64,000 nt of DNA from Arcticibacter eurypsychrophilus (GTDB lineage: Bacteria > Bacteroidota > Bacteroidia > Sphingobacteriales > Sphingobacteriaceae). Position 1 is the stretch's first letter. Every line of letters begins with the position of its first letter. The notes under the pieces are model-generated. The model was not told the origin of the DNA. It searched no databases and saw nothing but the letters and a program-made list of their open reading frames with translations. Of this stretch, positions 1 to 64,000 are shown piece by piece. The DNA lies in NCBI RefSeq assembly GCF_001730525.1, contig NZ_MDFN01000018.1:1-64000 (forward strand), in the 5' to 3' direction. The translations under genes were made by a program, and so were the position numbers.

Positions 1-58
1 AAGTGTATAGCTATATTAGGACGAGACAACTCCTGTACGCGTTGGTTGCATCTCACGG

Positions 59-134
59 CTTGCTTGTTCGCTGGTTGTCCCTTGCTTGTTAGGCTCATGG
101 TGAGCAAGCAAGGGACAACCAGCGAACAAGCAAG
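59..134. repeat. Long intergenic inverted repeat (30-bp arms)
   Basis: Arms 59-88 and 105-134 are perfect reverse complements around a 16-nt spacer, and the spacer itself can pair CTCA (94-97) with TGAG (101-104). The right arm contains the 16-mer CAAGCAAGGGACAACC, which recurs directly at 127-142, 22 bp later. The repeat lies about 110 bp beyond the 3' end of the leftward GH15 gene, so it could end that transcript, but no T-run follows either arm. The mix of direct and inverted copies looks more like a dispersed palindromic repeat than a plain terminator. Nothing else is recognised in 1-241. Confidence 0.8.
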
Positions 135-241
135 GGACAACCACTTTATCAGAGCCTTTCCTCTCTTATTCCATTATCCTACTAAACGCGTTCATGTTGA
201 TTCGTCAAAGATAGCGTTCTTATAAGATCTGATGATGTAAT

Positions 242-2023
242 CTATAGAAATATAGGCTTATCCAGTTTCATTGAGATCCGATAAGCCGCATTCATTAAAC
301 CAACATGGCTATACGCCTGAGGGAAATTCCCCCACTGACTTCCGGTAGCCTCATCCACATCCTCACTGAATAACATCAGGTGATTAGCATATTCCATTAG
401 TTTTTCAAACTCGGTTACGGCTTCCTCTATTCTACCCACACAGGCAAGAGCTTCAACATACCAGAAAGCGCAGATCAGGAAAGTTGTCTTTGGCTTACCA
501 AAGTCATCCTCATGTACATACCGGTAAATTAATCCTTTTTCTGTTTTAAGCTCTGCTTCCAAGGCCTTCAGATGATCCTTAGCCCGGTCGGATGCAGGAT
601 CAAGATAGTTCATCATTATTAATTGCAGCGTGCTGGCATCTAAATGGCTACTTCCAGCTGCATTGGTGTATACTTTTCTTACCGGATCGTAACAACTTTC
701 AATGTGCGCTGCGGCCTTAGCTTTCAGCATCAAGGCCTTTTCTTCTAATTCTTTATCGCCAATAGTGACTGCCGTTTTTGCCGCTGCCGAACATCCTGCC
801 CATTGAAATAAATTACTATAACAATGTACATTGGCGAAGTTACGAAACTCCCAAATACCGGCATCCTTCTCATCAATCGTTCGTTCTATTTTATCCAGAA
901 TGGAGGAAATCCACATGCGTGAATCCTTACGCTCACGAAATATAAACCGGTGATCGGTATACAAGGGCATGATCGAAATCATAACCTGTCCGTAGATATC
1001 ATTCTGAATATGTTCATTGGCCTGGTTACCGATTCGGACAGGCTTATTTCCTTTGTATCCGTCGAGATAATCCAGTATTGACTCATCGAGTTTTTTATTG
1101 CCATCAATCCGGTAAAGGGGTTGATAGCGCGACTTTTCGGACACCGAAATATCAGCTACATAATTAAAATAGCGTTCCATTTCCTGAAAATGGCCAATGT
1201 GGTTGAGTGATGAGATCACATAAAATGTATCGCGCAACCAGCAATAGCGGTAATCCCAGTTTCGTCCGCTGCCATCAAATTCGGGCAGACTGGTGGTACT
1301 AGCCGCTATAATGGCTCCTGTATCTTCGTATTGATGAATTTTTAAAACCAGTGCTGACCGAATTACATATTGCTGAAAAAAGCCGGCTATGGAAGAATAC
1401 TTAATCCACATCCGCCAGTAATTAACCGTTTCTCTTAAGAAGGTTTCACTGGTACTGACTAATGGAGCTTCCAAAGGGGCGCCATAGGTAAGTACTAAGT
1501 ATTTGACTTCATTTAATACGAAATAGCTATCATCAAAAATATAGGTGATGGGAATATCAGTAGTCAATCGCATGTCACTATCGGCACCAACATACTCAAT
1601 GTGGTTACTTCCACGTTGGGCCTCCAGCTTCAGTTTGCCATACTCGGCTACAGGTTCGCATTTTACTTTTATACGTGGGGTTCCGGTTACAGGCTCAATT
1701 TTTCTGATCAGCATCAGTGGCTTAAAATAGCGGTCGTACTGATTGAAACGGGGCGCAAAATCGGTAATCCGATAGATTCCACTTTCGCAGGTCACTTCGG
1801 TTACCAGGACATTGGTATTTTCAAGATAATGTTGTGTAGAGGTAAACTCTTCCTCAGGACGGATAGTAAATTCTCCGCCTTTTTTATCATCAAGCAGTGA
1901 TCCGAAGACGAATGTGCTATCAAAACGAGGCCAGCATAACCAAGAAATATCCGTGTTTTTGTGTACGTGTGCAAGAAAAGCGCAATTACCAATAAGTCCG
2001 GTTTGATACGTATGTTTACTCAT
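242..2023 (-). CDS. Glycoside hydrolase family 15 protein (glucoamylase/trehalase-like)
   Basis: A 593-residue protein with the bacterial GH15 layout: an N-terminal beta-rich domain (about 1-210, opening with TGLIGNCAFLAHV and an SWLCWPRFDS segment) and an (alpha/alpha)6 catalytic barrel. The barrel includes GRNWDYRYCWLRDTFY near residues 255-270 and GSQWGNFPQAYSHVGL near the C terminus, both typical of the family. GH15 enzymes hydrolyse terminal alpha-glucosidic bonds of starch oligosaccharides or trehalose; the substrate cannot be told from sequence. There is no signal peptide, so it is probably cytoplasmic, in keeping with the trehalose and glycogen genes at 35-43 kb. The start lies 20 bp after the stop of the GntR-type regulator, so the two are probably co-transcribed. 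Confidence 0.88.
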   Translation of the reverse strand: MSKHTYQTGLIGNCAFLAHVHKNTDISWLCWPRFDSTFVFGSLLDDKKGGEFTIRPEEEFTSTQHYLENTNVLVTEVTCESGIYRITDFAPRFNQYDRYFKPLMLIRKIEPVTGTPRIKVKCEPVAEYGKLKLEAQRGSNHIEYVGADSDMRLTTDIPITYIFDDSYFVLNEVKYLVLTYGAPLEAPLVSTSETFLRETVNYWRMWIKYSSIAGFFQQYVIRSALVLKIHQYEDTGAIIAASTTSLPEFDGSGRNWDYRYCWLRDTFYVISSLNHIGHFQEMERYFNYVADISVSEKSRYQPLYRIDGNKKLDESILDYLDGYKGNKPVRIGNQANEHIQNDIYGQVMISIMPLYTDHRFIFRERKDSRMWISSILDKIERTIDEKDAGIWEFRNFANVHCYSNLFQWAGCSAAAKTAVTIGDKELEEKALMLKAKAAAHIESCYDPVRKVYTNAAGSSHLDASTLQLIMMNYLDPASDRAKDHLKALEAELKTEKGLIYRYVHEDDFGKPKTTFLICAFWYVEALACVGRIEEAVTEFEKLMEYANHLMLFSEDVDEATGSQWGNFPQAYSHVGLMNAAYRISMKLDKPIFL

Positions 2024-2042
2024 TATAAAGGGATTGTTTAAA

Positions 2043-3074
2043 TTACAAAGATGACCTTAGTATTAAAGAGAACGGAACTTCGACGTGTTTGTTGGAATTT
2101 TCGAGTATCATCTTTGCAGCAATAGATCCCATCTCTTGAAAATCAGTTGAAATGGTGGTTATTCCATCCAGTATAATCCGCTTTAAAGGGGTCTCATTAT
2201 AGGAGATTACACCTACTTGACTTCCTATTTTAAGATCGAGAGAGATGAGGCGTTCTACTAGAGCAACCAGGTCACTTTCCATGAGATTTATATATACCTC
2301 CCCTTCCTGGATGGGCTCATTCGCAATATCGCTTATCACTTTATGATTGAATGCATATTGCTGACAGAAGCGAAGAAAACCTTTTTTAATTTCTTTCGGG
2401 AAATAGCTCCGTTCCGGAAAGATCAGTTTAATGGTATGGTATTTACTAAGAGGTTCGCGGGCTTGTTCGAGAGAGTCATAAATGTCTTTTTCAAAGTTTT
2501 CATAAACGGCAGCGTACTCCCCAGTTATGCTTGGAATCTTTTTATCCAAAATAATCAGCTTGGCCTTAGGGATCGAGTTGATCATCTGGCAGGCGCTTTC
2601 TTCGCCTTCAAAAAAATGAGGAATGATTACATAGTGCGAATATCCTTCCAGTTTATTGCTGAGCAATTTTTTGAATAAAGTACAATCGCTATTATAAATA
2701 TAAAAATCTACAGCTATTTGTTCTCCGAGCGTGGCGATAAAAGCATCATAAAGGATTTTTTTGTGGCTACTCAGTTTATTAAAAAACAAACAAATGCGCA
2801 GGGTTTGCCTGAACTCTGTGCTGGCGATATAATAACCTTTGCCCGGAATAGAAGCCAGTACTCCTATCTTTTTTAAATACTTATAGCCCTTTTCTGCGGT
2901 ATCGCGGGAAATTTCTAACTCATAGCTTAATTCGTTGATGGATGGGAGCATTTCATTTTTATCGAGCTTCCCTGCTTCAATGGCAATGAGAATTGCATTA
3001 GTAAGTTGTAGATATTTTGGAGTTGCGGAGAACTCATCAATCCGGATGTGATCAAAGAATCGGATGGGTTTCAT
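2043..3074 (-). CDS. GntR-family regulator with LacI-type sugar-binding domain
   Basis: A 343-residue protein. Residues about 10-80 form a GntR winged helix (ATPKYLQLTNAILIAIEAGK, then LPSINELSYELEISRDTAEKGYKYL). The rest resembles the periplasmic-binding-protein-like effector domain of LacI and AraR regulators, so it probably responds to a sugar. It sits 20 bp upstream of the GH15 gene in the same direction, suggesting control of alpha-glucoside breakdown. Regulators of this architecture also control pentose and deoxyhexose operons, and the large rhamnose operon 5 kb away has no dedicated regulator beside it, so that target is equally open. The ATG at 3074 is the natural start. Confidence 0.85.
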   Translation of the reverse strand: MKPIRFFDHIRIDEFSATPKYLQLTNAILIAIEAGKLDKNEMLPSINELSYELEISRDTAEKGYKYLKKIGVLASIPGKGYYIASTEFRQTLRICLFFNKLSSHKKILYDAFIATLGEQIAVDFYIYNSDCTLFKKLLSNKLEGYSHYVIIPHFFEGEESACQMINSIPKAKLIILDKKIPSITGEYAAVYENFEKDIYDSLEQAREPLSKYHTIKLIFPERSYFPKEIKKGFLRFCQQYAFNHKVISDIANEPIQEGEVYINLMESDLVALVERLISLDLKIGSQVGVISYNETPLKRIILDGITTISTDFQEMGSIAAKMILENSNKHVEVPFSLILRSSL

Positions 3075-3181
3075 TCGTTATAAAAGCTGTCGTTGGAAAG
3101 GCTAAGTTAAATTTTTGTTTTTAATCAGCCTAATGTTCTATACGAATTGTTTTTAACCTGATCGATGATATTGTGCATATA

Positions 3182-3224
3182 TGACCGGGATCAATTTTTT
3201 ATAGGATGGTGGTATATACCTTTG
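3182..3224 (+). promoter_or_regulatory. FNR-type site plus -7 element of the OFA transporter gene
   Basis: TGACCGGGATCA (3182-3193) has the TGA-N6-TCA geometry of FNR-family sites. A perfect TAnnTTTG -7 element, TACCTTTG, lies at 3217-3224. The start-to-start distance is 35 bp, which centres the site near -41.5 if transcription starts about 5 bp after the -7 element. The same distance occurs upstream of pflB. The site lies inside the ORF extension that starts at 3165, which argues that translation begins at 3249. Confidence 0.65.
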
Positions 3225-3248
3225 CCTCATAATATCATTTTCATCAAT

Positions 3249-4484
3249 ATGAATTCAAAGAATAAATGGCTAATGGCATTAGCCGGAATGACTTTACAAT
3301 TATCAATCGGGTCTATCTACGCTTACAGTGTGTGGATCAAACCTATCGGATCTTTGAACGGCTGGGATGCCCATCAGTTAAAGTTCGCTTTTAGTCTGGC
3401 AATTTGCTTTTTAGGACTTACCGCAGCATTTATGGGCAGCTTTGTGAATAAGATAGGTCCGAAAAAAGCAGGAATAATTGGAGCTCTGTTTTTTGGAACA
3501 GGACTAGCAATTGCAGGTTACGCCAATAGCATCGGCTCCTTACCCCTTTTTTACTTATCATATGGGGTAATAAGTGGTATAGGGTTGGGTTTTGGTTATA
3601 TCACGCCGGTTTCTGTCGTGATCAAGTGGTTTCCCGATAAACCCGGATTTGCGTCAGGACTTGTGATTATGTCTTTTGCTGTCGGATCAGTGATTGCATC
3701 GCAAATTATCAATCCTATATCTAATAGTATAGGTGTGCCGAATACTTTTTACACCTTGGCATTGACTTACTTCTGTTTCATGGTGATTGCATCTTTGTAC
3801 CTGGCAGAACCAACAACACCATCAACCGTGCTCGATTATCATAGTGGAGGTTCTTCCGTACCGGCTTCAGAATTATTGAAAGACGTTCGGTTTTATGGCC
3901 TGTGGTTTATGTTATTTTTGAATACCACTTGTGGAATTGCATTGATAGCCGTAGCGGCTCCAATGGCTAAAGACATTATTCATATCAGTGAAGCAGCGGC
4001 CATTGTGTTTGTCGGTTTCATTGGTTTATTCAATGGTTTGGGTAGATTAATATGGTCCAGCGTATCTGATAAAATGGGTAGATGGAATACATTTATGGGC
4101 TTCTTTGTTATAGGAACTATTTGTTTTCTTATACTTAGCCAGACTCCTGGAGCAACCGTATTTTATATAGCTGTACTCGTTATTATCAGTTGTTATGGTG
4201 GGGCTTTTGCTACGATACCAGCATTTATTAAAGATATCTATGGGTCAGACAAAATGGGTTCTGTACTTGGATATGTATTAATTGCATGGTCCGCAGCTGC
4301 CTTTGTAGGCCCTTGGTTGATCACTTTAAGTGCTGATTATACCCGGATATTCTATTTATTTGCTGGCATATTATTTGCTACTTGTATGATGTCAATTGCT
4401 TTAAAAAACAAAATGATTTCCAAGCCAGAAAAAGAAATAATTTGCGATACTGACAATAAAAACGCTATATTGTTTGAAAATTAA
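3249..4484 (+). CDS. MFS transporter, oxalate/formate antiporter (OFA) family
   Basis: A 411-residue, 12-segment major facilitator. The family signature is clear at the N terminus: WLMALAGMTLQLSIGSIYAY, then SVWIKPI, and GIGLGFGYITPVSVVIKWFP after TM4. OFA members exchange small carboxylates such as oxalate, formate, pyruvate or lactate. Placement directly ahead of pflB and pflA under the same kind of predicted operator suggests formate or pyruvate exchange at low oxygen, but the substrate is inference. An in-frame ATG at 3165 would add 28 residues that overlap the predicted promoter, so I chose the ATG at 3249, which puts TM1 at the usual distance from the N terminus. Confidence 0.85.
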   Translation: MNSKNKWLMALAGMTLQLSIGSIYAYSVWIKPIGSLNGWDAHQLKFAFSLAICFLGLTAAFMGSFVNKIGPKKAGIIGALFFGTGLAIAGYANSIGSLPLFYLSYGVISGIGLGFGYITPVSVVIKWFPDKPGFASGLVIMSFAVGSVIASQIINPISNSIGVPNTFYTLALTYFCFMVIASLYLAEPTTPSTVLDYHSGGSSVPASELLKDVRFYGLWFMLFLNTTCGIALIAVAAPMAKDIIHISEAAAIVFVGFIGLFNGLGRLIWSSVSDKMGRWNTFMGFFVIGTICFLILSQTPGATVFYIAVLVIISCYGGAFATIPAFIKDIYGSDKMGSVLGYVLIAWSAAAFVGPWLITLSADYTRIFYLFAGILFATCMMSIALKNKMISKPEKEIICDTDNKNAILFEN

Positions 4485-4531
4485 GCAAAATTTTACTCAC
4501 TTATTTATGAATATAGAATCATATATTAATG

Positions 4532-4574
4532 TGACCCGTATCATATTTATAAGTTGAAACATTAGTTAAATTTG
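4532..4574 (+). promoter_or_regulatory. FNR-type site plus -7 element of pflB
   Basis: TGACCCGTATCA (4532-4543, flanked as GTGAC...ATCAT) is followed by the perfect -7 element TAAATTTG at 4567-4574. The start-to-start distance is 35 bp, identical to the OFA transporter promoter, and is compatible with class II activation. No convincing -33 element is visible, as expected for an activator-dependent promoter. The predicted 5' leader is about 33 nt. Confidence 0.68.
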
Positions 4575-4611
4575 TTGTATCTAATAAGAACAACGGTAAT
4601 TTTAAAAAATT

Positions 4612-6846
4612 ATGAAAACAGATGTCACAGCAATTCCATTTGAACAAGGAGAATGGAACTCAACATTAAACGTATACAGTTTTGTTGTAAAAAACATTAC
4701 ACCGTATACCGGAAATTCTTCCTTTCTATCTGGTCCTTCTGCAAAAACCATCAATGTATGGAATGCAACTAAGGAAGCACTTGCAATTGAAAGAGCTAAC
4801 AATGGGTGCCTTGCAGTAGACACTGAAACAATTTCTAACATCACAGCCTTCAGGCCAGGATATATTAAAAAAGAAGATGAAGTAATTGTTGGTCTTCAAA
4901 CTGACGTATTACTTAAAAGATCATTGAAACCGTTTGGTGGTATCAAATTGGTAGAGTCTGCAGCAAGAGAACGCGGACTTGAAGTTTCAGACCGGATCAA
5001 GGATATATTTAAATATGCAAAGAATCATAATGAAGGTGTATTTAATGCTTACGATCCTGAGATTCGCGCATACCGTTCAAAACACGTATTAACAGGTTTA
5101 CCTGATAATTACGCACGTGGACGTATAATTGGTGACTTCCGCCGTCTGGCCTTATATGGTGCAGATGCCTTAATCGCTTTCAAAAAAGCCGATTTCAAAC
5201 AGGTTAGTGGAGAAATGACTGAACATAAAGTTCGCTTACGTGAAGAAATAAACTCTCAGATCGCTGCTTTAAAGGACATCGTTTTGATGGCTGCTGAATA
5301 CGGTTTGAATATTTCTAATGCTGCAACTACTGCGAAAGAAGCTATCCAATGGGTATATTTCGGTTACCTTGCTGCTGTTAAGGAACAAGATGGTGCTGCA
5401 ATGTCATTAGGTAATGTATCTTCATTCCTTGATATTTACTTAGAAAGAGATTTAAAAAGTGGCTTAATTACTGAAGAAGAAGCTCAGGAATTAGTAGATC
5501 AATTTGTGATGAAACTAAGATTAGTTCGTCATTTACGTCCTGCTTCTTATGATGAAATCTTCGGTGGAGATCCAACATGGGTTACAGAATCTTTAGGTGG
5601 TCAGTTAAACGACGGACGTACTAAGGTAACTAAGACTTCTTTCCGTTTCCTTCAAACCTTATACAACTTAGGATCATCTCCAGAACCAAATTTAACTATT
5701 CTATGGTCTGAAGAATTACCAGAAGGATTTAAGAGATTCTGTGCACAGGTGTCTATCGATACATCATCTATTCAATATGAAAATGATGACTTGATGCGCC
5801 CTAACAGAGGTTCTGATGATTATGGTATTGCATGTTGCGTATCATACCAGGAAATTGGTAAAGCAATTCAACACTTTGGAGCAAGAGCAAATCTTCCTAA
5901 GGCTTTATTAATCTCTTTGAATGCAGGTAGAGAGGAACATGAAGGAACTGTAATCGTTAAGGGAATTCCAGAATTACCAGAAGGACCTTTAGATTACGAT
6001 TTGGTATTGGATGTATTCAAGAGAACTTTAAGTGATCTTGCCCGTGTATATGCGAAAGCAATGTACATCATTCACTACATGCATGATAAATACTATTATG
6101 AAAGAGCTCAGATGTCATTAATTGATTCTGATCCACGTGTAGATATCGCTTATGGTGCTGCCGGTATTTCAATTATCGCCGATTCATTAGCTGCAATTAA
6201 ATATGCAAAGGTTACTCCAATCAGAAATGAAAAAGGCTTAACAGTTGATTTCAAGATTGAAGGAGAATATCCACAGTTTGGTAATGATGATGACCGTCCG
6301 GATACTATCGCACAGGAAATCACTCATTTCTTTATCAATGAATTGCGTAAGCATCAGACTTATAAAAACTCAACTCCTACACTTTCATTGTTAACCATTA
6401 CATCAAATGTAATGTACGGAACAAACACTGGTGCAACTCCTGATGGACGTAAATCTGGTGAACCATTTGCTCCAGGTGCAAATCCAATGCATGGACGTGA
6501 TAGCAGTGGTGCTATTGCATCGTTGAACTCTGTAGCTAAACTTAGATACACAGATGCTCAGGATGGTATTTCAAATACCTTCTCTATGATTCCAAAATCA
6601 TTAGGAGATACAAAAGAGGAACAAGTAACAAACTTGGTGAACACTATTGAAGGATACTTCAAACATATGGCCCATCACTTAAATGTGAATGTTTTGAACC
6701 GTGAAACTTTGATGGATGCTTATAATCACCCAGAAGAATATCCACAGTTAACCATTCGTGTTTCTGGATACGCTGTAAACTTTGTTCGTTTATCTCGTGC
6801 ACATCAATTAGAAGTTATTGCCCGTACATTCCACGAAAAAATGTAA
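4612..6846 (+). CDS. pflB: Formate C-acetyltransferase (pyruvate formate-lyase)
   Basis: A 744-residue glycyl radical enzyme that converts pyruvate and CoA to acetyl-CoA and formate. The adjacent catalytic cysteines are C408 and C409 ([10 protein letters not shown]), and the glycyl radical site is G719 in RVSGYAVNF, close to the C terminus as usual. The length matches the enzyme from other phyla (about 740-760). Its activase pflA follows in the same direction after a terminator-like hairpin, and an OFA-type carboxylate transporter precedes it. Codon use is plainer and more AT-rich than in its neighbours, consistent with high expression. The predicted operator upstream suggests induction when oxygen falls. 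Confidence 0.97.
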
Positions 6847-6868
6847 GTAATAATCAGTTTAAATAGTG

Positions 6869-6908
6869 AAAGGGTCAGGTATTTTACGCCTGACCCTTTT
6901 TTTTTAAT
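6869..6908 (+). terminator. Rho-independent terminator after pflB
   Basis: An 11-bp perfect stem, AAAGGGTCAGG (6869-6879) with CCTGACCCTTT (6889-6899), and a 9-nt loop run into a long T tract. It lies between pflB and pflA, so the activase is either expressed by read-through at a lower level, sensible for a catalytic activase, or from its own weak promoter. Confidence 0.88.
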
Positions 6909-6929
6909 TTATTTTTCACATCTTACGCC

Positions 6930-7715
6930 ATGTTGTATTTACCTCTACAGGATATCGAAGCTTCAAAATTGAACATTGATGATCCTGAACATCTCCGCAT
7001 CCACTCTCTTGAAACATTTGGAACACATGATGGTCCGGGAATACGGATGGTCATATTCGTTCAGGGATGCCAGTTCCGTTGCCTGTATTGTCAGAATCCG
7101 GATACGCTTGACGTAAAAGCTGGAGAACTAATTGCCATTGACGAGCTGGTACAAAGGGCTGTGAGGCAAAAAGCCTACTTCGGCAAATTTGGGGGAGTAA
7201 CGGTATCAGGTGGTGAACCACTTTTACAAAGAAGTAAACTCTCTACATTATTTCAGCGCCTGCATAAGGAAGGAATCAATACCTGTTTGGATACAAATGG
7301 ACGGTTGAATGACGTGCATGTACATGAGCTACTCATACATACTGACCTGGTGATGCTGGATGTGAAACATATCAATGAGGAGATTCACCGTAAACTAACT
7401 GGGTTAACCAATAAAAATACGCTGGCTTTGGCTGATTATTGCGAATCGATTGGAAAGAGATTGTGGCTGCGCTATGTACTGGTTCCGGGATGGACCGATC
7501 AGGAACAATATATAGAAGAATGGGGACAGCGGTTTACTAATTTTAAGACCGTAGAACGGGTTGAAATTATTCCGTTTCACCAGCTGGGACTACATAAATG
7601 GGAATTATTAAAGATGGATTATCCTTTAAAAGACACGCCTACTCCTACGGAGGAAAGCAAGCAGAAAACGCTTGCTATATTTAATAAGTACTTTGATAAT
7701 GTGATATTAAAATAA
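6930..7715 (+). CDS. pflA: Pyruvate formate-lyase activating enzyme
   Basis: A 261-residue radical SAM protein that installs the glycyl radical on PflB. The 4Fe-4S/SAM motif C-x3-C-x2-C is in QGCQFRCLYCQN near residue 50, followed by the GGE motif in VTVSGGEPLLQ. About 20 extra residues precede the usual LRIHSLETFGTHDGPGIR opening. It follows pflB by 83 bp with a terminator between them. No FNR-type site lies directly upstream. The assignment as PFL activase rather than another glycyl-radical activase rests on the neighbouring pflB. Confidence 0.95.
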   Translation: MLYLPLQDIEASKLNIDDPEHLRIHSLETFGTHDGPGIRMVIFVQGCQFRCLYCQNPDTLDVKAGELIAIDELVQRAVRQKAYFGKFGGVTVSGGEPLLQRSKLSTLFQRLHKEGINTCLDTNGRLNDVHVHELLIHTDLVMLDVKHINEEIHRKLTGLTNKNTLALADYCESIGKRLWLRYVLVPGWTDQEQYIEEWGQRFTNFKTVERVEIIPFHQLGLHKWELLKMDYPLKDTPTPTEESKQKTLAIFNKYFDNVILK

Positions 7716-7868
7716 GGTTTATTTGGGGTTAATTTATTTCAAGTGGTTATTTGATTAAACGCTGCGCTTCATTTCCTGTATCCACTTTCATAAAATAGAG
7801 AAACTGCGCCTTTAAGCATCCTTATAATCTTGGTTAATCATCCGGTCTTCCTTATATGGATAAGGTCT

Positions 7869-8453
7869 TTAATTCATTATAAAAACGGTCATACTCCTTG
7901 GGCCATGTGCCCCAAGAACCAGGGATTGTTCTATATCAGCTGTTTTGGATGGTCCGGCAATGAATGCACCAAACCCTGTATTACTATTACCCAAAATCTG
8001 ATAGGCTTCGTGCATATTGGAAACAATATCTTTTTTATAAACAACTAAAGCAAGGTGCTGACAAATAAAAGGTAACACGCGTTGCATCATATTCAATTCA
8101 GGTACCCACATAGAGCCATTCTCGGCAACACCCAGCTGTGCTTTAAGGATAGCAAGTTCAGTATTTTCCAGAAGATGTGGGTTGATGCCTTTTATATCGG
8201 TTTCAGCGATCGCAGCGAGCTCTTCGAAAGATGAAATGATTCGTGCCTTTGCGGAGAACTGTTTAATGATTACTTCTTTGATCTGATCAAAGTTACTGAC
8301 TTCAAAAATTTTGCTGCCTATAGCCGTTGCAAGCGTCTTGAATTTTTCTACTGGTTCAGTCTCCAAGGATATAGGACCATCCAGATCTGGCAAAGCACTA
8401 AATTCTGGTTGATTTTCTCTTAACGCTGCTAATATTAAATTCCTGCTTGACAT
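7869..8453 (-). CDS. lutC: LutC-like LUD-domain protein of L-lactate oxidation
   Basis: A 194-residue LUD-domain protein (MSSRNLILAALRENQPE at the N terminus, VLGAHGPRSMTVFIMN at the C terminus). With LutA and LutB it forms the iron-sulfur complex that oxidises L-lactate to pyruvate. It is the last gene of the leftward rhamnose-lactate operon and is separated from lutB by an unusual 211-bp spacer holding three hairpins, so its level may differ from that of lutA and lutB. It is shorter than the B. subtilis protein (about 240 residues). Confidence 0.87.
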   Translation of the reverse strand: MSSRNLILAALRENQPEFSALPDLDGPISLETEPVEKFKTLATAIGSKIFEVSNFDQIKEVIIKQFSAKARIISSFEELAAIAETDIKGINPHLLENTELAILKAQLGVAENGSMWVPELNMMQRVLPFICQHLALVVYKKDIVSNMHEAYQILGNSNTGFGAFIAGPSKTADIEQSLVLGAHGPRSMTVFIMN

Positions 8454-8480
8454 CTTTAAAGTATTATATATTGACTGTTT

Positions 8481-8661
8481 TTAATTCAAGAAATAAATCA
8501 GAATTTATCTCTTGGTATCATCGTGGTATCATTAAACGGAGTACATTTTTGAATCCTATTAATTCAAGGAATAATAAGATTTTATCCCTTGGTGCTGGCT
8601 ACCGAAGTATATTTTAGATCCTATTAAAAACAGGAAATTAATAAGAATCATTTCCTGTTTT
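8481..8661 (-). repeat. Three degenerate tandem hairpin units between lutB and lutC
   Basis: Three imperfect repeats of roughly 65-80 bp start near 8481, 8558 and 8624. Each begins TTAATTCAAG-like or TTAAAAACAGG-like and folds on itself. The first two are joined by a shared trailer (CGGAGTACATTTTTGAATCC and CGAAGTATATTTTAGATCC). The third is the strongest: a 12-bp perfect stem, 8627-8638 with 8650-8661, loop 11 nt, followed on the minus strand by a short T run. They could stabilise the upstream mRNA end or attenuate lutC. Confidence 0.7.
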
Positions 8662-8664
8662 GGC

Positions 8665-10032
8665 TTAAGTTATTTTTCTATTTTTTGAGTACCATTCTCT
8701 AAAGGACTCCTTTGGAGGTTCGGGCATTTCGCGTTCTTTGTACCAGGGGTTCAACTTATTACTTACCAGGGAAGGGAAGTTTTTCATAAACCAGCGTCCT
8801 GATTTTCCAGCTACTTCAAATACAGTAGGATTTGCAAAAGTAAAGGCCATGGCTTTCATACTGATCGCTTTAACAGGACTCACGTATCCATCTTTTACCA
8901 ATACCTGACGCCATTTATACAGCTGCTCATGAATATCTATTTTCACAGGGCATACATTGGAACAAGAGCCACATAAAGTAGAGGCAAATGGAAGATCTGC
9001 GTAATCCTTCATATCCAGATTGGGTGCCAGGATTGCTCCTATTGGACCACTAATAGCGGTATGGTAACTATGACCACCACTCCTTCTATAAACAGGACAT
9101 GTATTCATACACGATCCACAACGGATACATTTAAGCGAATTACGAAAGTCTGCACGCCCTAACTGACGGCTACGACCATTATCTACCAGAATAATGTGCA
9201 TCTCCTGACCTTGGCGTGGTTTCATGAAATGACTGGAGTAAGTTGTAATCGGCTGGCCGGTTGCACTTCGTGTGAGTAAGCGTAAAAAAACGCCCAGGTG
9301 CTTACGTTCAGGAATGATCTTTTCGATCCCCATTGAGGCAATGTGCACTTCAGAGAGGTGGGCACCCATATCTGCATTTCCTTCATTGGTACAAACTACG
9401 AACTCACCTGTTTCAGCTACGGCAAAGTTAACCCCTGTAAGTGCTACTTTACGGGTCATAAACGTTTCGCGTAAATGTTGACGGGCCGCTTCTGTAAGTA
9501 CCTGAGGATCGGATTCACCAGCTGCTGTTCCTAAAAACTCATGAAATAAGTCGCCTATTTCTTCCTTCTTTTTATGGATGCAAGGCAACACAATATGGCT
9601 TGGCGTTTCGTTGGCCAGCTGAACAATCCGCTCTCCTAAATCAGAATCAATTACCTCAATTCCATTGCCGGTAAGGTAATCATTCAAATGACATTCTTCG
9701 GTCAGCATCGATTTGCTCTTCACCATGCGGTCTACCTGATGTCCCTTTAAGATGGATAATACGATCTCATTATGCTCGGCAGCGTTGGCAGCCCAATGGA
9801 CTTTAACGCCGTTTGCTAGTGCATTTGATTCGAATTGCTCCAGGTAGACACTCAGATTAGAAAGTACATTATTCTTAATCTGCGATCCTGTTTCCCTCAA
9901 CCACTCCCATTCAGGAATGGTATGAACGGCCTTATCGCGCTTCTCTCTGATGAACCATAAAGTTTCATCATGCCAATCCACACGGGCTTCATCCTTATTA
10001 AATTCTTCAGATAGTTCAGCGTGATCCTTCAT
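8665..10032 (-). CDS. lutB: LutB-like iron-sulfur protein of L-lactate oxidation
   Basis: A 455-residue protein with an N-terminal LUD domain (about 60-300, including VAETGEFVVCTNEGNADMG) and two C-terminal 4Fe-4S motifs, CIRCGSCMNTCP (about 305-316) and CGSCSNVCP (about 352-360). It is the central subunit of the LutABC L-lactate dehydrogenase complex. The start overlaps the lutA stop by 4 bp, implying translational coupling. Being downstream of rhaB, it most likely burns the lactate formed from rhamnose-derived lactaldehyde. Confidence 0.94.
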   Translation of the reverse strand: MKDHAELSEEFNKDEARVDWHDETLWFIREKRDKAVHTIPEWEWLRETGSQIKNNVLSNLSVYLEQFESNALANGVKVHWAANAAEHNEIVLSILKGHQVDRMVKSKSMLTEECHLNDYLTGNGIEVIDSDLGERIVQLANETPSHIVLPCIHKKKEEIGDLFHEFLGTAAGESDPQVLTEAARQHLRETFMTRKVALTGVNFAVAETGEFVVCTNEGNADMGAHLSEVHIASMGIEKIIPERKHLGVFLRLLTRSATGQPITTYSSHFMKPRQGQEMHIILVDNGRSRQLGRADFRNSLKCIRCGSCMNTCPVYRRSGGHSYHTAISGPIGAILAPNLDMKDYADLPFASTLCGSCSNVCPVKIDIHEQLYKWRQVLVKDGYVSPVKAISMKAMAFTFANPTVFEVAGKSGRWFMKNFPSLVSNKLNPWYKEREMPEPPKESFREWYSKNRKIT

Positions 10033-10763
10033 ATTCCATTCAAAATCTCTGCGATATGCACAACTTTAACATTACTTTTTTGCCTGTGCAATATACCTTC
10101 CATATGCATCAGACAGGATAAATCGGCACTGGTGATATATTCGGCACCGTGTTTAATATGATCAGCAACACGATCTTTGCCCATTTTAGAGGAGACCGCT
10201 TCTTCAGCCACACAGAATGTGCCGCCAAAACCGCAACATTCATCTGTACGGTCGAGATCGACCAGTTCCAAACCATCAACCATACTTAAAAGTTGATTGG
10301 GCTTAGAGAATGCCGGAGCAACCAATTCTGTCATCTGTGAAAGATGAAGACCTCTCAGTCCATGACAGCTTTGATGAACACCTACACGGTAAGGAAACTT
10401 CGCATTCAGCTCTTTAACCTGTAAGATATCGGTTAAAAACTCCACCAGTTCATATACCTTTTTACGCAGACCTTTTGCGGATTCAGGGTGTTTATCTGAA
10501 TGCAGATGATCTTTCAAGTGCAAAGTACAACTGCCAGAGGGAACAACGACGTAATCGAACTCTTCAAAGAGTTCAGTGAATAAATCGTCGCATCCTCCGG
10601 TAAGATGAGAAAACCCTGAATTGGCCATTGGCTGACCGCAACAAGTCTGCTTTTTAGGATACACGACATCCACGCCCAATTTTTCCAGCAACTGCAAGGT
10701 TGCAATGGCTGCATTGGGGTAGAATTGATCTACGTAACAAGGAATGAATAACCCAACGGTCAT
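10029..10763 (-). CDS. lutA: LutA-like CCG-domain protein of L-lactate oxidation
   Basis: A 244-residue protein with two cysteine-rich CCG domains: KQTCCGQPMANSG (about 38-50) and DRTDECCGFGGTFCV (about 190-203). This is the pattern of LutA/GlpC-type subunits that carry a non-cubane iron-sulfur cluster and pass electrons onward. The start overlaps the rhaB stop by 4 bp and its own end overlaps lutB by 4 bp, a tightly coupled run. Length is as expected for LutA (about 240). Confidence 0.94.
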   Translation of the reverse strand: MTVGLFIPCYVDQFYPNAAIATLQLLEKLGVDVVYPKKQTCCGQPMANSGFSHLTGGCDDLFTELFEEFDYVVVPSGSCTLHLKDHLHSDKHPESAKGLRKKVYELVEFLTDILQVKELNAKFPYRVGVHQSCHGLRGLHLSQMTELVAPAFSKPNQLLSMVDGLELVDLDRTDECCGFGGTFCVAEEAVSSKMGKDRVADHIKHGAEYITSADLSCLMHMEGILHRQKSNVKVVHIAEILNGI

Positions 10764-12145
10764 AATACGAGTTCTGATGCTGAATAAAATTTTAAATCAA
10801 TAATATTGGTGGGTAAAGCTTTACTGTTCCAATGTTTATGTATAGCCAGCGCTGCCCCTATTGAGGTAGCTTGAGCTACGGATGCAGCAAAAACTTCCAT
10901 TTCAGGAAATGCTGATGCCAGTAATTGCATATATATCGGGTTCTTACTAAAGCCTCCGTCCACAAAAATACGTTTCACTTCTGTGCCTTCAAGTACCAGT
11001 TTACTGGCCTGAGTTTGCAATTTCATCAGATCACTAATCAGCTGATGATACGCATCTTCGGCGGAACTAAAGGTTTTTAAATCCCTCGACTCAAAACCTG
11101 AAGCTAAAAGATCTCCTGATTGTGTTGTAGTATGAACTCCTTGCTGTTTTTTATGGAGGCGATTTAAACTCTCCACATTATATTCTAATTTTTTATAAAA
11201 GTCCGCTGTCTTATTAAAATGTCCAGCTATCTTTTTGGTTTGTTGTTCATGTTCGTTTCCTGCGAAAAGCCTTGAAGCCTTAACGGGATTACCCTTATAA
11301 CTGATATAACACAAACAATCTTTTTTCAACTCAGCCTCTGTGAGTGGAGATTGATTAAATGGGTTCAGACTCACACACCATGTGCCTGTAGAAAGCAGCA
11401 TGAAAGGTTCCTGAAAACTGGCAAGGAAAGGAATTAATGCAGCAGAACTATCATGCAATCCAATGCCTGCATAACGGGTTAACCCATTAATTTTTATTTC
11501 AGATGCGAAATCAGTGGCATTGATCGGTGCAAGTTTTTCTTCAATTCCCTCTTCGGTTACCCAGCGGTGGTAGTTATTGGCCGTATAATCCCATAGGCCT
11601 GTATGACAACCAATACTGGTGATATCGGTATATGCCTTTCCGGAAATAAGGAAACTTAGATATTGCGGTAAATGCAGGGATACTTTAATCTTGTTGAAGA
11701 TTTTCGGGTTTTCATACTTCAGTCGGTACAACTGCATACCGGAATTTAGATTTCCCAGCACAGGAGAAGCTGTTTCTTTAGAAACCAGTAACTCTCCACC
11801 ATACTTGGCATAAAACTGTTCATGCAAATACTGAGGATACGGTTTCAGATAGTTATAAATCGGGGTAAGCGGATTTCCTTGCTCATCCAGATGCACAAAT
11901 GATGCACCATAAGCAGAGAAATTAACTCCCTTTATAATAAACTTGTCCAGCTTGGTAATCTCATCAATTGTATCCCTAATCCAGGAAGTTAAAAGATTAA
12001 TATCTTCACAAGGATCGCCATCCTCATCTATTGTTTCGTCAAACTGAGCACTACGCTCCAGGACAATCTTATATTGTTCATCAAAAAAGAAAACCTTTTT
12101 ATTGGTTTTCCCAACATCAAATACTGCTATAACAGGAACTACCAT
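10760..12145 (-). CDS. rhaB: FGGY-family carbohydrate kinase, probable L-rhamnulokinase
   Basis: A 461-residue FGGY kinase with the N-terminal phosphate loop VIAVFDVGKTNKKVFFF and the C-terminal nucleotide-binding segment VKRIFVDGGFSKNPIYM. In this operon (isomerase, aldolase, permease) it should phosphorylate L-rhamnulose at O1. Family members also act on L-fuculose or xylulose, so the substrate assignment comes from the neighbours. It begins 94 bp after rhaI and overlaps lutA by 4 bp. Confidence 0.87.
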   Translation of the reverse strand: MVVPVIAVFDVGKTNKKVFFFDEQYKIVLERSAQFDETIDEDGDPCEDINLLTSWIRDTIDEITKLDKFIIKGVNFSAYGASFVHLDEQGNPLTPIYNYLKPYPQYLHEQFYAKYGGELLVSKETASPVLGNLNSGMQLYRLKYENPKIFNKIKVSLHLPQYLSFLISGKAYTDITSIGCHTGLWDYTANNYHRWVTEEGIEEKLAPINATDFASEIKINGLTRYAGIGLHDSSAALIPFLASFQEPFMLLSTGTWCVSLNPFNQSPLTEAELKKDCLCYISYKGNPVKASRLFAGNEHEQQTKKIAGHFNKTADFYKKLEYNVESLNRLHKKQQGVHTTTQSGDLLASGFESRDLKTFSSAEDAYHQLISDLMKLQTQASKLVLEGTEVKRIFVDGGFSKNPIYMQLLASAFPEMEVFAASVAQATSIGAALAIHKHWNSKALPTNIIDLKFYSASELVL

Positions 12146-12239
12146 CTTTTTATACGAATATTTCGAGCTTTAATAAAAAATTGAAGCAGGATGATCCTAT
12201 ATGGAAAAAGCTGCTTCAACTAGATACTTTACTCTGTGA

Positions 12240-13514
12240 CTATAATCCTGTTGCTACGGTTTTGAATCCTCTTTCTCCAATCAGTTTTTCTCTGATCTGA
12301 AGTTCGCGGAATAAAGCTACCGGATTTACAGCAGCATTTGCACGAAGTCGTGCTTCAGCAACTAAAGGACGTACATCTGTACGGAAAGCATGCTGAAGAA
12401 TCTCCTGGCAACGTACTACATCATTCGCTAAACGAGCTTCTTCAAGTCCTAAAGTATCAACTAATAGCGCCTGAGCATAAGCCATCATAATTGCTTCTAC
12501 TGATTGTAACAGATCTTCTAAAGGATCTTTTACATTATGAGAGGCATCAATCATCCAGCCTAAACCAGTTGCATGATCCATGCCCTTTGCATCCATTCCG
12601 GCTACCAACTCATTGAAGATCAAAAACAATTGGTAAGGTTTTACACTTCCGGCAGTTAAATCATCATCGCCATATTTAGAATCATTGAAGTGAAATCCAC
12701 CTAGTTTTCCTTCCATTAAAAGCAAGGAAACGATTTGTTCAATATTGGCATTTGGCAAATGGTGACCAAGATCTACCAGGGTATATGCTTTAGGTCCTAA
12801 TTTACTGGTATATAGAAGTGATTGTCCCCAATCTCCTACAGTTGTAGAATAGAAATTAGGTTCAAATGCTTTGTATTCTACAAAGATTTTCCATTTTTCA
12901 GGCAGGGCAGCATAGACTTCCTGTAAACTTTCTAATGTATTTTCAAATGCTCTTTTAAAGCTCAGCTGTCCGGGGAAACAAGATCCATCAGCCAACCAAA
13001 CGGTTAATGATTCTGAACCCAGATCAACACCATATTTAATCACTTCAATATTGTGATCAATGGCCTGTTGGCGTACTGCTTTATCCACATGTTGCATAGA
13101 GCCAAACTTGTAGCTCTTTTTCTGACCAGGTTGATCCTGAAAAGTATTAGAGTTCATGGCGTCAAAACGCAGGCCATGTTGAGCTGCAAGTACTTTGGTA
13201 GCCTGAATATTTTCGGGGATATCCCAGGGAATATGAAGCGAGATAGCACCACTGGATTGATTTAACTGGTGAAGTACGCCAATATCTTCTATCTTTTCTT
13301 CCAGACTACGAGGTTCTCCACCTCCTGAGAAACGAGCGAAACGTGTTCCTCCTGTGCCAAGAGCCCAGCTTGGAATAGCAATTTGAAACTTCATCAGCTT
13401 CGCTATGATATCTTCTGTACCCTTGATATCCTGAGCTAAAAATTCAAACTTTCTTTGGTGCGATTGAGCCAATTTACTATTGTGTTCCTCAATCTGATAC
13501 CTCTCAATTTTCAT
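12240..13514 (-). CDS. rhaI: L-rhamnose isomerase, Pseudomonas RhaI type
   Basis: A 424-residue TIM-barrel sugar isomerase of the RhaI type, not the E. coli RhaA type. It interconverts L-rhamnose and L-rhamnulose using divalent metal. Recognisable stretches include TGGTRFARFSGGGEPR (about 55-70), VEYKAFEPNFYSTTVGDWG (about 208-226), LVDLGHHLPNANIEQI and LGGFHFNDSKYGDDDL, which hold the Glu, Asp and His metal ligands of the xylose-isomerase-like fold. It lies between rhaB and the bifunctional aldolase/dehydrogenase gene in one leftward operon. Confidence 0.93.
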   Translation of the reverse strand: MKIERYQIEEHNSKLAQSHQRKFEFLAQDIKGTEDIIAKLMKFQIAIPSWALGTGGTRFARFSGGGEPRSLEEKIEDIGVLHQLNQSSGAISLHIPWDIPENIQATKVLAAQHGLRFDAMNSNTFQDQPGQKKSYKFGSMQHVDKAVRQQAIDHNIEVIKYGVDLGSESLTVWLADGSCFPGQLSFKRAFENTLESLQEVYAALPEKWKIFVEYKAFEPNFYSTTVGDWGQSLLYTSKLGPKAYTLVDLGHHLPNANIEQIVSLLLMEGKLGGFHFNDSKYGDDDLTAGSVKPYQLFLIFNELVAGMDAKGMDHATGLGWMIDASHNVKDPLEDLLQSVEAIMMAYAQALLVDTLGLEEARLANDVVRCQEILQHAFRTDVRPLVAEARLRANAAVNPVALFRELQIREKLIGERGFKTVATGL

Positions 13515-13590
13515 ATACTATGGTTTTAAGGAGGGCTTCAGCATACATATGGATAAATGAACCAACTGAAGCCCTTAATTTATTTGGTTT

Positions 13591-15708
13591 CTATCTTACA
13601 AATGCCATCGCAACACCCCCATCAACGTTAAGCACATTTCCAGTTGACTTGTTTAATAAACCACCTACCAATACGAAACATGCGTTGGCAATGTCGTCAG
13701 GTAAAATGATCTTATTAAGCAGTGTACGTTTAGCATAATACGCTGGTAATTCGGCAACTGTAACACCGTATGCTTTCGCACGGCCTTCTGCCCATCCGCT
13801 TTCCCAAATTTTACTATCAGAAATAACCGCATCAGGATTAACGACGTTAACACGGATACCATCACCCCCTAATTCAGCAGCATTTAACCTGCTTAGGTGT
13901 AACTGTGCTGCCTTGGCAGATCCATAACCGGCATTATTCGGTCCGGATACCAACGCATTTTTACTTACTATATTGATTATATCGCCACCCAAAGCCTGCT
14001 TACGCATTACTGCTAGTCCTTTTTGAGTAACCAGGAATTGACCTTTAACCAATACATCATATAAGATATCCCAGTCTTTTTCAGTATGATCCTGAATAGG
14101 CTTTGAAATGGATAATCCAGCACAATTTACGATAATATCTACACCTCCGAAAGCCAAAGCAGCTTCATTATAGGCATTTACTATTTTTTCTGAATCGGTA
14201 ACATCTAATAATACTGCAGCAAAGGCATCTTTACCAAACTGGGTATTAAATTCGGTTCTTGCCGACTCTAACCTGCCTGAGTCATTATCATTAATCACAA
14301 CTACACCACCTTCATCAACAAAGCGTTTTGCAATTGCCTTTCCAATACCTCCGGCACTACCAGTAATCAAGGCAATACGACCAGATAGTGGTTTGGGTTT
14401 TGGCTGACGGGATAGTTTTGCTTCCTCCAATAACCAATATTCAATATCAAAAGCTTCCTGACGAGGCAAAGAGGTATATTCAGATACCGCTTCAGCACCT
14501 TTCATCACATTTATTGCGTTGGTGTAGAACTCAGCGGCTACACGGGCAGTTTGTTTATCCTTTGAAAAGGTAAACATCCCTACTCCTGGATACAATACAA
14601 CTACCGGATTAGAATCGCGGATAGCAGGACTATTATCATGTTTACAATTATCGTAATAGGCTCTATACATATGACGATAAGCTTCAAATGCCGGAGTTAG
14701 CTTTTCTTTTAAATCGTCAATATCAGCAAGATTTGCATTTGCTTCTAATTCCAATACAAGCGGACTGATCTTTGTACGAAGGAAATGGTCCGGACAGCTC
14801 GTTCCCATAGGCGCCAGGCGATCTAAATCATTTGAGTTAATGAACTCAAGTACGCGTACATCATCAGTGAAGTGGCCTATCATATGGCGCTCACTTGAAC
14901 AAAATCCTCTTAAAACAGGGGCAATAGCTGCTGCTTGTTTTTTACGGGCATCAGCCTCAAGGCTTTCAATACGCTGTCCACCAAATACAGGACCCTTTTT
15001 ACCGTAATTCTGCTCTAAGTACTCAGCTGATGCTTCAATGATTTCAAGACTATTGATGTAACAGTCGTATGCAGTATCTCCCCAGGTAAATAATCCATGA
15101 GAACCTAACATAATTCCACGGATTCCTGGATTTTCAGCAAGACATTGTTTTAATTGTAAGCCCAGGTCAAAGCCTGGTTTTTGCCAATCAACCCATCCAA
15201 TGGCTCCGTTAAATAATTCTTGTGTTATTTTTCTACCGTCTTTTGCTGCTGCAATTGAAATAGCTGCATCAGGGTGAAGATGATCAATATGTTTGAAGGG
15301 AAGAAATCCGTGTAAGGGCGTATCAATAGAAGGAGCTTTTGACTTTAAGTCGAAGATACAGTGATTGAATAGTTCGACCATTTCATCTTCCTGCTCAATT
15401 CCTTTATACACATTTTCAAGACTTCTTAAACGGTCAACATACAGGCCTGCAAGTCCGCTACGTTTTAATGTACCAATATCACCACCAGAACCTTTGATCC
15501 ACATCACTTCGGTATTATCTCCCGTTATTGGATCTTTTTCAATTGTCTTACAGGAGGTATTACCACCACCATAATTGGTAAGACGAAGGTCTGCCCCTAG
15601 CAAATTTGACCTGTAAATGAGTAATGCTACTTCATCGCCAGCAAGCTTTGCAGCAACGCTATCTTCCCATAGATAGTTGACGTGTTTAAATTCTTTTACG
15701 ATAGACAT
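13591..15708 (-). CDS. rhaEW: Bifunctional rhamnulose-1-phosphate aldolase / lactaldehyde dehydrogenase
   Basis: A 705-residue fusion. Residues about 20-410 are a class II aldolase/adducin domain (NYGGGNTSCK, the metal-binding LHGFLPFKHIDHLHPDA, and MLGSHGLFTWG). Residues about 440-705 are a short-chain dehydrogenase (ALITGSAGGIGKAIA nucleotide loop; catalytic S and YGSAKAA motif). The aldolase splits L-rhamnulose 1-phosphate to DHAP and L-lactaldehyde, and the SDR domain is expected to oxidise the lactaldehyde to L-lactate. This supplies the substrate of the LutABC genes at the end of the same operon. It starts 18 bp after the rhaT stop. Confidence 0.95.
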   Translation of the reverse strand: MSIVKEFKHVNYLWEDSVAAKLAGDEVALLIYRSNLLGADLRLTNYGGGNTSCKTIEKDPITGDNTEVMWIKGSGGDIGTLKRSGLAGLYVDRLRSLENVYKGIEQEDEMVELFNHCIFDLKSKAPSIDTPLHGFLPFKHIDHLHPDAAISIAAAKDGRKITQELFNGAIGWVDWQKPGFDLGLQLKQCLAENPGIRGIMLGSHGLFTWGDTAYDCYINSLEIIEASAEYLEQNYGKKGPVFGGQRIESLEADARKKQAAAIAPVLRGFCSSERHMIGHFTDDVRVLEFINSNDLDRLAPMGTSCPDHFLRTKISPLVLELEANANLADIDDLKEKLTPAFEAYRHMYRAYYDNCKHDNSPAIRDSNPVVVLYPGVGMFTFSKDKQTARVAAEFYTNAINVMKGAEAVSEYTSLPRQEAFDIEYWLLEEAKLSRQPKPKPLSGRIALITGSAGGIGKAIAKRFVDEGGVVVINDNDSGRLESARTEFNTQFGKDAFAAVLLDVTDSEKIVNAYNEAALAFGGVDIIVNCAGLSISKPIQDHTEKDWDILYDVLVKGQFLVTQKGLAVMRKQALGGDIINIVSKNALVSGPNNAGYGSAKAAQLHLSRLNAAELGGDGIRVNVVNPDAVISDSKIWESGWAEGRAKAYGVTVAELPAYYAKRTLLNKIILPDDIANACFVLVGGLLNKSTGNVLNVDGGVAMAFVR

Positions 15709-15726
15709 ATGTATATTTTTATTGAT

Positions 15727-16803
15727 TTATTTTAAGGAGTTCCCATACCCCACAACTAAAACTGATATTACAATTACCAGAATTCCAGAAAGCACCGTAG
15801 CATATGTTTTCTTACTTACAAACTTCCATTCTTTTAACACAATACCCCAAACGTTGGCAACTAGAATAATGAATGCCATGTGTAAAATCCATGAACTTGG
15901 TCCGTTACCTAATCTGCTTTCCCCCATTCCATAAAAGAAGAACTGAAGAAACCAGGTTAGTCCTGCCAAAGCAGAGAAAATTATATTACGAAGAATAGGC
16001 GTATTTTTATTGGTATAATCTCCAAAAGTTTTATTCTGCGCATTTAAGATCATACACCATATAAAGTTAGTTGTTAATCCACCCCATAGTATAACCACAT
16101 AAGTGACATTATTTTGAAACAGAAACTCACCCTGACCAGGATTAGCACTTTTCCAAATTTCATTGGCAACCTCAGCCATTGGCTTTCCGGCTTCTAAAGC
16201 GAAATTAAAACAGGCACTTAATACACCCGAAATAATGGCTACTGTAAGACCAAGGCCTATTTTGAACTCCGTATTACTGGCATCCTTAGTTTTGTCTCCT
16301 AATTCCTTTTCTTTCATCATACCGGCTTTACCGCAAATGATGATTCCTATGATACATATTACAATACCTAATAAAACCATTTGTCCCCACTGACTTGAAA
16401 TAAGCATAGTGAAGGTGTCTTTTCCCGGTGAAGGAAAAAAATCATAATAAATGGAAGGTATTAAAGATCCGAATACAGAACAAAGTCCCAATATAATGGA
16501 GCTTCCTAATGAAACCCCAAGATACCTTACACCAAGTCCATAAGTTAATCCTCCGATTCCCCAAAGGGTTCCAAAGAAGTAAGTCAACCATAAAATACCA
16601 CCATCAGTGCGCGCTATAATTTCCAGATATCCAGGAATGGTTAAGTAAGCGGCAAGAGGAGGTACTATTAGCCAGGAAAATATCCCGCCTACAATCCAAT
16701 AACTTTCCCAAGCCCATCCTTTAACTTTTTTATAAGGTATATAAAAGCTTCCTGAGGCAAATCCTCCGATAAAATGAAAAAGAACTCCAAATATTGCTGA
16801 CAT
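15727..16803 (-). CDS. rhaT: L-rhamnose:proton symporter
   Basis: A 358-residue membrane protein of the RhaT family with about ten hydrophobic segments. Family landmarks include FIGGFASGSFYIPYKKVKGW at the N terminus and GLTYGLGVRYLGVSLGSSI in the middle. It is the promoter-proximal gene of the rhamnose operon, which runs leftward through rhaEW, rhaI, rhaB, lutA, lutB and lutC. A pair of inverted copies of an 18-bp motif lies about 60-110 bp upstream and is the probable operator. Confidence 0.95.
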   Translation of the reverse strand: MSAIFGVLFHFIGGFASGSFYIPYKKVKGWAWESYWIVGGIFSWLIVPPLAAYLTIPGYLEIIARTDGGILWLTYFFGTLWGIGGLTYGLGVRYLGVSLGSSIILGLCSVFGSLIPSIYYDFFPSPGKDTFTMLISSQWGQMVLLGIVICIIGIIICGKAGMMKEKELGDKTKDASNTEFKIGLGLTVAIISGVLSACFNFALEAGKPMAEVANEIWKSANPGQGEFLFQNNVTYVVILWGGLTTNFIWCMILNAQNKTFGDYTNKNTPILRNIIFSALAGLTWFLQFFFYGMGESRLGNGPSSWILHMAFIILVANVWGIVLKEWKFVSKKTYATVLSGILVIVISVLVVGYGNSLK

Positions 16804-16850
16804 TTAATTGTGGTTATAAAATTAGTTTGGCTAAAACTAACTAAAACGGA

Positions 16851-16913
16851 CTGTACATCCGTCATGCACTGTCATGTAAAAAATAAACATTTCTTTGCAC
16901 GACAGTACATGAG
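16851..16913 (-). promoter_or_regulatory. Probable operator region of the rhamnose operon
   Basis: The motif TCATGYACTGTCRTG occurs twice in opposite orientation: 16861-16878 on the plus strand and 16896-16913 on the minus strand, agreeing at about 14 of 18 positions. A related half, CTGTACAT, sits at 16851-16858. The pair lies 58-110 bp upstream of rhaT and nowhere near another gene start. A dimeric LacI/GntR-type regulator is a reasonable binder, but which one is not shown. The remaining sequence of the 16804-17121 gap holds no gene that I can see. Confidence 0.55.
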
Positions 16914-17121
16914 CTAATAGCTATGAGTCAAATTCAGCATACCAATTGATTAAAAAAGCAGATTCGTTTCCTGCAGGTTTACTCTAATGTCGAACTGTTG
17001 TAATAAATGGAGAACTAATAGCGTCCTATAGAAATTTCATATGCTACTGACTAAACCCAGGTTAATGAGCATTACTTAAATTTAAGCCAAGGCGGATAAC
17101 CATTAGTGCAAACCGACCCTT

Positions 17122-17670
17122 CTAATTAATCTCTTCCTTTACGCTTCCGCAAGAACTCATCTGATCACCATAGTATGGATTTTTGATAGTCGATTCGCTT
17201 GCCAACCAGTAGCCACCATCTCCATTGTTTGCCATAGGGCAAAATTGCTTATAAACAATTCCGGATGAGAGCTTCGATCCTTTAATAATTTTCTCAACCT
17301 CTGCACTTAGGGGAGTTAGTAAACCCCGCTGTACTTCCAAAGAAGATACACTTGCCATTTTAATTGAGAGATCTGCGCCTTTTGAACTAGCTACTGCAGT
17401 CAAGGCAGTTTTTAGAGTCAAAGCAGCAGATTTCACCTGCACCACATTGGCGTTAAACAATGCATTTTTTAACTGAATATAACTATTATATACCTGTTTA
17501 ACTTTTGAATCGCTGAATACAGGCGGAATACTCTGGATCGATTTGCTGTTATTTGCTTGCGCTACAGAAGCACTTTGATTTGTTTTAGTATCTGAAGAAC
17601 AGGCTACCAGGGTAATAAATACGATAAAAGCCAAGGACATCAGCGATTTTACTAAATAGTTTCTTTTCAT
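17122..17670 (-). CDS. DUF3347-family lipoprotein
   Basis: A 182-residue protein with a lipobox near residue 24 (FITLVACSS). The mature part matches the DUF3347 pattern: a helical region starting VKQVYNSYIQLKNALF and a C-terminal signature VYKQFCPMANNGDGGYWLAS with NPYYGDQMSSCG. DUF3347 proteins are often encoded beside copper or heavy-metal efflux genes and the conserved Cys, Met and Asp residues suggest metal binding, but function is not established. The cbb3/copper-ATPase cluster lies 6-14 kb away. Confidence 0.82.
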   Translation of the reverse strand: MKRNYLVKSLMSLAFIVFITLVACSSDTKTNQSASVAQANNSKSIQSIPPVFSDSKVKQVYNSYIQLKNALFNANVVQVKSAALTLKTALTAVASSKGADLSIKMASVSSLEVQRGLLTPLSAEVEKIIKGSKLSSGIVYKQFCPMANNGDGGYWLASESTIKNPYYGDQMSSCGSVKEEIN

Positions 17671-17989
17671 GTTTGTTGTTATATTAAAGATAAAAGAGGA
17701 AGCACAGGAATGAACTTATTTCTTATTTAGGTTTTATCATCCTGTGGGTACGCTGCAAATTAGGTTATTTTAGTTTTTCGAAGCGATAAAACTGTATTAT
17801 TTTTTTACTTGCTAAATAAATCAGCGGGTCAAATCTACGGATAGAGCTGCCAGAACAAAAACAGATCACTTTAAAAATCACATTGATTGCTTAAACCACA
17901 ATAAAAAAGAGCTTTACATGAATACATTAAGTAATTTCTTCTTTTTAGCACATCCTCTGCAATCGCTTTCTGATATAGAAACGGGAATT
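17671..17989. other. Intergenic gap without recognised feature
   Basis: This AT-rich 319-bp gap separates two leftward small-protein genes. I see no convincing ORF, RNA gene, strong hairpin or TGA-N6-TCA site. It must hold the promoter of the DUF3347 gene, but no clear -7/-33 pair stands out. Confidence 0.5.
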
Positions 17990-18418
17990 CTATATTTTAA
18001 ATTGTCGGAAAAGTATATTAAGTGATTCTTGATACCAAAGGATAGTATAAGGTTTTACTTTAACTTCAACATGTGTAGAAGAGCCGAACCAATTATTAAA
18101 AAGGGATTGAATTAAATAAAGAACAGGCATGGATGGGCTGTGCATGGGCAGCTTATCTCCGGCACTTTGCATATTGTTATGAATAGAGATTTTCTGATTG
18201 TAACAGCAGCTTTTACCGGTTAGCGAGAAAGCGGGTCTATTATTTAGCAAACTGTCTTTTGCACCTTCTTTGTGCATTTGACAACCTTTAGATTCGGCAA
18301 AAAAATTGATTCCTTTTATTTTACCACAGCAATGCTGAACAGAAATAGTAAATCCACTAGCTGAGGTAATGACTATCAGAGCCAAAAATTGATAAACAAT
18401 TCTTTTAATTGATTGCAT
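17990..18418 (-). CDS. Small exported Cys/His-rich protein (HYC_CC_PP-like)
   Basis: A 142-residue protein with an N-terminal hydrophobic signal segment (IVYQFLALIVITSASGFTI). It has paired cysteines in SVQHCCGKI, KGCQMHKEG and KSCCYNQK, and a C-terminal half with little homology that I recognise. The arrangement resembles the Bacteroidota HYC_CC_PP small proteins, often near metal transport genes. The tyrosine of the HYC motif is cysteine here. A metal-binding periplasmic role is inference. It is divergent from the FixL-like kinase gene, 134 bp away. Confidence 0.6.
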   Translation of the reverse strand: MQSIKRIVYQFLALIVITSASGFTISVQHCCGKIKGINFFAESKGCQMHKEGAKDSLLNNRPAFSLTGKSCCYNQKISIHNNMQSAGDKLPMHSPSMPVLYLIQSLFNNWFGSSTHVEVKVKPYTILWYQESLNILFRQFKI

Positions 18419-18552
18419 TTGGATACAAAAATAATAATTTACATTAGTTTACAATATAATATATGCCAGATATTTATCTTTTCAATGGTACGAAAGCTTT
18501 GTGATATTATAAATTTATTACTTTTGATGAGAATTAAGGTATATCTTTTCAA

Positions 18553-19767
18553 ATGAATGATGCAACCCTTTTACATGCTATTATAGAAAATGCCATTGAT
18601 GGTATTATTACGATTGACAAAAAAGGAATTGTTGAATCTATTAACCCATCTGCTTGCCTATTATTTGGATATACTCCACAAGAGGTAATAGGCCATAATA
18701 TATCCATGCTCATGGCGGAACCTGATCATTCCCGACATGATCAGTACCTACATCGTTACAATACAACAAAGGAACGTCACATCATTGGGATAGGCAGAGA
18801 GGTAAAGGGTTTGCGAAAAAATGGCACTCAGTTTCCCTTCCGCTTAGGAGTAAGCGAAGTGATTCTGTCAGACCGCACCATCTTTACCGGCTTTGTCAAC
18901 GATCTTAGCAGGGAAAAAGCTGCAGAGGAAAGGATTAAAAACCATGCGGCACAATTAGAAGAGCTGGTAGAAGAGCGTACTGCGTCATTGAGAAAGACCG
19001 TTCGGGCATTACAGGAAGCGAAGGAAGAAGTGAGTTTATCTTTGGAAAAAGAAAAGGAATTAAGCCAGCTTAAAAGCAGGTTTGTTTCGATGGCTTCACA
19101 TGAGTTCCGTACCCCATTGAGTTCGGTTCAACTGTCAGCATCTCTGATTGAGAAATATTCGCAGCAGGAAGATCCAACCAATATTACCAAGCATGTAAAT
19201 AAAATCAAAAATGCAGTAGGTAATCTAACCGCCATATTGAATGATTTTCTTTCCCTTGAAAAACTGGAAGCCGGAAGGGTTGAACCGACTTACACGCACT
19301 TTGATGTAGTTAAATTATCGGAAGAGATTACTGAAGAAATGCAAATGATTACCAAACAGAATCAAAATATCATTTATGAACATACGGGACTGACCAGTAT
19401 GGTTATCCTGGATCAGAATCTACTTAAGAATTGTATCATCAACCTAATTACCAATGCGATTAAATACTCCGGAGAGAACACCTTTATAGAATTTAATTCA
19501 GAAGTAACAGAAAAAGAATACATTTTAACCGTTAGAGATAATGGTATTGGCATCCCGGATGCAGATCAAAAACACTTGTTTCAACCATTTTTCCGTGCTC
19601 ATAATACAGGGAATATTCCTGGCACCGGATTAGGACTTAATATTGTAAGGCGCTATGCCGGTTTAATGAACGGCAAGGTTGAATTCGAAAGCATTATAAA
19701 TAAAGGAACTACATTTACTATATCTTTTTCTTCAAATAATGAAAAAAACATCCATTCTTATAATTGA
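18553..19767 (+). CDS. FixL-like soluble haem-PAS sensor histidine kinase
   Basis: A 404-residue kinase with no membrane segment. The PAS domain (about 5-120) closely resembles the oxygen-sensing PAS of rhizobial FixL. H62 in SRHDQYLHRY matches the haem ligand (H200 of Bradyrhizobium FixL) and R82 in HIIGIGREVKG matches R220, exactly 20 residues later in both. R68 and the FTGFVNDLS end are also conserved. A coiled coil (about 120-172) leads to the HisKA domain with H183 in SHEFRTPLS, then the HATPase domain (NLITNAIKYS, DNGIGIP, GTGLGLNIV). The 3' end overlaps the receiver-CRP gene by 29 bp, marking them as partners. Expected role: oxygen-dependent autophosphorylation. I have not assigned the name fixL because FixJ is absent. 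Confidence 0.9.
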   Translation: MNDATLLHAIIENAIDGIITIDKKGIVESINPSACLLFGYTPQEVIGHNISMLMAEPDHSRHDQYLHRYNTTKERHIIGIGREVKGLRKNGTQFPFRLGVSEVILSDRTIFTGFVNDLSREKAAEERIKNHAAQLEELVEERTASLRKTVRALQEAKEEVSLSLEKEKELSQLKSRFVSMASHEFRTPLSSVQLSASLIEKYSQQEDPTNITKHVNKIKNAVGNLTAILNDFLSLEKLEAGRVEPTYTHFDVVKLSEEITEEMQMITKQNQNIIYEHTGLTSMVILDQNLLKNCIINLITNAIKYSGENTFIEFNSEVTEKEYILTVRDNGIGIPDADQKHLFQPFFRAHNTGNIPGTGLGLNIVRRYAGLMNGKVEFESIINKGTTFTISFSSNNEKNIHSYN

Positions 19768-20791
19768 GGATAATGATGATATCCGTGAAAGCACTACGGA
19801 GATTTTAGAATTAGCAAACTATACTGTATTTCATGCAAACAATGGAAAAACCGGTGTGGAATTAGCTGTTAAACACCTGCCAGATATCATTTTATGTGAT
19901 ATTATGATGCCGGAGCTTGATGGTTACGGAGTATTGTTTATGCTAGGTAAAACACCCGAAACATCAACTATCCCTTTTATATTTTTAACAGCAAAAGCGG
20001 AACGAATTGACATGCGAAAAGGCATGGAAATGGGCGCCGACGACTATCTTACCAAACCATTCGATGACGTTGAATTACTGAACGCCATTGAAAGCCGGCT
20101 TAATAAAAGAGATAAACAAGAAGCTTTCTATAACAAGTCTTTAGAAAAACTGGACAATCTCGTTGGGCGGGGAGATGGTCTTGCAGAACTACAAAAGCTT
20201 GTAGCCGATCGTAAAATCAGAACAGTAAAGAAAAAACAAGTTATCTATTATGAAGGCGATAATCCTTCAGGTCTATATTTAATTTTAAATGGCAAGGTTA
20301 AGACCTTCAAATTAAGTAATGATGGCAGAGAGCTTCTCACATCCATTTATGGTCCGGATGAATATATTGGTGTCAATGCACTGCTCTCCAATGATGTATA
20401 TCATGAAACGTCAGAAGCGGTAGAGGATACTTCCATCTGCATGCTTCCTAAAGAAATGATCGATCAGCTGGTTAATCATTATCCACAGGTAGGACGCGCA
20501 TTTATAAAAATACTTTCGAACAATTTGAAAGAAAAGGAAGATCAGCTATTGCAGCTAGCATACCATTCCGTTAGAAAAAGAATGGCTCAGGTTCTTCTCC
20601 GTCTGGCAGGAAGCGACCCGGAAAAAGGCGTATTACGGATTTCCAGAGATGACCTTGCTGCTATGGCAGGAATGGCTACTGAAACAGTAAGCCGTACTTT
20701 AAGTGATTTTAAAGATGAAGGACTGATAGAAAAAAAGGGCAGCCAGATAATCATTTTAAACGCAACAAAACTAATAAATATGAAAAACTGA
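19739..20791 (+). CDS. Receiver-CRP/FNR fusion transcription regulator
   Basis: A 350-residue protein with three parts. Residues 1-120 are a receiver domain with acidic pocket E10/D11, phospho-acceptor D54 (LCDIMMPELDGY), T84 and K106. Residues about 155-255 are a cyclic-nucleotide-binding-like barrel. Residues about 270-345 are a Crp-type winged helix whose recognition helix TETVSRTLSDF carries E315, S318 and R319, the E-x-x-S-R pattern FNR uses to read TGA half-sites. Only two cysteines (C53, C234) are present, so the protein cannot carry an FNR-type Fe-S sensor; input should come from the upstream kinase. This looks like FixJ input joined directly to a FixK-type output. A TGA-N6-TCA site starts at its own stop codon and serves the next operon. 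Confidence 0.9.
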   Translation: MKKTSILIIEDNDDIRESTTEILELANYTVFHANNGKTGVELAVKHLPDIILCDIMMPELDGYGVLFMLGKTPETSTIPFIFLTAKAERIDMRKGMEMGADDYLTKPFDDVELLNAIESRLNKRDKQEAFYNKSLEKLDNLVGRGDGLAELQKLVADRKIRTVKKKQVIYYEGDNPSGLYLILNGKVKTFKLSNDGRELLTSIYGPDEYIGVNALLSNDVYHETSEAVEDTSICMLPKEMIDQLVNHYPQVGRAFIKILSNNLKEKEDQLLQLAYHSVRKRMAQVLLRLAGSDPEKGVLRISRDDLAAMAGMATETVSRTLSDFKDEGLIEKKGSQIIILNATKLINMKN

Positions 20792-20853
20792 CCAAAGTCA
20801 TTTTCTTGCCTGATTTCCCTCATTCCAAGTTACAACTCTCATTCTTATCTTTG
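20789..20853 (+). promoter_or_regulatory. FNR-type site plus -7 element of the LDH-like/hemN operon
   Basis: TGACCAAAGTCA (20789-20800) begins with the stop codon of the receiver-CRP gene. A perfect -7 element TATCTTTG lies at 20846-20853. The start-to-start distance is 57 bp, the same as at ccoNO and ccoI and exactly two helical turns more than the 35 bp at pflB. That fits a class I position near -63.5. It gives the downstream operon an independent promoter. Confidence 0.62.
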
Positions 20854-20888
20854 AGGTAATATTGTCAATTTACATTATCTATTTAAGA

Positions 20889-21374
20889 ATGAGAGCCGTA
20901 GCATACAGTATAAGGTCCTTTGAAAAGGAACCACTGGCAAAAGCCAATCATAAGAAGCACGAAATTACATTAATATCAAATGAACTTGGTATTGAAACAG
21001 CCGAATATGCCACTGGGAAAGAGGTTGTTATAATCTCTGACAAGGATAAAGTTACATTGAGCGTCATAGAAAAACTTGCTGCTTTAGGAATAAAATTTAT
21101 TTCAAGCAGATCTTTAGCCCTTGAACATATAGACAAAAAAGCAGCTGCTTTACATGATATAAAACTTGCTTCGATATCTGTATCAAATGCAGATTCAGCG
21201 ACAATGGATGCGACATTATATCATTCTAAGATTGCTAATGACACTATACACAATCTGGATTATTGGCAGAACTCGAAATGCAATGGAGATAGTTGTACTA
21301 TTTCACAGGATTGCGAAAGCCATATTATTGCAGGTGAGTTTCAGAGCCGAATAGATAAAAACCCTGAAAGATGA
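20889..21374 (+). CDS. Lone N-terminal domain of D-lactate dehydrogenase type, with Cys tail
   Basis: A 161-residue protein from the ATG at 20889; an upstream non-ATG extension overlaps the promoter. Residues about 1-85 match the substrate-binding N-terminal half-domain of D-2-hydroxyacid dehydrogenases (MRAVAYSIRSFEKEP, ELGIETAEYATGKEVVIISD, LGIKFISSRSLALEHIDKKA). The NAD-binding Rossmann domain is absent, so it should not be a dehydrogenase. The tail carries SKCNGDSCTISQDCES, three closely spaced cysteines. Its stop overlaps the hemN start by 4 bp. Possible roles are a small-molecule sensor or a HemN partner; both are inference. Confidence 0.68.
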   Translation: MRAVAYSIRSFEKEPLAKANHKKHEITLISNELGIETAEYATGKEVVIISDKDKVTLSVIEKLAALGIKFISSRSLALEHIDKKAAALHDIKLASISVSNADSATMDATLYHSKIANDTIHNLDYWQNSKCNGDSCTISQDCESHIIAGEFQSRIDKNPER

Positions 21375-22738
21375 ACGTTGAAGAAGATTTAATCAATAAA
21401 TACCATGTTCCAGCACCACGTTATACCAGTTATCCAACTGTTCCTTATTGGAATGCGGAGTTTATGGGAAATGACGAATGGATCAAATCTGTCCAGTTTT
21501 CATTCGAAGAAAGTAACACACGCGATGGAATAAGTTTATACGTTCACTTACCTTTCTGCGAAAACTTGTGTACTTATTGTGGTTGCAACACCCGCATTAC
21601 CAAAAATCATACTGTTGAAGAACCTTATATTCAAACCTTACTTAAAGAATGGGATTTATATAAATCTCTATTTACGGAGAAGCCTGTAATTAAGGAAATT
21701 CATTTAGGTGGAGGTACCCCTACATTTTTCAGTCCGGACAATTTAGAGCTATTGATAAAGGGATTGTTTAAAGATGCCATTACACATCAGCAAGCAGAAT
21801 TTTCATTCGAAGGACACCCTGCTAACACCACAGAAGAACATCTTAAAACATTATACAAACTTGGATTCAGGAGAGTAAGCCTGGGGATTCAGGATTTTGA
21901 TCCACTGGTACAAGTTGTGATCAACCGCATGCAATCCTATGAAGACGTAAAATCAGTTACTGATTTTGCCAGGGCAATTGGTTATTTATCGGTTAATTAT
22001 GATTTAATTTATGGACTTCCAATTCAAACATTGGAAGGTTTGGAAAAGACAATCCATAAAACACTTTTATTAATGCCCGATAGGATTGCGTTTTATAGTT
22101 ACGCTCACGTGCCTTGGGTTAAACCCGGACAAAGGCGATACACAGAGAAAGATCTTCCTTCTGTTGAATTAAAGCAAAAGTTATATGAGCTAGGCCGGGA
22201 AATGCTGATCAATGCAGGATACCTGGAAATCGGCATGGATCATTTTGCATTGCCATCCGATTCCTTATATAAAGCTCAGATTGAAGGTCATTTGCACCGA
22301 AACTTTATGGGTTATACACATCAGTACACTCAACTGATGATTGGTCTGGGTGTGTCTTCTATCAGTGATACGCTTTACGCATTTGCTCAGAATGAGAAAA
22401 AAGTAGAAGATTACAGGGCCCGTGTTGAAGAAGGGAAAATACCTGTATTTAAAGGTCACCTGCTCACTAAAGAAGATTTGATTATGCGTCAGCATATTCA
22501 AAACATCATGTGTAATGGCAGTACCTCATGGCAGGATACTAACCTTCAATGTAAGGCACTCATGGACGGATTAAAGCGTCTTGAATCACTTGAAGAAGAC
22601 GGGTTACTAACATTAGAGCCCTTTAAGCTGGTTGTACTTCCTCAGGGGCAACGTTTCCTTCGTAATATATGTATGGCGCTGGATGCTAGACTGTGGGCTA
22701 ATCAGCCTAAAACTGTCATGTTTAGTATGGCAGGATAA
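21371..22738 (+). CDS. hemN: Oxygen-independent coproporphyrinogen III oxidase
   Basis: A 455-residue radical SAM enzyme converting coproporphyrinogen III to protoporphyrinogen IX without oxygen. The N terminus has APRYTSYPTVPYWN and the cluster motif CENLCTYCGCNT (C-x3-C-x2-C-x-C), the fourth cysteine being typical of true HemN rather than HemW. The length matches HemN (about 450). It is translationally coupled to the LDH-like small gene and is the natural haem-supply gene for a cbb3 oxidase made at low oxygen. It converges on the cco operon with only 3 bp between stops. Confidence 0.96.
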   Translation: MNVEEDLINKYHVPAPRYTSYPTVPYWNAEFMGNDEWIKSVQFSFEESNTRDGISLYVHLPFCENLCTYCGCNTRITKNHTVEEPYIQTLLKEWDLYKSLFTEKPVIKEIHLGGGTPTFFSPDNLELLIKGLFKDAITHQQAEFSFEGHPANTTEEHLKTLYKLGFRRVSLGIQDFDPLVQVVINRMQSYEDVKSVTDFARAIGYLSVNYDLIYGLPIQTLEGLEKTIHKTLLLMPDRIAFYSYAHVPWVKPGQRRYTEKDLPSVELKQKLYELGREMLINAGYLEIGMDHFALPSDSLYKAQIEGHLHRNFMGYTHQYTQLMIGLGVSSISDTLYAFAQNEKKVEDYRARVEEGKIPVFKGHLLTKEDLIMRQHIQNIMCNGSTSWQDTNLQCKALMDGLKRLESLEEDGLLTLEPFKLVVLPQGQRFLRNICMALDARLWANQPKTVMFSMAG

Positions 22739-22741
22739 AGT

Positions 22742-23425
22742 TTATTCGCAGACTTCTGAATTATCTAAAACAGGAGGACTCAAGTAAGGGATACTTAATG
22801 CCGATCCTCTTAAAATAAACCACAATCCCAAACAAATCATAAAATAAGGGACTATCCGATTGATCTTTTGCTTAAAGAAGGAACTTACCATTCCCATGCC
22901 GAAGGTTGCAATCAGCATCAACGGTAAAGTGCCTAATCCAAAAAGAGCCATATACAATGCCGAATCCATCACATTACCTGTATTTACTGCTCCTGCAAGA
23001 GCCAGGTACACAAATCCGCAAGGCAAAAACCCATTCAAGAGTCCTGTAATTAAGTGATTTGCTTTATGCCGCAGTGCATAAGAAAACAATTTATTATAGT
23101 AGGTTATAACTACTGAAGATTGATTTCTTAAAAATTGTCTTCTATTTAGTTGAGATAAAGCGGCTAAGATAATAAAAACACCACTTAAGATACTTACCGA
23201 TTGCTGTAATCCGGAAAGCCAAAGCTGCTTTCCGATGATACCTATTATTATACCCAGAATGCTATAAGATATAATTCTCCCTACCTGATACATTAATTTA
23301 TCAAGCAACACCAACCAGCGATTTGAATGTTTCGAAGGAATAGCAAAAGCCAATGGACCGCACATCCCTAAACAATGCACACTACCGAACAACCCCGTGA
23401 AAAATGCTAGTGCCCAAAGACTCAT
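22742..23425 (-). CDS. SafE/TauE-like (CcoH-associated) membrane protein
   Basis: A 227-residue protein with about six hydrophobic segments. It opens ALAFFTGLFGSVHCLGMCGP, the HC-x-GMCGP motif of the DsbD/SafE-like proteins at the end of Bacteroidota and proteobacterial cbb3 gene clusters. Members are thought to help copper or haem delivery to the oxidase; annotation as sulfite exporter is probably wrong for this subgroup. Its start overlaps the ccoH stop by 4 bp. Confidence 0.85.
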   Translation of the reverse strand: MSLWALAFFTGLFGSVHCLGMCGPLAFAIPSKHSNRWLVLLDKLMYQVGRIISYSILGIIIGIIGKQLWLSGLQQSVSILSGVFIILAALSQLNRRQFLRNQSSVVITYYNKLFSYALRHKANHLITGLLNGFLPCGFVYLALAGAVNTGNVMDSALYMALFGLGTLPLMLIATFGMGMVSSFFKQKINRIVPYFMICLGLWFILRGSALSIPYLSPPVLDNSEVCE

Positions 23426-23850
23426 TGTATGTGCATTTTTTTCTTGAACAGATAGCTTGTATTATCACTTTTCCACTCTAATACGGCATGCCAATATCCA
23501 TTGGACAGGTCTTTAAGGGATAAGGCCGCATTCCCATCTGCATCAGTATTCACCTGATATAAACGATCCAGTTTTTTATTACTGGCATGCAAAAACTTAA
23601 TCGTTCCGGTTGCCTGCTTCTTAAACTGTATGTCGATACTTTTATTGATACCCAATGTTATTGTAGGCTCAGCATGATATATAGCTACATTTCTGGCTCT
23701 ATTATAGTCTAAATCATAACTTAAACCTTTTTCATAATAATCACTTTCCACTAAATCATCTTTATCACTAAAGATCATCTTTGTACTTAGCACTACTATA
23801 AAAGAAATAAATAATCCTAATGCGATCACTAATTTTGTTCCCCAGTTCAT
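23422..23850 (-). CDS. ccoH: FixH/CcoH-family cbb3 oxidase assembly protein
   Basis: A 142-residue membrane-anchored protein with one N-terminal transmembrane helix (KLVIALGLFISFIVVLSTK), the VESDYYEKGLSYD segment seen in FixH proteins, and a small periplasmic beta domain (LSLKDLSNGYWHAVLEWK). It lies between ccoG and the SafE-like gene, overlapping the latter by 4 bp and starting 6 bp after ccoG. Its role is assembly or stability of the cbb3 oxidase. Confidence 0.9.
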   Translation of the reverse strand: MNWGTKLVIALGLFISFIVVLSTKMIFSDKDDLVESDYYEKGLSYDLDYNRARNVAIYHAEPTITLGINKSIDIQFKKQATGTIKFLHASNKKLDRLYQVNTDADGNAALSLKDLSNGYWHAVLEWKSDNTSYLFKKKMHIQ

Positions 23851-23856
23851 CTCTTT

Positions 23857-25254
23857 TTAATTAGGTGGTGCAATAAAAGTTGTTTCTATATTTTCAAGCA
23901 CCTTACCAGCAGATAGTACTTGAAGCTTGATATCAGATTTATACGATTTAATATTTTTGATATCCTGTATAATGAAAAAGGTAATCTTCATACTAGCACC
24001 CTTTTTCAACTCTTCCGGCTTAGTAATATACTGAATTTGTGTACCTGAACCTTGTGGTACAACTTGAAATTTGATCGATTGACTCGTGCGATTATAAAAC
24101 TCCGCGTTGTATAAATTACTTACTGTTGTTCCATCATCCCTCATTTGATACAAGGTACCTGAAGCTCTTAATATAGTTGTTTCAATATCAGTCCTTCTGA
24201 GTATTAAAAAAGAAAGTATCGCACTCAGAATTAATATAAGCGCAGCATATGAATATATCCTGCGGCCTACTGTAAACTGCTTACGATTTGTGATATGCTC
24301 ATCAGAGAAAAATCCAATTAAGCGTTTCGGCCTATTGATCTTTTTCATCACCATATCGCATGCATCTATACACAGGGTGCAATTAATACATTCCATTTGT
24401 GTACCGTTACGGATGTCAATACCCGTTGGACAAACGTCCACACATAAACCACAATCCACACAATCGCCTATTACATCCGGTTCTGCCTCTCGTTTTCTTT
24501 TACCTCTTGGTTCTCCCCGAACATAATCATAAGCAACAATCATCGAGTTACTATCCAGCAATACGCCTTGCAAACGACCATAAGGACAAACCATTGTACA
24601 AACAAGTTCCCTAATTTTTGAGAATACAATATAAAACACAAAGGTGAAAATACAGATCGATATAAATCCGGTAACATGACCAGCGAGTGGCTCTGTAATG
24701 ATTTGTATCAGTTGATCAGAGCCGATAATATAAGATAGAAATATATTCGAGATCAAAAAGGAAATTAAAAGAAACAGAAAATGCTTGCTTGTCTTCTTCA
24801 AAATCTTTTCGGTAGTCATCGGCCCATTATCCAACTTCTTTTGCTGTTTGGCATCCCCTTCTATCCATCGTTCTATCCTGCGGAATACCATTTCCATAAA
24901 AATAGTTTGAGGACAAGCCCAACCACAGAACACCCTTCCAAACAAAGAAGTAAAGAGCACAATGAATACAATGAAAATCAATGTACCTAATACAAAAAGA
25001 TAGAAGTCCTGAGGAACGAATATAACCCCAAAAAAAGCAAAACGTCTTTCCAGTATATTCAACAAAATGAGCTGTTCACCATTTACTTTAATAAATGGAC
25101 CAGCAAAAAGCAAAGTCAAAAGTGCTCCCGCAAAGATATTCCTAAGTATATAAAGTTTTCCCTTTATAAGTTTAGGATACATCCATTTACGGCCTTTCCC
25201 ATCTTCAGTAATAGTACTTACGTGATCTTTATAAGATGATGTTTTATCAACCAT
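23857..25254 (-). CDS. ccoG: Cytochrome c oxidase accessory protein CcoG (FixG)
   Basis: A 465-residue polyferredoxin-like membrane protein with about five transmembrane helices. It has CGWACPQTIFMEMVFRRIER (about 130-150), VCPYGRLQGVLLD, and two ferredoxin-type clusters, CVDCGLCVDVCPTG (about 263-276) and CINCTLCIDACD. The C terminus holds an immunoglobulin-like periplasmic domain. CcoG is a cupric reductase that helps Cu delivery to cbb3 oxidases. It follows ccoP by 40 bp. Confidence 0.95.
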   Translation of the reverse strand: MVDKTSSYKDHVSTITEDGKGRKWMYPKLIKGKLYILRNIFAGALLTLLFAGPFIKVNGEQLILLNILERRFAFFGVIFVPQDFYLFVLGTLIFIVFIVLFTSLFGRVFCGWACPQTIFMEMVFRRIERWIEGDAKQQKKLDNGPMTTEKILKKTSKHFLFLLISFLISNIFLSYIIGSDQLIQIITEPLAGHVTGFISICIFTFVFYIVFSKIRELVCTMVCPYGRLQGVLLDSNSMIVAYDYVRGEPRGKRKREAEPDVIGDCVDCGLCVDVCPTGIDIRNGTQMECINCTLCIDACDMVMKKINRPKRLIGFFSDEHITNRKQFTVGRRIYSYAALILILSAILSFLILRRTDIETTILRASGTLYQMRDDGTTVSNLYNAEFYNRTSQSIKFQVVPQGSGTQIQYITKPEELKKGASMKITFFIIQDIKNIKSYKSDIKLQVLSAGKVLENIETTFIAPPN

Positions 25255-25294
25255 GAATAAATCCCTATTTAAGTATGAATAGATTCAGGAAACC

Positions 25295-26188
25295 TTAAAC
25301 TTCCTTATTCCCCTGAGATGCTTTTGCACCTGCAGGATTAGTTCCTTTTAAAGACAAAATGTAATTTGCGACTTCAGCAATTTGCTTAGGGGTTAATGTC
25401 TTTTCCCATGAAATCATTCCCTTTTCAGGAATTCCATATTTAACAGTTTTAAATACCATATTAACGCTTCCACCGTGCAGCCAATACGCATCAGTAAGAT
25501 TCGGTCCAACTGTTCCCTGTCCTTTATCTCCGTGACAAGCCACACAATTGCTTGTAAAAACTGCTTTTCCCAATGAAATAGTTGAAGCCTCTTTATCCAC
25601 CTTTACCGAATTCTCATCAATCACATTCGCAGCAGTTGCAAGGTATTCAGCTTTCGAAACTTTAGCTTCCTCCATTTCCACCACATACTCTTCATCCTGG
25701 AGTTTACCCCATTTAAATACATGGTAGTTTAACATATAACCAACACCAAATAGGATAGAAGCATAAAACAACCACATGAACCAAGGTGGAGTAGGATTAT
25801 CAAGCTCAGAAATACCGTCGAACTGATGTTCCATCACAATATCCTTTTCTTCCTCCATCGGTCTTAAACTTAACAGTTTAGTAAAAATAGAAGGTTTGCT
25901 TTTCTTTAACGTAAGCCAATCCTCAAACTCAAGCTTAACTACAGGTTCACGAGCCACATATGCAGTTGGATTTGTAAGTTCACGGGCTAGAATCTTAAAA
26001 GTCCGGAGCAATACAAAGGATACAATAAGCATCACCAAGGCCGCAAGGATAAAAACAGCTATAACAATATTCATCATTGTATTCCCCGGTGAAGCAGGAG
26101 CAGCCGTCACAACTTCAACTGCCTTTTCCTGTGCAGAAGCCGGAATACTGATCACAAGCATGAGTAATATTTTATAAATGTGTTTCAT
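25295..26188 (-). CDS. ccoP: cbb3 oxidase subunit III, mono-haem CcoP
   Basis: A 297-residue protein with an N-terminal signal-like hydrophobic segment, a second transmembrane helix (about 40-62), a third (about 136-155, PPWFMWLFYASILFGVGYM), and one cytochrome c domain. It has a single haem motif, CVACH (215-219, SNCVACHGDKGQG), and the likely axial Met in GMISWEKTL. Classical proteobacterial CcoP carries two haem c groups; only one CxxCH is present here. Its start overlaps the ccoQ stop by 17 bp. Confidence 0.93.
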   Translation of the reverse strand: MKHIYKILLMLVISIPASAQEKAVEVVTAAPASPGNTMMNIVIAVFILAALVMLIVSFVLLRTFKILARELTNPTAYVAREPVVKLEFEDWLTLKKSKPSIFTKLLSLRPMEEEKDIVMEHQFDGISELDNPTPPWFMWLFYASILFGVGYMLNYHVFKWGKLQDEEYVVEMEEAKVSKAEYLATAANVIDENSVKVDKEASTISLGKAVFTSNCVACHGDKGQGTVGPNLTDAYWLHGGSVNMVFKTVKYGIPEKGMISWEKTLTPKQIAEVANYILSLKGTNPAGAKASQGNKEV

Positions 26189-26381
26189 TATATTCGGGTT
26201 CTGGGTTATCTGTTTTATTTATATCACTTTCAAATGGCATTTCACTCATATACTTGATATGATCTTTTTTCATAAAAAAAAGCATAATAGAAACCACAAT
26301 AAAAAATACGAGAAATATTCCAAAAGAGGTTATCAGGTAAACCTGACTTCCATCTACTGAACTTATAAATTGTCTGAACAT
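26172..26381 (-). CDS. ccoQ: cbb3 oxidase small subunit, CcoQ-like
   Basis: A 69-residue protein with one transmembrane helix (VYLITSFGIFLVFFIVVSIM) followed by an acidic, hydrophilic tail. Position between ccoNO and ccoP, size, and single-helix topology match CcoQ (FixQ); sequence alone would not be decisive. It overlaps ccoP by 17 bp, indicating coupled translation. Confidence 0.78.
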   Translation of the reverse strand: MFRQFISSVDGSQVYLITSFGIFLVFFIVVSIMLFFMKKDHIKYMSEMPFESDINKTDNPEPEYNETHL

Positions 26382-26400
26382 GGCTATAAAATTTATAGAA

Positions 26401-28533
26401 TTAATTAGTTACTGCAGTTATATTCGCTTTTATATCGACACCTAAGCGTTGGAGGTAACTAATAACAGCAATAATCTCTTTATCGCTTTTGACTTTAATA
26501 TTATCCTTTACAAGATTAGCAGAAATTGCAGCAGCCTGTTTCTTCAGGTCGGCATTAGCTTCATTTTCGAAACCCTCTGGATATGGAACACCCAAAGACC
26601 GCATTGCATTGATCTTAGCGAAGGTTGTGGTAATATCCAGCTCTTGCTCAGTTAACCAAGGATATGGAGGCATGATACTTCCTGGAGACATTGTTGTTGG
26701 ATCAAACAGGTGATTAAAATGCCATGCATTGGAATACTTTCCTCCAACTCTATGCAAATCAGGACCTATACGTTTAGATCCCCAAAGGAATGGATGATCA
26801 TAAACATATTCACCAGCCTTGCTGTACTCCCCGTAGCGTTCAGTTTCTGAACGAAAAGGACGAACAGTTTGAGTATGACAGTTCACACATCCTTCGCGAA
26901 TGTAAATATCACGTCCCTGAAGTTCTAAAGGAGAGTAAGGCTTTACACTAGCGATTGTAGGCACATTTGAAGAAATCATAAATGTGGGCATCATCTCTAC
27001 CAATCCACCGATCAATATAGCTACAAGAGACAGCACAAGGAATTGCATTGGCCGGCGTTCAAGCTTACGGTGCCAACCCTTATCAGTACCTTCTGGAACA
27101 AAAGCAACAGTTAAAGGCATCGCTTCCGCCGGTTCATTGGCTAAAAGTTTACCTTGAGCCATGGTTTTCCAAAGATTCCAAGTCATCACAATTACTCCAG
27201 CCAGATATAACGTTCCTCCTACAGCACGCAAAACATGCATTGGAATAATCGCTAAAGTAGTTTCAAGAAAATTTGGATATTTCAACATCCCTTCGGGAGT
27301 AAATTCTTTCCACATCAGGCCTTGGGTAAAACCAGACCAATACATCGGAACAGCATAGAATAAAATCCCCAAGGTTCCTATCCAGAAATGGAAACTCGCC
27401 GCTTTTTTAGAATATAATGCAGTTTGATAAATCCGTGGAATTAACCAGTACAAGATCGCGAAGGTTAGGAAACCATTCCATCCCAAAGCCCCTACGTGCA
27501 CGTGTGCTACAATCCAATCCGTAAAGTGAGCAATACCATTAATTTGCTTTAAGGCTAGCATCGGACCTTCAAAAGTGGCCATACCATAGGCAGTTATGCC
27601 TACAACCATAAATTTAAGAATAGCATCATCACGCACTTTATCCCAGGCCCCCCTAAGAGTAAGAAGTCCGTTGATCATACCACCCCAACTTGGAGCAATC
27701 AACATAATGGAAAAGGCTACACCTAACGATTGTGCCCATGAAGGCAATGAGGTATATAATAAATGATGGGGACCAGCCCATATATAAATAAAGATCAGCG
27801 CCCAAAAATGGAGGATACTTAGTTTGTAAGAGTATATCGGGCGATTGGCCATTTTAGGAAGGAAATAATACATCATTCCTAAAAAAGGTGTAGTCAAGAA
27901 AAACGCAACTGCATTATGCCCGTACCACCATTGCACCAAAGCATCCTGTACTCCTGCGTAAACATAGTAGCTTTTAAAAAAGGAAATGGGCAACTCAAAT
28001 GAATTAACCAAATGGAGAACAGCAACAGTTACAAAGGTGGCTATGTAAAACCAAATGGCTACATACATGTGTCTTTCGCGCCGTTTAATGATGGTTCCAA
28101 ACATGTTGACCCCAAATATTACCCAGATCAAGGTGATCATAATATCTATAGGCCATTCCAGTTCAGCATACTCATGAGAAGTAGTTAATCCTAATGGTAA
28201 GGTAATTACCGCTGAAACGATAATAAATTGCCATCCCCAAAAATGTATATTACTCAGGAGATCACTAAACATTCGCGCTTTTAGAAGTCTTTGTAAGGAG
28301 TAGTAAACACCCATAAAAATCGCATTCCCCACAAATGCAAAAACCACGGCATTGGTATGCAATGGCCTTATACGCCCAAATGACGTGTATTGCGATGACA
28401 TATTCATAGCCGGCTGAAATAACTGTGAAGCGATTAGTAGCCCCACTGTCATTCCTATTAAACCCCAAACAATGGTAGCAATTGCAAAGTTCCGGACGGT
28501 TTTGTTGTCGTATTCAAATTTCTCAAGCTGCAT
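26401..28533 (-). CDS. ccoNO: Fused cbb3 oxidase subunits I and II (CcoN-CcoO)
   Basis: A 710-residue fusion. Residues about 1-480 are the 12-helix haem-copper catalytic subunit, with conserved histidines in RPLHTNAVVFAFVGN, WYGHNAVAFFLT, GPHHLLYTSLP and DWIVAHVHVGALGWNG. Residues about 500-710 are CcoO, with a membrane anchor and one haem c motif (GCVNCHTQT, near residue 550), and the downstream methionine in SPGSIMPPYPWL. Together these form the high-affinity terminal oxidase reducing oxygen at low tension. A non-ATG codon two codons upstream is also open; I use the ATG at 28533. The predicted regulator site is 85-96 bp upstream. Confidence 0.95.
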   Translation of the reverse strand: MQLEKFEYDNKTVRNFAIATIVWGLIGMTVGLLIASQLFQPAMNMSSQYTSFGRIRPLHTNAVVFAFVGNAIFMGVYYSLQRLLKARMFSDLLSNIHFWGWQFIIVSAVITLPLGLTTSHEYAELEWPIDIMITLIWVIFGVNMFGTIIKRRERHMYVAIWFYIATFVTVAVLHLVNSFELPISFFKSYYVYAGVQDALVQWWYGHNAVAFFLTTPFLGMMYYFLPKMANRPIYSYKLSILHFWALIFIYIWAGPHHLLYTSLPSWAQSLGVAFSIMLIAPSWGGMINGLLTLRGAWDKVRDDAILKFMVVGITAYGMATFEGPMLALKQINGIAHFTDWIVAHVHVGALGWNGFLTFAILYWLIPRIYQTALYSKKAASFHFWIGTLGILFYAVPMYWSGFTQGLMWKEFTPEGMLKYPNFLETTLAIIPMHVLRAVGGTLYLAGVIVMTWNLWKTMAQGKLLANEPAEAMPLTVAFVPEGTDKGWHRKLERRPMQFLVLSLVAILIGGLVEMMPTFMISSNVPTIASVKPYSPLELQGRDIYIREGCVNCHTQTVRPFRSETERYGEYSKAGEYVYDHPFLWGSKRIGPDLHRVGGKYSNAWHFNHLFDPTTMSPGSIMPPYPWLTEQELDITTTFAKINAMRSLGVPYPEGFENEANADLKKQAAAISANLVKDNIKVKSDKEIIAVISYLQRLGVDIKANITAVTN

Positions 28534-28564
28534 ATTCAAAAAATAGGTTATGTATTCCTAATGC

Positions 28565-28629
28565 CAAAAATAGTTTGTTATAACTTCTATTTGAATGATA
28601 TCTATTTCATTATAAAGTGACATAGGTCA
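28565..28629 (-). promoter_or_regulatory. FNR-type site plus -7 element of the ccoNO operon
   Basis: TGACATAGGTCA (28618-28629) is the core of a nearly perfect 28-bp palindrome, 28610-28637 (TTATAAAGTGAC and its complement). On the minus strand a perfect -7 element, TATTTTTG, occupies 28572-28565. The start-to-start distance is 57 bp, as at the LDH-like/hemN and ccoI promoters. The predicted leader is about 27 nt. The same palindrome could also serve doxX, but no TAnnTTTG element appears at either distance on that side. Confidence 0.68.
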
Positions 28630-28714
28630 CTTTATAAAACTTACCAATTAAGAAAACATTTTAAATGATCCGTTTATTAACTATTTAATCACTGATCAAC
28701 TTAATTATCGAAAA

Positions 28715-29116
28715 ATGAAATCGCCACTATTAAAAAGCAATGATATCTCTATTGACTTCGGCTTGTTATTGTTAAGACTAACATCCGGAGGAAGCCTTTT
28801 AAGCCACGGTTGGACCAAGCTACAAAAGGCACTACAGGGGGTTACTGAATTTGCGGATCCAATAGGTATTGGACCTGAGATATCTTTATATCTGGCTATT
28901 TTTGCAGAATTTTTTTGCGCACTATTGATTATAATTGGATTTGCACACAGATTGGCCTTAATCCCTTTAATAATCACTATGCTGGTTGCCTTTTTTGTTG
29001 TTCACGCAACAGACCCTTTTGGAACAAAGGAACTTGCATTCCTTTTCCTAAGTATTTTTGTGACGTTATTCTTTACCGGTCCCGGAAAATATGCAATAGA
29101 TCGTTTATTTAAATAA
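28715..29116 (+). CDS. DoxX-family membrane protein
   Basis: A 133-residue protein with four hydrophobic segments and the DoxX pattern LLLLRLTSGGSLLSHGWTKL near the N terminus, then FAEFFCALLIIIGFAHRLAL. Bacterial DoxX relatives are small membrane proteins of unsettled function, some linked to redox or thiol stress. It lies between the two cco transcription units, shares its upstream region with ccoNO, and converges on ccoS with 7 bp between stops. Function in respiration is only suggested by position. Confidence 0.85.
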   Translation: MKSPLLKSNDISIDFGLLLLRLTSGGSLLSHGWTKLQKALQGVTEFADPIGIGPEISLYLAIFAEFFCALLIIIGFAHRLALIPLIITMLVAFFVVHATDPFGTKELAFLFLSIFVTLFFTGPGKYAIDRLFK

Positions 29117-29123
29117 GCAGTAA

Positions 29124-29297
29124 TTACTCCTTTCCTTCTGGTTTCTCTTCTTCCGGTTTATCATCTTCAAAAAGCATACGTACGGCGGGAGTATATACGT
29201 CATCATGCTGACCATTTTTTAATGCCCAAAAAAAGGCAGCTAAAAAAAGGAGTGCCATAATTACGCTCGTGCCAATGAGAAAGTATAATATATTCAT
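29124..29297 (-). CDS. ccoS: cbb3-type oxidase assembly protein CcoS
   Basis: A 57-residue ORF on the minus strand. The protein begins MNILYFLIGTSVIMALLFLA, then a single helix ending AFFWALKNGQHDD and a short acidic tail, the standard CcoS layout. Its ATG overlaps the ccoI stop by 4 bp. CcoS is needed for haem and copper insertion into CcoN. Its placement after ccoI is the usual ccoIS order. Confidence 0.92.
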   Translation of the reverse strand: MNILYFLIGTSVIMALLFLAAFFWALKNGQHDDVYTPAVRMLFEDDKPEEEKPEGKE

Positions 29298-31693
29298 CGT
29301 AGTTTATATTTCTTAGCGAAATAACGGTTTGCTAAATTAGTCAATATGATAATAGTAATAGTACTCATAGGCATTAATATAGCTGCTGTGAGTGGGTAAA
29401 GCCTCCCCTGAACAGCAAAATAAACACCTATCAAATTATAAATGGTAGCTATAATAAAACTACATTTTATAATCAGCACTGCACTTCTTGCCTGACTAAT
29501 AAACTGAGGCATTTTACCCATAGCATTTCCTTTCAAAATAGCATCACTTCCAGGGGTGAAATTATTTATATTGTCGGTAACTGCTACACCAAGGTCACTC
29601 TGGCGGAGTGCCCCTGCATCGTTCAACCCGTCACCAAGCATCATCACCACATTTTGGTCTACCTGAAGTCTTTTTACATATTCCAGTTTATCCTGAGGAC
29701 TTTGATTAAAAAGCATAGGTACATATTCCGGAAATACTTCCATCAGATCCTTTTTTTCGTCTGAATGGTCCCCTGAAATCACATGCAACCTGTAATGCAC
29801 TTTTAATGATACAATAAGACCCTTTAAACTCGTCCGCCATTTTTGATTGATCTTGAAATAACCTTTATACTGGCCATCAATACGCACATGAACAGTTGAT
29901 GCATTACTAAAGGACAAGGATTCAGGAGATACGAATGAACGGCTTCCCATGAGCACTTCGTGAGGATCAAAAGAAGCAGAAATACCTTTACCTGGAATCT
30001 CAATATAGCTATCCGCCTTTAAATAATCTTTGCCATCCAACCATTTCGTAATCTGACGACTTAAAGGATGGGATGAATTCCTGGCGACAGAGGAAACCAG
30101 CGACTCCTCAAAAAGGGTCAACTCTCCAGAAAAGGTTAAATTATTAGTTTCAGGACAACTTATTGTACCCGTCTTATCAAACACAACAGTATCAATACGG
30201 GCCAGCTGTTCAACCACATCCGTATTTTTAAGATAAAAATCATTCCGATCAAATATCCCTAACACCGTAGACAAAGTTAAGGGAGTACTTAGCGCAAGCA
30301 CGCAAGGACAGGCCACAATAAGTACAGAAGAAAATGCATCCCAACCTTTACCTGTATCACCCATATACCACCAAAATCCTGCAGACACTAAAGCAATAGC
30401 AATCACTGCTACACTGAAATATTGCGCGATAGTATCATTAAAATTCTTGATTTTACTTTGATCACTTCTCTTGAAGGCTTCATTATTCCACAGTCTTGTC
30501 AGATAACTTTGCGAGACTGGTTTCACCACTTCCATTTCTATAGCCTCTCCTATTTGCCGGCCTCCTGCATAAATGATCTCACCAAGCACTTTTGATTGTG
30601 GTTGAGACTCTCCGGTAACGAAGCTAAAATCAAAACAGCCCTCCCCTTTCATCAAAATTGAATCGGCAGGTACAATCTCATTATTACGCACTAAAATCCT
30701 TGCACCAATCTCCAGATCATTAATCGGAACAGGAACCTCTACCCGCTCTTCATTTAAAAGAGTTACAGCCACTGGAAAATAGGATCGATAATCCCGATTA
30801 AAGGAAATATGGTTGTACGTCCGCTGTTTTACCCATCTTCCCATTAACAGTAAAAAAACAAGTCCAATTAAAGTATCAGAAAAACCAGGGCCTGCTCCAC
30901 TTATTATCTCATATGCGGAGCGGATAAATAACACCGCCACAATCAGAGCAAGGGGTGTATCCAGATTAATTACCTTATTTTTCAAACTTCCCCAAGCTGA
31001 AACAAAGAAATCGCGACTACAGTAAAAAGTAGCTACACTGGCAAAAGCCAAATTTAGCCAACCAAACAAGGTTTGAAACTGATGCTCTAAAGCGGATAGT
31101 CCCAAATACTCTGGAAAACTGAACAACATTACATTTCCCATGCAAAATCCAGAAACTGCGATCTTAAGAATCAAGTCACGATTTACTAAATTGCTTTTGT
31201 CCTTAACAATGTCCTGTAAACTGATGAGAGGTTCATATCCAATTGAGATAAGAATTTCAACCAGATTTTTCAAAGGAAGTTCATTATGATCAAAAGTAAT
31301 TTCTACCTGCTTCTTTAAAAAATCTACTCTTGAATGTGCTACAGCTGAGTTTATTTTATGAAGATGTTCAAGGAGCCAAAGACAAGAACTGCAATGGATT
31401 GCAGGAATATAAAAGGTAATAAGCGTTCTTTTTGTATCTGAATAATCAACCAGTTTAGAAAATATACCAGGATCATTTAAATATTCCAGATGTTGCTCAG
31501 TGTGACCTTTTTTCTCTCCTGGTGAGCTATTATAATTATAATAACTACATAAATTATTTTGTGCTAATATTTGATAAACACCCTTACATCCAGCACAGCA
31601 GAATAATTTATCATCAGCTATTAAAGGTTCTGTGACAATATTATCCCCACAATGAAAGCAGCATGTTTGGACCGATGTATCAGATGTTGTCAT
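29294..31693 (-). CDS. ccoI: Copper-transporting P1B-type ATPase CcoI (FixI)
   Basis: A 799-residue protein from the ATG at 31693. The N terminus is a Cys-rich metal-binding region (CCFHCGDN, LFCCAGCKGVYQ) plus an HMA-like domain with CSSCLWLLEHL. The P-type core has the CPC ion motif in VACPCVLALSTP, the phosphorylation motif DKTGT, the HP motif in NSSHPLSRQ, and GDGLNDAGAL. It exports Cu for cbb3 oxidase maturation. A longer reading frame opens with a TTG at 31714 that falls in the predicted -7 element, so it was not used. It is coupled to ccoS by a 4-bp overlap. Confidence 0.95.
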   Translation of the reverse strand: MTTSDTSVQTCCFHCGDNIVTEPLIADDKLFCCAGCKGVYQILAQNNLCSYYNYNSSPGEKKGHTEQHLEYLNDPGIFSKLVDYSDTKRTLITFYIPAIHCSSCLWLLEHLHKINSAVAHSRVDFLKKQVEITFDHNELPLKNLVEILISIGYEPLISLQDIVKDKSNLVNRDLILKIAVSGFCMGNVMLFSFPEYLGLSALEHQFQTLFGWLNLAFASVATFYCSRDFFVSAWGSLKNKVINLDTPLALIVAVLFIRSAYEIISGAGPGFSDTLIGLVFLLLMGRWVKQRTYNHISFNRDYRSYFPVAVTLLNEERVEVPVPINDLEIGARILVRNNEIVPADSILMKGEGCFDFSFVTGESQPQSKVLGEIIYAGGRQIGEAIEMEVVKPVSQSYLTRLWNNEAFKRSDQSKIKNFNDTIAQYFSVAVIAIALVSAGFWWYMGDTGKGWDAFSSVLIVACPCVLALSTPLTLSTVLGIFDRNDFYLKNTDVVEQLARIDTVVFDKTGTISCPETNNLTFSGELTLFEESLVSSVARNSSHPLSRQITKWLDGKDYLKADSYIEIPGKGISASFDPHEVLMGSRSFVSPESLSFSNASTVHVRIDGQYKGYFKINQKWRTSLKGLIVSLKVHYRLHVISGDHSDEKKDLMEVFPEYVPMLFNQSPQDKLEYVKRLQVDQNVVMMLGDGLNDAGALRQSDLGVAVTDNINNFTPGSDAILKGNAMGKMPQFISQARSAVLIIKCSFIIATIYNLIGVYFAVQGRLYPLTAAILMPMSTITIIILTNLANRYFAKKYKLR

Positions 31694-31711
31694 AATACTT
31701 CTATAAGAGAT

Positions 31712-31776
31712 CAAAGATGCAATATGCGTTTAAACATCCTAATGACAAATGTTAATATTAAATATGATCCTTATCA
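31712..31776 (-). promoter_or_regulatory. FNR-type site plus -7 element of ccoI
   Basis: On the minus strand TGATAAGGATCA (31776-31765) precedes CATCTTTG (31719-31712), one mismatch from TAnnTTTG. The start-to-start distance is 57 bp, identical to ccoNO. The predicted transcription start near 31707 gives a leader of about 14 nt before the ATG at 31693. Confidence 0.58.
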
Positions 31777-31819
31777 CTTATCCCCCTTCTACCACAGTGA
31801 TTACAATCAATCTTAAGAA

Positions 31820-31862
31820 TGACCATTATCACTAACATTATGAAGCTATTATACTTTATTTG
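31820..31862 (+). promoter_or_regulatory. FNR-type site plus -7 element of the ECF sigma gene
   Basis: TGACCATTATCA (31820-31831) lies 35 bp, start to start, ahead of TTTATTTG (31855-31862), one mismatch from TAnnTTTG. The spacing equals that at pflB and the OFA transporter. It is separate from the ccoI site 44 bp to the left, so each divergent gene has its own site. Confidence 0.55.
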
Positions 31863-31906
31863 TATGTAAAAACAAATTTTCAGATCTTTCCTTAACGTTA
31901 AAAATC

Positions 31907-32395
31907 ATGAATAAGGAGCAATTTAACTGTTTGATATGTAAGCAGATTCGATATATGAAGCCTCATGCTCTGAAATTCACCAGGGATGAAGATGATGCAA
32001 AAGATTTGATTCAGGATACGCTAATTAAAGCAATTATAAATTGGGATAAATTCAGAGACGACACCAATATAAAGGGATGGTTATTTATTATTATGCGAAA
32101 TTTATTCGTAAATCAATACCGAAAGAAAAAATACATAACCTGTCCAATAGAGCATGAGGAAGGAGTTGAACTCCGGGTAAACAATACAGCTGAATCCAAC
32201 ATGAATGTCCAATATATTAATTCTTTATTAGGCAAGCTTCCTTTCCAATATAAACAACCACTTCAAATGTTTATTAACGGCTATAAGTATAATGAAATCA
32301 ACGATATTCTGAAAGGTCCTATTGGAACCACCAAGAATAGGATTCACAAAGCCAGAAAGATATTAATTAAAGCCTTGTTATCTGAGGAGAACTGA
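31907..32395 (+). CDS. ECF-type RNA polymerase sigma factor
   Basis: A 162-residue sigma-70 family protein with region 2 (about 10-75: ALKFTRDEDDAKDLIQDTLI, then NWDKFRDDTNIKGWLFIIM) and region 4 (about 105-155, LPFQYKQPLQMFINGYKYNE, ending IGTTKNRIHKARKIL). No anti-sigma gene adjoins it. It is divergent from ccoI, and its own predicted FNR-type site suggests it extends the microaerobic response to a second tier of genes. Its targets cannot be seen from this window. Confidence 0.9.
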   Translation: MNKEQFNCLICKQIRYMKPHALKFTRDEDDAKDLIQDTLIKAIINWDKFRDDTNIKGWLFIIMRNLFVNQYRKKKYITCPIEHEEGVELRVNNTAESNMNVQYINSLLGKLPFQYKQPLQMFINGYKYNEINDILKGPIGTTKNRIHKARKILIKALLSEEN

Positions 32396-32864
32396 TTGAT
32401 TTAACAGTAAAAATTGGCATACAGCCACCGGGATACATCTATATTTTTGTAAATTTGTTTCAACACTGTAAAGCCATACCAACAGTTTAGAACAAATTGT
32501 GGTAAAGCACCTGTTTAATATCGATCTTCCTACTCCCTTCTAGCTAACTAAGTTTCAAATCAGCCCCACCTTACTCGCACCTTCTCCGCAGCTTCTCCGC
32601 TCGAAATGCATACAAGCTGAGAATTAATTCGGAAGTATATCCCTTTTAATTATAAATACCATAGCCTGTTGTGCAGATAAAGAGTGCCCTTTCCCAGTTG
32701 ATTTAAAATTAGATAAAACCCTGGTTTTTTATGCAGATGTCCTATATTTCCTAAACGTAGATATTAAACCGTCCACTTTAATATTCACGTTTATAAACCT
32801 CTGAAAAAAATAATTTTTAATCCGAAGCTAAACTTCTGAAATCCAGCATTAAATGCATAAAAAA
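32396..32864. other. Intergenic gap without recognised gene
   Basis: About 470 bp of AT-rich sequence with only very short open frames and no hairpin or site that I can defend. It separates the ECF sigma gene from the terminator at 32865. Confidence 0.5.
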
Positions 32865-32924
32865 AGCTATCATGGCTTAAATTTTGTCTACTTATAAATA
32901 GATAAAATTTAAGCCATGATAGCT
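32858..32924 (-). terminator. Strong terminator hairpin for the 599-residue gene
   Basis: Perfect 21-bp arms at 32865-32885 and 32904-32924 enclose an 18-nt loop. On the minus strand the hairpin is followed by a run of seven T (complement of 32858-32864), the layout of a rho-independent terminator. It lies 127 bp past the stop of the leftward gene at 33051-34850. The right arm contains the ATG of a possible rightward small ORF. Confidence 0.78.
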
Positions 32925-33050
32925 AAATATTTTAATGAAAAATCCTATAAAACGAAGCTAAGCGATACAGAAAAAAGAAGATCTGATCTGATTATTTACA
33001 TCTTTCTGGTAGCACTGGTGTTGATCATTTCAGTAGTTACCTCGATATAA
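32916..33050 (+). CDS. Possible 44-residue single-helix membrane protein
   Basis: A short ORF encoding a basic, hydrophilic N terminus (MIAKYFNEKSYKTKLSDTEK) and one C-terminal hydrophobic helix (LIIYIFLVALVLIISVV). Its stop abuts the stop of the convergent gene exactly, and the composition looks protein-like. Against it: the start codon lies inside the arm of a terminator hairpin acting on the other strand, and no clear promoter is visible. A small oxidase-associated subunit is one possibility, without direct support. Confidence 0.35.
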   Translation: MIAKYFNEKSYKTKLSDTEKRRSDLIIYIFLVALVLIISVVTSI

Positions 33051-34850
33051 TTAAACTTCGCTATATTCCTGAATCGCTATCAATCTTAATTGAGCTTCAA
33101 TCTCATGAAGTTCATTTGTAAATTTATTTAAATATTGTTCAGTCTGGTTGGTGATACTACCTGCCAGTTTTTTATAATATTCGATACCAATCAACAATTG
33201 CTCTTTAAATTTCTCTAGTTGTTTGATCTTTTTAGAGTCTAAAGTTTTTAGATGATTGGATATATCATTCTTAAGATAATCAACATATAAGTTTAATTCG
33301 TTTACAAAAAAAGAGGATCTGGTTACACCCTGTAGTAAGTTCATTTTACCGTAGATATGTTTAACCATTTCATCTAAAGAAAATGTTCTGGAGAAATAAG
33401 CCAGGTTAGGACCAGGACATATTGCAACCGCTGCATCTTCTTTCGGATTAAGAATTCCATCTTTGATGTAGGTTGCAGCAGTCAGACCTTCGCATAGACA
33501 TAACTTTTCAGTAATCTTTGTATATTGAGTTTGATAATCTTCAGCCCCAAGACCGAGCGTTTCCAATTGTTTAAGCTTCAGATTTTGGTATTCCCTTGAA
33601 GCAAGACATATAGGTTTGTCCGTAAATTCAGTATTTGACACCAAATACTTCTTTTTGCAAGGACTTCCCGGGCGACCTTTTTCTATTCTTGCAACTCGTA
33701 GTTTCTCAGCACTACTCAAACGATAGTTATTGAAAGGAACTCCTAATGGAGATGATCCACTGATATAAAAATCTGCCGCAGTAGATTTCACTAAATTTTG
33801 AAGCGTTTCATCATCAACATTAGTGGCTTCAGGAACTAATAAAAAAGGGCTTCCCCAACCAGTGCCATCTACCTGATAATGATCTAATATGAAATTATTC
33901 TCTTCAACAGTACCAATACCACCTTGTACAGTGATTCGCATTGCAGGTGGGTTACTGATAGTAATTCCTTTTGTAAGCAACGCATTCTCGTAAATCACAT
34001 AAATGTCGGCGATCATGTCCTGACGCTTCGTTTTAAATTCCTCCAGAATAGGGCCAATTAAATATCCTTCTGTAGCAAAAGCATGACCTCCGCAATTAAG
34101 TCCGGATTCCACTCTGAATTCAGATACCCAGATTCCTTTTTTAGCGAGAAACTTAGCTTGTATGAAAGCAGAACGAAAATCACTCACTTTTAAAATTACT
34201 TTCTTTTTAAGCTTTTCCTGTTGGTCAGGGAAAAAGTCAGCAAAACTCTCCAAATAGCCATACAAACGAGGATTCATTCCTGCTGACAGCACTATTGATG
34301 AATCAAGATCACTCATTGCAAAACCTCTTAGACCAGCAAGAGCATCTGAATTATCATCTCCTGTAGTTTCGCCGTTTGGCCTAAAGTTAGTTTTATCAAT
34401 TTTAGCCATGATGTTTACATCAATAGCTCCCTTATTCATTTCCTGGCGTAATGCAACACCGATACGATCCTTTTCAACTTGATCTGCTTCTAGAAACATC
34501 TGATTGTATTTTATTTTCAGGAAAGAAGTTTCAGGTAACAGTTGAAAATAACGTGTCAGATCAGATTCAGCAGTAAACAACTGAGATTTCAATTGTTCAA
34601 ACTGTTCGTTGAGCTTGCGGTTAACCATGTTTAAATAATCACAAATACGTTTTGCTCTATGATCTTCATCTTTCATATCAATAGCAGCGTACTCTTCCTG
34701 ATTTTTTTTAGCATAGAACTTCCTCATTCGTTCTATCAACATATCGTCAACGATGGAAATCACAGATGAAATCCCGTAACGCCCTACTTTTAATGGTGTA
34801 TCTACTGTAAACCCCAGCCCCAATACAGGTATATGAAATGTATGACTCAT
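33051..34850 (-). CDS. Conserved-looking protein of unknown function (599 residues)
   Basis: I do not recognise this family. The protein is soluble, with a helical N-terminal region (about 30-130) and a central region of barrel-like character containing GLNCGGHAFATEG (C253, H256) and RITVQGGIGTVEENN. These recall flavin TIM barrels such as nitronate monooxygenase, but the match is too weak to name. Further cysteines at C398 (GSPCKKK), C415 (KPICLAS), C451 and C453 (EKLCLCEGL) and C478 (AICPGPN) could bind iron-sulfur or zinc. The last 100 residues are a coiled-coil-like helix. The ATG at 34850 is preferred to the adjoining TTG. It has an FNR-type site upstream and a strong terminator downstream, so it is a single-gene unit probably tied to low oxygen. 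Confidence 0.75.
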   Translation of the reverse strand: MSHTFHIPVLGLGFTVDTPLKVGRYGISSVISIVDDMLIERMRKFYAKKNQEEYAAIDMKDEDHRAKRICDYLNMVNRKLNEQFEQLKSQLFTAESDLTRYFQLLPETSFLKIKYNQMFLEADQVEKDRIGVALRQEMNKGAIDVNIMAKIDKTNFRPNGETTGDDNSDALAGLRGFAMSDLDSSIVLSAGMNPRLYGYLESFADFFPDQQEKLKKKVILKVSDFRSAFIQAKFLAKKGIWVSEFRVESGLNCGGHAFATEGYLIGPILEEFKTKRQDMIADIYVIYENALLTKGITISNPPAMRITVQGGIGTVEENNFILDHYQVDGTGWGSPFLLVPEATNVDDETLQNLVKSTAADFYISGSSPLGVPFNNYRLSSAEKLRVARIEKGRPGSPCKKKYLVSNTEFTDKPICLASREYQNLKLKQLETLGLGAEDYQTQYTKITEKLCLCEGLTAATYIKDGILNPKEDAAVAICPGPNLAYFSRTFSLDEMVKHIYGKMNLLQGVTRSSFFVNELNLYVDYLKNDISNHLKTLDSKKIKQLEKFKEQLLIGIEYYKKLAGSITNQTEQYLNKFTNELHEIEAQLRLIAIQEYSEV

Positions 34851-34872
34851 CAATTTGGTATAAAATGTTTTA

Positions 34873-34915
34873 CAAAAGACAAGATATTTTATTTATTAAA
34901 ACATGACTTAGATCA
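34873..34915 (-). promoter_or_regulatory. FNR-type site upstream of the 599-residue gene
   Basis: On the minus strand TGATCTAAGTCA (34915-34904) lies 35 bp, start to start, from GTCTTTTG (34880-34873). That element keeps the TTTG but misses the leading TA, so the promoter is weaker evidence than at pflB. The implied leader is about 18 nt. No -7 element sits at the equivalent distances toward glgX on the other strand. Confidence 0.48.
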
Positions 34916-35008
34916 CATAAAGCCATAATCTTGATTAACTCTCACCGATTATTGGCCATTTAATGCTTTTTTTTGCAAACATTTTATATTTTTTAGGCTT
35001 AGAAAAGC

Positions 35009-37138
35009 ATGAACACTACTGTATATCCTGGATCACCCTTCCCACTTGGGGCAACCTGGGATGGAAATGGAATCAATTTTGCGCTACATGCAGAGAATGC
35101 AGAGGGAGTCGATTTATGCTTATTTAATTCCATAGAGGACCTTGCTGAGGTTGTAAAGATCAAACTTAACGAACGTTCCCATCATGTATGGCATGTCTAT
35201 ATCCCCGATCTGCAACCTGGCCAATTATATGGCTATCGGGTTTACGGACCATATGAACCACAGAACGGTCATCGCTTTAATCCTAACAAATTGCTTATCG
35301 ATCCATATGCAAAAGCAATTGCAGGTACTATCCAATGGCATGACTCTTTGTTTGGTTATGAAATTGGGCATCCTGATACCGATTTAAGTTATAGTACAAA
35401 TGATAGTGCTGCTTATATTCCAAAGTCAGTAGTTATTGACCCGCATTTCAATTGGGAGAATGATAAGGCACCCAACATTCCTTATCATAAATCGATTATT
35501 TATGAGACTCATGTAAAGGGTTTTACTCAACGCCATCCCGACATTCCTGAAAACATTCGTGGAACCTATGCTGCACTCGGTCATCCGGTAACTATCAAGT
35601 ATTTGATTGACTTAGGTATTACCGCTATTGAATTAATGCCTGTGCATCATTTCGTCAGAGATTCCTATTTAGCTGATAAAAGGCTAACCAATTATTGGGG
35701 CTATAATTCGATAGGTTTCTTCGCACCTGATGTACGTTATTCAGGCAGTGGAGTACTTGGCGAACAGGTCACTGAATTCAAACAAATGGTTAAGGAGTTT
35801 CACAAAGCCGGGATAGAGGTTATACTCGATGTGGTGTACAATCATACCGCAGAGGGAAATCAACTGGGTCCAACCTTATCATTTAAAGGAATTGACAATG
35901 CCTCCTATTATCGCCTCAGGGAGGAAGATGCACGCTATTATAAAGATTACACAGGGACAGGCAACACATTGAATGCCCGGTTACCTGTAGTGCTTCGTTT
36001 GATGATGGATAGTCTTCGTTATTGGATTACTGAAATGCATGTAGATGGATTCCGTTTTGACCTGGCATCAACACTAGCCCGCGAGCTTCATGATGTGGAT
36101 CGTTTAGGATCATTTTTCGACATCATCCATCAGGACCCTGTCATATCACAGGTCAAGTTAATTGCAGAACCATGGGACATTGGAGAAGGCGGATATCAAG
36201 TAGGAAAATTCCCACCGGGATGGGGAGAGTGGAATGGGAAATACAGAGATTGTCTGCGCGACTACTGGCGTGGAGCCGATAGCATGCTTGCAGAGTTTGC
36301 AGAACGGTTTACAGGAAGTTCTGACTTGTACAAAGATGATTATCGCAGGCCTACCGCTAGTGTTAACTTCATTGCTGCTCATGATGGTTTTACATTGAAC
36401 GACTTGGTTTCTTATAATGAAAAGCATAATGAGGCTAATGGAGAAGAGAATAATGATGGAGAAAGTCATAATAGCTCCTGGAACTGTGGAGTGGAGGGTC
36501 CTACAGATGATAAACTTATAAATGATCTACGTGAAAAGCAGAAAAGGAACTTTTTAACTTCTCTTTTCCTTTCTCAAGGTATACCAATGTTGGTTGCTGG
36601 CGACGAAATTAGCAGAACCCAGGGAGGAAACAACAATGCCTACTGTCAGGATAATGAAGTTTCCTGGTTGAATTGGGAACAGGCTGATATGAGTTTACTG
36701 AGATTCACCAGAAAATTAATCCACTTAAGAAAAGAGCACCCGGTATTTCGAAGACGTCGCTGGTTTACTGGCCTGCCCTTTAAAGGAATTGGCCTGGAAG
36801 ATATTGCCTGGTTTCTTCCGGAAGGGATTGAGATGCCAGATGAAAATTGGGGTCATACATTTGCGAAATCATTAGGTGTGTTCTTAAATGGCAATGCAAT
36901 AAAGTCAGTTGGACCTAAAGGCGAAAAAATAATAGACGAAAGCTTCTATGTAATTTTTAACGCCCATTATGAACCTTTAAACTTTATATTACCCGGAGAA
37001 AAGTATGGAAAAGAGTGGATGAAGGTGCTCGATACTCATGAAAACTTCTTTGAAAATGAAGGAGATCGTTTTAAATTTTCTGAAGCATTACTTGTTGAGA
37101 GCCGGAGTACTGTGCTTTTGAGACTAGTAAAACCTTAA
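35009..37138 (+). CDS. glgX: Glycogen debranching enzyme GlgX (GH13)
   Basis: A 709-residue GH13 isoamylase-type enzyme. The N-terminal CBM48-like domain begins PGSPFPLGATWDGNGINFAL. In the barrel, the nucleophile is D351 (DGFRFDLAS), the acid is E387 (LIAEPWDIGEGGY), and AAHDGFTLNDLVSYN holds the third carboxylate region. It cleaves alpha-1,6 branches of glycogen or limit dextrins and supplies linear maltodextrins to the two trehalose-forming genes directly after it (6-bp gap to treZ). No signal peptide, so cytoplasmic. Confidence 0.95.
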   Translation: MNTTVYPGSPFPLGATWDGNGINFALHAENAEGVDLCLFNSIEDLAEVVKIKLNERSHHVWHVYIPDLQPGQLYGYRVYGPYEPQNGHRFNPNKLLIDPYAKAIAGTIQWHDSLFGYEIGHPDTDLSYSTNDSAAYIPKSVVIDPHFNWENDKAPNIPYHKSIIYETHVKGFTQRHPDIPENIRGTYAALGHPVTIKYLIDLGITAIELMPVHHFVRDSYLADKRLTNYWGYNSIGFFAPDVRYSGSGVLGEQVTEFKQMVKEFHKAGIEVILDVVYNHTAEGNQLGPTLSFKGIDNASYYRLREEDARYYKDYTGTGNTLNARLPVVLRLMMDSLRYWITEMHVDGFRFDLASTLARELHDVDRLGSFFDIIHQDPVISQVKLIAEPWDIGEGGYQVGKFPPGWGEWNGKYRDCLRDYWRGADSMLAEFAERFTGSSDLYKDDYRRPTASVNFIAAHDGFTLNDLVSYNEKHNEANGEENNDGESHNSSWNCGVEGPTDDKLINDLREKQKRNFLTSLFLSQGIPMLVAGDEISRTQGGNNNAYCQDNEVSWLNWEQADMSLLRFTRKLIHLRKEHPVFRRRRWFTGLPFKGIGLEDIAWFLPEGIEMPDENWGHTFAKSLGVFLNGNAIKSVGPKGEKIIDESFYVIFNAHYEPLNFILPGEKYGKEWMKVLDTHENFFENEGDRFKFSEALLVESRSTVLLRLVKP

Positions 37139-37144
37139 TACAAC

Positions 37145-38986
37145 ATGACGCTGAATACAAATGAACAGGTACGGCCAGGGCTTCATTTTAATGAACAAGG
37201 AATTGCAGAGTTTTCGTTATGGGCTCCTAAAGCAACCTTTGTAGAAATTAGTGTAATTGAAAAAAAAATACGCTTACCTCTTACAGAAACGGCTTTAGGC
37301 AATTGGACTATCCAAACGAATCAGATCAAAGAAGGCGATTTGTATCAATTGATTTTGGATAGAAAGACCGAGCGGCCTGATCCGGCATCTTTATCGCAGA
37401 CTAACGGAGTACACGGATCATCAAAAGCCATCAATCTGAATGACTTTAATTGGACTGATACGAATTGGCAAAATACAGATCTGGAATTTTACATTATTTA
37501 TGAACTGCATACCGGGACATTTTCTCTGGAAGGAACATTTGCTGCGATTGAAGACAAACTTGAGCACCTTAAACAATTAGGGATCAATGCAATAGAAATC
37601 ATGCCGGTAGCTCAGTTTCCAGGCGAACGCAACTGGGGGTATGATGGTGTTGCTCCTTATGCCGTTCAGAATTCTTATGGAGGCGCTTATAGATTGCAAC
37701 ACCTGGTTGATTGCTGCCATGAAAAAGGGATAGCTGTGATACTTGATGTGGTGTATAACCATATAGGGCCGGAAGGTAATTATTTTAATGACTTCGGCTA
37801 TTATTTTACCTCAAAATACAATACCCCATGGGGAGAAGCATTAAATTTTGATGATGCCTATTGTGATGCGGTAAGGAACTACTTTAAACAAAATGCATTG
37901 ATGTGGTTCAAAGATTTCCACATTGATGCACTTCGACTCGATGCTGTACATGCTATAAAAGATTTTAGTCCGGTACATATTTTAAGAGAAATAAAAATAG
38001 CGGTAGATCAGTTAAATCTTGAAACCGGGAAAAAGCATTATCTGATTGCTGAAGTAGACTTGAATGACACCCGGTTTATTAATCCTTTAGCAAAACAAGG
38101 ATATGGAATGGATGCGCAATGGATTGATGAGTTTCATCATGCTTTGCGCATCACAGCAGGGGAACCTGCAACAGGCTATTTTGCTGATTTTAAAGGGATC
38201 TCAGATCTTGCTAAATCATATACTGATGCGTATGTGTATGATGGGCAGTATTCCCTTCACCGTAAAAAACACTTCGGGGTACAAGCAGATGAAAACTCGG
38301 GAAAGCAATTTGTGGTGTTTTCGCAAAATCATGATCAAACCGGTAACCGCATGTTAGGCGAGCGTACCAGTCAGCTGCATTCTCCTGAAATGCAACGATT
38401 ACTTGCAGGTGCTGTTTTAACTGCTCCATACTTACCCTTGCTCTTTATGGGAGAGGAATGGAGTGAAACAAACTCTTTCCAGTACTTTGTGAGTCACACC
38501 GATGAGCAACTTGCTGAAGCGGTACGTGAGGGTCGTAAAAAAGAGTTCGCCGATTTTCATTTGCAGGGTGAAGCCCCTGATCCAATGTCCATGGAAACAT
38601 TTGAACACTCTAAGTTGCAATGGAACTTATTGGAAGATCCTTTGCATCAAAACATGTTTAAATACTATCAGGCACTTATTCATCTCCGGAAGCATCATTC
38701 CGCTTTGAGATCCCTAAATAGAAAACAGATTGAAGTAACGGTTAATGAAGGAAACAACACTTTATTGGTACATCGCTGGCAGGAAGAGAGGCATATCCTT
38801 TGCCTGATGAACTTTTCTTCTACGGACCAAGAAATTCAATTGCCTCTTCTTCATAAAAATTGGACGACATTAATTTTCTCTGGGGATAGACAATGGAATG
38901 GTCATTTAAAAATTCCTAAAAACTATACCGATCAAACGATGGTAGTATTACCAGGACAGTCGCTGTTAATTTTAGATCAAGATTAG
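37145..38986 (+). CDS. treZ: Malto-oligosyltrehalose trehalohydrolase
   Basis: A 613-residue GH13 enzyme that releases trehalose from maltooligosyltrehalose. An N-terminal CBM48-like domain (FSLWAPKATFVEISV) precedes the barrel. The nucleophile is D266 (DALRLDAVHAI) and the acid E303 (LIAEVDLND). The downstream motif SQNHDQTGNRMLGERTS is characteristic of TreZ and separates it from branching enzyme. It sits between glgX and treY in a tight rightward operon. Confidence 0.95.
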   Translation: MTLNTNEQVRPGLHFNEQGIAEFSLWAPKATFVEISVIEKKIRLPLTETALGNWTIQTNQIKEGDLYQLILDRKTERPDPASLSQTNGVHGSSKAINLNDFNWTDTNWQNTDLEFYIIYELHTGTFSLEGTFAAIEDKLEHLKQLGINAIEIMPVAQFPGERNWGYDGVAPYAVQNSYGGAYRLQHLVDCCHEKGIAVILDVVYNHIGPEGNYFNDFGYYFTSKYNTPWGEALNFDDAYCDAVRNYFKQNALMWFKDFHIDALRLDAVHAIKDFSPVHILREIKIAVDQLNLETGKKHYLIAEVDLNDTRFINPLAKQGYGMDAQWIDEFHHALRITAGEPATGYFADFKGISDLAKSYTDAYVYDGQYSLHRKKHFGVQADENSGKQFVVFSQNHDQTGNRMLGERTSQLHSPEMQRLLAGAVLTAPYLPLLFMGEEWSETNSFQYFVSHTDEQLAEAVREGRKKEFADFHLQGEAPDPMSMETFEHSKLQWNLLEDPLHQNMFKYYQALIHLRKHHSALRSLNRKQIEVTVNEGNNTLLVHRWQEERHILCLMNFSSTDQEIQLPLLHKNWTTLIFSGDRQWNGHLKIPKNYTDQTMVVLPGQSLLILDQD

Positions 38987-39006
38987 AACTCTTCAAATAT
39001 AGTTTC

Positions 39007-42000
39007 ATGAACCCTATATCTACCTACCGAATCCAGTTTCATAAAGAATTTACCTTCAAGCATTTTAAAAAGATTATTCCTTACCTTAAAAAACTGGGGG
39101 TCAGCACCATTTATGCCTCACCTGTTTTCGAGTCCACACCCGGCAGTACACATGGTTATGATGGATTAAATCCTGGCCGGATTAATCCTGAAATAGGCAC
39201 TGAAGAAGATTTGCGGGCGATTCATGCTCTACTTGAGGAAAGTAAGATCCAATGGCTTCAGGATATTGTCCCAAACCACATGGCGTTCGACCATAGGAAC
39301 TCCTGGTTAATGGATGTATTAGAGAAAGGGAAAGACTCCATCTATGCTACATTTTTCGATACGGCATTCAGTGGTGATTTCTTTCAGGGGAAACTCATGG
39401 TTCCTTTTTTAGGAACTACGCTAAAAAAGGCGATAGAAAAGAAAGAGTTAAAACTGGATTATCAGAATGAAAAATTCGTATTAAACTATTTAGATGCGTA
39501 TTATCCCTTGAATGCGGCATCTTATGCATTAATATTCAACGACGACAATATTACGCATGAAGAAGATGATTCCATTCATTCCCGTCTGGATCATATCAAT
39601 GCAAGTCCTGATCTTCTGGAACACATTGCAGACGAACAGTTTTATGAACTTTGCCATTGGCAAGAAACCGACAACAAAATCAATTTTCGCCGTTTTTTTA
39701 CGGTTAACGGGCTGATCTGCATCAATATTCAGGATCAAAACATATTTGACGTTTATCATGAATATTTAAAAAAGCTAGTGGATGAAAACCTGTTTCAGGG
39801 CCTGCGAATAGATCATATAGACGGTTTATTTAATCCGGAAGAGTACTTAAATCGATTAAGAACGTTAACAGGACCAGAGCCTTATATCATTGTGGAAAAG
39901 GTATTGGAAGAAGGAGAATCGATACCCACCTCGTGGCCCGTACAAGGAAACTCCGGTTATGATTTTCTTAGCATCGTAAACAATGTATTTAGTCAGCAAA
40001 AGAACAAAAAGTTCTTCATCAATTTTTACAATGATCTGGTACCTTTGGGAAAACAGATTGAAGATCAGATACATGAAAAGAAAGCAGCCATACTCTTTCA
40101 AAACATGACGGGTGAGCTTGAAAATCTGTATCACCTTTTCATCAATTCAAATCTCTCTCCAAGGGCGGTATATCCAGAGATTGATTTTAAAACGGCAATT
40201 GCTTATTTCCTTATTTACACACCTGTTTACCGTTATTATGGAAATGCTCTGCCTTTAAATAAAGCCGAAAGGAAAAGTCTTAAGAGTATATTCCAAAAGA
40301 TTAGAGATAAAAAACCACATTTAAGAACTGCTGTCGATATTCTGGAAGATACTATTTTACCGAAACCAGATACACAAGACGAGGAATGCAATGCACAGGC
40401 TCTGTATTTTTATCAGCGCTGTATGCAATTCAGCGGGCCACTAATGGCTAAAGGAGTGGAAGATACCCTCATGTATACCTATAATCGTTTTATTGGTCAT
40501 AACGAAGTAGGAGACGCACCTGGTTCCTTTGGAATCTCAGTAAAGGATTTCCACACTAAAATGGAAGAAAGACAACAGTCTGGACCTTTATCGATGAATG
40601 GAACATCGACACATGACACCAAAAGAGGGGAAGATGTGAGAGCCCGTTTAAACGTATTGACTGATATTCCTGAGCTCTGGTTTAAGAAGGTGGATAAATG
40701 GATCAAAATGAATGAGCCACTAAAAACCTTAACGAGGCCCGATGCAAATGACGAATATCTAATCTATCAGACTATTATCGGCGCTTACCCAATGCCGGGA
40801 CAAGATGAAGATAATTTTCCCGAAAGGCTTCAGGAGTACTTGGTTAAAGCACTAAGGGAAGCAAAAATCCAGACTAGTTGGTCGGAGCCCAATGAACAAT
40901 ATGAAGAAGCAACGAAATCATTTGCTTTAAAATTACTTCAACGCGATGGTCCATTTTGGGAAAGCTTTGAAAAAATACGTAACAAAGTAGCCGATTTTGG
41001 AATCTTGAATTCATTGGCTCAGACCATACTTAAGTTCACTTGTCCCGGTGTACCCGATGTTTATCAGGGTTGTGAATTATGGGATTTGAGTCTGGTTGAT
41101 CCGGATAATCGCAGGCCAGTTAATTATTCTCAAAGAGAACATATTTTAAAGGAACAATTATTTGATGAAGAGATTCTTGACCAGAAAAACCTTTTTGAAC
41201 ACTTATGGAAAAATCGTTACTCCGGAGAAATCAAATTGGTGTTAACTCATCAACTTTTTGATTTAAGGCAGCAATCTCCGGAGTTATTTGAAAAGGGAGA
41301 TTATCTACCTTTGATAGTAAAAGGAAGATATAAGGATAACATTCTTGCATTTGCACGAAAACATCATATTAATTGGGTAGTTACCGTAGTCCCTCTTCAT
41401 CTGGTAGAGATTTGTGAAGAACAAAATTGTGAACCATTGAAAATTGACTGGCATAAAACCCGTTTGGAACTACCTTCATCTGTTTCTTCGGAATGGACAA
41501 ATATCTTCAGTGGTGCGACTGGAAAAGCAGAAGAGGAGCTCCTGGTTGGATCCATTTTCAATAAGCTGCCTTTCGCTGTTCTGAAACTAAAATCTTTTGA
41601 GAACAAGAGATCAGCTGGAGTATTATTACATATCAGCTCATTGCCTTCCCCTTTCGGGATAGGCGATTTCGGTCCTGAAGCTTTTAAATTCGCCGATCTT
41701 TTAGCTTCTGCGAAACAAAAGTATTGGCAAATACTTCCTCTAAATCCTACAGAGGAGGCCAGTATGCATTCTCCTTATAGTTCGTGTTCAAGCATGGCTG
41801 GCAATTCATTGCTTATTAGTCCTGAGTATTTACAGCAAGAAGGGTTACTAAGTCATAAAGACTTAAAAAAGCACTATCTGGTTCCAACGGATCGAATTGA
41901 CTTCAAATTGGTACAGGAATCAAAATCAGCATTAATCAAAAAAGCATTTCGTAGGTTTAAAGACGAGAATATGCCTTCAGATGCGTTTACTTTGTTTTGT

Positions 42001-43098
42001 GAAAGGGAAGCTTCATGGCTTGATTACTTTGCTTTATATAGGGCTCTTAAGGATAAATTTGGCCAATTAGCTTGGCATGAATGGCCTGATACCTTTAAAT
42101 TGAGAGACCCAAAAACATTAGAAACTTTTAGGCTTTCTAAAACCGAGCAAATTGAAGAGATAAAATGGATCCAGTTTATTTTTAGCAAACAATGGAGCGC
42201 ATTAAAAAGTTACTGCAATGATTTAGGAATTAGTCTGTTTGGCGATATGCCTTTTTATACCAGTTACGACTCCGCAGATGTTTGGGCAAACCCTGAGCTG
42301 TTTAGTCTGGATGAATCAGGCCGAATGTTAGGTGTTGCAGGAGTTCCTCCCGATTACTTTAATGACGACGGCCAACTTTGGGGTATGCCGGTTTTTCGAT
42401 GGGATGTCTTAAAAAAGCAAAATTATGATTGGTGGATTAAGCGGATAAAAAAGAATATAGAACTTTTTGACCTTATACGTTTTGATCATTTCAGGGCATT
42501 TACTTCCTATTGGGAAGTGCAAGTGCAAGAGCTTACCGCTAGAAACGGACAATGGAAACCGGGGCCAGGCAAAGACTTCTTCAATGCAGTAGAACAAGCA
42601 CTTGGAAAGATACCATTTATTGCAGAGGATCTGGGTGACATTGACCAACCTGTTTATGAACTTCGGGACGCTTTTAACCTACCCGGTATGAAAGTGCTTC
42701 AATTTGCTTTTGGAGATGATATGCCTCAATCGCTTAATAGCCCACACTTATTTAAAGAAAACTTTTTTGTGTATACCGGCACTCATGATAACAATACGAT
42801 GGTTGGTTGGTACAAGGAAGATGCCGACAAAATCATCAAACGAAATTTAAACAGTTATTTAGGGAAAAAGATTAGTGCAAAAAATGTACACATAGAACTG
42901 AGTCGCCTAGCTTACTCCAGTGTTGCATTAACGGTGATTTTGCCTGTACAGGATATTATTGGTTTAGATGAGCGTGCCCGAATGAATAGTCCGGCAACAA
43001 TAGAAAAGAACTGGGAATGGCGGTTATTACCTGATCAGCTGAATGCAAAACATGCAAAAGCCTTAAGGGATTGGGTATTAATTTATGGAAGGGGCTAG
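39007..43098 (+). CDS. treY-malQ: Fusion of maltooligosyltrehalose synthase and 4-alpha-glucanotransferase
   Basis: A 1,363-residue two-enzyme fusion. Residues about 1-860 are TreY (opening STYRIQFHKEFTFKHFKKI; ASPVFESTPGSTHGYDG; D269 in LRIDHIDGLFNPEEYL; FTCPGVPDVYQGCELWDLS near 680-700). It isomerises the reducing end of maltodextrins to a trehalose unit. Residues about 866-1363 are a complete MalQ (GVLLHISSLPSPFGIGDFG; D1160 in RFDHFRAF; E1207 in IAEDLGDI; GTHDNNTMVGW). The transferase half could rebuild longer chains from the short stubs left after TreZ. Both catalytic halves look intact, and no stop or frameshift lies between them. Confidence 0.94.
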   Translation: MNPISTYRIQFHKEFTFKHFKKIIPYLKKLGVSTIYASPVFESTPGSTHGYDGLNPGRINPEIGTEEDLRAIHALLEESKIQWLQDIVPNHMAFDHRNSWLMDVLEKGKDSIYATFFDTAFSGDFFQGKLMVPFLGTTLKKAIEKKELKLDYQNEKFVLNYLDAYYPLNAASYALIFNDDNITHEEDDSIHSRLDHINASPDLLEHIADEQFYELCHWQETDNKINFRRFFTVNGLICINIQDQNIFDVYHEYLKKLVDENLFQGLRIDHIDGLFNPEEYLNRLRTLTGPEPYIIVEKVLEEGESIPTSWPVQGNSGYDFLSIVNNVFSQQKNKKFFINFYNDLVPLGKQIEDQIHEKKAAILFQNMTGELENLYHLFINSNLSPRAVYPEIDFKTAIAYFLIYTPVYRYYGNALPLNKAERKSLKSIFQKIRDKKPHLRTAVDILEDTILPKPDTQDEECNAQALYFYQRCMQFSGPLMAKGVEDTLMYTYNRFIGHNEVGDAPGSFGISVKDFHTKMEERQQSGPLSMNGTSTHDTKRGEDVRARLNVLTDIPELWFKKVDKWIKMNEPLKTLTRPDANDEYLIYQTIIGAYPMPGQDEDNFPERLQEYLVKALREAKIQTSWSEPNEQYEEATKSFALKLLQRDGPFWESFEKIRNKVADFGILNSLAQTILKFTCPGVPDVYQGCELWDLSLVDPDNRRPVNYSQREHILKEQLFDEEILDQKNLFEHLWKNRYSGEIKLVLTHQLFDLRQQSPELFEKGDYLPLIVKGRYKDNILAFARKHHINWVVTVVPLHLVEICEEQNCEPLKIDWHKTRLELPSSVSSEWTNIFSGATGKAEEELLVGSIFNKLPFAVLKLKSFENKRSAGVLLHISSLPSPFGIGDFGPEAFKFADLLASAKQKYWQILPLNPTEEASMHSPYSSCSSMAGNSLLISPEYLQQEGLLSHKDLKKHYLVPTDRIDFKLVQESKSALIKKAFRRFKDENMPSDAFTLFCEREASWLDYFALYRALKDKFGQLAWHEWPDTFKLRDPKTLETFRLSKTEQIEEIKWIQFIFSKQWSALKSYCNDLGISLFGDMPFYTSYDSADVWANPELFSLDESGRMLGVAGVPPDYFNDDGQLWGMPVFRWDVLKKQNYDWWIKRIKKNIELFDLIRFDHFRAFTSYWEVQVQELTARNGQWKPGPGKDFFNAVEQALGKIPFIAEDLGDIDQPVYELRDAFNLPGMKVLQFAFGDDMPQSLNSPHLFKENFFVYTGTHDNNTMVGWYKEDADKIIKRNLNSYLGKKISAKNVHIELSRLAYSSVALTVILPVQDIIGLDERARMNSPATIEKNWEWRLLPDQLNAKHAKALRDWVLIYGRG

Positions 43099-43194
43099 TG
43101 GCATTTTACTATGAAGGAAGCTAATCTCAACAACCGGATCAGCAAATCTAAAGAGGGAGTTTTAGGATCAATAATTATCTGTAAGTAAAAAAAT

Positions 43195-43213
43195 AAGGGG
43201 CTAAAAGCCCCTT
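43195..43213. terminator. Bidirectional terminator between treY-malQ and the NTF2-like gene
   Basis: An 8-bp stem, AAGGGGCT (43195-43202) with AGCCCCTT (43206-43213), loop AAA, is flanked by A-rich sequence on the left and T-rich on the right. It can therefore end transcripts from both convergent genes. Confidence 0.82.
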
Positions 43214-43217
43214 TATT

Positions 43218-43652
43218 TTAGATTTTTTTAACAGCCTGACGTGCCAGCATCAGCCATTTACCATGCGTTTTTTGCCAAACAGTAAGAATATGCAAATTAA
43301 CTGTTCCCGGACTTTTCCCCTTATCATTAGTAGAAGCCACAAGATCATGACGAACGATAGCTGTTTTACCAGATACATGAATAGTCTGATTATTAAATTC
43401 AAGTGTAACAAAGTCTGAATTTCCGCTAGTTATTGCTTCCACAAATTCCGCTTTATTCTGCAGCACACCACTGGAATGACCATAGGTTAAATTGTTATCC
43501 GCTATTGCTTCCAATTCACTCTTGGTTCCATCTACCATGGCTTTTCTAAGTGTTTCTACAGCTATTGCAACTTGTTTTTCACTTTTACTTTGGGCATGTA
43601 CCACTACGCTTAAAAACATGGACAGTACAAGAAATAAGCTAATTCTTTTCAT
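43218..43652 (-). CDS. Exported NTF2-like (SnoaL/DUF4440-type) protein
   Basis: A 144-residue protein with a signal peptide (MKRISLFLVLSMFLSVVVHA, cleavage after A20 likely). The mature part is an NTF2-like cone fold with VAIAVETLRKAMVDGTKSEL, DNNLTYGHSSGVLQNKAEFV and the terminal LTVWQKTHGKWLMLARQ typical of DUF4440 members. The family has no single function; a periplasmic ligand-binding or accessory role is all that can be said. It lies 39 bp downstream of hemW in the same direction. Confidence 0.82.
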   Translation of the reverse strand: MKRISLFLVLSMFLSVVVHAQSKSEKQVAIAVETLRKAMVDGTKSELEAIADNNLTYGHSSGVLQNKAEFVEAITSGNSDFVTLEFNNQTIHVSGKTAIVRHDLVASTNDKGKSPGTVNLHILTVWQKTHGKWLMLARQAVKKI

Positions 43653-43691
43653 ATTTAATTATAATTACAGGCTGCTGCTAAACTAAGAATT

Positions 43692-44834
43692 TTATTTCCT
43701 TTCTTCGTCGATAAACAGTTCAGAAGCGATGTGATCACTGAATAACATACCGGCATCGGTTAAGACCAGCGTGTTCGGATCCTTTTTTATAATCCATCCT
43801 TTGTCAAGAAACTCCTCTGCACTCTTTTCTATCTCAGTACTATAACCAGAGCCAAAGTCACGATCAATTTTAGAAAGATCCATTCCCCACATAGTTCTTA
43901 AGGATGTCATGATATATTCATTCACCCGGTTATTCTGCGTAAGAATTTCCATCTCCGCAGGAATCTTGTCCAGCAATAAAGACTCGAGATATTTGGCATT
44001 GTTGGCAATATTCCACTTCCTTGCCTCGCCATTAAAAGAATGTGCCGATGGACCAATACCCAGATAAGATACCCCTCTCCAGTAATTTGTATTGTGCCGG
44101 GAATACTGATTAGGTTTTGCAAAGTTAGACGTTTCATAATGCTCATATCCCCATTCCTTAAGCTGCTCGATGAGGAATAAGAATTGTTCAGCACTCTGAT
44201 TATCATTCATTTCCGGCTGCTTTCCTTTCTTAATAAAATGAGCCAAGGCAGTTTTAGATTCTACCGTCATCGAATAAGCAGAGATATGTGGAACGTTTAA
44301 CTCATGTGTTTTGTCCAGATTCGCTTTCCACTTTTGATCCGTAAGCAAGGGATAACCATAGATCAGATCAAGTGTGATATTCTCAAAACCGGCATCCTGT
44401 ACACGTTTCACGGCACTATCTGCTTCTTTTGCATTATGTGCCCGGTTCATCCACTTCAAATCCTCTTCAAAGAATGATTGAATGCCGATACTGAAGCGGT
44501 TGATGTCGGTAGTTTTCAACTCCTTAACCTGTTGCGGGGTTAAGTCATCCGGATTGGTCTCCATACTAATTTCCGCACCTGAAGCAACCGGATGCAAATG
44601 TATCACCCGGTCTATAAACGCTTGTATTTCCTGAGCGGTTAGAATTGAAGGAGTTCCTCCTCCAAAATAAATGGTCTCAATAGTTTGCCGGCCGAGGTAT
44701 TCTTTTTGCAATTCAAGCTCTTTGAGCATTGAATTTATAATCTCGTCCTTATATTTTTTAGAAGTGGAGAAGTGAAAATCACAATAATGACAAGCTTGCT
44801 TGCAAAATGGAATATGAAAATAGATGCCGGCCAT
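43692..44834 (-). CDS. hemW: HemW-family radical SAM haem chaperone
   Basis: A 380-residue HemN-like protein. The motif CKQACHYCDFHF near residues 10-22 has C-x3-C-x2-C but lacks the fourth cysteine of true HemN, the HemW signature. IYFGGGTPSIL and FSIGIQSFFEEDL follow. HemW delivers haem to respiratory enzymes and is not a coproporphyrinogen oxidase; that role is filled by hemN at 21.4 kb. Its first codons fall inside a diverged direct repeat that recurs 3 kb downstream, so the start of this gene looks like the integration target of a mobile element. Confidence 0.9.
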   Translation of the reverse strand: MAGIYFHIPFCKQACHYCDFHFSTSKKYKDEIINSMLKELELQKEYLGRQTIETIYFGGGTPSILTAQEIQAFIDRVIHLHPVASGAEISMETNPDDLTPQQVKELKTTDINRFSIGIQSFFEEDLKWMNRAHNAKEADSAVKRVQDAGFENITLDLIYGYPLLTDQKWKANLDKTHELNVPHISAYSMTVESKTALAHFIKKGKQPEMNDNQSAEQFLFLIEQLKEWGYEHYETSNFAKPNQYSRHNTNYWRGVSYLGIGPSAHSFNGEARKWNIANNAKYLESLLLDKIPAEMEILTQNNRVNEYIMTSLRTMWGMDLSKIDRDFGSGYSTEIEKSAEEFLDKGWIIKKDPNTLVLTDAGMLFSDHIASELFIDEERK

Positions 44835-44854
44835 GGGTTTAAGAGTGTATAATC
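44824..44854. repeat. Left direct repeat at the hemW start (putative attachment site)
   Basis: This 31-bp stretch begins with the hemW start region (ATGCCGGCCAT, 44824-44834) and matches 47810-47840 at 28 of 31 positions. Weaker similarity continues rightward on both sides to an integrase N-terminal fragment about 200 bp on. The layout of target gene, repeat and integrase gene is that of an integration scar. Confidence 0.6.
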
Positions 44855-45032
44855 CCTGATAAAATCGGACAGATAAGTAACGTTAACTCATTGATTATTA
44901 GCATAAATAATATCTTTAATCTTTTTTGTTCTATTGATTTTTATTCTATTTTATTTTATTTTTGTTACTCATTTGTTACTTATCGAGTTTAACGAGTAAC
45001 AAAAGTAACAAAAGAAAAGTAACTTATATATC

Positions 45033-45339
45033 ATGGTAACGATCAGATATAAAAAGCTAAGCACCGGCAAATTTAGTGCTTATTTGGATGTGTATTCCAA
45101 TACTGGCGAGGGTAAAAGTAAACGCAACTACGAGTTCCTAAAGATTTATGTTGATAAAGGCTATTCGGATGCCTCATGCCCGGATTAGCGAGCCTGATAA
45201 AGAGAAACTCAAGATCATTAAATCACTTCGTAACAAAAGAGAGGATGAATTGAATTTTTCTGAATATCGCTATAAACAACCTGCCAAAATTAATTATCAC
45301 CTTCAGGATTATCTTGATCAATTCCTGGCAAAAATTTAA
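45033..45339 (+). pseudogene. Tyrosine recombinase (integrase) N-terminal remnant, frameshifted
   Basis: The reading frame from the ATG at 45033 encodes MVTIRYKKLSTGKFSAYLDV and continues to LKIYVDKGYSDASCPD, where it hits a stop at 45186-45188. This is the arm-type DNA-binding start of Bacteroidota site-specific recombinases. The continuation ISEPDKEKLKIIKSLRNKRE is found in a second frame (to 45339), so a frameshift lies near 45175. Everything after the arm and early SAM-like region is missing, including the catalytic domain. Confidence 0.75.
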
Positions 45340-45381
45340 TTATAAGCTCCATATTATACATATATAACAAAATTTCATTTT

Positions 45382-45422
45382 CAAACAATCGGCAGTAGAT
45401 CAAAATATTTGCCGTAAGTTTG
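45382..45422. promoter_or_regulatory. 41-bp palindrome upstream of the AbiEi-type antitoxin
   Basis: CAAACAATCGGCA (45382-45394) and TGCCGTAAGTTTG (45410-45422) form an imperfect inverted repeat (10 of 13 pairs). It ends 14 bp before the antitoxin ATG. AbiEi antitoxins repress their own operon by binding inverted repeats at the promoter, so this is the likely operator. A nearly identical element of the same length lies just after the toxin gene. Confidence 0.65.
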
Positions 45423-45436
45423 TATATTACTTTGAA

Positions 45437-46180
45437 ATGGCAAAAAACAAATATGACATAGATAGTTTAAATAAGCACTTTGGAAAACAGTTGCAATTTT
45501 CCCTAGACGAACTGCGTGCTTTTTTTAAAAAAGATGACCCGACTTTACCCGATACAACAATCAGATGGAGGGTTCATGATTTAGTAAATCAATCGGTCAT
45601 TAGCAGAACTGGTCACGGCCTGTATCAACTGGTTTCAACTAGTGATTATATTCCTGAGCTTTCGACGCGAGTGCTTAAGATCAGTAAATACATCAAAAAA
45701 AAATTTCCTACCACTTCTTACTGCACATGGGATTCAGGGATGATCAACGAATTTGCTCAACATCTAAGCAGCTATCCATTTATACTGGTTGATGTTGAGA
45801 GAAATGTTTCAGAATCGGTATACTTTAGTCTTAAGGAAGAGTTTAGAGGTGTTTTTTTGCGCCCCAGCGAAACATTAATCCATGACCTGCTGCCTGACTT
45901 TCAATTACCCATTATTGTTCGGTATTTAACCAGTGAAAGTCCATTAAATCAGGTTAACAACATATTTACAGTCTCGATTGAAAAGCTGTTGGTAGACATA
46001 TTTTGTGATAATGAATTCAATTACCTGGCCGGCAGCGAATGCAGATCGGTATTTAGCAACGCATACTATAAATATGTAGTGAACGAAAACAAGCTATTAC
46101 GGTATGCTGCACGAAAAGGCAGACGACCAGACTTACATAAGTATATCCAAGAGGGTAACTTTAACAAGCAAAAGAACTAA
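45437..46180 (+). CDS. AbiEi-like antitoxin / DUF6577-type regulator
   Basis: A 247-residue protein with an N-terminal winged helix (about 10-70: LNKHFGKQLQFSLDELRAFF, then TTIRWRVHDLVNQSVISRTG) and a C-terminal alpha/beta domain ending in basic KGRRPDLHKYI. It pairs with the AbiEii nucleotidyltransferase 10 bp downstream, as in type IV AbiE systems. Its role would be to repress the operon and counter the toxin. The upstream palindrome is the probable binding site. Confidence 0.84.
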   Translation: MAKNKYDIDSLNKHFGKQLQFSLDELRAFFKKDDPTLPDTTIRWRVHDLVNQSVISRTGHGLYQLVSTSDYIPELSTRVLKISKYIKKKFPTTSYCTWDSGMINEFAQHLSSYPFILVDVERNVSESVYFSLKEEFRGVFLRPSETLIHDLLPDFQLPIIVRYLTSESPLNQVNNIFTVSIEKLLVDIFCDNEFNYLAGSECRSVFSNAYYKYVVNENKLLRYAARKGRRPDLHKYIQEGNFNKQKN

Positions 46181-46190
46181 CCAATAGCCC

Positions 46191-47252
46191 ATGATTTCAA
46201 AAGAAAGCCTCACCACTGACTGGCTAAAAACCGTGTCCGCCAAAAACAGGAAAGTGGATCCAACCCTTGTAGAAAAGGTTATACGGGCATTACTCCTACT
46301 GGAAGGCCTGGTAAAATCTGACATTCAATTTGTCTTCAAAGGAGGAACAGCGCTGATGCTACTTATGGGAAGTACCAAACGCCTGTCGATAGATATCGAC
46401 ATTATAGTAAGTACCCATCAGGAACTGGAGGAACTTTTTAAGACATTCCTGGAAGAACAAAGTTTTACCCGTTTTGAGCTCCAAGAAAGAAAAACAACAT
46501 CAGACATTGAAAAAGCGCATTACAAATTCTTTTATACTCCTATTCTCAAGTCTAAAAAAGAAGAGGATTATGTATTATTGGATATACTTTTCGAAGAGCC
46601 TCACTATGCAAATGTTATCAGCTGGCCAATTGATTCCACCTTTACTCAACAGGACGGAGAACCGATATTTGTAAATATCCCTTGCTATGAGGATATTCTG
46701 GGCGACAAACTCACGGCCTTCGCTCCAAATACAACCGGTATACCGTACTATAAAGGAGAAGATTCACGCGCGATGGAAATTATGAAGCAGTTATATGATA
46801 TCGGAAGTCTGCTGAATCCGGCTAAAGATGTAAGTATCGTTGCCAAAACGTTTAATATTTTTGCCAACACTGAGATTGGATACCGTAAATGTGAAACGGA
46901 TGCAACAGGAGTGTTGGATGACATTTATGACACTGCATTGCACATTTGCAGCAGGGGTACTGAAGGTAAAGGCGATTTTGTAGCATTAAGTCAGGGGATA
47001 CAATCTGTTAGAAATTTTATCTTCTCGGAAAACTACCAAATTGACCGGGCAATTGTTGATGCGGCAAAAGCAGCCTACATAGCTACAGTTTTGAAATATG
47101 GCGTAACCAAGTTTGAAAAATATACAGGAATTGACCAGATAAAAGATCTGACCATAGAGCAGAGCTTCAACCAAAAGCTAAATAAACTTAAGAAAGGAAA
47201 CCCTGAAGCGTTCTATTATTGGCACCAGATATCGATCACAAAAACGGTTTAG
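46191..47252 (+). CDS. AbiEii/AbiGii-type nucleotidyltransferase toxin
   Basis: A 353-residue DUF1814-type nucleotidyltransferase. The core motif is FKGGTALMLLMGSTKRLSID, ending in the D-x-D of IDIDI (about 47-70). Further motifs are DYVLLDILFE and the basic/acidic patch EDILGDKLTAFAPN (about 165-178). AbiEii toxins transfer nucleotides to tRNA or other acceptors and protect against phage by growth arrest. The start ATG is 10 bp after the antitoxin stop. Confidence 0.9.
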   Translation: MISKESLTTDWLKTVSAKNRKVDPTLVEKVIRALLLLEGLVKSDIQFVFKGGTALMLLMGSTKRLSIDIDIIVSTHQELEELFKTFLEEQSFTRFELQERKTTSDIEKAHYKFFYTPILKSKKEEDYVLLDILFEEPHYANVISWPIDSTFTQQDGEPIFVNIPCYEDILGDKLTAFAPNTTGIPYYKGEDSRAMEIMKQLYDIGSLLNPAKDVSIVAKTFNIFANTEIGYRKCETDATGVLDDIYDTALHICSRGTEGKGDFVALSQGIQSVRNFIFSENYQIDRAIVDAAKAAYIATVLKYGVTKFEKYTGIDQIKDLTIEQSFNQKLNKLKKGNPEAFYYWHQISITKTV

Positions 47253-47260
47253 TCGATATT

Positions 47261-47301
47261 CAAACTTTCGGCATAAATAAAGAATTATTGCCGAAAGTTT
47301 G
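47261..47301. repeat. 41-bp perfect-arm palindrome after the AbiEii toxin gene
   Basis: CAAACTTTCGGCA (47261-47273) and TGCCGAAAGTTTG (47289-47301) are perfect 13-bp inverted arms with a 15-bp spacer, starting 8 bp after the toxin stop. Length and arm sequence match the palindrome at 45382-45422. No T-run follows, so a terminator is not the best reading. Two copies bracket the toxin-antitoxin pair. Confidence 0.75.
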
Positions 47302-47809
47302 AAATTAAAATCTATATACATTAAGAAAAACGGTCACTCTTTTTTCATGTGAATTACTCCAAATTTGAGCATGAAAACCTATCCATACATTGGGCCAGCT
47401 ATCGCCTTTCGAGTTGTTCTACTCTTCGTGTTTCACCTTACTGAAAAGCCTATAAGGAGCTCGAGACAACGCGAAAAGGAGCACCTATTTTTACCAATAC
47501 TTTATAGCCCTGCGAAACAAACGCTCCAGATTTTAAATTAACTACGTCGTCTGGCCGGAACCTCAGTCAGATGCCTTTCATCCCCATAATTCAACATCTC
47601 TAAAATTTTTATTTGATCAGTGCTAAAAGCAATTTATCCGTACTGACGATCTTCCAAATTGGAAACAATACCATTATACCCTGCCTTTTTAATAGATCAT
47701 TTGCATGCCACGTAAGCTAATGATTTTTTTAACGATGTTCTTTCAATTCCCATTGTTACCTATTTGTTACTTTAAGATTTTAACTACCTGAAAATCAATT
47801 TAATATTCA
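47302..47809. other. Gap without recognised gene, right part of the AbiE island
   Basis: About 500 bp with no convincing ORF. At 47753-47783 it holds a TTGTTACCTATTTGTTACTT-like stretch that resembles 44963-44992 in the left repeat region, so part of this gap is probably decayed integrase-linked sequence. Confidence 0.5.
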
Positions 47810-47840
47810 ATGCCGACCATGGCTTTAAGCGTGTATAATC
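47810..47840. repeat. Right direct repeat matching the hemW start region
   Basis: Matches 44824-44854 at 28 of 31 positions, including an 11-bp echo of the hemW start codon region (ATGCCGACCAT). It leads, 178 bp later, into a second integrase N-terminal fragment, as the left copy does after 209 bp. Confidence 0.6.
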
Positions 47841-47987
47841 TTATATAGAATTGGGTAAATGAATAGTGTTAATTTGTTGATTATCACCACAGAAAACGTA
47901 TGTTCCCGTTCTTAATCTTCTATTTCGTTACCCGTTCACTACTGTTCAGCTTTAATGAATAACAAAAAGCAAAGTAATTAATATATC

Positions 47988-48056
47988 ATGGTAACAATCC
48001 AATATAAAAAACTAGGCACTAATAAATTTAATGCTTATTTGGACTTAAATGACGAT
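47988..48056 (+). pseudogene. Second integrase N-terminal remnant
   Basis: The frame from 47988 begins MVTIQYKKLGTNKFNAYLDL, closely matching the first 20 residues of the remnant at 45033 and other Bacteroidota integrases. Similarity stops near residue 23, and the frame then runs through unrelated sequence to 48215. Only the arm-type DNA-binding start survives. Confidence 0.68.
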
Positions 48057-48211
48057 TCAGTTGAGCTTATAGCTTTAACCCATTTGCACACCTTGCTTGA
48101 TGCTAAGTTAAGCCCATGCCATTATTGGTTTGAATTCTATTGTTGTTTTTATGTTAACTGTGATTTTACACCGACCACTTATTCTTGCAAAAAAATTATT
48201 CCTTATTCATT

Positions 48212-49501
48212 ATGAAAATAAAATTACTGATCCCAGCATTGGCAGCCCTCTTGTTTACATCATGCAAGAAAAACGAAACTGAAACTATTGCTATCGTTTA
48301 CCCAGATATGGCAGAGGCGGTAGACCCATCTATCCTTTTCACTACAACAGCCGGCATCAAGGTGTATAATGGGGGTTTTGGTTCAGGCGTTGCCGTTGAC
48401 CCCAATGAACCTGACGTTTTCTATATGCTAACCGATCGTGGTTCTAATGTCGCGGGTCAAATTGCCAACTCCATCATCATTGGTAAACCAGACTTCGACC
48501 CTCAGATTGGTAAGTTCAGGTTGAAAGATGGCAAGTTATTCCTTGAATCGGTTATAGATCTTAAAAATGAAGCAGGTGCAAAGCTTAATGGTATTCCAAA
48601 TCCCGTTGGGATGGGTGCTTCTGGAGAAACAGCATACAATTTAAACGGAGTGGTAATCGCACCAAGCGCAAATGGTATAGATTCTGAAGGATTGGTGAGG
48701 CTGGCAGACGGTTCTTTTTGGATTAGCGATGAATACGGGCCACACATTGCACATTTTGATGCCAATGGAAAAATGATAGAAAGAATAAATCCTTTTGGAA
48801 CGGGGACAGGTGGTCGTAAAATTCCAGCCGTATTTGCAAATCGCAGAGCCAATAGAGGAATGGAAGGATTAGCAATAACTCCCGATGGAAAGACATTAGT
48901 TGGCATAATGCAATCACCGATGTATAACCCATCGAAAACTGCAATTGCAAATTCTACCGTTTTAAGGATATTGACATTTGATATTGCTACAGGCGCTACC
49001 AAACAGTATGCTTATTTGATGGATAACATCACATTAACCGGGGTAAGTGATATCGTGGCAGTTAATGCAACAACTTTTTTAACCATTGAACGTGACGGGC
49101 TTTTTGGAGGTGCAGCTAGTAATCCTGCTATCTTTAAAAAGGTCTTTAAGATTGATTTATCAGGAGCGACAGATATTTCTGATGCTGCAAACGGAACGGC
49201 AGGAAAGCTGTATGGTGGAAAAACAGTCGAAGAATTGAATAACCAGGCGGGTTTACAAGGAGCTGGAATAGTTCCTGTTACAAAAACGCTGGTCTTAGAT
49301 CTGTTAAAGGATTTACCATCTGTCTATCCACATGATAAAGCAGAAGGCCTGGCTTTGTTGCCGGGAAACATCTTAGTCATTTCTAATGATGACGATTTCG
49401 GAGTGGTTGACAATGGTGCAAGTGGCTTTGCCCAGAAAATATTACCATTGACAAATGCAGTAGATAGAAATCGTTTATACTTTGTAAAATTGAAAATGTA
49501 A
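48212..49501 (+). CDS. Esterase-like-phytase-domain lipoprotein
   Basis: A 429-residue protein with a lipoprotein signal (MKIKLLIPALAALLFTSCKK, Cys18). The mature part has the phytase-like beta-propeller landmarks NGGFGSGVAVDPNEPDVFYM, LTDRG, FWISDEYGPHIAHFDANG (about 165-182), RGMEGLAITPDG and a C-terminal HDKAEGLALLPGN. Family members are surface or periplasmic, and enzyme activity is mostly untested. The upstream in-frame extension to 48185 is rejected because the lipobox requires the ATG at 48212. Confidence 0.87.
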   Translation: MKIKLLIPALAALLFTSCKKNETETIAIVYPDMAEAVDPSILFTTTAGIKVYNGGFGSGVAVDPNEPDVFYMLTDRGSNVAGQIANSIIIGKPDFDPQIGKFRLKDGKLFLESVIDLKNEAGAKLNGIPNPVGMGASGETAYNLNGVVIAPSANGIDSEGLVRLADGSFWISDEYGPHIAHFDANGKMIERINPFGTGTGGRKIPAVFANRRANRGMEGLAITPDGKTLVGIMQSPMYNPSKTAIANSTVLRILTFDIATGATKQYAYLMDNITLTGVSDIVAVNATTFLTIERDGLFGGAASNPAIFKKVFKIDLSGATDISDAANGTAGKLYGGKTVEELNNQAGLQGAGIVPVTKTLVLDLLKDLPSVYPHDKAEGLALLPGNILVISNDDDFGVVDNGASGFAQKILPLTNAVDRNRLYFVKLKM

Positions 49502-49575
49502 TAAAGATTACAGGTTCCGTTTATTCATAAAAAGATGAGTTGTTCATCCATTGACGTCCATCCATCTTTTCTAAA

Positions 49576-49607
49576 AAAAATGCTCAGATATTCATCTGAG
49601 CATTTTT
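49576..49607. terminator. Bidirectional terminator between the phytase-like gene and susB
   Basis: A perfect 14-bp stem, 49576-49589 with 49594-49607, has a 4-nt loop (ATTC), A5 at its left edge and T5 at its right. It serves both convergent genes. Confidence 0.88.
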
Positions 49608-49746
49608 ACTAATTAACCAACTTGTATGTGTAGTTTCCGTTCCCAAATAACGGGTAGAAAAGATACGACCATTAAAATAATCCGCTACTGACCCTTTACA
49701 TGCAATCCCTTCTGGTGACAGGTAATGGGTGCTAGCTATGACATTG

Positions 49747-51861
49747 TTATTGAACAGGAATCAGACTAATTGCTGCCCCTCCCCCTTTGGCTAAATTGAG
49801 TTTCAACTTTGTAGAACTGGTTACAATTCTCTTTTCAATAGTATAGGCCTCCGGGTTAGTTTTCCAATCTGCATCCTTTCCATCTTTGTAAACGATTGCC
49901 GTATATTTTCGCCCTTTATCAAGGAAGTTCAAAGGTATCACAGACTGGCGACTATTTTCATCTGTTATAGCCCCTACAAACCAATTCGCTTTACCTTTTT
50001 CCTTACGAGCGATAGTAATGTAATCTCCAGGTTCTGCTTCCAGGATTTTGGTATCATCCCAATCTACACCAACATCCTTTATAAATTGAAAGGCATCCTG
50101 ATGTGCTTCATAGTTTTCAGGCAGATCAGCTGCCATTTGTAAAGGGCTGTACATCGTCACATATAAGGCTAACTGCTTAGCAAGGGTGGTATGCATTTGT
50201 CTATCTGGTGCATTTGAAGCATAGTTTCTAAGCTTAAAAATTCCCGGAGTGTAATCCATTGGACCTCCCATTAATCGGGTAAATGGAAGTATAGTTTCAT
50301 GTTCAGGTGTGTTACCATCACTAAAGGCGTTCCATTCATTACCTCGCCCAGCTTCATTAGCAATCCAATTCGGATAAGTACGGTTCAGACCGGTAGGTCG
50401 CACCGATTCATGCATATTAACCATCACTTGGTATTGAGCAGCTTTCTCTGCCACACGTACAAAATGCTCAATCATCCATTGCCCGTCATGATGCTCTCCA
50501 CGAGGAGTAATTTGGCCTACATAGCCTGTTTTTACTGATTTATAGGAATACTTATTCATGAAACGAAAAGCAGTATCTAAATGCCGGTCATAGTTTGTAG
50601 CACTTCCACCAGTCTCATTATGCATGATCATTTCTACACCTTTCTGCTTCGCATATTCTGTTATTTCTTCTACATTAAAATCTGGATAAGGAGTTACATA
50701 ATCAAAATTATTTTCTTTCCAGTTGCCTGTCCATTCCTCCCAACCAGTATTCCATCCTTCTACCAGGAGTCCTTTGATTCCATTTTTGGAAGCAAAATCA
50801 ATATATCTCTTCACATTTGCAGTGTTCGCTCCATGATTTCCTTGTGGAATAAGAGTACCTGTTGATGAAAGAGAATCCACATCAAAAGTATAGTTCCAGT
50901 TGCTTTTACCAATCTGCATTTCCCACCATACGCCCATATATTTTAACGGTTTAATCCAGGATGTATTAGCCAGTTTTGAGGGTTCATTCAAGTTCAATAT
51001 CATTTTTGAAGCTAATATATCTGTCGCCTTATCACTTACTATTATAGTTCTCCATGGTGTATTTCCCGGGGCACGCAGGTAAGCGGAATTCCCTAATGCA
51101 TCAGGTACTAAATTAGCCGATAAGCTATAGTTACTCCTATCCACATGCAATTGCATAGCTGGATAATTTACAAGAGCTGCTTCATGTATGTTGATATATA
51201 AACCATCAGCAGTTTTGAGCATTAATGGAGTTTGCACGGCATACTGGTCAGGAATATTCTTGTTTAATTTCCCTTTTGATATCAAAGGTTGCTTCCATGC
51301 ATCTACTTCAGAGATCTTTGAAGTAGCATAATGATACTCATTTGAATCATAATCACCTGGAATCCAAAATGCTTTATGATCTCCCGTTAAATTGAATGCT
51401 GTTAATTCTCTCGAAATTACAAAAAATTGAAGGTTAGCCTGTTTAGGAAACTCATACCGAAATCCCAAGCCATCATTGTATACTTTGAAAACTACATCTA
51501 ATCTTCTTTTTAATTTACTGGTTTCCTCCAGGGATATCTTAACGCTTTTATAGTGGTTTTGAATGGTACTCACTTCGCCTAAAACAGGCTTCCAAGTTTC
51601 ATTGAATGCTGATTCCTGGATATCAGCTACCTTGAAATCTTTGTCTAAAGATTGGTTTTCCGTCAATATCAATCCTAATCTTGATTCCTTTATTACCACT
51701 GCGTTTTTTCTATTCAAACTATAATATGGAATTCCGTTCTTGAGGTAAAAAGACACTTCCAGGTTTCCATCAGGAGACTTTAATTTCACTGGATTAGGCT
51801 GTTCAACGGCAAAGAGGGATGTAGAGATCAAGAGTAATAGAAACTGGAAGCATTTTTTCAT
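49747..51861 (-). CDS. susB: GH97 alpha-glucosidase, SusB-like
   Basis: A 704-residue exported glycoside hydrolase with a signal peptide (FQFLLLLISTSLFAVEQ). Residues about 25-280 form the GH97 N-terminal beta-sandwich and about 290-560 the catalytic barrel. MHNETGG, MVNMHESVRPTGLNRTYPNW and NEAGRGNEWNAFSDGN carry the acidic residues used by calcium-dependent inverting GH97 enzymes. It hydrolyses alpha-linked oligosaccharides in the periplasm. Though it ends the starch locus, it has its own predicted promoter after a terminator. Confidence 0.95.
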   Translation of the reverse strand: MKKCFQFLLLLISTSLFAVEQPNPVKLKSPDGNLEVSFYLKNGIPYYSLNRKNAVVIKESRLGLILTENQSLDKDFKVADIQESAFNETWKPVLGEVSTIQNHYKSVKISLEETSKLKRRLDVVFKVYNDGLGFRYEFPKQANLQFFVISRELTAFNLTGDHKAFWIPGDYDSNEYHYATSKISEVDAWKQPLISKGKLNKNIPDQYAVQTPLMLKTADGLYINIHEAALVNYPAMQLHVDRSNYSLSANLVPDALGNSAYLRAPGNTPWRTIIVSDKATDILASKMILNLNEPSKLANTSWIKPLKYMGVWWEMQIGKSNWNYTFDVDSLSSTGTLIPQGNHGANTANVKRYIDFASKNGIKGLLVEGWNTGWEEWTGNWKENNFDYVTPYPDFNVEEITEYAKQKGVEMIMHNETGGSATNYDRHLDTAFRFMNKYSYKSVKTGYVGQITPRGEHHDGQWMIEHFVRVAEKAAQYQVMVNMHESVRPTGLNRTYPNWIANEAGRGNEWNAFSDGNTPEHETILPFTRLMGGPMDYTPGIFKLRNYASNAPDRQMHTTLAKQLALYVTMYSPLQMAADLPENYEAHQDAFQFIKDVGVDWDDTKILEAEPGDYITIARKEKGKANWFVGAITDENSRQSVIPLNFLDKGRKYTAIVYKDGKDADWKTNPEAYTIEKRIVTSSTKLKLNLAKGGGAAISLIPVQ

Positions 51862-51889
51862 TTCGTACTTATTATTAATATTAATTATT

Positions 51890-51919
51890 CAAAGATACCC
51901 TTGTGTTTAAAACCACAAA
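51890..51919 (-). promoter_or_regulatory. Predicted promoter of susB
   Basis: On the minus strand a perfect -7 element TATCTTTG (51897-51890) is preceded after 18 bp by TTTG (51919-51916), a -33 element. The predicted leader is about 24 nt. It sits between the terminator at 51957-51983 and the susB start. Confidence 0.55.
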
Positions 51920-51951
51920 AGATATTTATTTCAAGAGGACTGTAATGACCT

Positions 51952-51983
51952 AAAAAGCAAGCGCCTTATTTCAAAGCGCTTGC
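51952..51983 (-). terminator. Intra-locus terminator upstream of susB
   Basis: Stem GCAAGCGC (51957-51964) with GCGCTTGC (51976-51983), 11-nt loop, followed on the minus strand by TTTTT. It lies between the second amylase gene and susB, so susB should be partly or wholly uncoupled from the rest of the locus. Confidence 0.72.
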
Positions 51984-52092
51984 CCGCTACTAACTAAACT
52001 TAAAAAACTATCTTATCTGGGTACAAGAAGCAATCAATACGCAAACCCAAACTTATAAAGCTACATTCAACTACTTTTAAAACGTAGCTATC

Positions 52093-53454
52093 TTATACTG
52101 CTTTTAAAACGTAATAGGAATAGGGTTCTAAAGTAATCACCGTTTTTATTTCCTTGCTGACACTGTTAAAAGCATCTTTCCATCCTGTATTCTTAAGCTT
52201 TTCTGGGACAGTAAACTGTATCGGTTTATTTCTTAGATTAGATATGATGAGTACTTTCTCGTTTCCAAGTACTTTTGTAAACGCACATACATCCGTGCTG
52301 CTATAAGATGTCAATTCACCTCGTCTAATCGCATCACTGCTATTTCTTAAAGCCAGGATCTTTTTATATTCAGCTGTCACATCCGGATTAACACTCCAGT
52401 CGATTGTAGTAGTTTTAAATGGAAAGGTTAACCGGTAAGGCGTTCCCACTTCCTGTCCATTATAAATCATGGGCACACTTTTCATATAGGATACCACAAC
52501 AAAAGCAGCCATTGAACCCTTTTTCCCTCCAAATAAATCTAATGCGGTGCCATCTGAACTGTTGACATCATGATTACTAGTATATCTGACCATCAGATTT
52601 GAGGGAGAAGTGTCTCTGTAATCCGCCACATTCATGCTATCAATAGACAGCACTGATCTGTTGTGTTCATACACCTCCTTCATATTTTCAAAAAACCGAA
52701 ATCCAAAGTTATAATCAAAACCAGCCTTAAAGTGATCAGTCCTGGTGCCCTCAGAAAGCATCAATAATTTATGATTAGGAATCGCTTTTAATGTATCCAA
52801 TGCCTGTTTCCAAAAAGCTAAAGGAGGCCCATCAGAATAATCGCATCGAAAACCATCTACATTGGCTGATAGCACCCAGTATTTCATTGCACTGATCATG
52901 GCAGAACGCATAGCATTATTAGTAAAATCAAGTTGCGCTACATCATTCCATCCTGTCTTTGGCGGACTGATAATATTTCCTACTGAGTCTTGTAGATACC
53001 ATGACTTATTAACTGTCCAAACATGATCAAATGAAGTATGATTGGCTACCCAATCTAATATAACAGCCATATTCCGAACATGCGCTCCTTCAACAAGGGT
53101 TCTTAAATCATTAAGATCTCCAAACTCCTTATTTATAGCCTTATAGTCTTTCACACAATAAGGCGAGTTTACAGAGTTAACAATCCCAACAGGATATATA
53201 GGCATCAGATAAATCACATTTGCTCCTAAAGCCTTTATTGAATCTAAACGTGCAATGACCCCTTTAAAACTCCCCTCTTTACTAAAGGTGCGCATGTTCA
53301 CCTGATAAAGGGTCACATCTCGACGGTCAGGTACCTTTTGGAAAGGTTTCCCATATTGCACCTGCTGAGGTGACTTTTGATTTGTTTGTCCTTTGGAAAC
53401 AGTGTAGCTCAAGGTTGAAAGCAACATGAAAAGTAAAAAGCAGCTCTTGTTCAT
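52093..53454 (-). CDS. Exported GH13 alpha-amylase-family enzyme (second copy)
   Basis: A 453-residue GH13 protein with a signal peptide but no lipobox cysteine (MNKSCFLLFMLLSTLSYTVS, then KGQTNQ). The barrel motifs are DWVANHTSFDHVW, NVDGFRCDYSDG (nucleophile D), LLMLSEGTRTDHF (acid E) and RYTSNHDVNSSDG. It is a close tandem paralogue of the next gene upstream, but that one is a lipoprotein, so the pair probably divides starch hydrolysis between periplasm and membrane surface. Confidence 0.92.
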   Translation of the reverse strand: MNKSCFLLFMLLSTLSYTVSKGQTNQKSPQQVQYGKPFQKVPDRRDVTLYQVNMRTFSKEGSFKGVIARLDSIKALGANVIYLMPIYPVGIVNSVNSPYCVKDYKAINKEFGDLNDLRTLVEGAHVRNMAVILDWVANHTSFDHVWTVNKSWYLQDSVGNIISPPKTGWNDVAQLDFTNNAMRSAMISAMKYWVLSANVDGFRCDYSDGPPLAFWKQALDTLKAIPNHKLLMLSEGTRTDHFKAGFDYNFGFRFFENMKEVYEHNRSVLSIDSMNVADYRDTSPSNLMVRYTSNHDVNSSDGTALDLFGGKKGSMAAFVVVSYMKSVPMIYNGQEVGTPYRLTFPFKTTTIDWSVNPDVTAEYKKILALRNSSDAIRRGELTSYSSTDVCAFTKVLGNEKVLIISNLRNKPIQFTVPEKLKNTGWKDAFNSVSKEIKTVITLEPYSYYVLKAV

Positions 53455-53539
53455 TTTTATATTATTCTATCTGTACTATTTAATCCGCTTATCATCGTAT
53501 GATGACAAGCCTTATACTTATTTTACCATTACCGAAGTA

Positions 53540-54925
53540 TTAATTATTTTTCAGGATCAAGTAAGAGAAAGGCGCTAAAGTAATTTCCGTTCCCATATTT
53601 ACCGCTAATCCTGTTAAACCATTTGTCCAGCTTTTATTAGCTATAGAAGTATCCAGCGTATAATTAACTGCTTTATCCCGCACATTAACCAGCACCACAA
53701 CTTTTTCTGTACCCGATGTCCGCTTAAATGCCACGATATCTGTGTTACCTGGATAATTCACAATAGTGCCATTTCTGAGTGCACTACTTGTTTTCTTTAA
53801 AGAAATAAGCTTTTTGTATTGAGCAGTTATAGCAGGATTGATAGTCCAATCGATTGGCGTACGGGTAAAAAATGAAAGTTTAAGCGGGTTGCCTACTTCC
53901 TGTCCATTGTAAATCAATGGAACCCCACCCATATATAACGAAATTACAAAAGCCGACAGAGATCCTTCATTGCCTTTAAACGTTGCAAACGGTGCGTTAT
54001 CAACGGCATTATCATCATGATTAGAGATAAACCTAAGAATATGCGAACCCGCTGGCACATTGTTGTAATCAGCAATATTGGTATTATTTATTGTATTAGC
54101 CGGTTGATTTTGGTTAAAAACACTCTTCATCGCATTGAAAAAGTTCCAGCCAAATGTTAGATTAAAACCAGCAGTGAAATGATCAGTCCTTGTCCCTTCA
54201 GCAAACATCACCAACTTATGATTAGGAATTTTCTTAAGTGTGTCAATCGCTTGTTTCCAAAAATCATAAGGTACCCCATCAGCATAATCACAGCGATATC
54301 CATCTACATTGGCGGTTAAGACCCAATATTTCATGGCCTTAATCATTTCCTTTTTCATAGCAGTATTACCATAATCCAAATCCGCTACATCCGTCCATCC
54401 ATTAGGGCTAACAATATTGCCGGAAGCATCTGTTGTATACCAGGTTTTGTTTAGAATCCAAGGATTATCCCAGGAAGTATGATTTCCTACCCAATCCAGG
54501 ATAACCGACATATTTTTAGTATGAGCTTCATTGACTAAGGTGCGTAAATCTTCCAAAGTACCATACTCAGAGCCAACCTCTTTATAATTTTTAACCGAAT
54601 AAGGGGATCCTACTCCCTTTAACTCGCCCATTGGATATATGGGCATCAGCCAAATTACATTCACTCCTAAATTTTTAATCGAATCAAGCCTGTTATGAAC
54701 TCCTTTTAAAGTCCCCTGACTACTAAAAGCACGAAGATTAACCTCATACATGACCACATCTTCCGTATTAGGCACATTGCTAAAAGGAGTACCATACTGT
54801 GCTGGATCTTTAGCCACTGGAGCAGGAGGAGGAGTAACTGGAGCAGGTGTTTCGCTATTTTTACAGCTTGCCCAAGTTAAACTCAGCATCAAAATAAATA
54901 AAAGCAGCTTTCGATTCTTTTTCAT
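53540..54925 (-). CDS. GH13 alpha-amylase-family lipoprotein (SusG-like role)
   Basis: A 461-residue lipoprotein from the ATG at 54925 (lipobox LSLTWASCKN); a 24-residue upstream extension would bury the signal and is rejected. After a Pro/Ala linker, the GH13 motifs are DWVGNHTSWDNPW, NVDGYRCDYADG, LVMFAEGTRTDHF and RFISNHDDNAVD. It is probably the outer-surface amylase that cuts starch for SusC import. It has no recognisable starch-binding CBM. It lies between the susE-like gene and its soluble paralogue. Confidence 0.92.
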   Translation of the reverse strand: MKKNRKLLLFILMLSLTWASCKNSETPAPVTPPPAPVAKDPAQYGTPFSNVPNTEDVVMYEVNLRAFSSQGTLKGVHNRLDSIKNLGVNVIWLMPIYPMGELKGVGSPYSVKNYKEVGSEYGTLEDLRTLVNEAHTKNMSVILDWVGNHTSWDNPWILNKTWYTTDASGNIVSPNGWTDVADLDYGNTAMKKEMIKAMKYWVLTANVDGYRCDYADGVPYDFWKQAIDTLKKIPNHKLVMFAEGTRTDHFTAGFNLTFGWNFFNAMKSVFNQNQPANTINNTNIADYNNVPAGSHILRFISNHDDNAVDNAPFATFKGNEGSLSAFVISLYMGGVPLIYNGQEVGNPLKLSFFTRTPIDWTINPAITAQYKKLISLKKTSSALRNGTIVNYPGNTDIVAFKRTSGTEKVVVLVNVRDKAVNYTLDTSIANKSWTNGLTGLAVNMGTEITLAPFSYLILKNN

Positions 54926-55067
54926 AATATAATTCATCCAACAAAAATTTAACTTTTGCAGGCACAAATTCATTTGCACCTTCTCTCTCTTAATCAAGAT
55001 AAAAATTACAGGAAAGAAGCTTTTAACTCCTCTCCTGATTTAAACTATTATCTAATGTTCAATATTT

Positions 55068-56156
55068 TTAATTCTTCTTAATTGTACAAGTATAATTACC
55101 AGGTACACTGAGATCAAGCGTAATGGTATAGTTACCCGTTGTAGGAACAGTATAATCGGCAGTTGCCGGATCATAAGGATACATCGGATTGTCTGAGTAA
55201 GATAGCTTTCCATCCTTCTGTCCCATTGTCAATGCCCAGGCGTCATTCGCTCTGAACTTAAATGAACCCAGGTCTGCACTTTTCAAATCAAGTGTGACTG
55301 TCCATTTCTTGGTCTCTGTATTATAAGTAAGATTAGTATCACTATCCCAACCTCCAGGTGTAGCCGCACCAATTACACCCCATGTAACCGGAATGAACTT
55401 ATACTTCATCGTATTTAAATTGGCATATAGAAAATAATATCCAGCAGTTTCGATATTGAAATTTCCACCATTAAAATTAGCCTCTATTAGATTATCGGTA
55501 CCACCATCTCCATAAGCCATAGGTTCCCAACCAGCTTGAGCTGTCAACTTAATCTGACCTACCGGCAAATCTACATAACCTTCATACACATTATCATGGT
55601 TTACAGAACCAAGTGTTGGTGCAATGGCAGGATTCCATCCCTGATAAGCGCCAGGAACCCATAATGAAGGAATTACAGGAGCAGGAGGAATAGGTACATA
55701 AGGCTTTACCGCAACCACAATTGGCGCAGAGTACACATAACGGTCTACAAAAGCTCTCACCCGTACCACCAAATCAGCTTTGTCCACTTTAAGACCTAAA
55801 GCCATGGCTATGTCATTCAATTCTTTAACTGTCATTGACTTGCTATAAACATCCTCACCTACTTCAACACTTACAGCCTTTGACCAGGGTGTTGCAGTCA
55901 AGGTATCGGCAGGTACATCCAGTTGAAGATGGTAAGTAACAGGTGCCACAATAGGATAAACTACTGCGGTCCAGTTTACGGTAACTGCACTTTCAGCATC
56001 ATTTTGCTCTGTAAGCACCACATTACTCGAAGAAGAAGTTATCGTAGAATTGAATTCCACTTTCTCCAGGTACGTAAATGCCGCATCTTTCCTACAGCCT
56101 GCCAGCAGAAGCAAAAGGACACTTAATCCTAGTATATTTTTAAATATATTTTTCAT
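55068..56156 (-). CDS. SusE/SusF-like surface glycan-binding lipoprotein
   Basis: A 362-residue lipoprotein (LSVLLLLLAGCRKD). Residues about 30-155 form the SusE N-terminal immunoglobulin-like domain (DAESAVTVNWTAVVYPI, VKELNDIAMALGLKVDKADL). It has two C-terminal starch-binding-type beta-sandwich domains (SLWVPGAYQGWNPAIAPTLG and a second with GGWDSDTNLTYN and FKFRANDAWALTMG). It binds starch at the cell surface next to SusC/SusD. It is 13 bp downstream of susD. Confidence 0.9.
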   Translation of the reverse strand: MKNIFKNILGLSVLLLLLAGCRKDAAFTYLEKVEFNSTITSSSSNVVLTEQNDAESAVTVNWTAVVYPIVAPVTYHLQLDVPADTLTATPWSKAVSVEVGEDVYSKSMTVKELNDIAMALGLKVDKADLVVRVRAFVDRYVYSAPIVVAVKPYVPIPPAPVIPSLWVPGAYQGWNPAIAPTLGSVNHDNVYEGYVDLPVGQIKLTAQAGWEPMAYGDGGTDNLIEANFNGGNFNIETAGYYFLYANLNTMKYKFIPVTWGVIGAATPGGWDSDTNLTYNTETKKWTVTLDLKSADLGSFKFRANDAWALTMGQKDGKLSYSDNPMYPYDPATADYTVPTTGNYTITLDLSVPGNYTCTIKKN

Positions 56157-56169
56157 AATCTTCTTGTAT

Positions 56170-57672
56170 TTAATAACCCGGATTTTGTATTAATAACTTA
56201 TTTGCATTTAAAGCTGCAGTGGGGATTGGAAACAAAAGCCTGAAAGGCCCAACTGCCGGAGCAAAATCATGAGCAAGCAGGAACTTTCCGAAGCGGATCA
56301 TATCTTGTCTGCGGTGTCCTTCCCAAGTCAATTCAAAACCTCTTTCATCATAAATATTATCCAAAGTAGGCGCTGCAGTCAGAGCATTCAAACCTGCCCG
56401 TTCTCTTACCTGATCAATAAATGGCTTTCCTACTGCCGCACTTCCCAATCGCACATTACATTCCGCTTTCATCAGTAAAATGTCGGCATATCGATAAATT
56501 GGGAAATCATTTGATCCTCCATTAGATATAGGTGCTACCGGGAAAAACTTTTGATTTCGAGCACCTGCATTAGGAAGGGCACCAGGATTATCCAGACTAA
56601 GTACTTCAAGCGAGTAGTTGATAAACCCTGCTGGCTGTGGTCCATAAGGATTCGCTCCATATCTGAATTGTCTTTTACGGATATCCGTATTCGAAAACTT
56701 TTCCACAAAGGCTTGGGGAACAATGGAACCATTCCATGCACCCGCTCCAAATAAATTAGTACCATCAGTGCCTCCAAGACTTCTTACAGTGAAAATATTT
56801 CTTCCTACTATATCCGCAGTTACATAGATAGCCAAGATAGTTTCATCATCAGGCAATACGTCACCAAACAATTCATAATACTTATAACCTAATTTATTAG
56901 AGGCATCAGCAGCACCGGAGTGCAAACTAAAACCACCCTCAGAAACTTTATTGCAAGCTGCCAGGCACTCATTCCACATGGGTGTACCGGTATAAACCTG
57001 TGCATTTAAATAAACCTTAGCTAATAAGCTGTACGCTGCCCATTTATTAAACCTGCCATAATAATTTCCACCTTTTGTAGAAGAAAGCTGATCTATATTA
57101 GCTAACAGCTCAGAAACGACAAAATCATAGACCTCTTTACGTTTAGCTTGCGGAACCTGTTCAACAGGGGTATCATTCACTGTAAAAAAGGGAACATCAC
57201 CAAAATCATCAATCAATAAATAATAAAAGAAAGCCCTTAATACTTTAGCCTCAGCAATCGCTGATGGATCGGCTTTCGCAGTTTCCAATTGAGCAATACT
57301 TCTGTTCGCTCTATAGATTGATTTATACAACCAATTCCATGTATTATTCATAAAACCGTCACTAGGGAGCCATTCGCGTTTATACAGTCTAGCGAAGTCT
57401 AATTCCCAATCACCAGTTGTACGATGAGGTACCACCTGATAATCTGCCGACATTTCATTCAAATCATACCAACCACGATCTGCTCCGGCGTAACCTACAC
57501 CGTCCCAGTTACCCGGCATTTGGGCATAAACACTGGCAAGCGAACTTGCCGCAGCTCCGGGTAAAGCAAAGAATTCATCTGCCGGCACTTTATCGTAAAT
57601 ATTTTCATCAAGCTTCGTGCAGGAACTCAAAAAAGCAACGGACAAAGCGATATATATGTATTTAATTTTCAT
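56170..57672 (-). CDS. susD: SusD-like starch-binding outer membrane lipoprotein
   Basis: A 500-residue protein with a lipoprotein signal (YIYIALSVAFLSSCTKLDE), an N-terminal SusD TPR-like region (ANRSIAQLETAK, AEAKVLRAFFYYLLIDDFGD, FNKWAAYSLLAKVYLNAQVY), and the C-terminal RagB/SusD region ending DERGFELTWEGHRRQDMIRF. It caps the SusC transporter and binds glycan. It starts 10 bp after the susC stop. Confidence 0.95.
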   Translation of the reverse strand: MKIKYIYIALSVAFLSSCTKLDENIYDKVPADEFFALPGAAASSLASVYAQMPGNWDGVGYAGADRGWYDLNEMSADYQVVPHRTTGDWELDFARLYKREWLPSDGFMNNTWNWLYKSIYRANRSIAQLETAKADPSAIAEAKVLRAFFYYLLIDDFGDVPFFTVNDTPVEQVPQAKRKEVYDFVVSELLANIDQLSSTKGGNYYGRFNKWAAYSLLAKVYLNAQVYTGTPMWNECLAACNKVSEGGFSLHSGAADASNKLGYKYYELFGDVLPDDETILAIYVTADIVGRNIFTVRSLGGTDGTNLFGAGAWNGSIVPQAFVEKFSNTDIRKRQFRYGANPYGPQPAGFINYSLEVLSLDNPGALPNAGARNQKFFPVAPISNGGSNDFPIYRYADILLMKAECNVRLGSAAVGKPFIDQVRERAGLNALTAAPTLDNIYDERGFELTWEGHRRQDMIRFGKFLLAHDFAPAVGPFRLLFPIPTAALNANKLLIQNPGY

Positions 57673-57682
57673 TTTAATAAGC

Positions 57683-60664
57683 TTATTTAAGTGATATATT
57701 TAAACCTAAAGCAAAACTTCTAACCCGCGGGTAAATGCCATTATCCGTACTTGCATTATTACCACCATTTGCAGCTACCTCCGGATCGATACCAGAATAT
57801 TTAGTGAATAAGGCAAGATTATTAGCAGTCAATGTCAACCGCACCCCTTTTATGTAGGTTAATTTACTTACGTTAAAACGGTAACCTAAGGTTAAATTTT
57901 CAAAGCGCAGGTAAGAACCGTTCTCCAACCAAAAATCAGAACCGTAAGGAGATGTAAACATCGCTTCAGGAATGGCACTCTTCAACATATTCGACTTACC
58001 TATATTTTCCATTAGGGTTAAACTTTTGCGAATGCTATTGTAAATTTTGTTTCCTCCTGCACCTCTCCAAACCATGGATACATCAAAGCTTTTGTAAGAA
58101 AAAGAAGGTGTAAAGGCATAATTATATTTCGGCAAAGCTTGTCCAGAGAGAACACGATCCGGACTTTCATTTCCCTGATCAATTATCCCATTCCCATCTT
58201 GATCTACCACAAGTTCTTGTCCGGTTGCCGGATCAATACCCTCATGCTGTAAAATATAATAAGCTCCAATTGGCTTGCCTACAATCAGGTATGAAGAATT
58301 AAGATTCCCCCATGCTACATAATCGGTAGTTAAAGCAGTTCCTGCTTTTCCAATCGTTCCACTCAAACTCAATACCTCATTTTTCAAAAGAGATCCGTTA
58401 GCAACAAGAGTAAGGGTTGTGTTATCAGTTTTAATTACGTCGTAGCTTAATGAAGCTTCCAGCCCCTTATTCAATACAGAACCCACATTTGCTACTATAC
58501 TAGTATATTCAAAAGGTGGTGATGGTACTGCATAATCAAATAACAGGTTTTTAGTAGTAGCAGTAAAGGCATCGAAAGTACCGCTTAAACGGCTATTCAA
58601 AACAGAAAAATCTAAACCAATGTTCGTTTGATATTTGGTTTCCCAACGCAGTTCAGGATTTTCATTTTGAATAGTAGCATAATTATTAATTAACTCTCCA
58701 CCAAAATAAACAGTAGAAGGTGATCCTATTCCAACCAGGTTAAGTGACTTTTGAGGTACCAAACCTTGTTGATTTCCGGTAACTCCATAAGATCCACGAA
58801 GCTTAAGGCTGTTGAAAACCTTCTGATTCTTCATAAAAGGTTCCTGATCTACCCTCCATGCAAGAGAAGCAGATGGAAAGTTTCCCCATTTATGATTCGC
58901 TCCGAAGACAGATGAACCATCACGCCTAATACTGGCAGTTAATAAATAACGATCCAGATAAGAGTAATTGACACGGCCCAAATAGGATATTAGCGTTCTA
59001 TCATTTTTATAAGAGAATAGATCTTCCGCTCGAACTTTAGTTATATCAGCCCATCTCAAATCATTATAAGAGGATAATTCAATACCAAACCCTCTCGCCC
59101 TGGTACGGCTTCCCTGATATAATTGATTTTGCCACTCATAAACCCCAATAACATCAAGACTATGATCACCAAAAGTCTTTTTATAGTTCAGACTTAAATC
59201 CAATAATTGCTCGTTCGTTTGCTTGCTGTTAATTTCCGCTGAGCCTTTATCATTAATAGCGGTTGCATCGGTAGATTCGGCTGGCAGAAAATAACCTGTA
59301 TTTTCATCCAATTTCCTCCAGCTTCCAAATACACCTGCAGTTAAGCCTGAAGCAACTTCCAGGTCAGCTCTTAAGCTCCCCTGCGTGTCGTTTATTTTCC
59401 CATCATTCTGAACAGTTTGCGCTATTGCATAGGGATTATTAGGTTCAAATAGTTCAGATGGAATAAAATAAGTTCCATCTGTATTATAAACCGGATCTGT
59501 AGGACGGGTTACATAAGCGTTGGAAATTAAGTTTGATCTGAAAATAGCTCTACCAATGCCGGTAGGACTTCCTGTATTATTTCTAAAACTGGTATTCAGA
59601 TTCATATTAACAGTAAGCTTATTATTTAGAGCTTTCTGTGTGGCCTGCAGACGCCCGATGTAATTTTGATTTTTCGAGTTAATGACAATACCATCCTGCA
59701 GAATAGCACTCACTGAAGCACGATAATTAAAATTATCTGTTCCTCCTCCCATTGCCACGTTATGATTTTGAGTCGAACCATTTCTGGTCAGTAAGCCGAA
59801 CCAATCGGTATTAGCGCCATGATTATTAGCTCCCGTTACGCCCCATTTCTGTGCTTCAGTCCACCATTCATTTGCATCCAGTAATTCCAGTTGTTTAGAA
59901 ATTACATCTATAGAAGAAACTGCATTGTATTCTACTATAGTAGATCCCGCTTTACTCTTCTTAGTGGTCACAATGATGACACCTGTCGCACCTCTTGACC
60001 CATAAATTGCTGTTGCCGAAGCATCTTTAAGCACTTCAATATTAGCAATTTCTGAAGGTGGAAGTTGACTCAAAAGATCCAAACCACCCTGATTACCATC
60101 CACTACAATTAACGGATCGTTCCCTCCAATTAAAGAAGTAATACCTCTTATTCGAACAGAAGGTGCAGATCCAGGCTCACTACCGGTTTGAGTAATATTT
60201 ACACCAGCTGCCTTTCCCGCAATTTGTTGTAAGGGGTTAGTTATCGGTCCGGGATTTAAATCTTTACTTGCAATTGTTGTCACTGAACCGGTCACATCTC
60301 TTCTTCGCTGCGTACCATACCCAACAACAACTACCTCATTAAGAAATGATGAGGATGCTTGCAATTGAAAGTTAACTTCAGTAACAGCACTAATACTGAT
60401 CGTTCTTGTCTGGGGTTGATAGCCAATAAACGTCACTACAATGGTTTGCGATCCAGTAGCGATCTCTGTAAGTTTATACCGACCATCGTTGCCGGTACTG
60501 GTGGATTTAGTTTGGCCTTTTAAGGAAACAGAGGCTCCGGGTAATGGCTGATTCATTTCATCTCGGACAACACCACTGATACTACCCGTTTGGGCGAAAA
60601 CAGCAATTGATGAATAAATAAAACAAACCAGAAACCCATACTTAAGAAAATAAAGTTTTTTCAT
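57683..60664 (-). CDS. susC: SusC-like TonB-dependent outer membrane transporter
   Basis: A 993-residue porin-like transporter with signal peptide, an N-terminal carboxypeptidase-regulatory-like domain (SISGVVRDEMNQPLPGASVS, about 28-100), TonB-box/plug region (SFLNEVVVVGYGTQRRRDVT; RIRGITSLIGGNDPLIVVDG; NIEVLKDASATAIYGSRGA) and a long beta barrel ending in LGLNISLK with the terminal aromatic-like signature of the family. It imports oligosaccharides captured by SusD. First gene of the leftward glycan operon. Confidence 0.96.
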   Translation of the reverse strand: MKKLYFLKYGFLVCFIYSSIAVFAQTGSISGVVRDEMNQPLPGASVSLKGQTKSTSTGNDGRYKLTEIATGSQTIVVTFIGYQPQTRTISISAVTEVNFQLQASSSFLNEVVVVGYGTQRRRDVTGSVTTIASKDLNPGPITNPLQQIAGKAAGVNITQTGSEPGSAPSVRIRGITSLIGGNDPLIVVDGNQGGLDLLSQLPPSEIANIEVLKDASATAIYGSRGATGVIIVTTKKSKAGSTIVEYNAVSSIDVISKQLELLDANEWWTEAQKWGVTGANNHGANTDWFGLLTRNGSTQNHNVAMGGGTDNFNYRASVSAILQDGIVINSKNQNYIGRLQATQKALNNKLTVNMNLNTSFRNNTGSPTGIGRAIFRSNLISNAYVTRPTDPVYNTDGTYFIPSELFEPNNPYAIAQTVQNDGKINDTQGSLRADLEVASGLTAGVFGSWRKLDENTGYFLPAESTDATAINDKGSAEINSKQTNEQLLDLSLNYKKTFGDHSLDVIGVYEWQNQLYQGSRTRARGFGIELSSYNDLRWADITKVRAEDLFSYKNDRTLISYLGRVNYSYLDRYLLTASIRRDGSSVFGANHKWGNFPSASLAWRVDQEPFMKNQKVFNSLKLRGSYGVTGNQQGLVPQKSLNLVGIGSPSTVYFGGELINNYATIQNENPELRWETKYQTNIGLDFSVLNSRLSGTFDAFTATTKNLLFDYAVPSPPFEYTSIVANVGSVLNKGLEASLSYDVIKTDNTTLTLVANGSLLKNEVLSLSGTIGKAGTALTTDYVAWGNLNSSYLIVGKPIGAYYILQHEGIDPATGQELVVDQDGNGIIDQGNESPDRVLSGQALPKYNYAFTPSFSYKSFDVSMVWRGAGGNKIYNSIRKSLTLMENIGKSNMLKSAIPEAMFTSPYGSDFWLENGSYLRFENLTLGYRFNVSKLTYIKGVRLTLTANNLALFTKYSGIDPEVAANGGNNASTDNGIYPRVRSFALGLNISLK

Positions 60665-60725
60665 TGGTTATTGATTTTATAGAGGTTAATTAAATGCACT
60701 GGAGGTTTTGGCCATTGCACATACA

Positions 60726-60759
60726 AAGGAATCATCTAATCAGAACTATTCCAACAAGC
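60726..60759 (-). promoter_or_regulatory. Candidate promoter of the sus operon
   Basis: On the minus strand TTCCTTTG (60733-60726, one mismatch from TAnnTTTG) follows a TTG trinucleotide (60756-60754) at 20-bp spacing, a plausible -33/-7 pair. The predicted leader is about 57 nt. It needs mapping; AT-rich sequence gives such pairs by chance. Confidence 0.4.
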
Positions 60760-60885
60760 CATGAGGGCTGTATAGATTCTAAAAAAGAAATATTTATATA
60801 TCTAATTGACTACCAACAGATTGCAAGCAGACAAACACCACTGTAATATCAATTATTTAAAGTAGTAGGATAAGAAATCAGAGAG

Positions 60886-62502
60886 TTAATCCGCTTTAAT
60901 TGCCATTATTTTATCTTCAAATTCATCATTAGAGATAAATGACTTGTTCTTAATCCGGGTTTTATACGCATAAATAGTATTGACAGAAAAATTCATGACT
61001 TTCGCAATCCGGTCATTGTCGTGAATTCCTAACCGAATCAAAGCAAATATTCGTAATTCCGTATTTAATAGCTGCCCATCAGGTAATATGATCCGATCCT
61101 TTTCATCAAAAAGGCCATTAAATTCTTTTAGAAAATAGGGAAATAGCTTTATGAATACACGGTCAAAGCTGACGGATAAATCTTCCCGTTCTTTCTTCAA
61201 GTCTATCTTGTTGATAATTTGTTTAATCTCATCATACCTTCCAAGCGTTAATCTTTGAGAAACGGATTTCTTGAATCGTTCAATTTTATCAATATAATCA
61301 GAGTTGATATTGAAATAATACCCGATATACTCATCTTTAATCCTATTTGCCTCCCTTATGGCTTTATTAACCTCAGTTAACTCCAGATTAGTTTTTTGAA
61401 GTGTATCATTTGCTTCAGAGATGATAACTTGAGCCAACTGCAGTTTTTTATTTTGTTTTATGGTCACCACAATAAAACCTGCGATAATTACAATCAAAAG
61501 AGTCACGATTGCGGCATAAGTAATGATGACATTCTTTTGCTTTTCAACCATCATGAGCTGCTTTCCTTCAATAATCGGCAAAAGAGTTCCTACCTCAAAC
61601 TGCCGGTGGCGGGCACCATAATATTCCGCATCGGCCATGGCCATCCTGATATACTTATATGCCTTTTCATTATCCCCAGTCTCGAATAAAGTATCGGCAA
61701 GCTTAAACATCGCCACATTCTCTTTTGTAGAGGATTTCACATCTGCAATAGCGGCCTTTATTAAAAATTGCATCGCTTGATTGTTTCGCTGCTTACGCAG
61801 ATATATGTAGCTCAATGTACTTGCAATTATCGCATACTGATGCTGTGTAAGCGTAGGTCGATCGACTATTTGTAAATAATCCCGTAAAGCATCATCAAGA
61901 TTACCTGTCCGCAGATTTTTTAATCCTGAAATGAAATAATAGCGATATGATCCACGTGGAGCTAAAACCATGGCTGAATCAGCAAGTTCATTCCCTAAAG
62001 ATATATACGCCGAACAGTAGGTGTCATTTTTCACAAAATCGCATAAGTCATAATAATAACGGGCCTTTAACGATAATAGCTCTACTTTATCCGCATAGCT
62101 TAAATTTTTTATCTCGATATTCTTAAATTCCTCATGAGTCTCCTTGAACATTCCGGATGATAGTAAAATAAAGGCAATATTAATTTTGGAATGGCTAATC
62201 TTAGCAGGGTCTTTTAATGATTCAGCTTCCTGTTTTATTTTACCTGCATAAGTTAATGCGGAATCAAAATTAAGCGTTTTGTACTCTTCAAAAATCTTTA
62301 CGTATTGGTTATAGGTCCTTAATGAATGACCATCCGACTTCTTTACATAACTCTTAAGCCTTTCTATTCTTTCTAATTTTTGCTGCGTATAAACATCTTT
62401 TTTTGACAATACCCGTTCGAGCTCATTAAATAACGTGTCCGTAATTGGAAAAACGGAAAGTGTGCAAAATAAAAGAATAAAAGACAATATAAACTTCCTC
62501 AT
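60886..62502 (-). CDS. susR: SusR-like DUF6377 TPR membrane regulator
   Basis: A 538-residue protein with an N-terminal signal/anchor, a TPR-rich periplasmic region (about 30-320: FDSALTYAGKIKQEAESLKD, DALRDYLQIVDRPTLTQHQY, LRKQRNNQAMQFLIKAAIAD), one transmembrane helix (VIITYAAIVTLLIVIIAGFI), a coiled coil, and a cytoplasmic LuxR-like helix-turn-helix (RIFALIRLGIHDNDRIAKVM, then NFSVNTIYAYKTRIKNKS). This matches SusR of Bacteroides, which senses maltose or starch sugars and activates sus genes. It lies 222 bp upstream of susC, same direction. Confidence 0.87.
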   Translation of the reverse strand: MRKFILSFILLFCTLSVFPITDTLFNELERVLSKKDVYTQQKLERIERLKSYVKKSDGHSLRTYNQYVKIFEEYKTLNFDSALTYAGKIKQEAESLKDPAKISHSKINIAFILLSSGMFKETHEEFKNIEIKNLSYADKVELLSLKARYYYDLCDFVKNDTYCSAYISLGNELADSAMVLAPRGSYRYYFISGLKNLRTGNLDDALRDYLQIVDRPTLTQHQYAIIASTLSYIYLRKQRNNQAMQFLIKAAIADVKSSTKENVAMFKLADTLFETGDNEKAYKYIRMAMADAEYYGARHRQFEVGTLLPIIEGKQLMMVEKQKNVIITYAAIVTLLIVIIAGFIVVTIKQNKKLQLAQVIISEANDTLQKTNLELTEVNKAIREANRIKDEYIGYYFNINSDYIDKIERFKKSVSQRLTLGRYDEIKQIINKIDLKKEREDLSVSFDRVFIKLFPYFLKEFNGLFDEKDRIILPDGQLLNTELRIFALIRLGIHDNDRIAKVMNFSVNTIYAYKTRIKNKSFISNDEFEDKIMAIKAD

Positions 62503-62804
62503 TAGTGTTGATGGTCTGGGATCTGTTCTTCCGGTAGTTAGTTTGATTCAAAAATGGCCTGCATTGAATCAGGCATAAATCTATGCAAAGCAGGAGATTT
62601 ATCAACAATAATAATTTATTACTTCTACATAAACTCACTATTGAGTGGGAATCCTTTTTTCGGCTCTTCAGCCTAAGGATAAAATCGATTGATCTAGATT
62701 TAGTAAGGTAAGAATTTAAGATCCATAGATACAGAAGATCTTTATTAAACCAATACGATCATCGTCTGTTGTAGCATAAAACCACATTTCTACGTTTCAA
62801 TACT
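62503..62804. other. Intergenic region between susR and the small lipoprotein gene
   Basis: About 300 bp between two divergent genes. It should hold both promoters, but no -7/-33 pair is convincing. A weak palindrome, ACTCACTATTGAGTG, lies near 62634. No RNA gene or ORF is seen. Confidence 0.45.
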
Positions 62805-63110
62805 ATGAAGAAAACAATTCTCTTATTGATTTTAGTCTCCACAATCATCGGGTGTAAAACCATTAAACCATCTGCAGAAAATAACGTTCTCCTACTTAAA
62901 GGAACGGTAGAGAAAATGGGCATATCGACATTTCAGTATGGAACGCATCTTCTGAAAACAGAGAGCAAAACATATGCATTAAAAACCGATATTGTAAAAT
63001 TAGACGATTACGTGGGTAAAGAAGTCCGCATAACAGGAAGCAAAGTAGAAGGATACCCTGTGGAAAATGGCCCTGATTTAATTGATGTAAAAAAAATTGC
63101 AATGAAGTAA
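62805..63110 (+). CDS. Small lipoprotein with OB-fold-like domain
   Basis: A 101-residue protein with a lipoprotein signal (ILLLILVSTIIGCKTIKP, Cys17). The short mature part is beta-rich (NNVLLLKGTVEKMGISTFQY, then VGKEVRITGSKVEGYP, DLIDVKKIAMK), in the style of small periplasmic OB folds. I recognise no specific family. It is divergent from susR. Confidence 0.65.
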   Translation: MKKTILLLILVSTIIGCKTIKPSAENNVLLLKGTVEKMGISTFQYGTHLLKTESKTYALKTDIVKLDDYVGKEVRITGSKVEGYPVENGPDLIDVKKIAMK

Positions 63111-63162
63111 ATTTGCAATATTTACTCTTTCTTAATGATTAACGTTTTTTAAAATGTAAGAA

Positions 63163-64000
63163 ATGAAAGCAGTCATCATCACCCAATTCGGACCCGCAGA
63201 AGAGTTACACCTGGCAGAAATGGATAAACCCATCGCAAATGACGACCAGGTAGTTATTAAAGTGATGGCAGCAGGAATTAATCCTGTAGATACCAAGATC
63301 AGATCAGGAAATCATATCAGCTCTAAAAACCTTCACTTACCTGCTATTTTAGGAAAAGATGTAAGTGGAATTATAGATTCTGTAGGCAAAAACATAACGT
63401 ATTTCAAACCAGGCGAGTCCGTATTTGGATGTAATAACGCTGGTAAAACATATGCGGAATTTACTTTGGCTGACCCGGATTCCGTTGTTAAAAAACCCAA
63501 AGAGATGAGTTTTGAAGAAGCTGCTGCTGCTCCCTTAGCATCATTAACAGCTTACCAGGCCATTAACGACCATTTGAAATTGAAACCTAACCAAAAAGTG
63601 CTTATTCAGGCTGCTGCCGGAGGTGTAGGACACCTTGCAGTGCAATTCGCCAAAATAAATGGCGCTTATGTATATGGAACAGCCTCAGCAAAAAATACAG
63701 AATTCTTAAAACAACTAGGTATTGATGAGGTGATCGATTATAAAAATGAAAGATTTGAAGATAAAGTTCCCCCTCTTGATGCTGTACTCGACGCTATAGG
63801 GGGTGATGTGCTATACCGTTCAATCGCTTGCGTTAAACCAGGCGGCACCATTGTTTGCCTTCCCTCTTCTACTAAGGATGACCCAAAAGCTTTAGCACTT
63901 GCCATCAAACATAGGGTTAAATTAATCTGGCCTATGATGTACCTGAACAGAGATCAGTTGCAGTTAATCGCAGACCTGTTGGAACATCATAAGTTAAAAG
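63163..64000 (+). CDS. NADP-dependent quinone-oxidoreductase-type MDR enzyme (truncated by window end)
   Basis: The first 279 residues of a zinc-independent medium-chain dehydrogenase/reductase. The N-terminal GroES-like domain (MKAVIITQFGPAEELHLAEM; MAAGINPVDTKIRSG) leads to the nucleotide-binding motif VLIQAAAGGVGHLAVQFAKI, followed by LDAVLDAIGGDVL. No zinc-binding cysteines are seen, matching QOR/zeta-crystallin-type enzymes that reduce quinones or enones. The gene runs past position 64000. ATG at 63163 is a good start. Confidence 0.88.
   Translation, partial: MKAVIITQFGPAEELHLAEMDKPIANDDQVVIKVMAAGINPVDTKIRSGNHISSKNLHLPAILGKDVSGIIDSVGKNITYFKPGESVFGCNNAGKTYAEFTLADPDSVVKKPKEMSFEEAAAAPLASLTAYQAINDHLKLKPNQKVLIQAAAGGVGHLAVQFAKINGAYVYGTASAKNTEFLKQLGIDEVIDYKNERFEDKVPPLDAVLDAIGGDVLYRSIACVKPGGTIVCLPSSTKDDPKALALAIKHRVKLIWPMMYLNRDQLQLIADLLEHHKLK

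Follow-up and report, generated by a model that had tools for sequence, protein, structure and literature searches.

FabX (HP0773) of H. pylori is an acyl-ACP dehydrogenase/isomerase with FMN and a [4Fe-4S] cluster, in which the cluster is held by C300, C304, C308, and C320, H182 is the catalytic residue, and the FMN is contacted by N99, E175, G220-G221, Q240-T243, and F339-G341 (PMC8626469). Homologues of FabX have been reported mostly from anaerobes (PMC8626469), and Neisseria depends on one of them, UfaA (NGO1024), to make unsaturated fatty acids anaerobically, as cited in PMC11300592.

Here, we describe a 599-residue protein encoded in the window (the whole stretch of 64,000 nucleotides of Arcticibacter eurypsychrophilus DNA that was analysed); a literature search found no paper on any named homologue of it. 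Our preferred reading, to which we give a probability of roughly 0.5, is that of an FMN TIM-barrel oxidoreductase of the nitronate monooxygenase (NMO) superfamily, with FabX as its nearest fold, a second metal site, CRP/FNR-type control at low oxygen, and FabX-like chemistry. An unnamed gene, present in about one third of the sampled Bacteroidota genomes and three quarters of those of one order, would thereby gain a fold, likely cofactors, and a condition under which to test it.

A solitary gene and its family

The minus-strand open reading frame (ORF) spans positions 33051-34853 and opens with TTG-ATG. Since the homologues begin at the Met encoded at 34850, we take that ATG as the start, the TTG one codon upstream being unneeded, which yields 599 residues and bears out the sequence-only reading from which this work started. 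The gene is solitary, with the ccoI/ccoNO cluster on one side and three plus-strand sugar genes on the other.

33051..34850, minus strand: coding sequence of the 599-residue, predicted FabX-like/NMO-superfamily protein (ATG at 34850, stop at 33051-33053; homologue starts agree)
34080..34109, minus strand: E248-S-G-L-N-C253-G-G-H256-A, the putative catalytic-His (GGH) motif of the NMO superfamily, kept in 122/122 homologues save L251 (120/122) and mapping to FabX E175/H182 (PMC8626469)
33909..33926, minus strand: Q309-G-G-I-G-T314, the putative FMN-phosphate GG motif, from the homologue alignment
33405..33659, minus strand: C-terminal subdomain with C398, C415, C451, and C453 (candidate Fe-S ligands) and C478-P-G-P-N482 (candidate FMN-contact motif), assigned from invariance and as the positional counterpart of FabX residues 267-363
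34904..34915, minus strand: TGATCTAAGTCA, a palindrome of the CRP/FNR-superfamily type (TGAYN4RTCA), centred 59.5 nt before the ATG

The residues singled out in the sequence-only reading, namely the GGH stretch with C253 and H256, Q309GGIGT314, C398, C415, C451, C453, and C478, are correctly placed, and its statement that no family is recognisable proved right: neither single-sequence nor profile searches of Pfam, NCBIfam, and PDB sequences returned a match, and no housekeeping or other known family was clearly hit. PF03060 (NMO) did not appear in the lists of families at E ≤ 1 for the window protein and 63 members, and NCBIfam scans of the 63 members gave no match to TIGR02814 (PfaD).

The family is a genuine one of Bacteroidota, mostly single-copy and usually with one gene per genome. 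Of the genomes sampled, 118/151 in the order, 121/395 in the class (a count that includes a few weak chance matches), and 112/296 in the phylum carry it; outside Bacteroidota, the search was a scan for close relatives. No plasmid-borne copies were found. One genome keeps an intact copy and also has a second, broken one with in-frame stops (G435:C1:4371179-4372931). Weak matches were seen to ORFs of 565-572 residues in two genomes (G298 and G327), of which the G298 match was rejected as a family member, the ORFs listed at that locus resembling other proteins.

Predicted fold and flavin site

AlphaFold2, supplied with a 63-member alignment, returned a confident model (pLDDT 88.9, pTM 0.90) of a TIM barrel with eight strands, interrupted after strand 1 by a helical insertion and extended by helices at its C-terminus; loop 254-257, in the active site, is its least confident part. 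The closest solved fold is that of H. pylori FabX (7e1q), which ranked first in Foldseek (E 2.3e-8) and also in VIA (Z 21.7 over 328 residues at 3.1 Å), followed by PfaD, the enoyl reductases of DfnA and MlnA, FabK, and nitronate monooxygenases, with IMPDH behind at Z 15. The leading solved matches are all FMN enzymes of the FabX/PfaD/FabK/NMO group, in line with the flavin barrel that had been guessed from a few motifs, and structure prediction and remote-homology search, proposed at the outset as a check, thus delivered a barrel with FabX as its best solved match. The FMN TIM-barrel fold and the FMN site are strongly predicted by the model, and the catalytic GGH histidine, the GG motif, and the G(T/S)xF motif typical of the NMO superfamily follow one another in order. 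Profile–profile comparison with NMO/FabK sets was suggestive (P about 0.012-0.017) and aligned GGH, GG(I)G(T), and GSPF in the right register with NMO proteins; since one unrelated control scored equally, we do not take this result as proof. The C-terminal part, when folded alone, reached a pTM of 0.49 and gave no meaningful match, and is therefore left without an assigned fold.

Conservation was assessed across 122 homologues sharing 43-100% identity. E248, C253, H256, C398, C415, C451, C453, C478, and CPGPN are invariant in all 122, as is G310-G311. QGGIGT is kept save T314 (118/122; I313 was left out of the tabulation), and the G331-F336 stretch is invariant save G333 (120/122) and position 334, which is S or T. 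C70 falls outside the invariant columns. Mapped by motif order onto the published FabX residues, the counterparts in FabX order are N146, E248, GGH256, QGG311 (G310-G311), GWGSPF336 (G331-S334), and CPGPN482.

The protein resembles FabX in its predicted FMN barrel, its E...GGH motif, and its four cysteines placed after barrel strand 8 and ahead of the C-terminal FMN-contact motif, and it may work like FabX. It differs in being only 17% identical over the aligned part, in its length (599 vs 363 residues), in the insertion of about 105 residues after strand 1 and the extra helical C-terminus, in its cysteine spacing (CX16CX35CXC vs CX3CX3CX11C), and in having a conserved low-oxygen control site and no known fatty-acid role. 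By the test of ligand spacing it is no FabX, because that spacing differs. FabK and the nitronate monooxygenases (PF03060) have the same barrel and the GGH, GG, and GT/GS-F motifs, whereas the 599-residue protein has no PF03060 match, and none of 26 barrel sequences compared has a comparable cysteine set. PfaD and the trans-acting enoyl reductases (TIGR02814) form the second-best fold group and have a large size in common with our protein; PfaD also carries a GGIGT motif. In contrast to PfaD, our protein has no TIGR02814 match, and no polyketide/PUFA synthase genes were recognised near its gene. A true PfaD was sought in 80 genomes, with no match above the curated cut-off.

Invariant cysteines and a putative metal site

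Four invariant cysteines (398, 415, 451, and 453) lie after strand 8 (361-364) and before the candidate FMN-contact motif near the C-terminus, the interval in which FabX holds its [4Fe-4S] cluster. In our own reading, CPGPN would be the counterpart of the C-terminal AGxS motif of NMO proteins; taken as the FMN-contact motif, it leaves these four cysteines before it and makes C478, as part of that motif, a less likely ligand. The earlier suggestion that C398, C415, C451, C453, and C478 could hold a cluster thus stands for the first four and is weakened for C478, while all five, together with C253, are the six cysteines invariant in 122/122 homologues. We lean slightly towards an Fe-S cluster in the protein.

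A conserved control site

The FNR-type site claimed upstream of the gene is present at 34904-34915, and, among 104 non-redundant homologues, 57 have TGAYN4RTCA in their upstream region (shuffles: mean 1.9, at most 5). The spacer is almost only 4 nt, other spacings giving 0-5 occurrences among the 104 upstream regions, and the flanks are A-rich and T-rich, so that a longer palindrome results. The window holds 15 matches where 5.7 are expected (0/100 shuffles reach 15); the motif precedes pflB, ccoNO, and ccoI too, and several further matches fall within genes. In other genomes, 54 of 298 neighbouring genes carry the motif, a frequency expected if some of them belong to the same regulon. The relevant neighbours in the window are as follows.

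4532..4543, plus strand: TGAYN4RTCA palindrome 68 nt before the pyruvate formate-lyase (PFL) gene (4612-6846; identity read from sequence)
18553..19767, plus strand: PAS histidine kinase with a FixL-like match
19739..20791, plus strand: receiver-CRP regulator with an FNR/FixK-like output domain, candidate regulator
21371..22738, plus strand: HemN, oxygen-independent coproporphyrinogen III oxidase (TIGR00538)
26401..28539, minus strand: CcoNO fusion (cbb3 oxidase), with a palindrome at 28618-28629, about 78 nt before the start
29294..31714, minus strand: CcoI-type P-type ATPase, with an orthologue in locus L003 and palindromes upstream at 31765, 31798, and 31820

The product of the receiver-CRP gene (19739-20791) is a candidate regulator of the 599-residue protein gene, which may be induced at low oxygen. 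Upstream of the ccoI-type gene, three TGAYN4RTCA palindromes are packed into 67 bp (31765-31831).

Genomic context and co-occurrence

At least one low-oxygen or nitrogen-oxide gene lies within the fetched stretch in 32 of 71 loci. These neighbours encode cbb3, HemN, NrdJ (class II ribonucleotide reductase), NadA/NadB, NirK, NosZ/NosD, Ric, and Rrf2; representatives were confirmed with NCBIfam, except for a NorB-like cluster that received no NCBIfam name and was read by eye. At several loci, a hemN, nadA, nrdJ, NorC-like, or Rrf2 gene directly adjoins the family gene on the same strand. A simple motif scan of the 71 loci found no convincing fatty-acid genes within six genes.

A cluster of NorBC-like genes, nadA/nadB, tryptophanase/tyrosine phenol-lyase, and the family gene recurs with varying members (L066:857-8517, L100, L103, and L104). 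A membrane protein of 405-417 residues that by eye resembles heme-copper oxidase subunit I and has no NCBIfam name lies beside the family gene and nos genes in two loci (L112:9923-11164 and L146). In a single case (L150), a gene that looks by eye like an acyl-CoA thioesterase lies 90 bp upstream of the family gene on the same strand.

Co-occurrence was counted, ignoring relatedness, in a panel of 80 genomes, 40 with and 40 without the family gene. True hemN is present in 35/40 genomes with the gene and 11/40 without it (p 7e-8, relatedness uncorrected). Co-occurrence with ccoNO and the receiver-CRP gene had been proposed as a check on the low-oxygen assignment, and the outcome depends on rank: within the order, ccoN is found in 20/20 genomes with the family gene vs 4/20 without it, and at class level the link is missing (11/20 vs 9/20); the link with receiver-CRP is weaker within the order (20/20 vs 12/20) and lacks significance in the class. 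nosZ predicts the family weakly, with 5/20 vs 0/20 in the order and no significant difference in the class, and desaturase genes showed no relation, and no anticorrelation, with family presence across the 80 genomes. The conserved site, common to pflB, ccoNO, and ccoI, and the tracking of hemN and, in the order, ccoN support the initial guess of low-oxygen control.

Proposed function and alternatives

In the mechanism that we propose, low oxygen would lead a CRP/FNR-type activator to switch on the gene together with those of cbb3 oxidase, HemN, and PFL and, elsewhere, with denitrification genes. A thioester-bound acyl chain would enter the barrel, as in FabX, H256 would take a proton, and the FMN a hydride; the electrons would then pass through a second metal site beside the barrel, for which C398/C415/C451/C453 would be the ligands and an Fe-S cluster the likeliest occupant, and reach some acceptor that is not oxygen. 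This would yield an unsaturated acyl thioester and substitute, in the absence of oxygen, for O2-dependent desaturases, as UfaA does in Neisseria. The likeness to UfaA, as that protein is cited in PMC11300592, is one of proposed low-oxygen role.

The acyl-thioester substrate is a tentative suggestion by analogy, drawn from the fold and from the argument that two oxygen-independent enzymes, HemN and NrdJ, act as substitutes and that a desaturase serves another oxygen-dependent step; the lack of a fatty-acid neighbour in the motif scan and the indifference of desaturases to family presence speak against it, and a role in unsaturated fatty-acid synthesis is doubtful. A flavoenzyme of the same fold could instead act on another substrate, either as an NAD(P)H-linked reductase, like FabK or the NADH:quinone reductase PA1024, or as a nitro/nitronate-type enzyme handling products of nitrogen-oxide respiration. 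FabK, PA1024, and NMO score little below FabX by fold (Z 18-20 vs 21.7), and NirK, NorBC-like proteins, NosZ, Rrf2, and Ric are encoded nearby; yet FabX tops both fold searches and alone has cysteine ligands in the same interval, while denitrification genes are missing from the fetched surroundings of many members, that of the window included, and nosZ predicts the family poorly. We hold such a substrate to be possible, on the unlikely side.

That the cysteines bind zinc or are structural, the barrel serving the low-oxygen response in a non-redox or regulatory capacity, would fit their un-FabX-like spacing, a sequence from which metal identity cannot be told, and the poorly modelled active-site loop, but all 122 homologues keep the flavin and GGH motifs unchanged and the leading fold matches are flavoenzymes, which makes it improbable. 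Least probable by far is a TIM barrel unrelated to the NMO superfamily that matches FabX through the common barrel alone: sequence-level matches are indeed lacking, and a control equalled the profile–profile score, but the order of matches is family-specific (FabX, PfaD, FabK, and NMO ahead of IMPDH) and the GGH, GG(I)G(T), and GSPF motifs stand in NMO register.

Taken with the FabX-like reading, the protein may be part of how Bacteroidota manage without oxygen. It would be a bolder and rather unlikely step to see in it a separate, phylum-wide Bacteroidota enzyme family for the oxygen-free synthesis of unsaturated acyl chains, with an FMN barrel, its own type of metal cluster, and CRP/FNR-type control, relieving the desaturases. 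Should the acyl reading be true, it would explain the membrane fluidity of many aerobic-looking Bacteroidota once oxygen runs out; should it be false, the family would still add one more, as yet unassigned, redox enzyme to the conserved low-oxygen/denitrification gene set of the phylum.

The downstream end of the gene

The 21-bp terminator ascribed to the gene was recovered as a perfect stem with a T tail.

32865..32924, minus strand: probable intrinsic terminator, an inverted repeat with 30-nt arms and a perfect 21-bp stem (AGCTATCATGGCTTAAATTTT) followed by a T run in the direction of the gene

It lies 126 nt beyond the stop codon, past a 44-residue ORF on the opposite strand, and was not flagged by a simple terminator scanner. 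Its sequence is common to the family gene's locus in the sister species and absent from loci L002 and L004. The 44-residue ORF (MIAKYFNEKSYKTKLSDTEKRRSDLIIYIFLVALVLIISVVTSI; 32916-33050, plus strand), overlooked before, encodes a probable membrane helix; it is convergent with the 599-residue protein gene, begins inside the terminator stem, and is conserved in position in L005 and L002.
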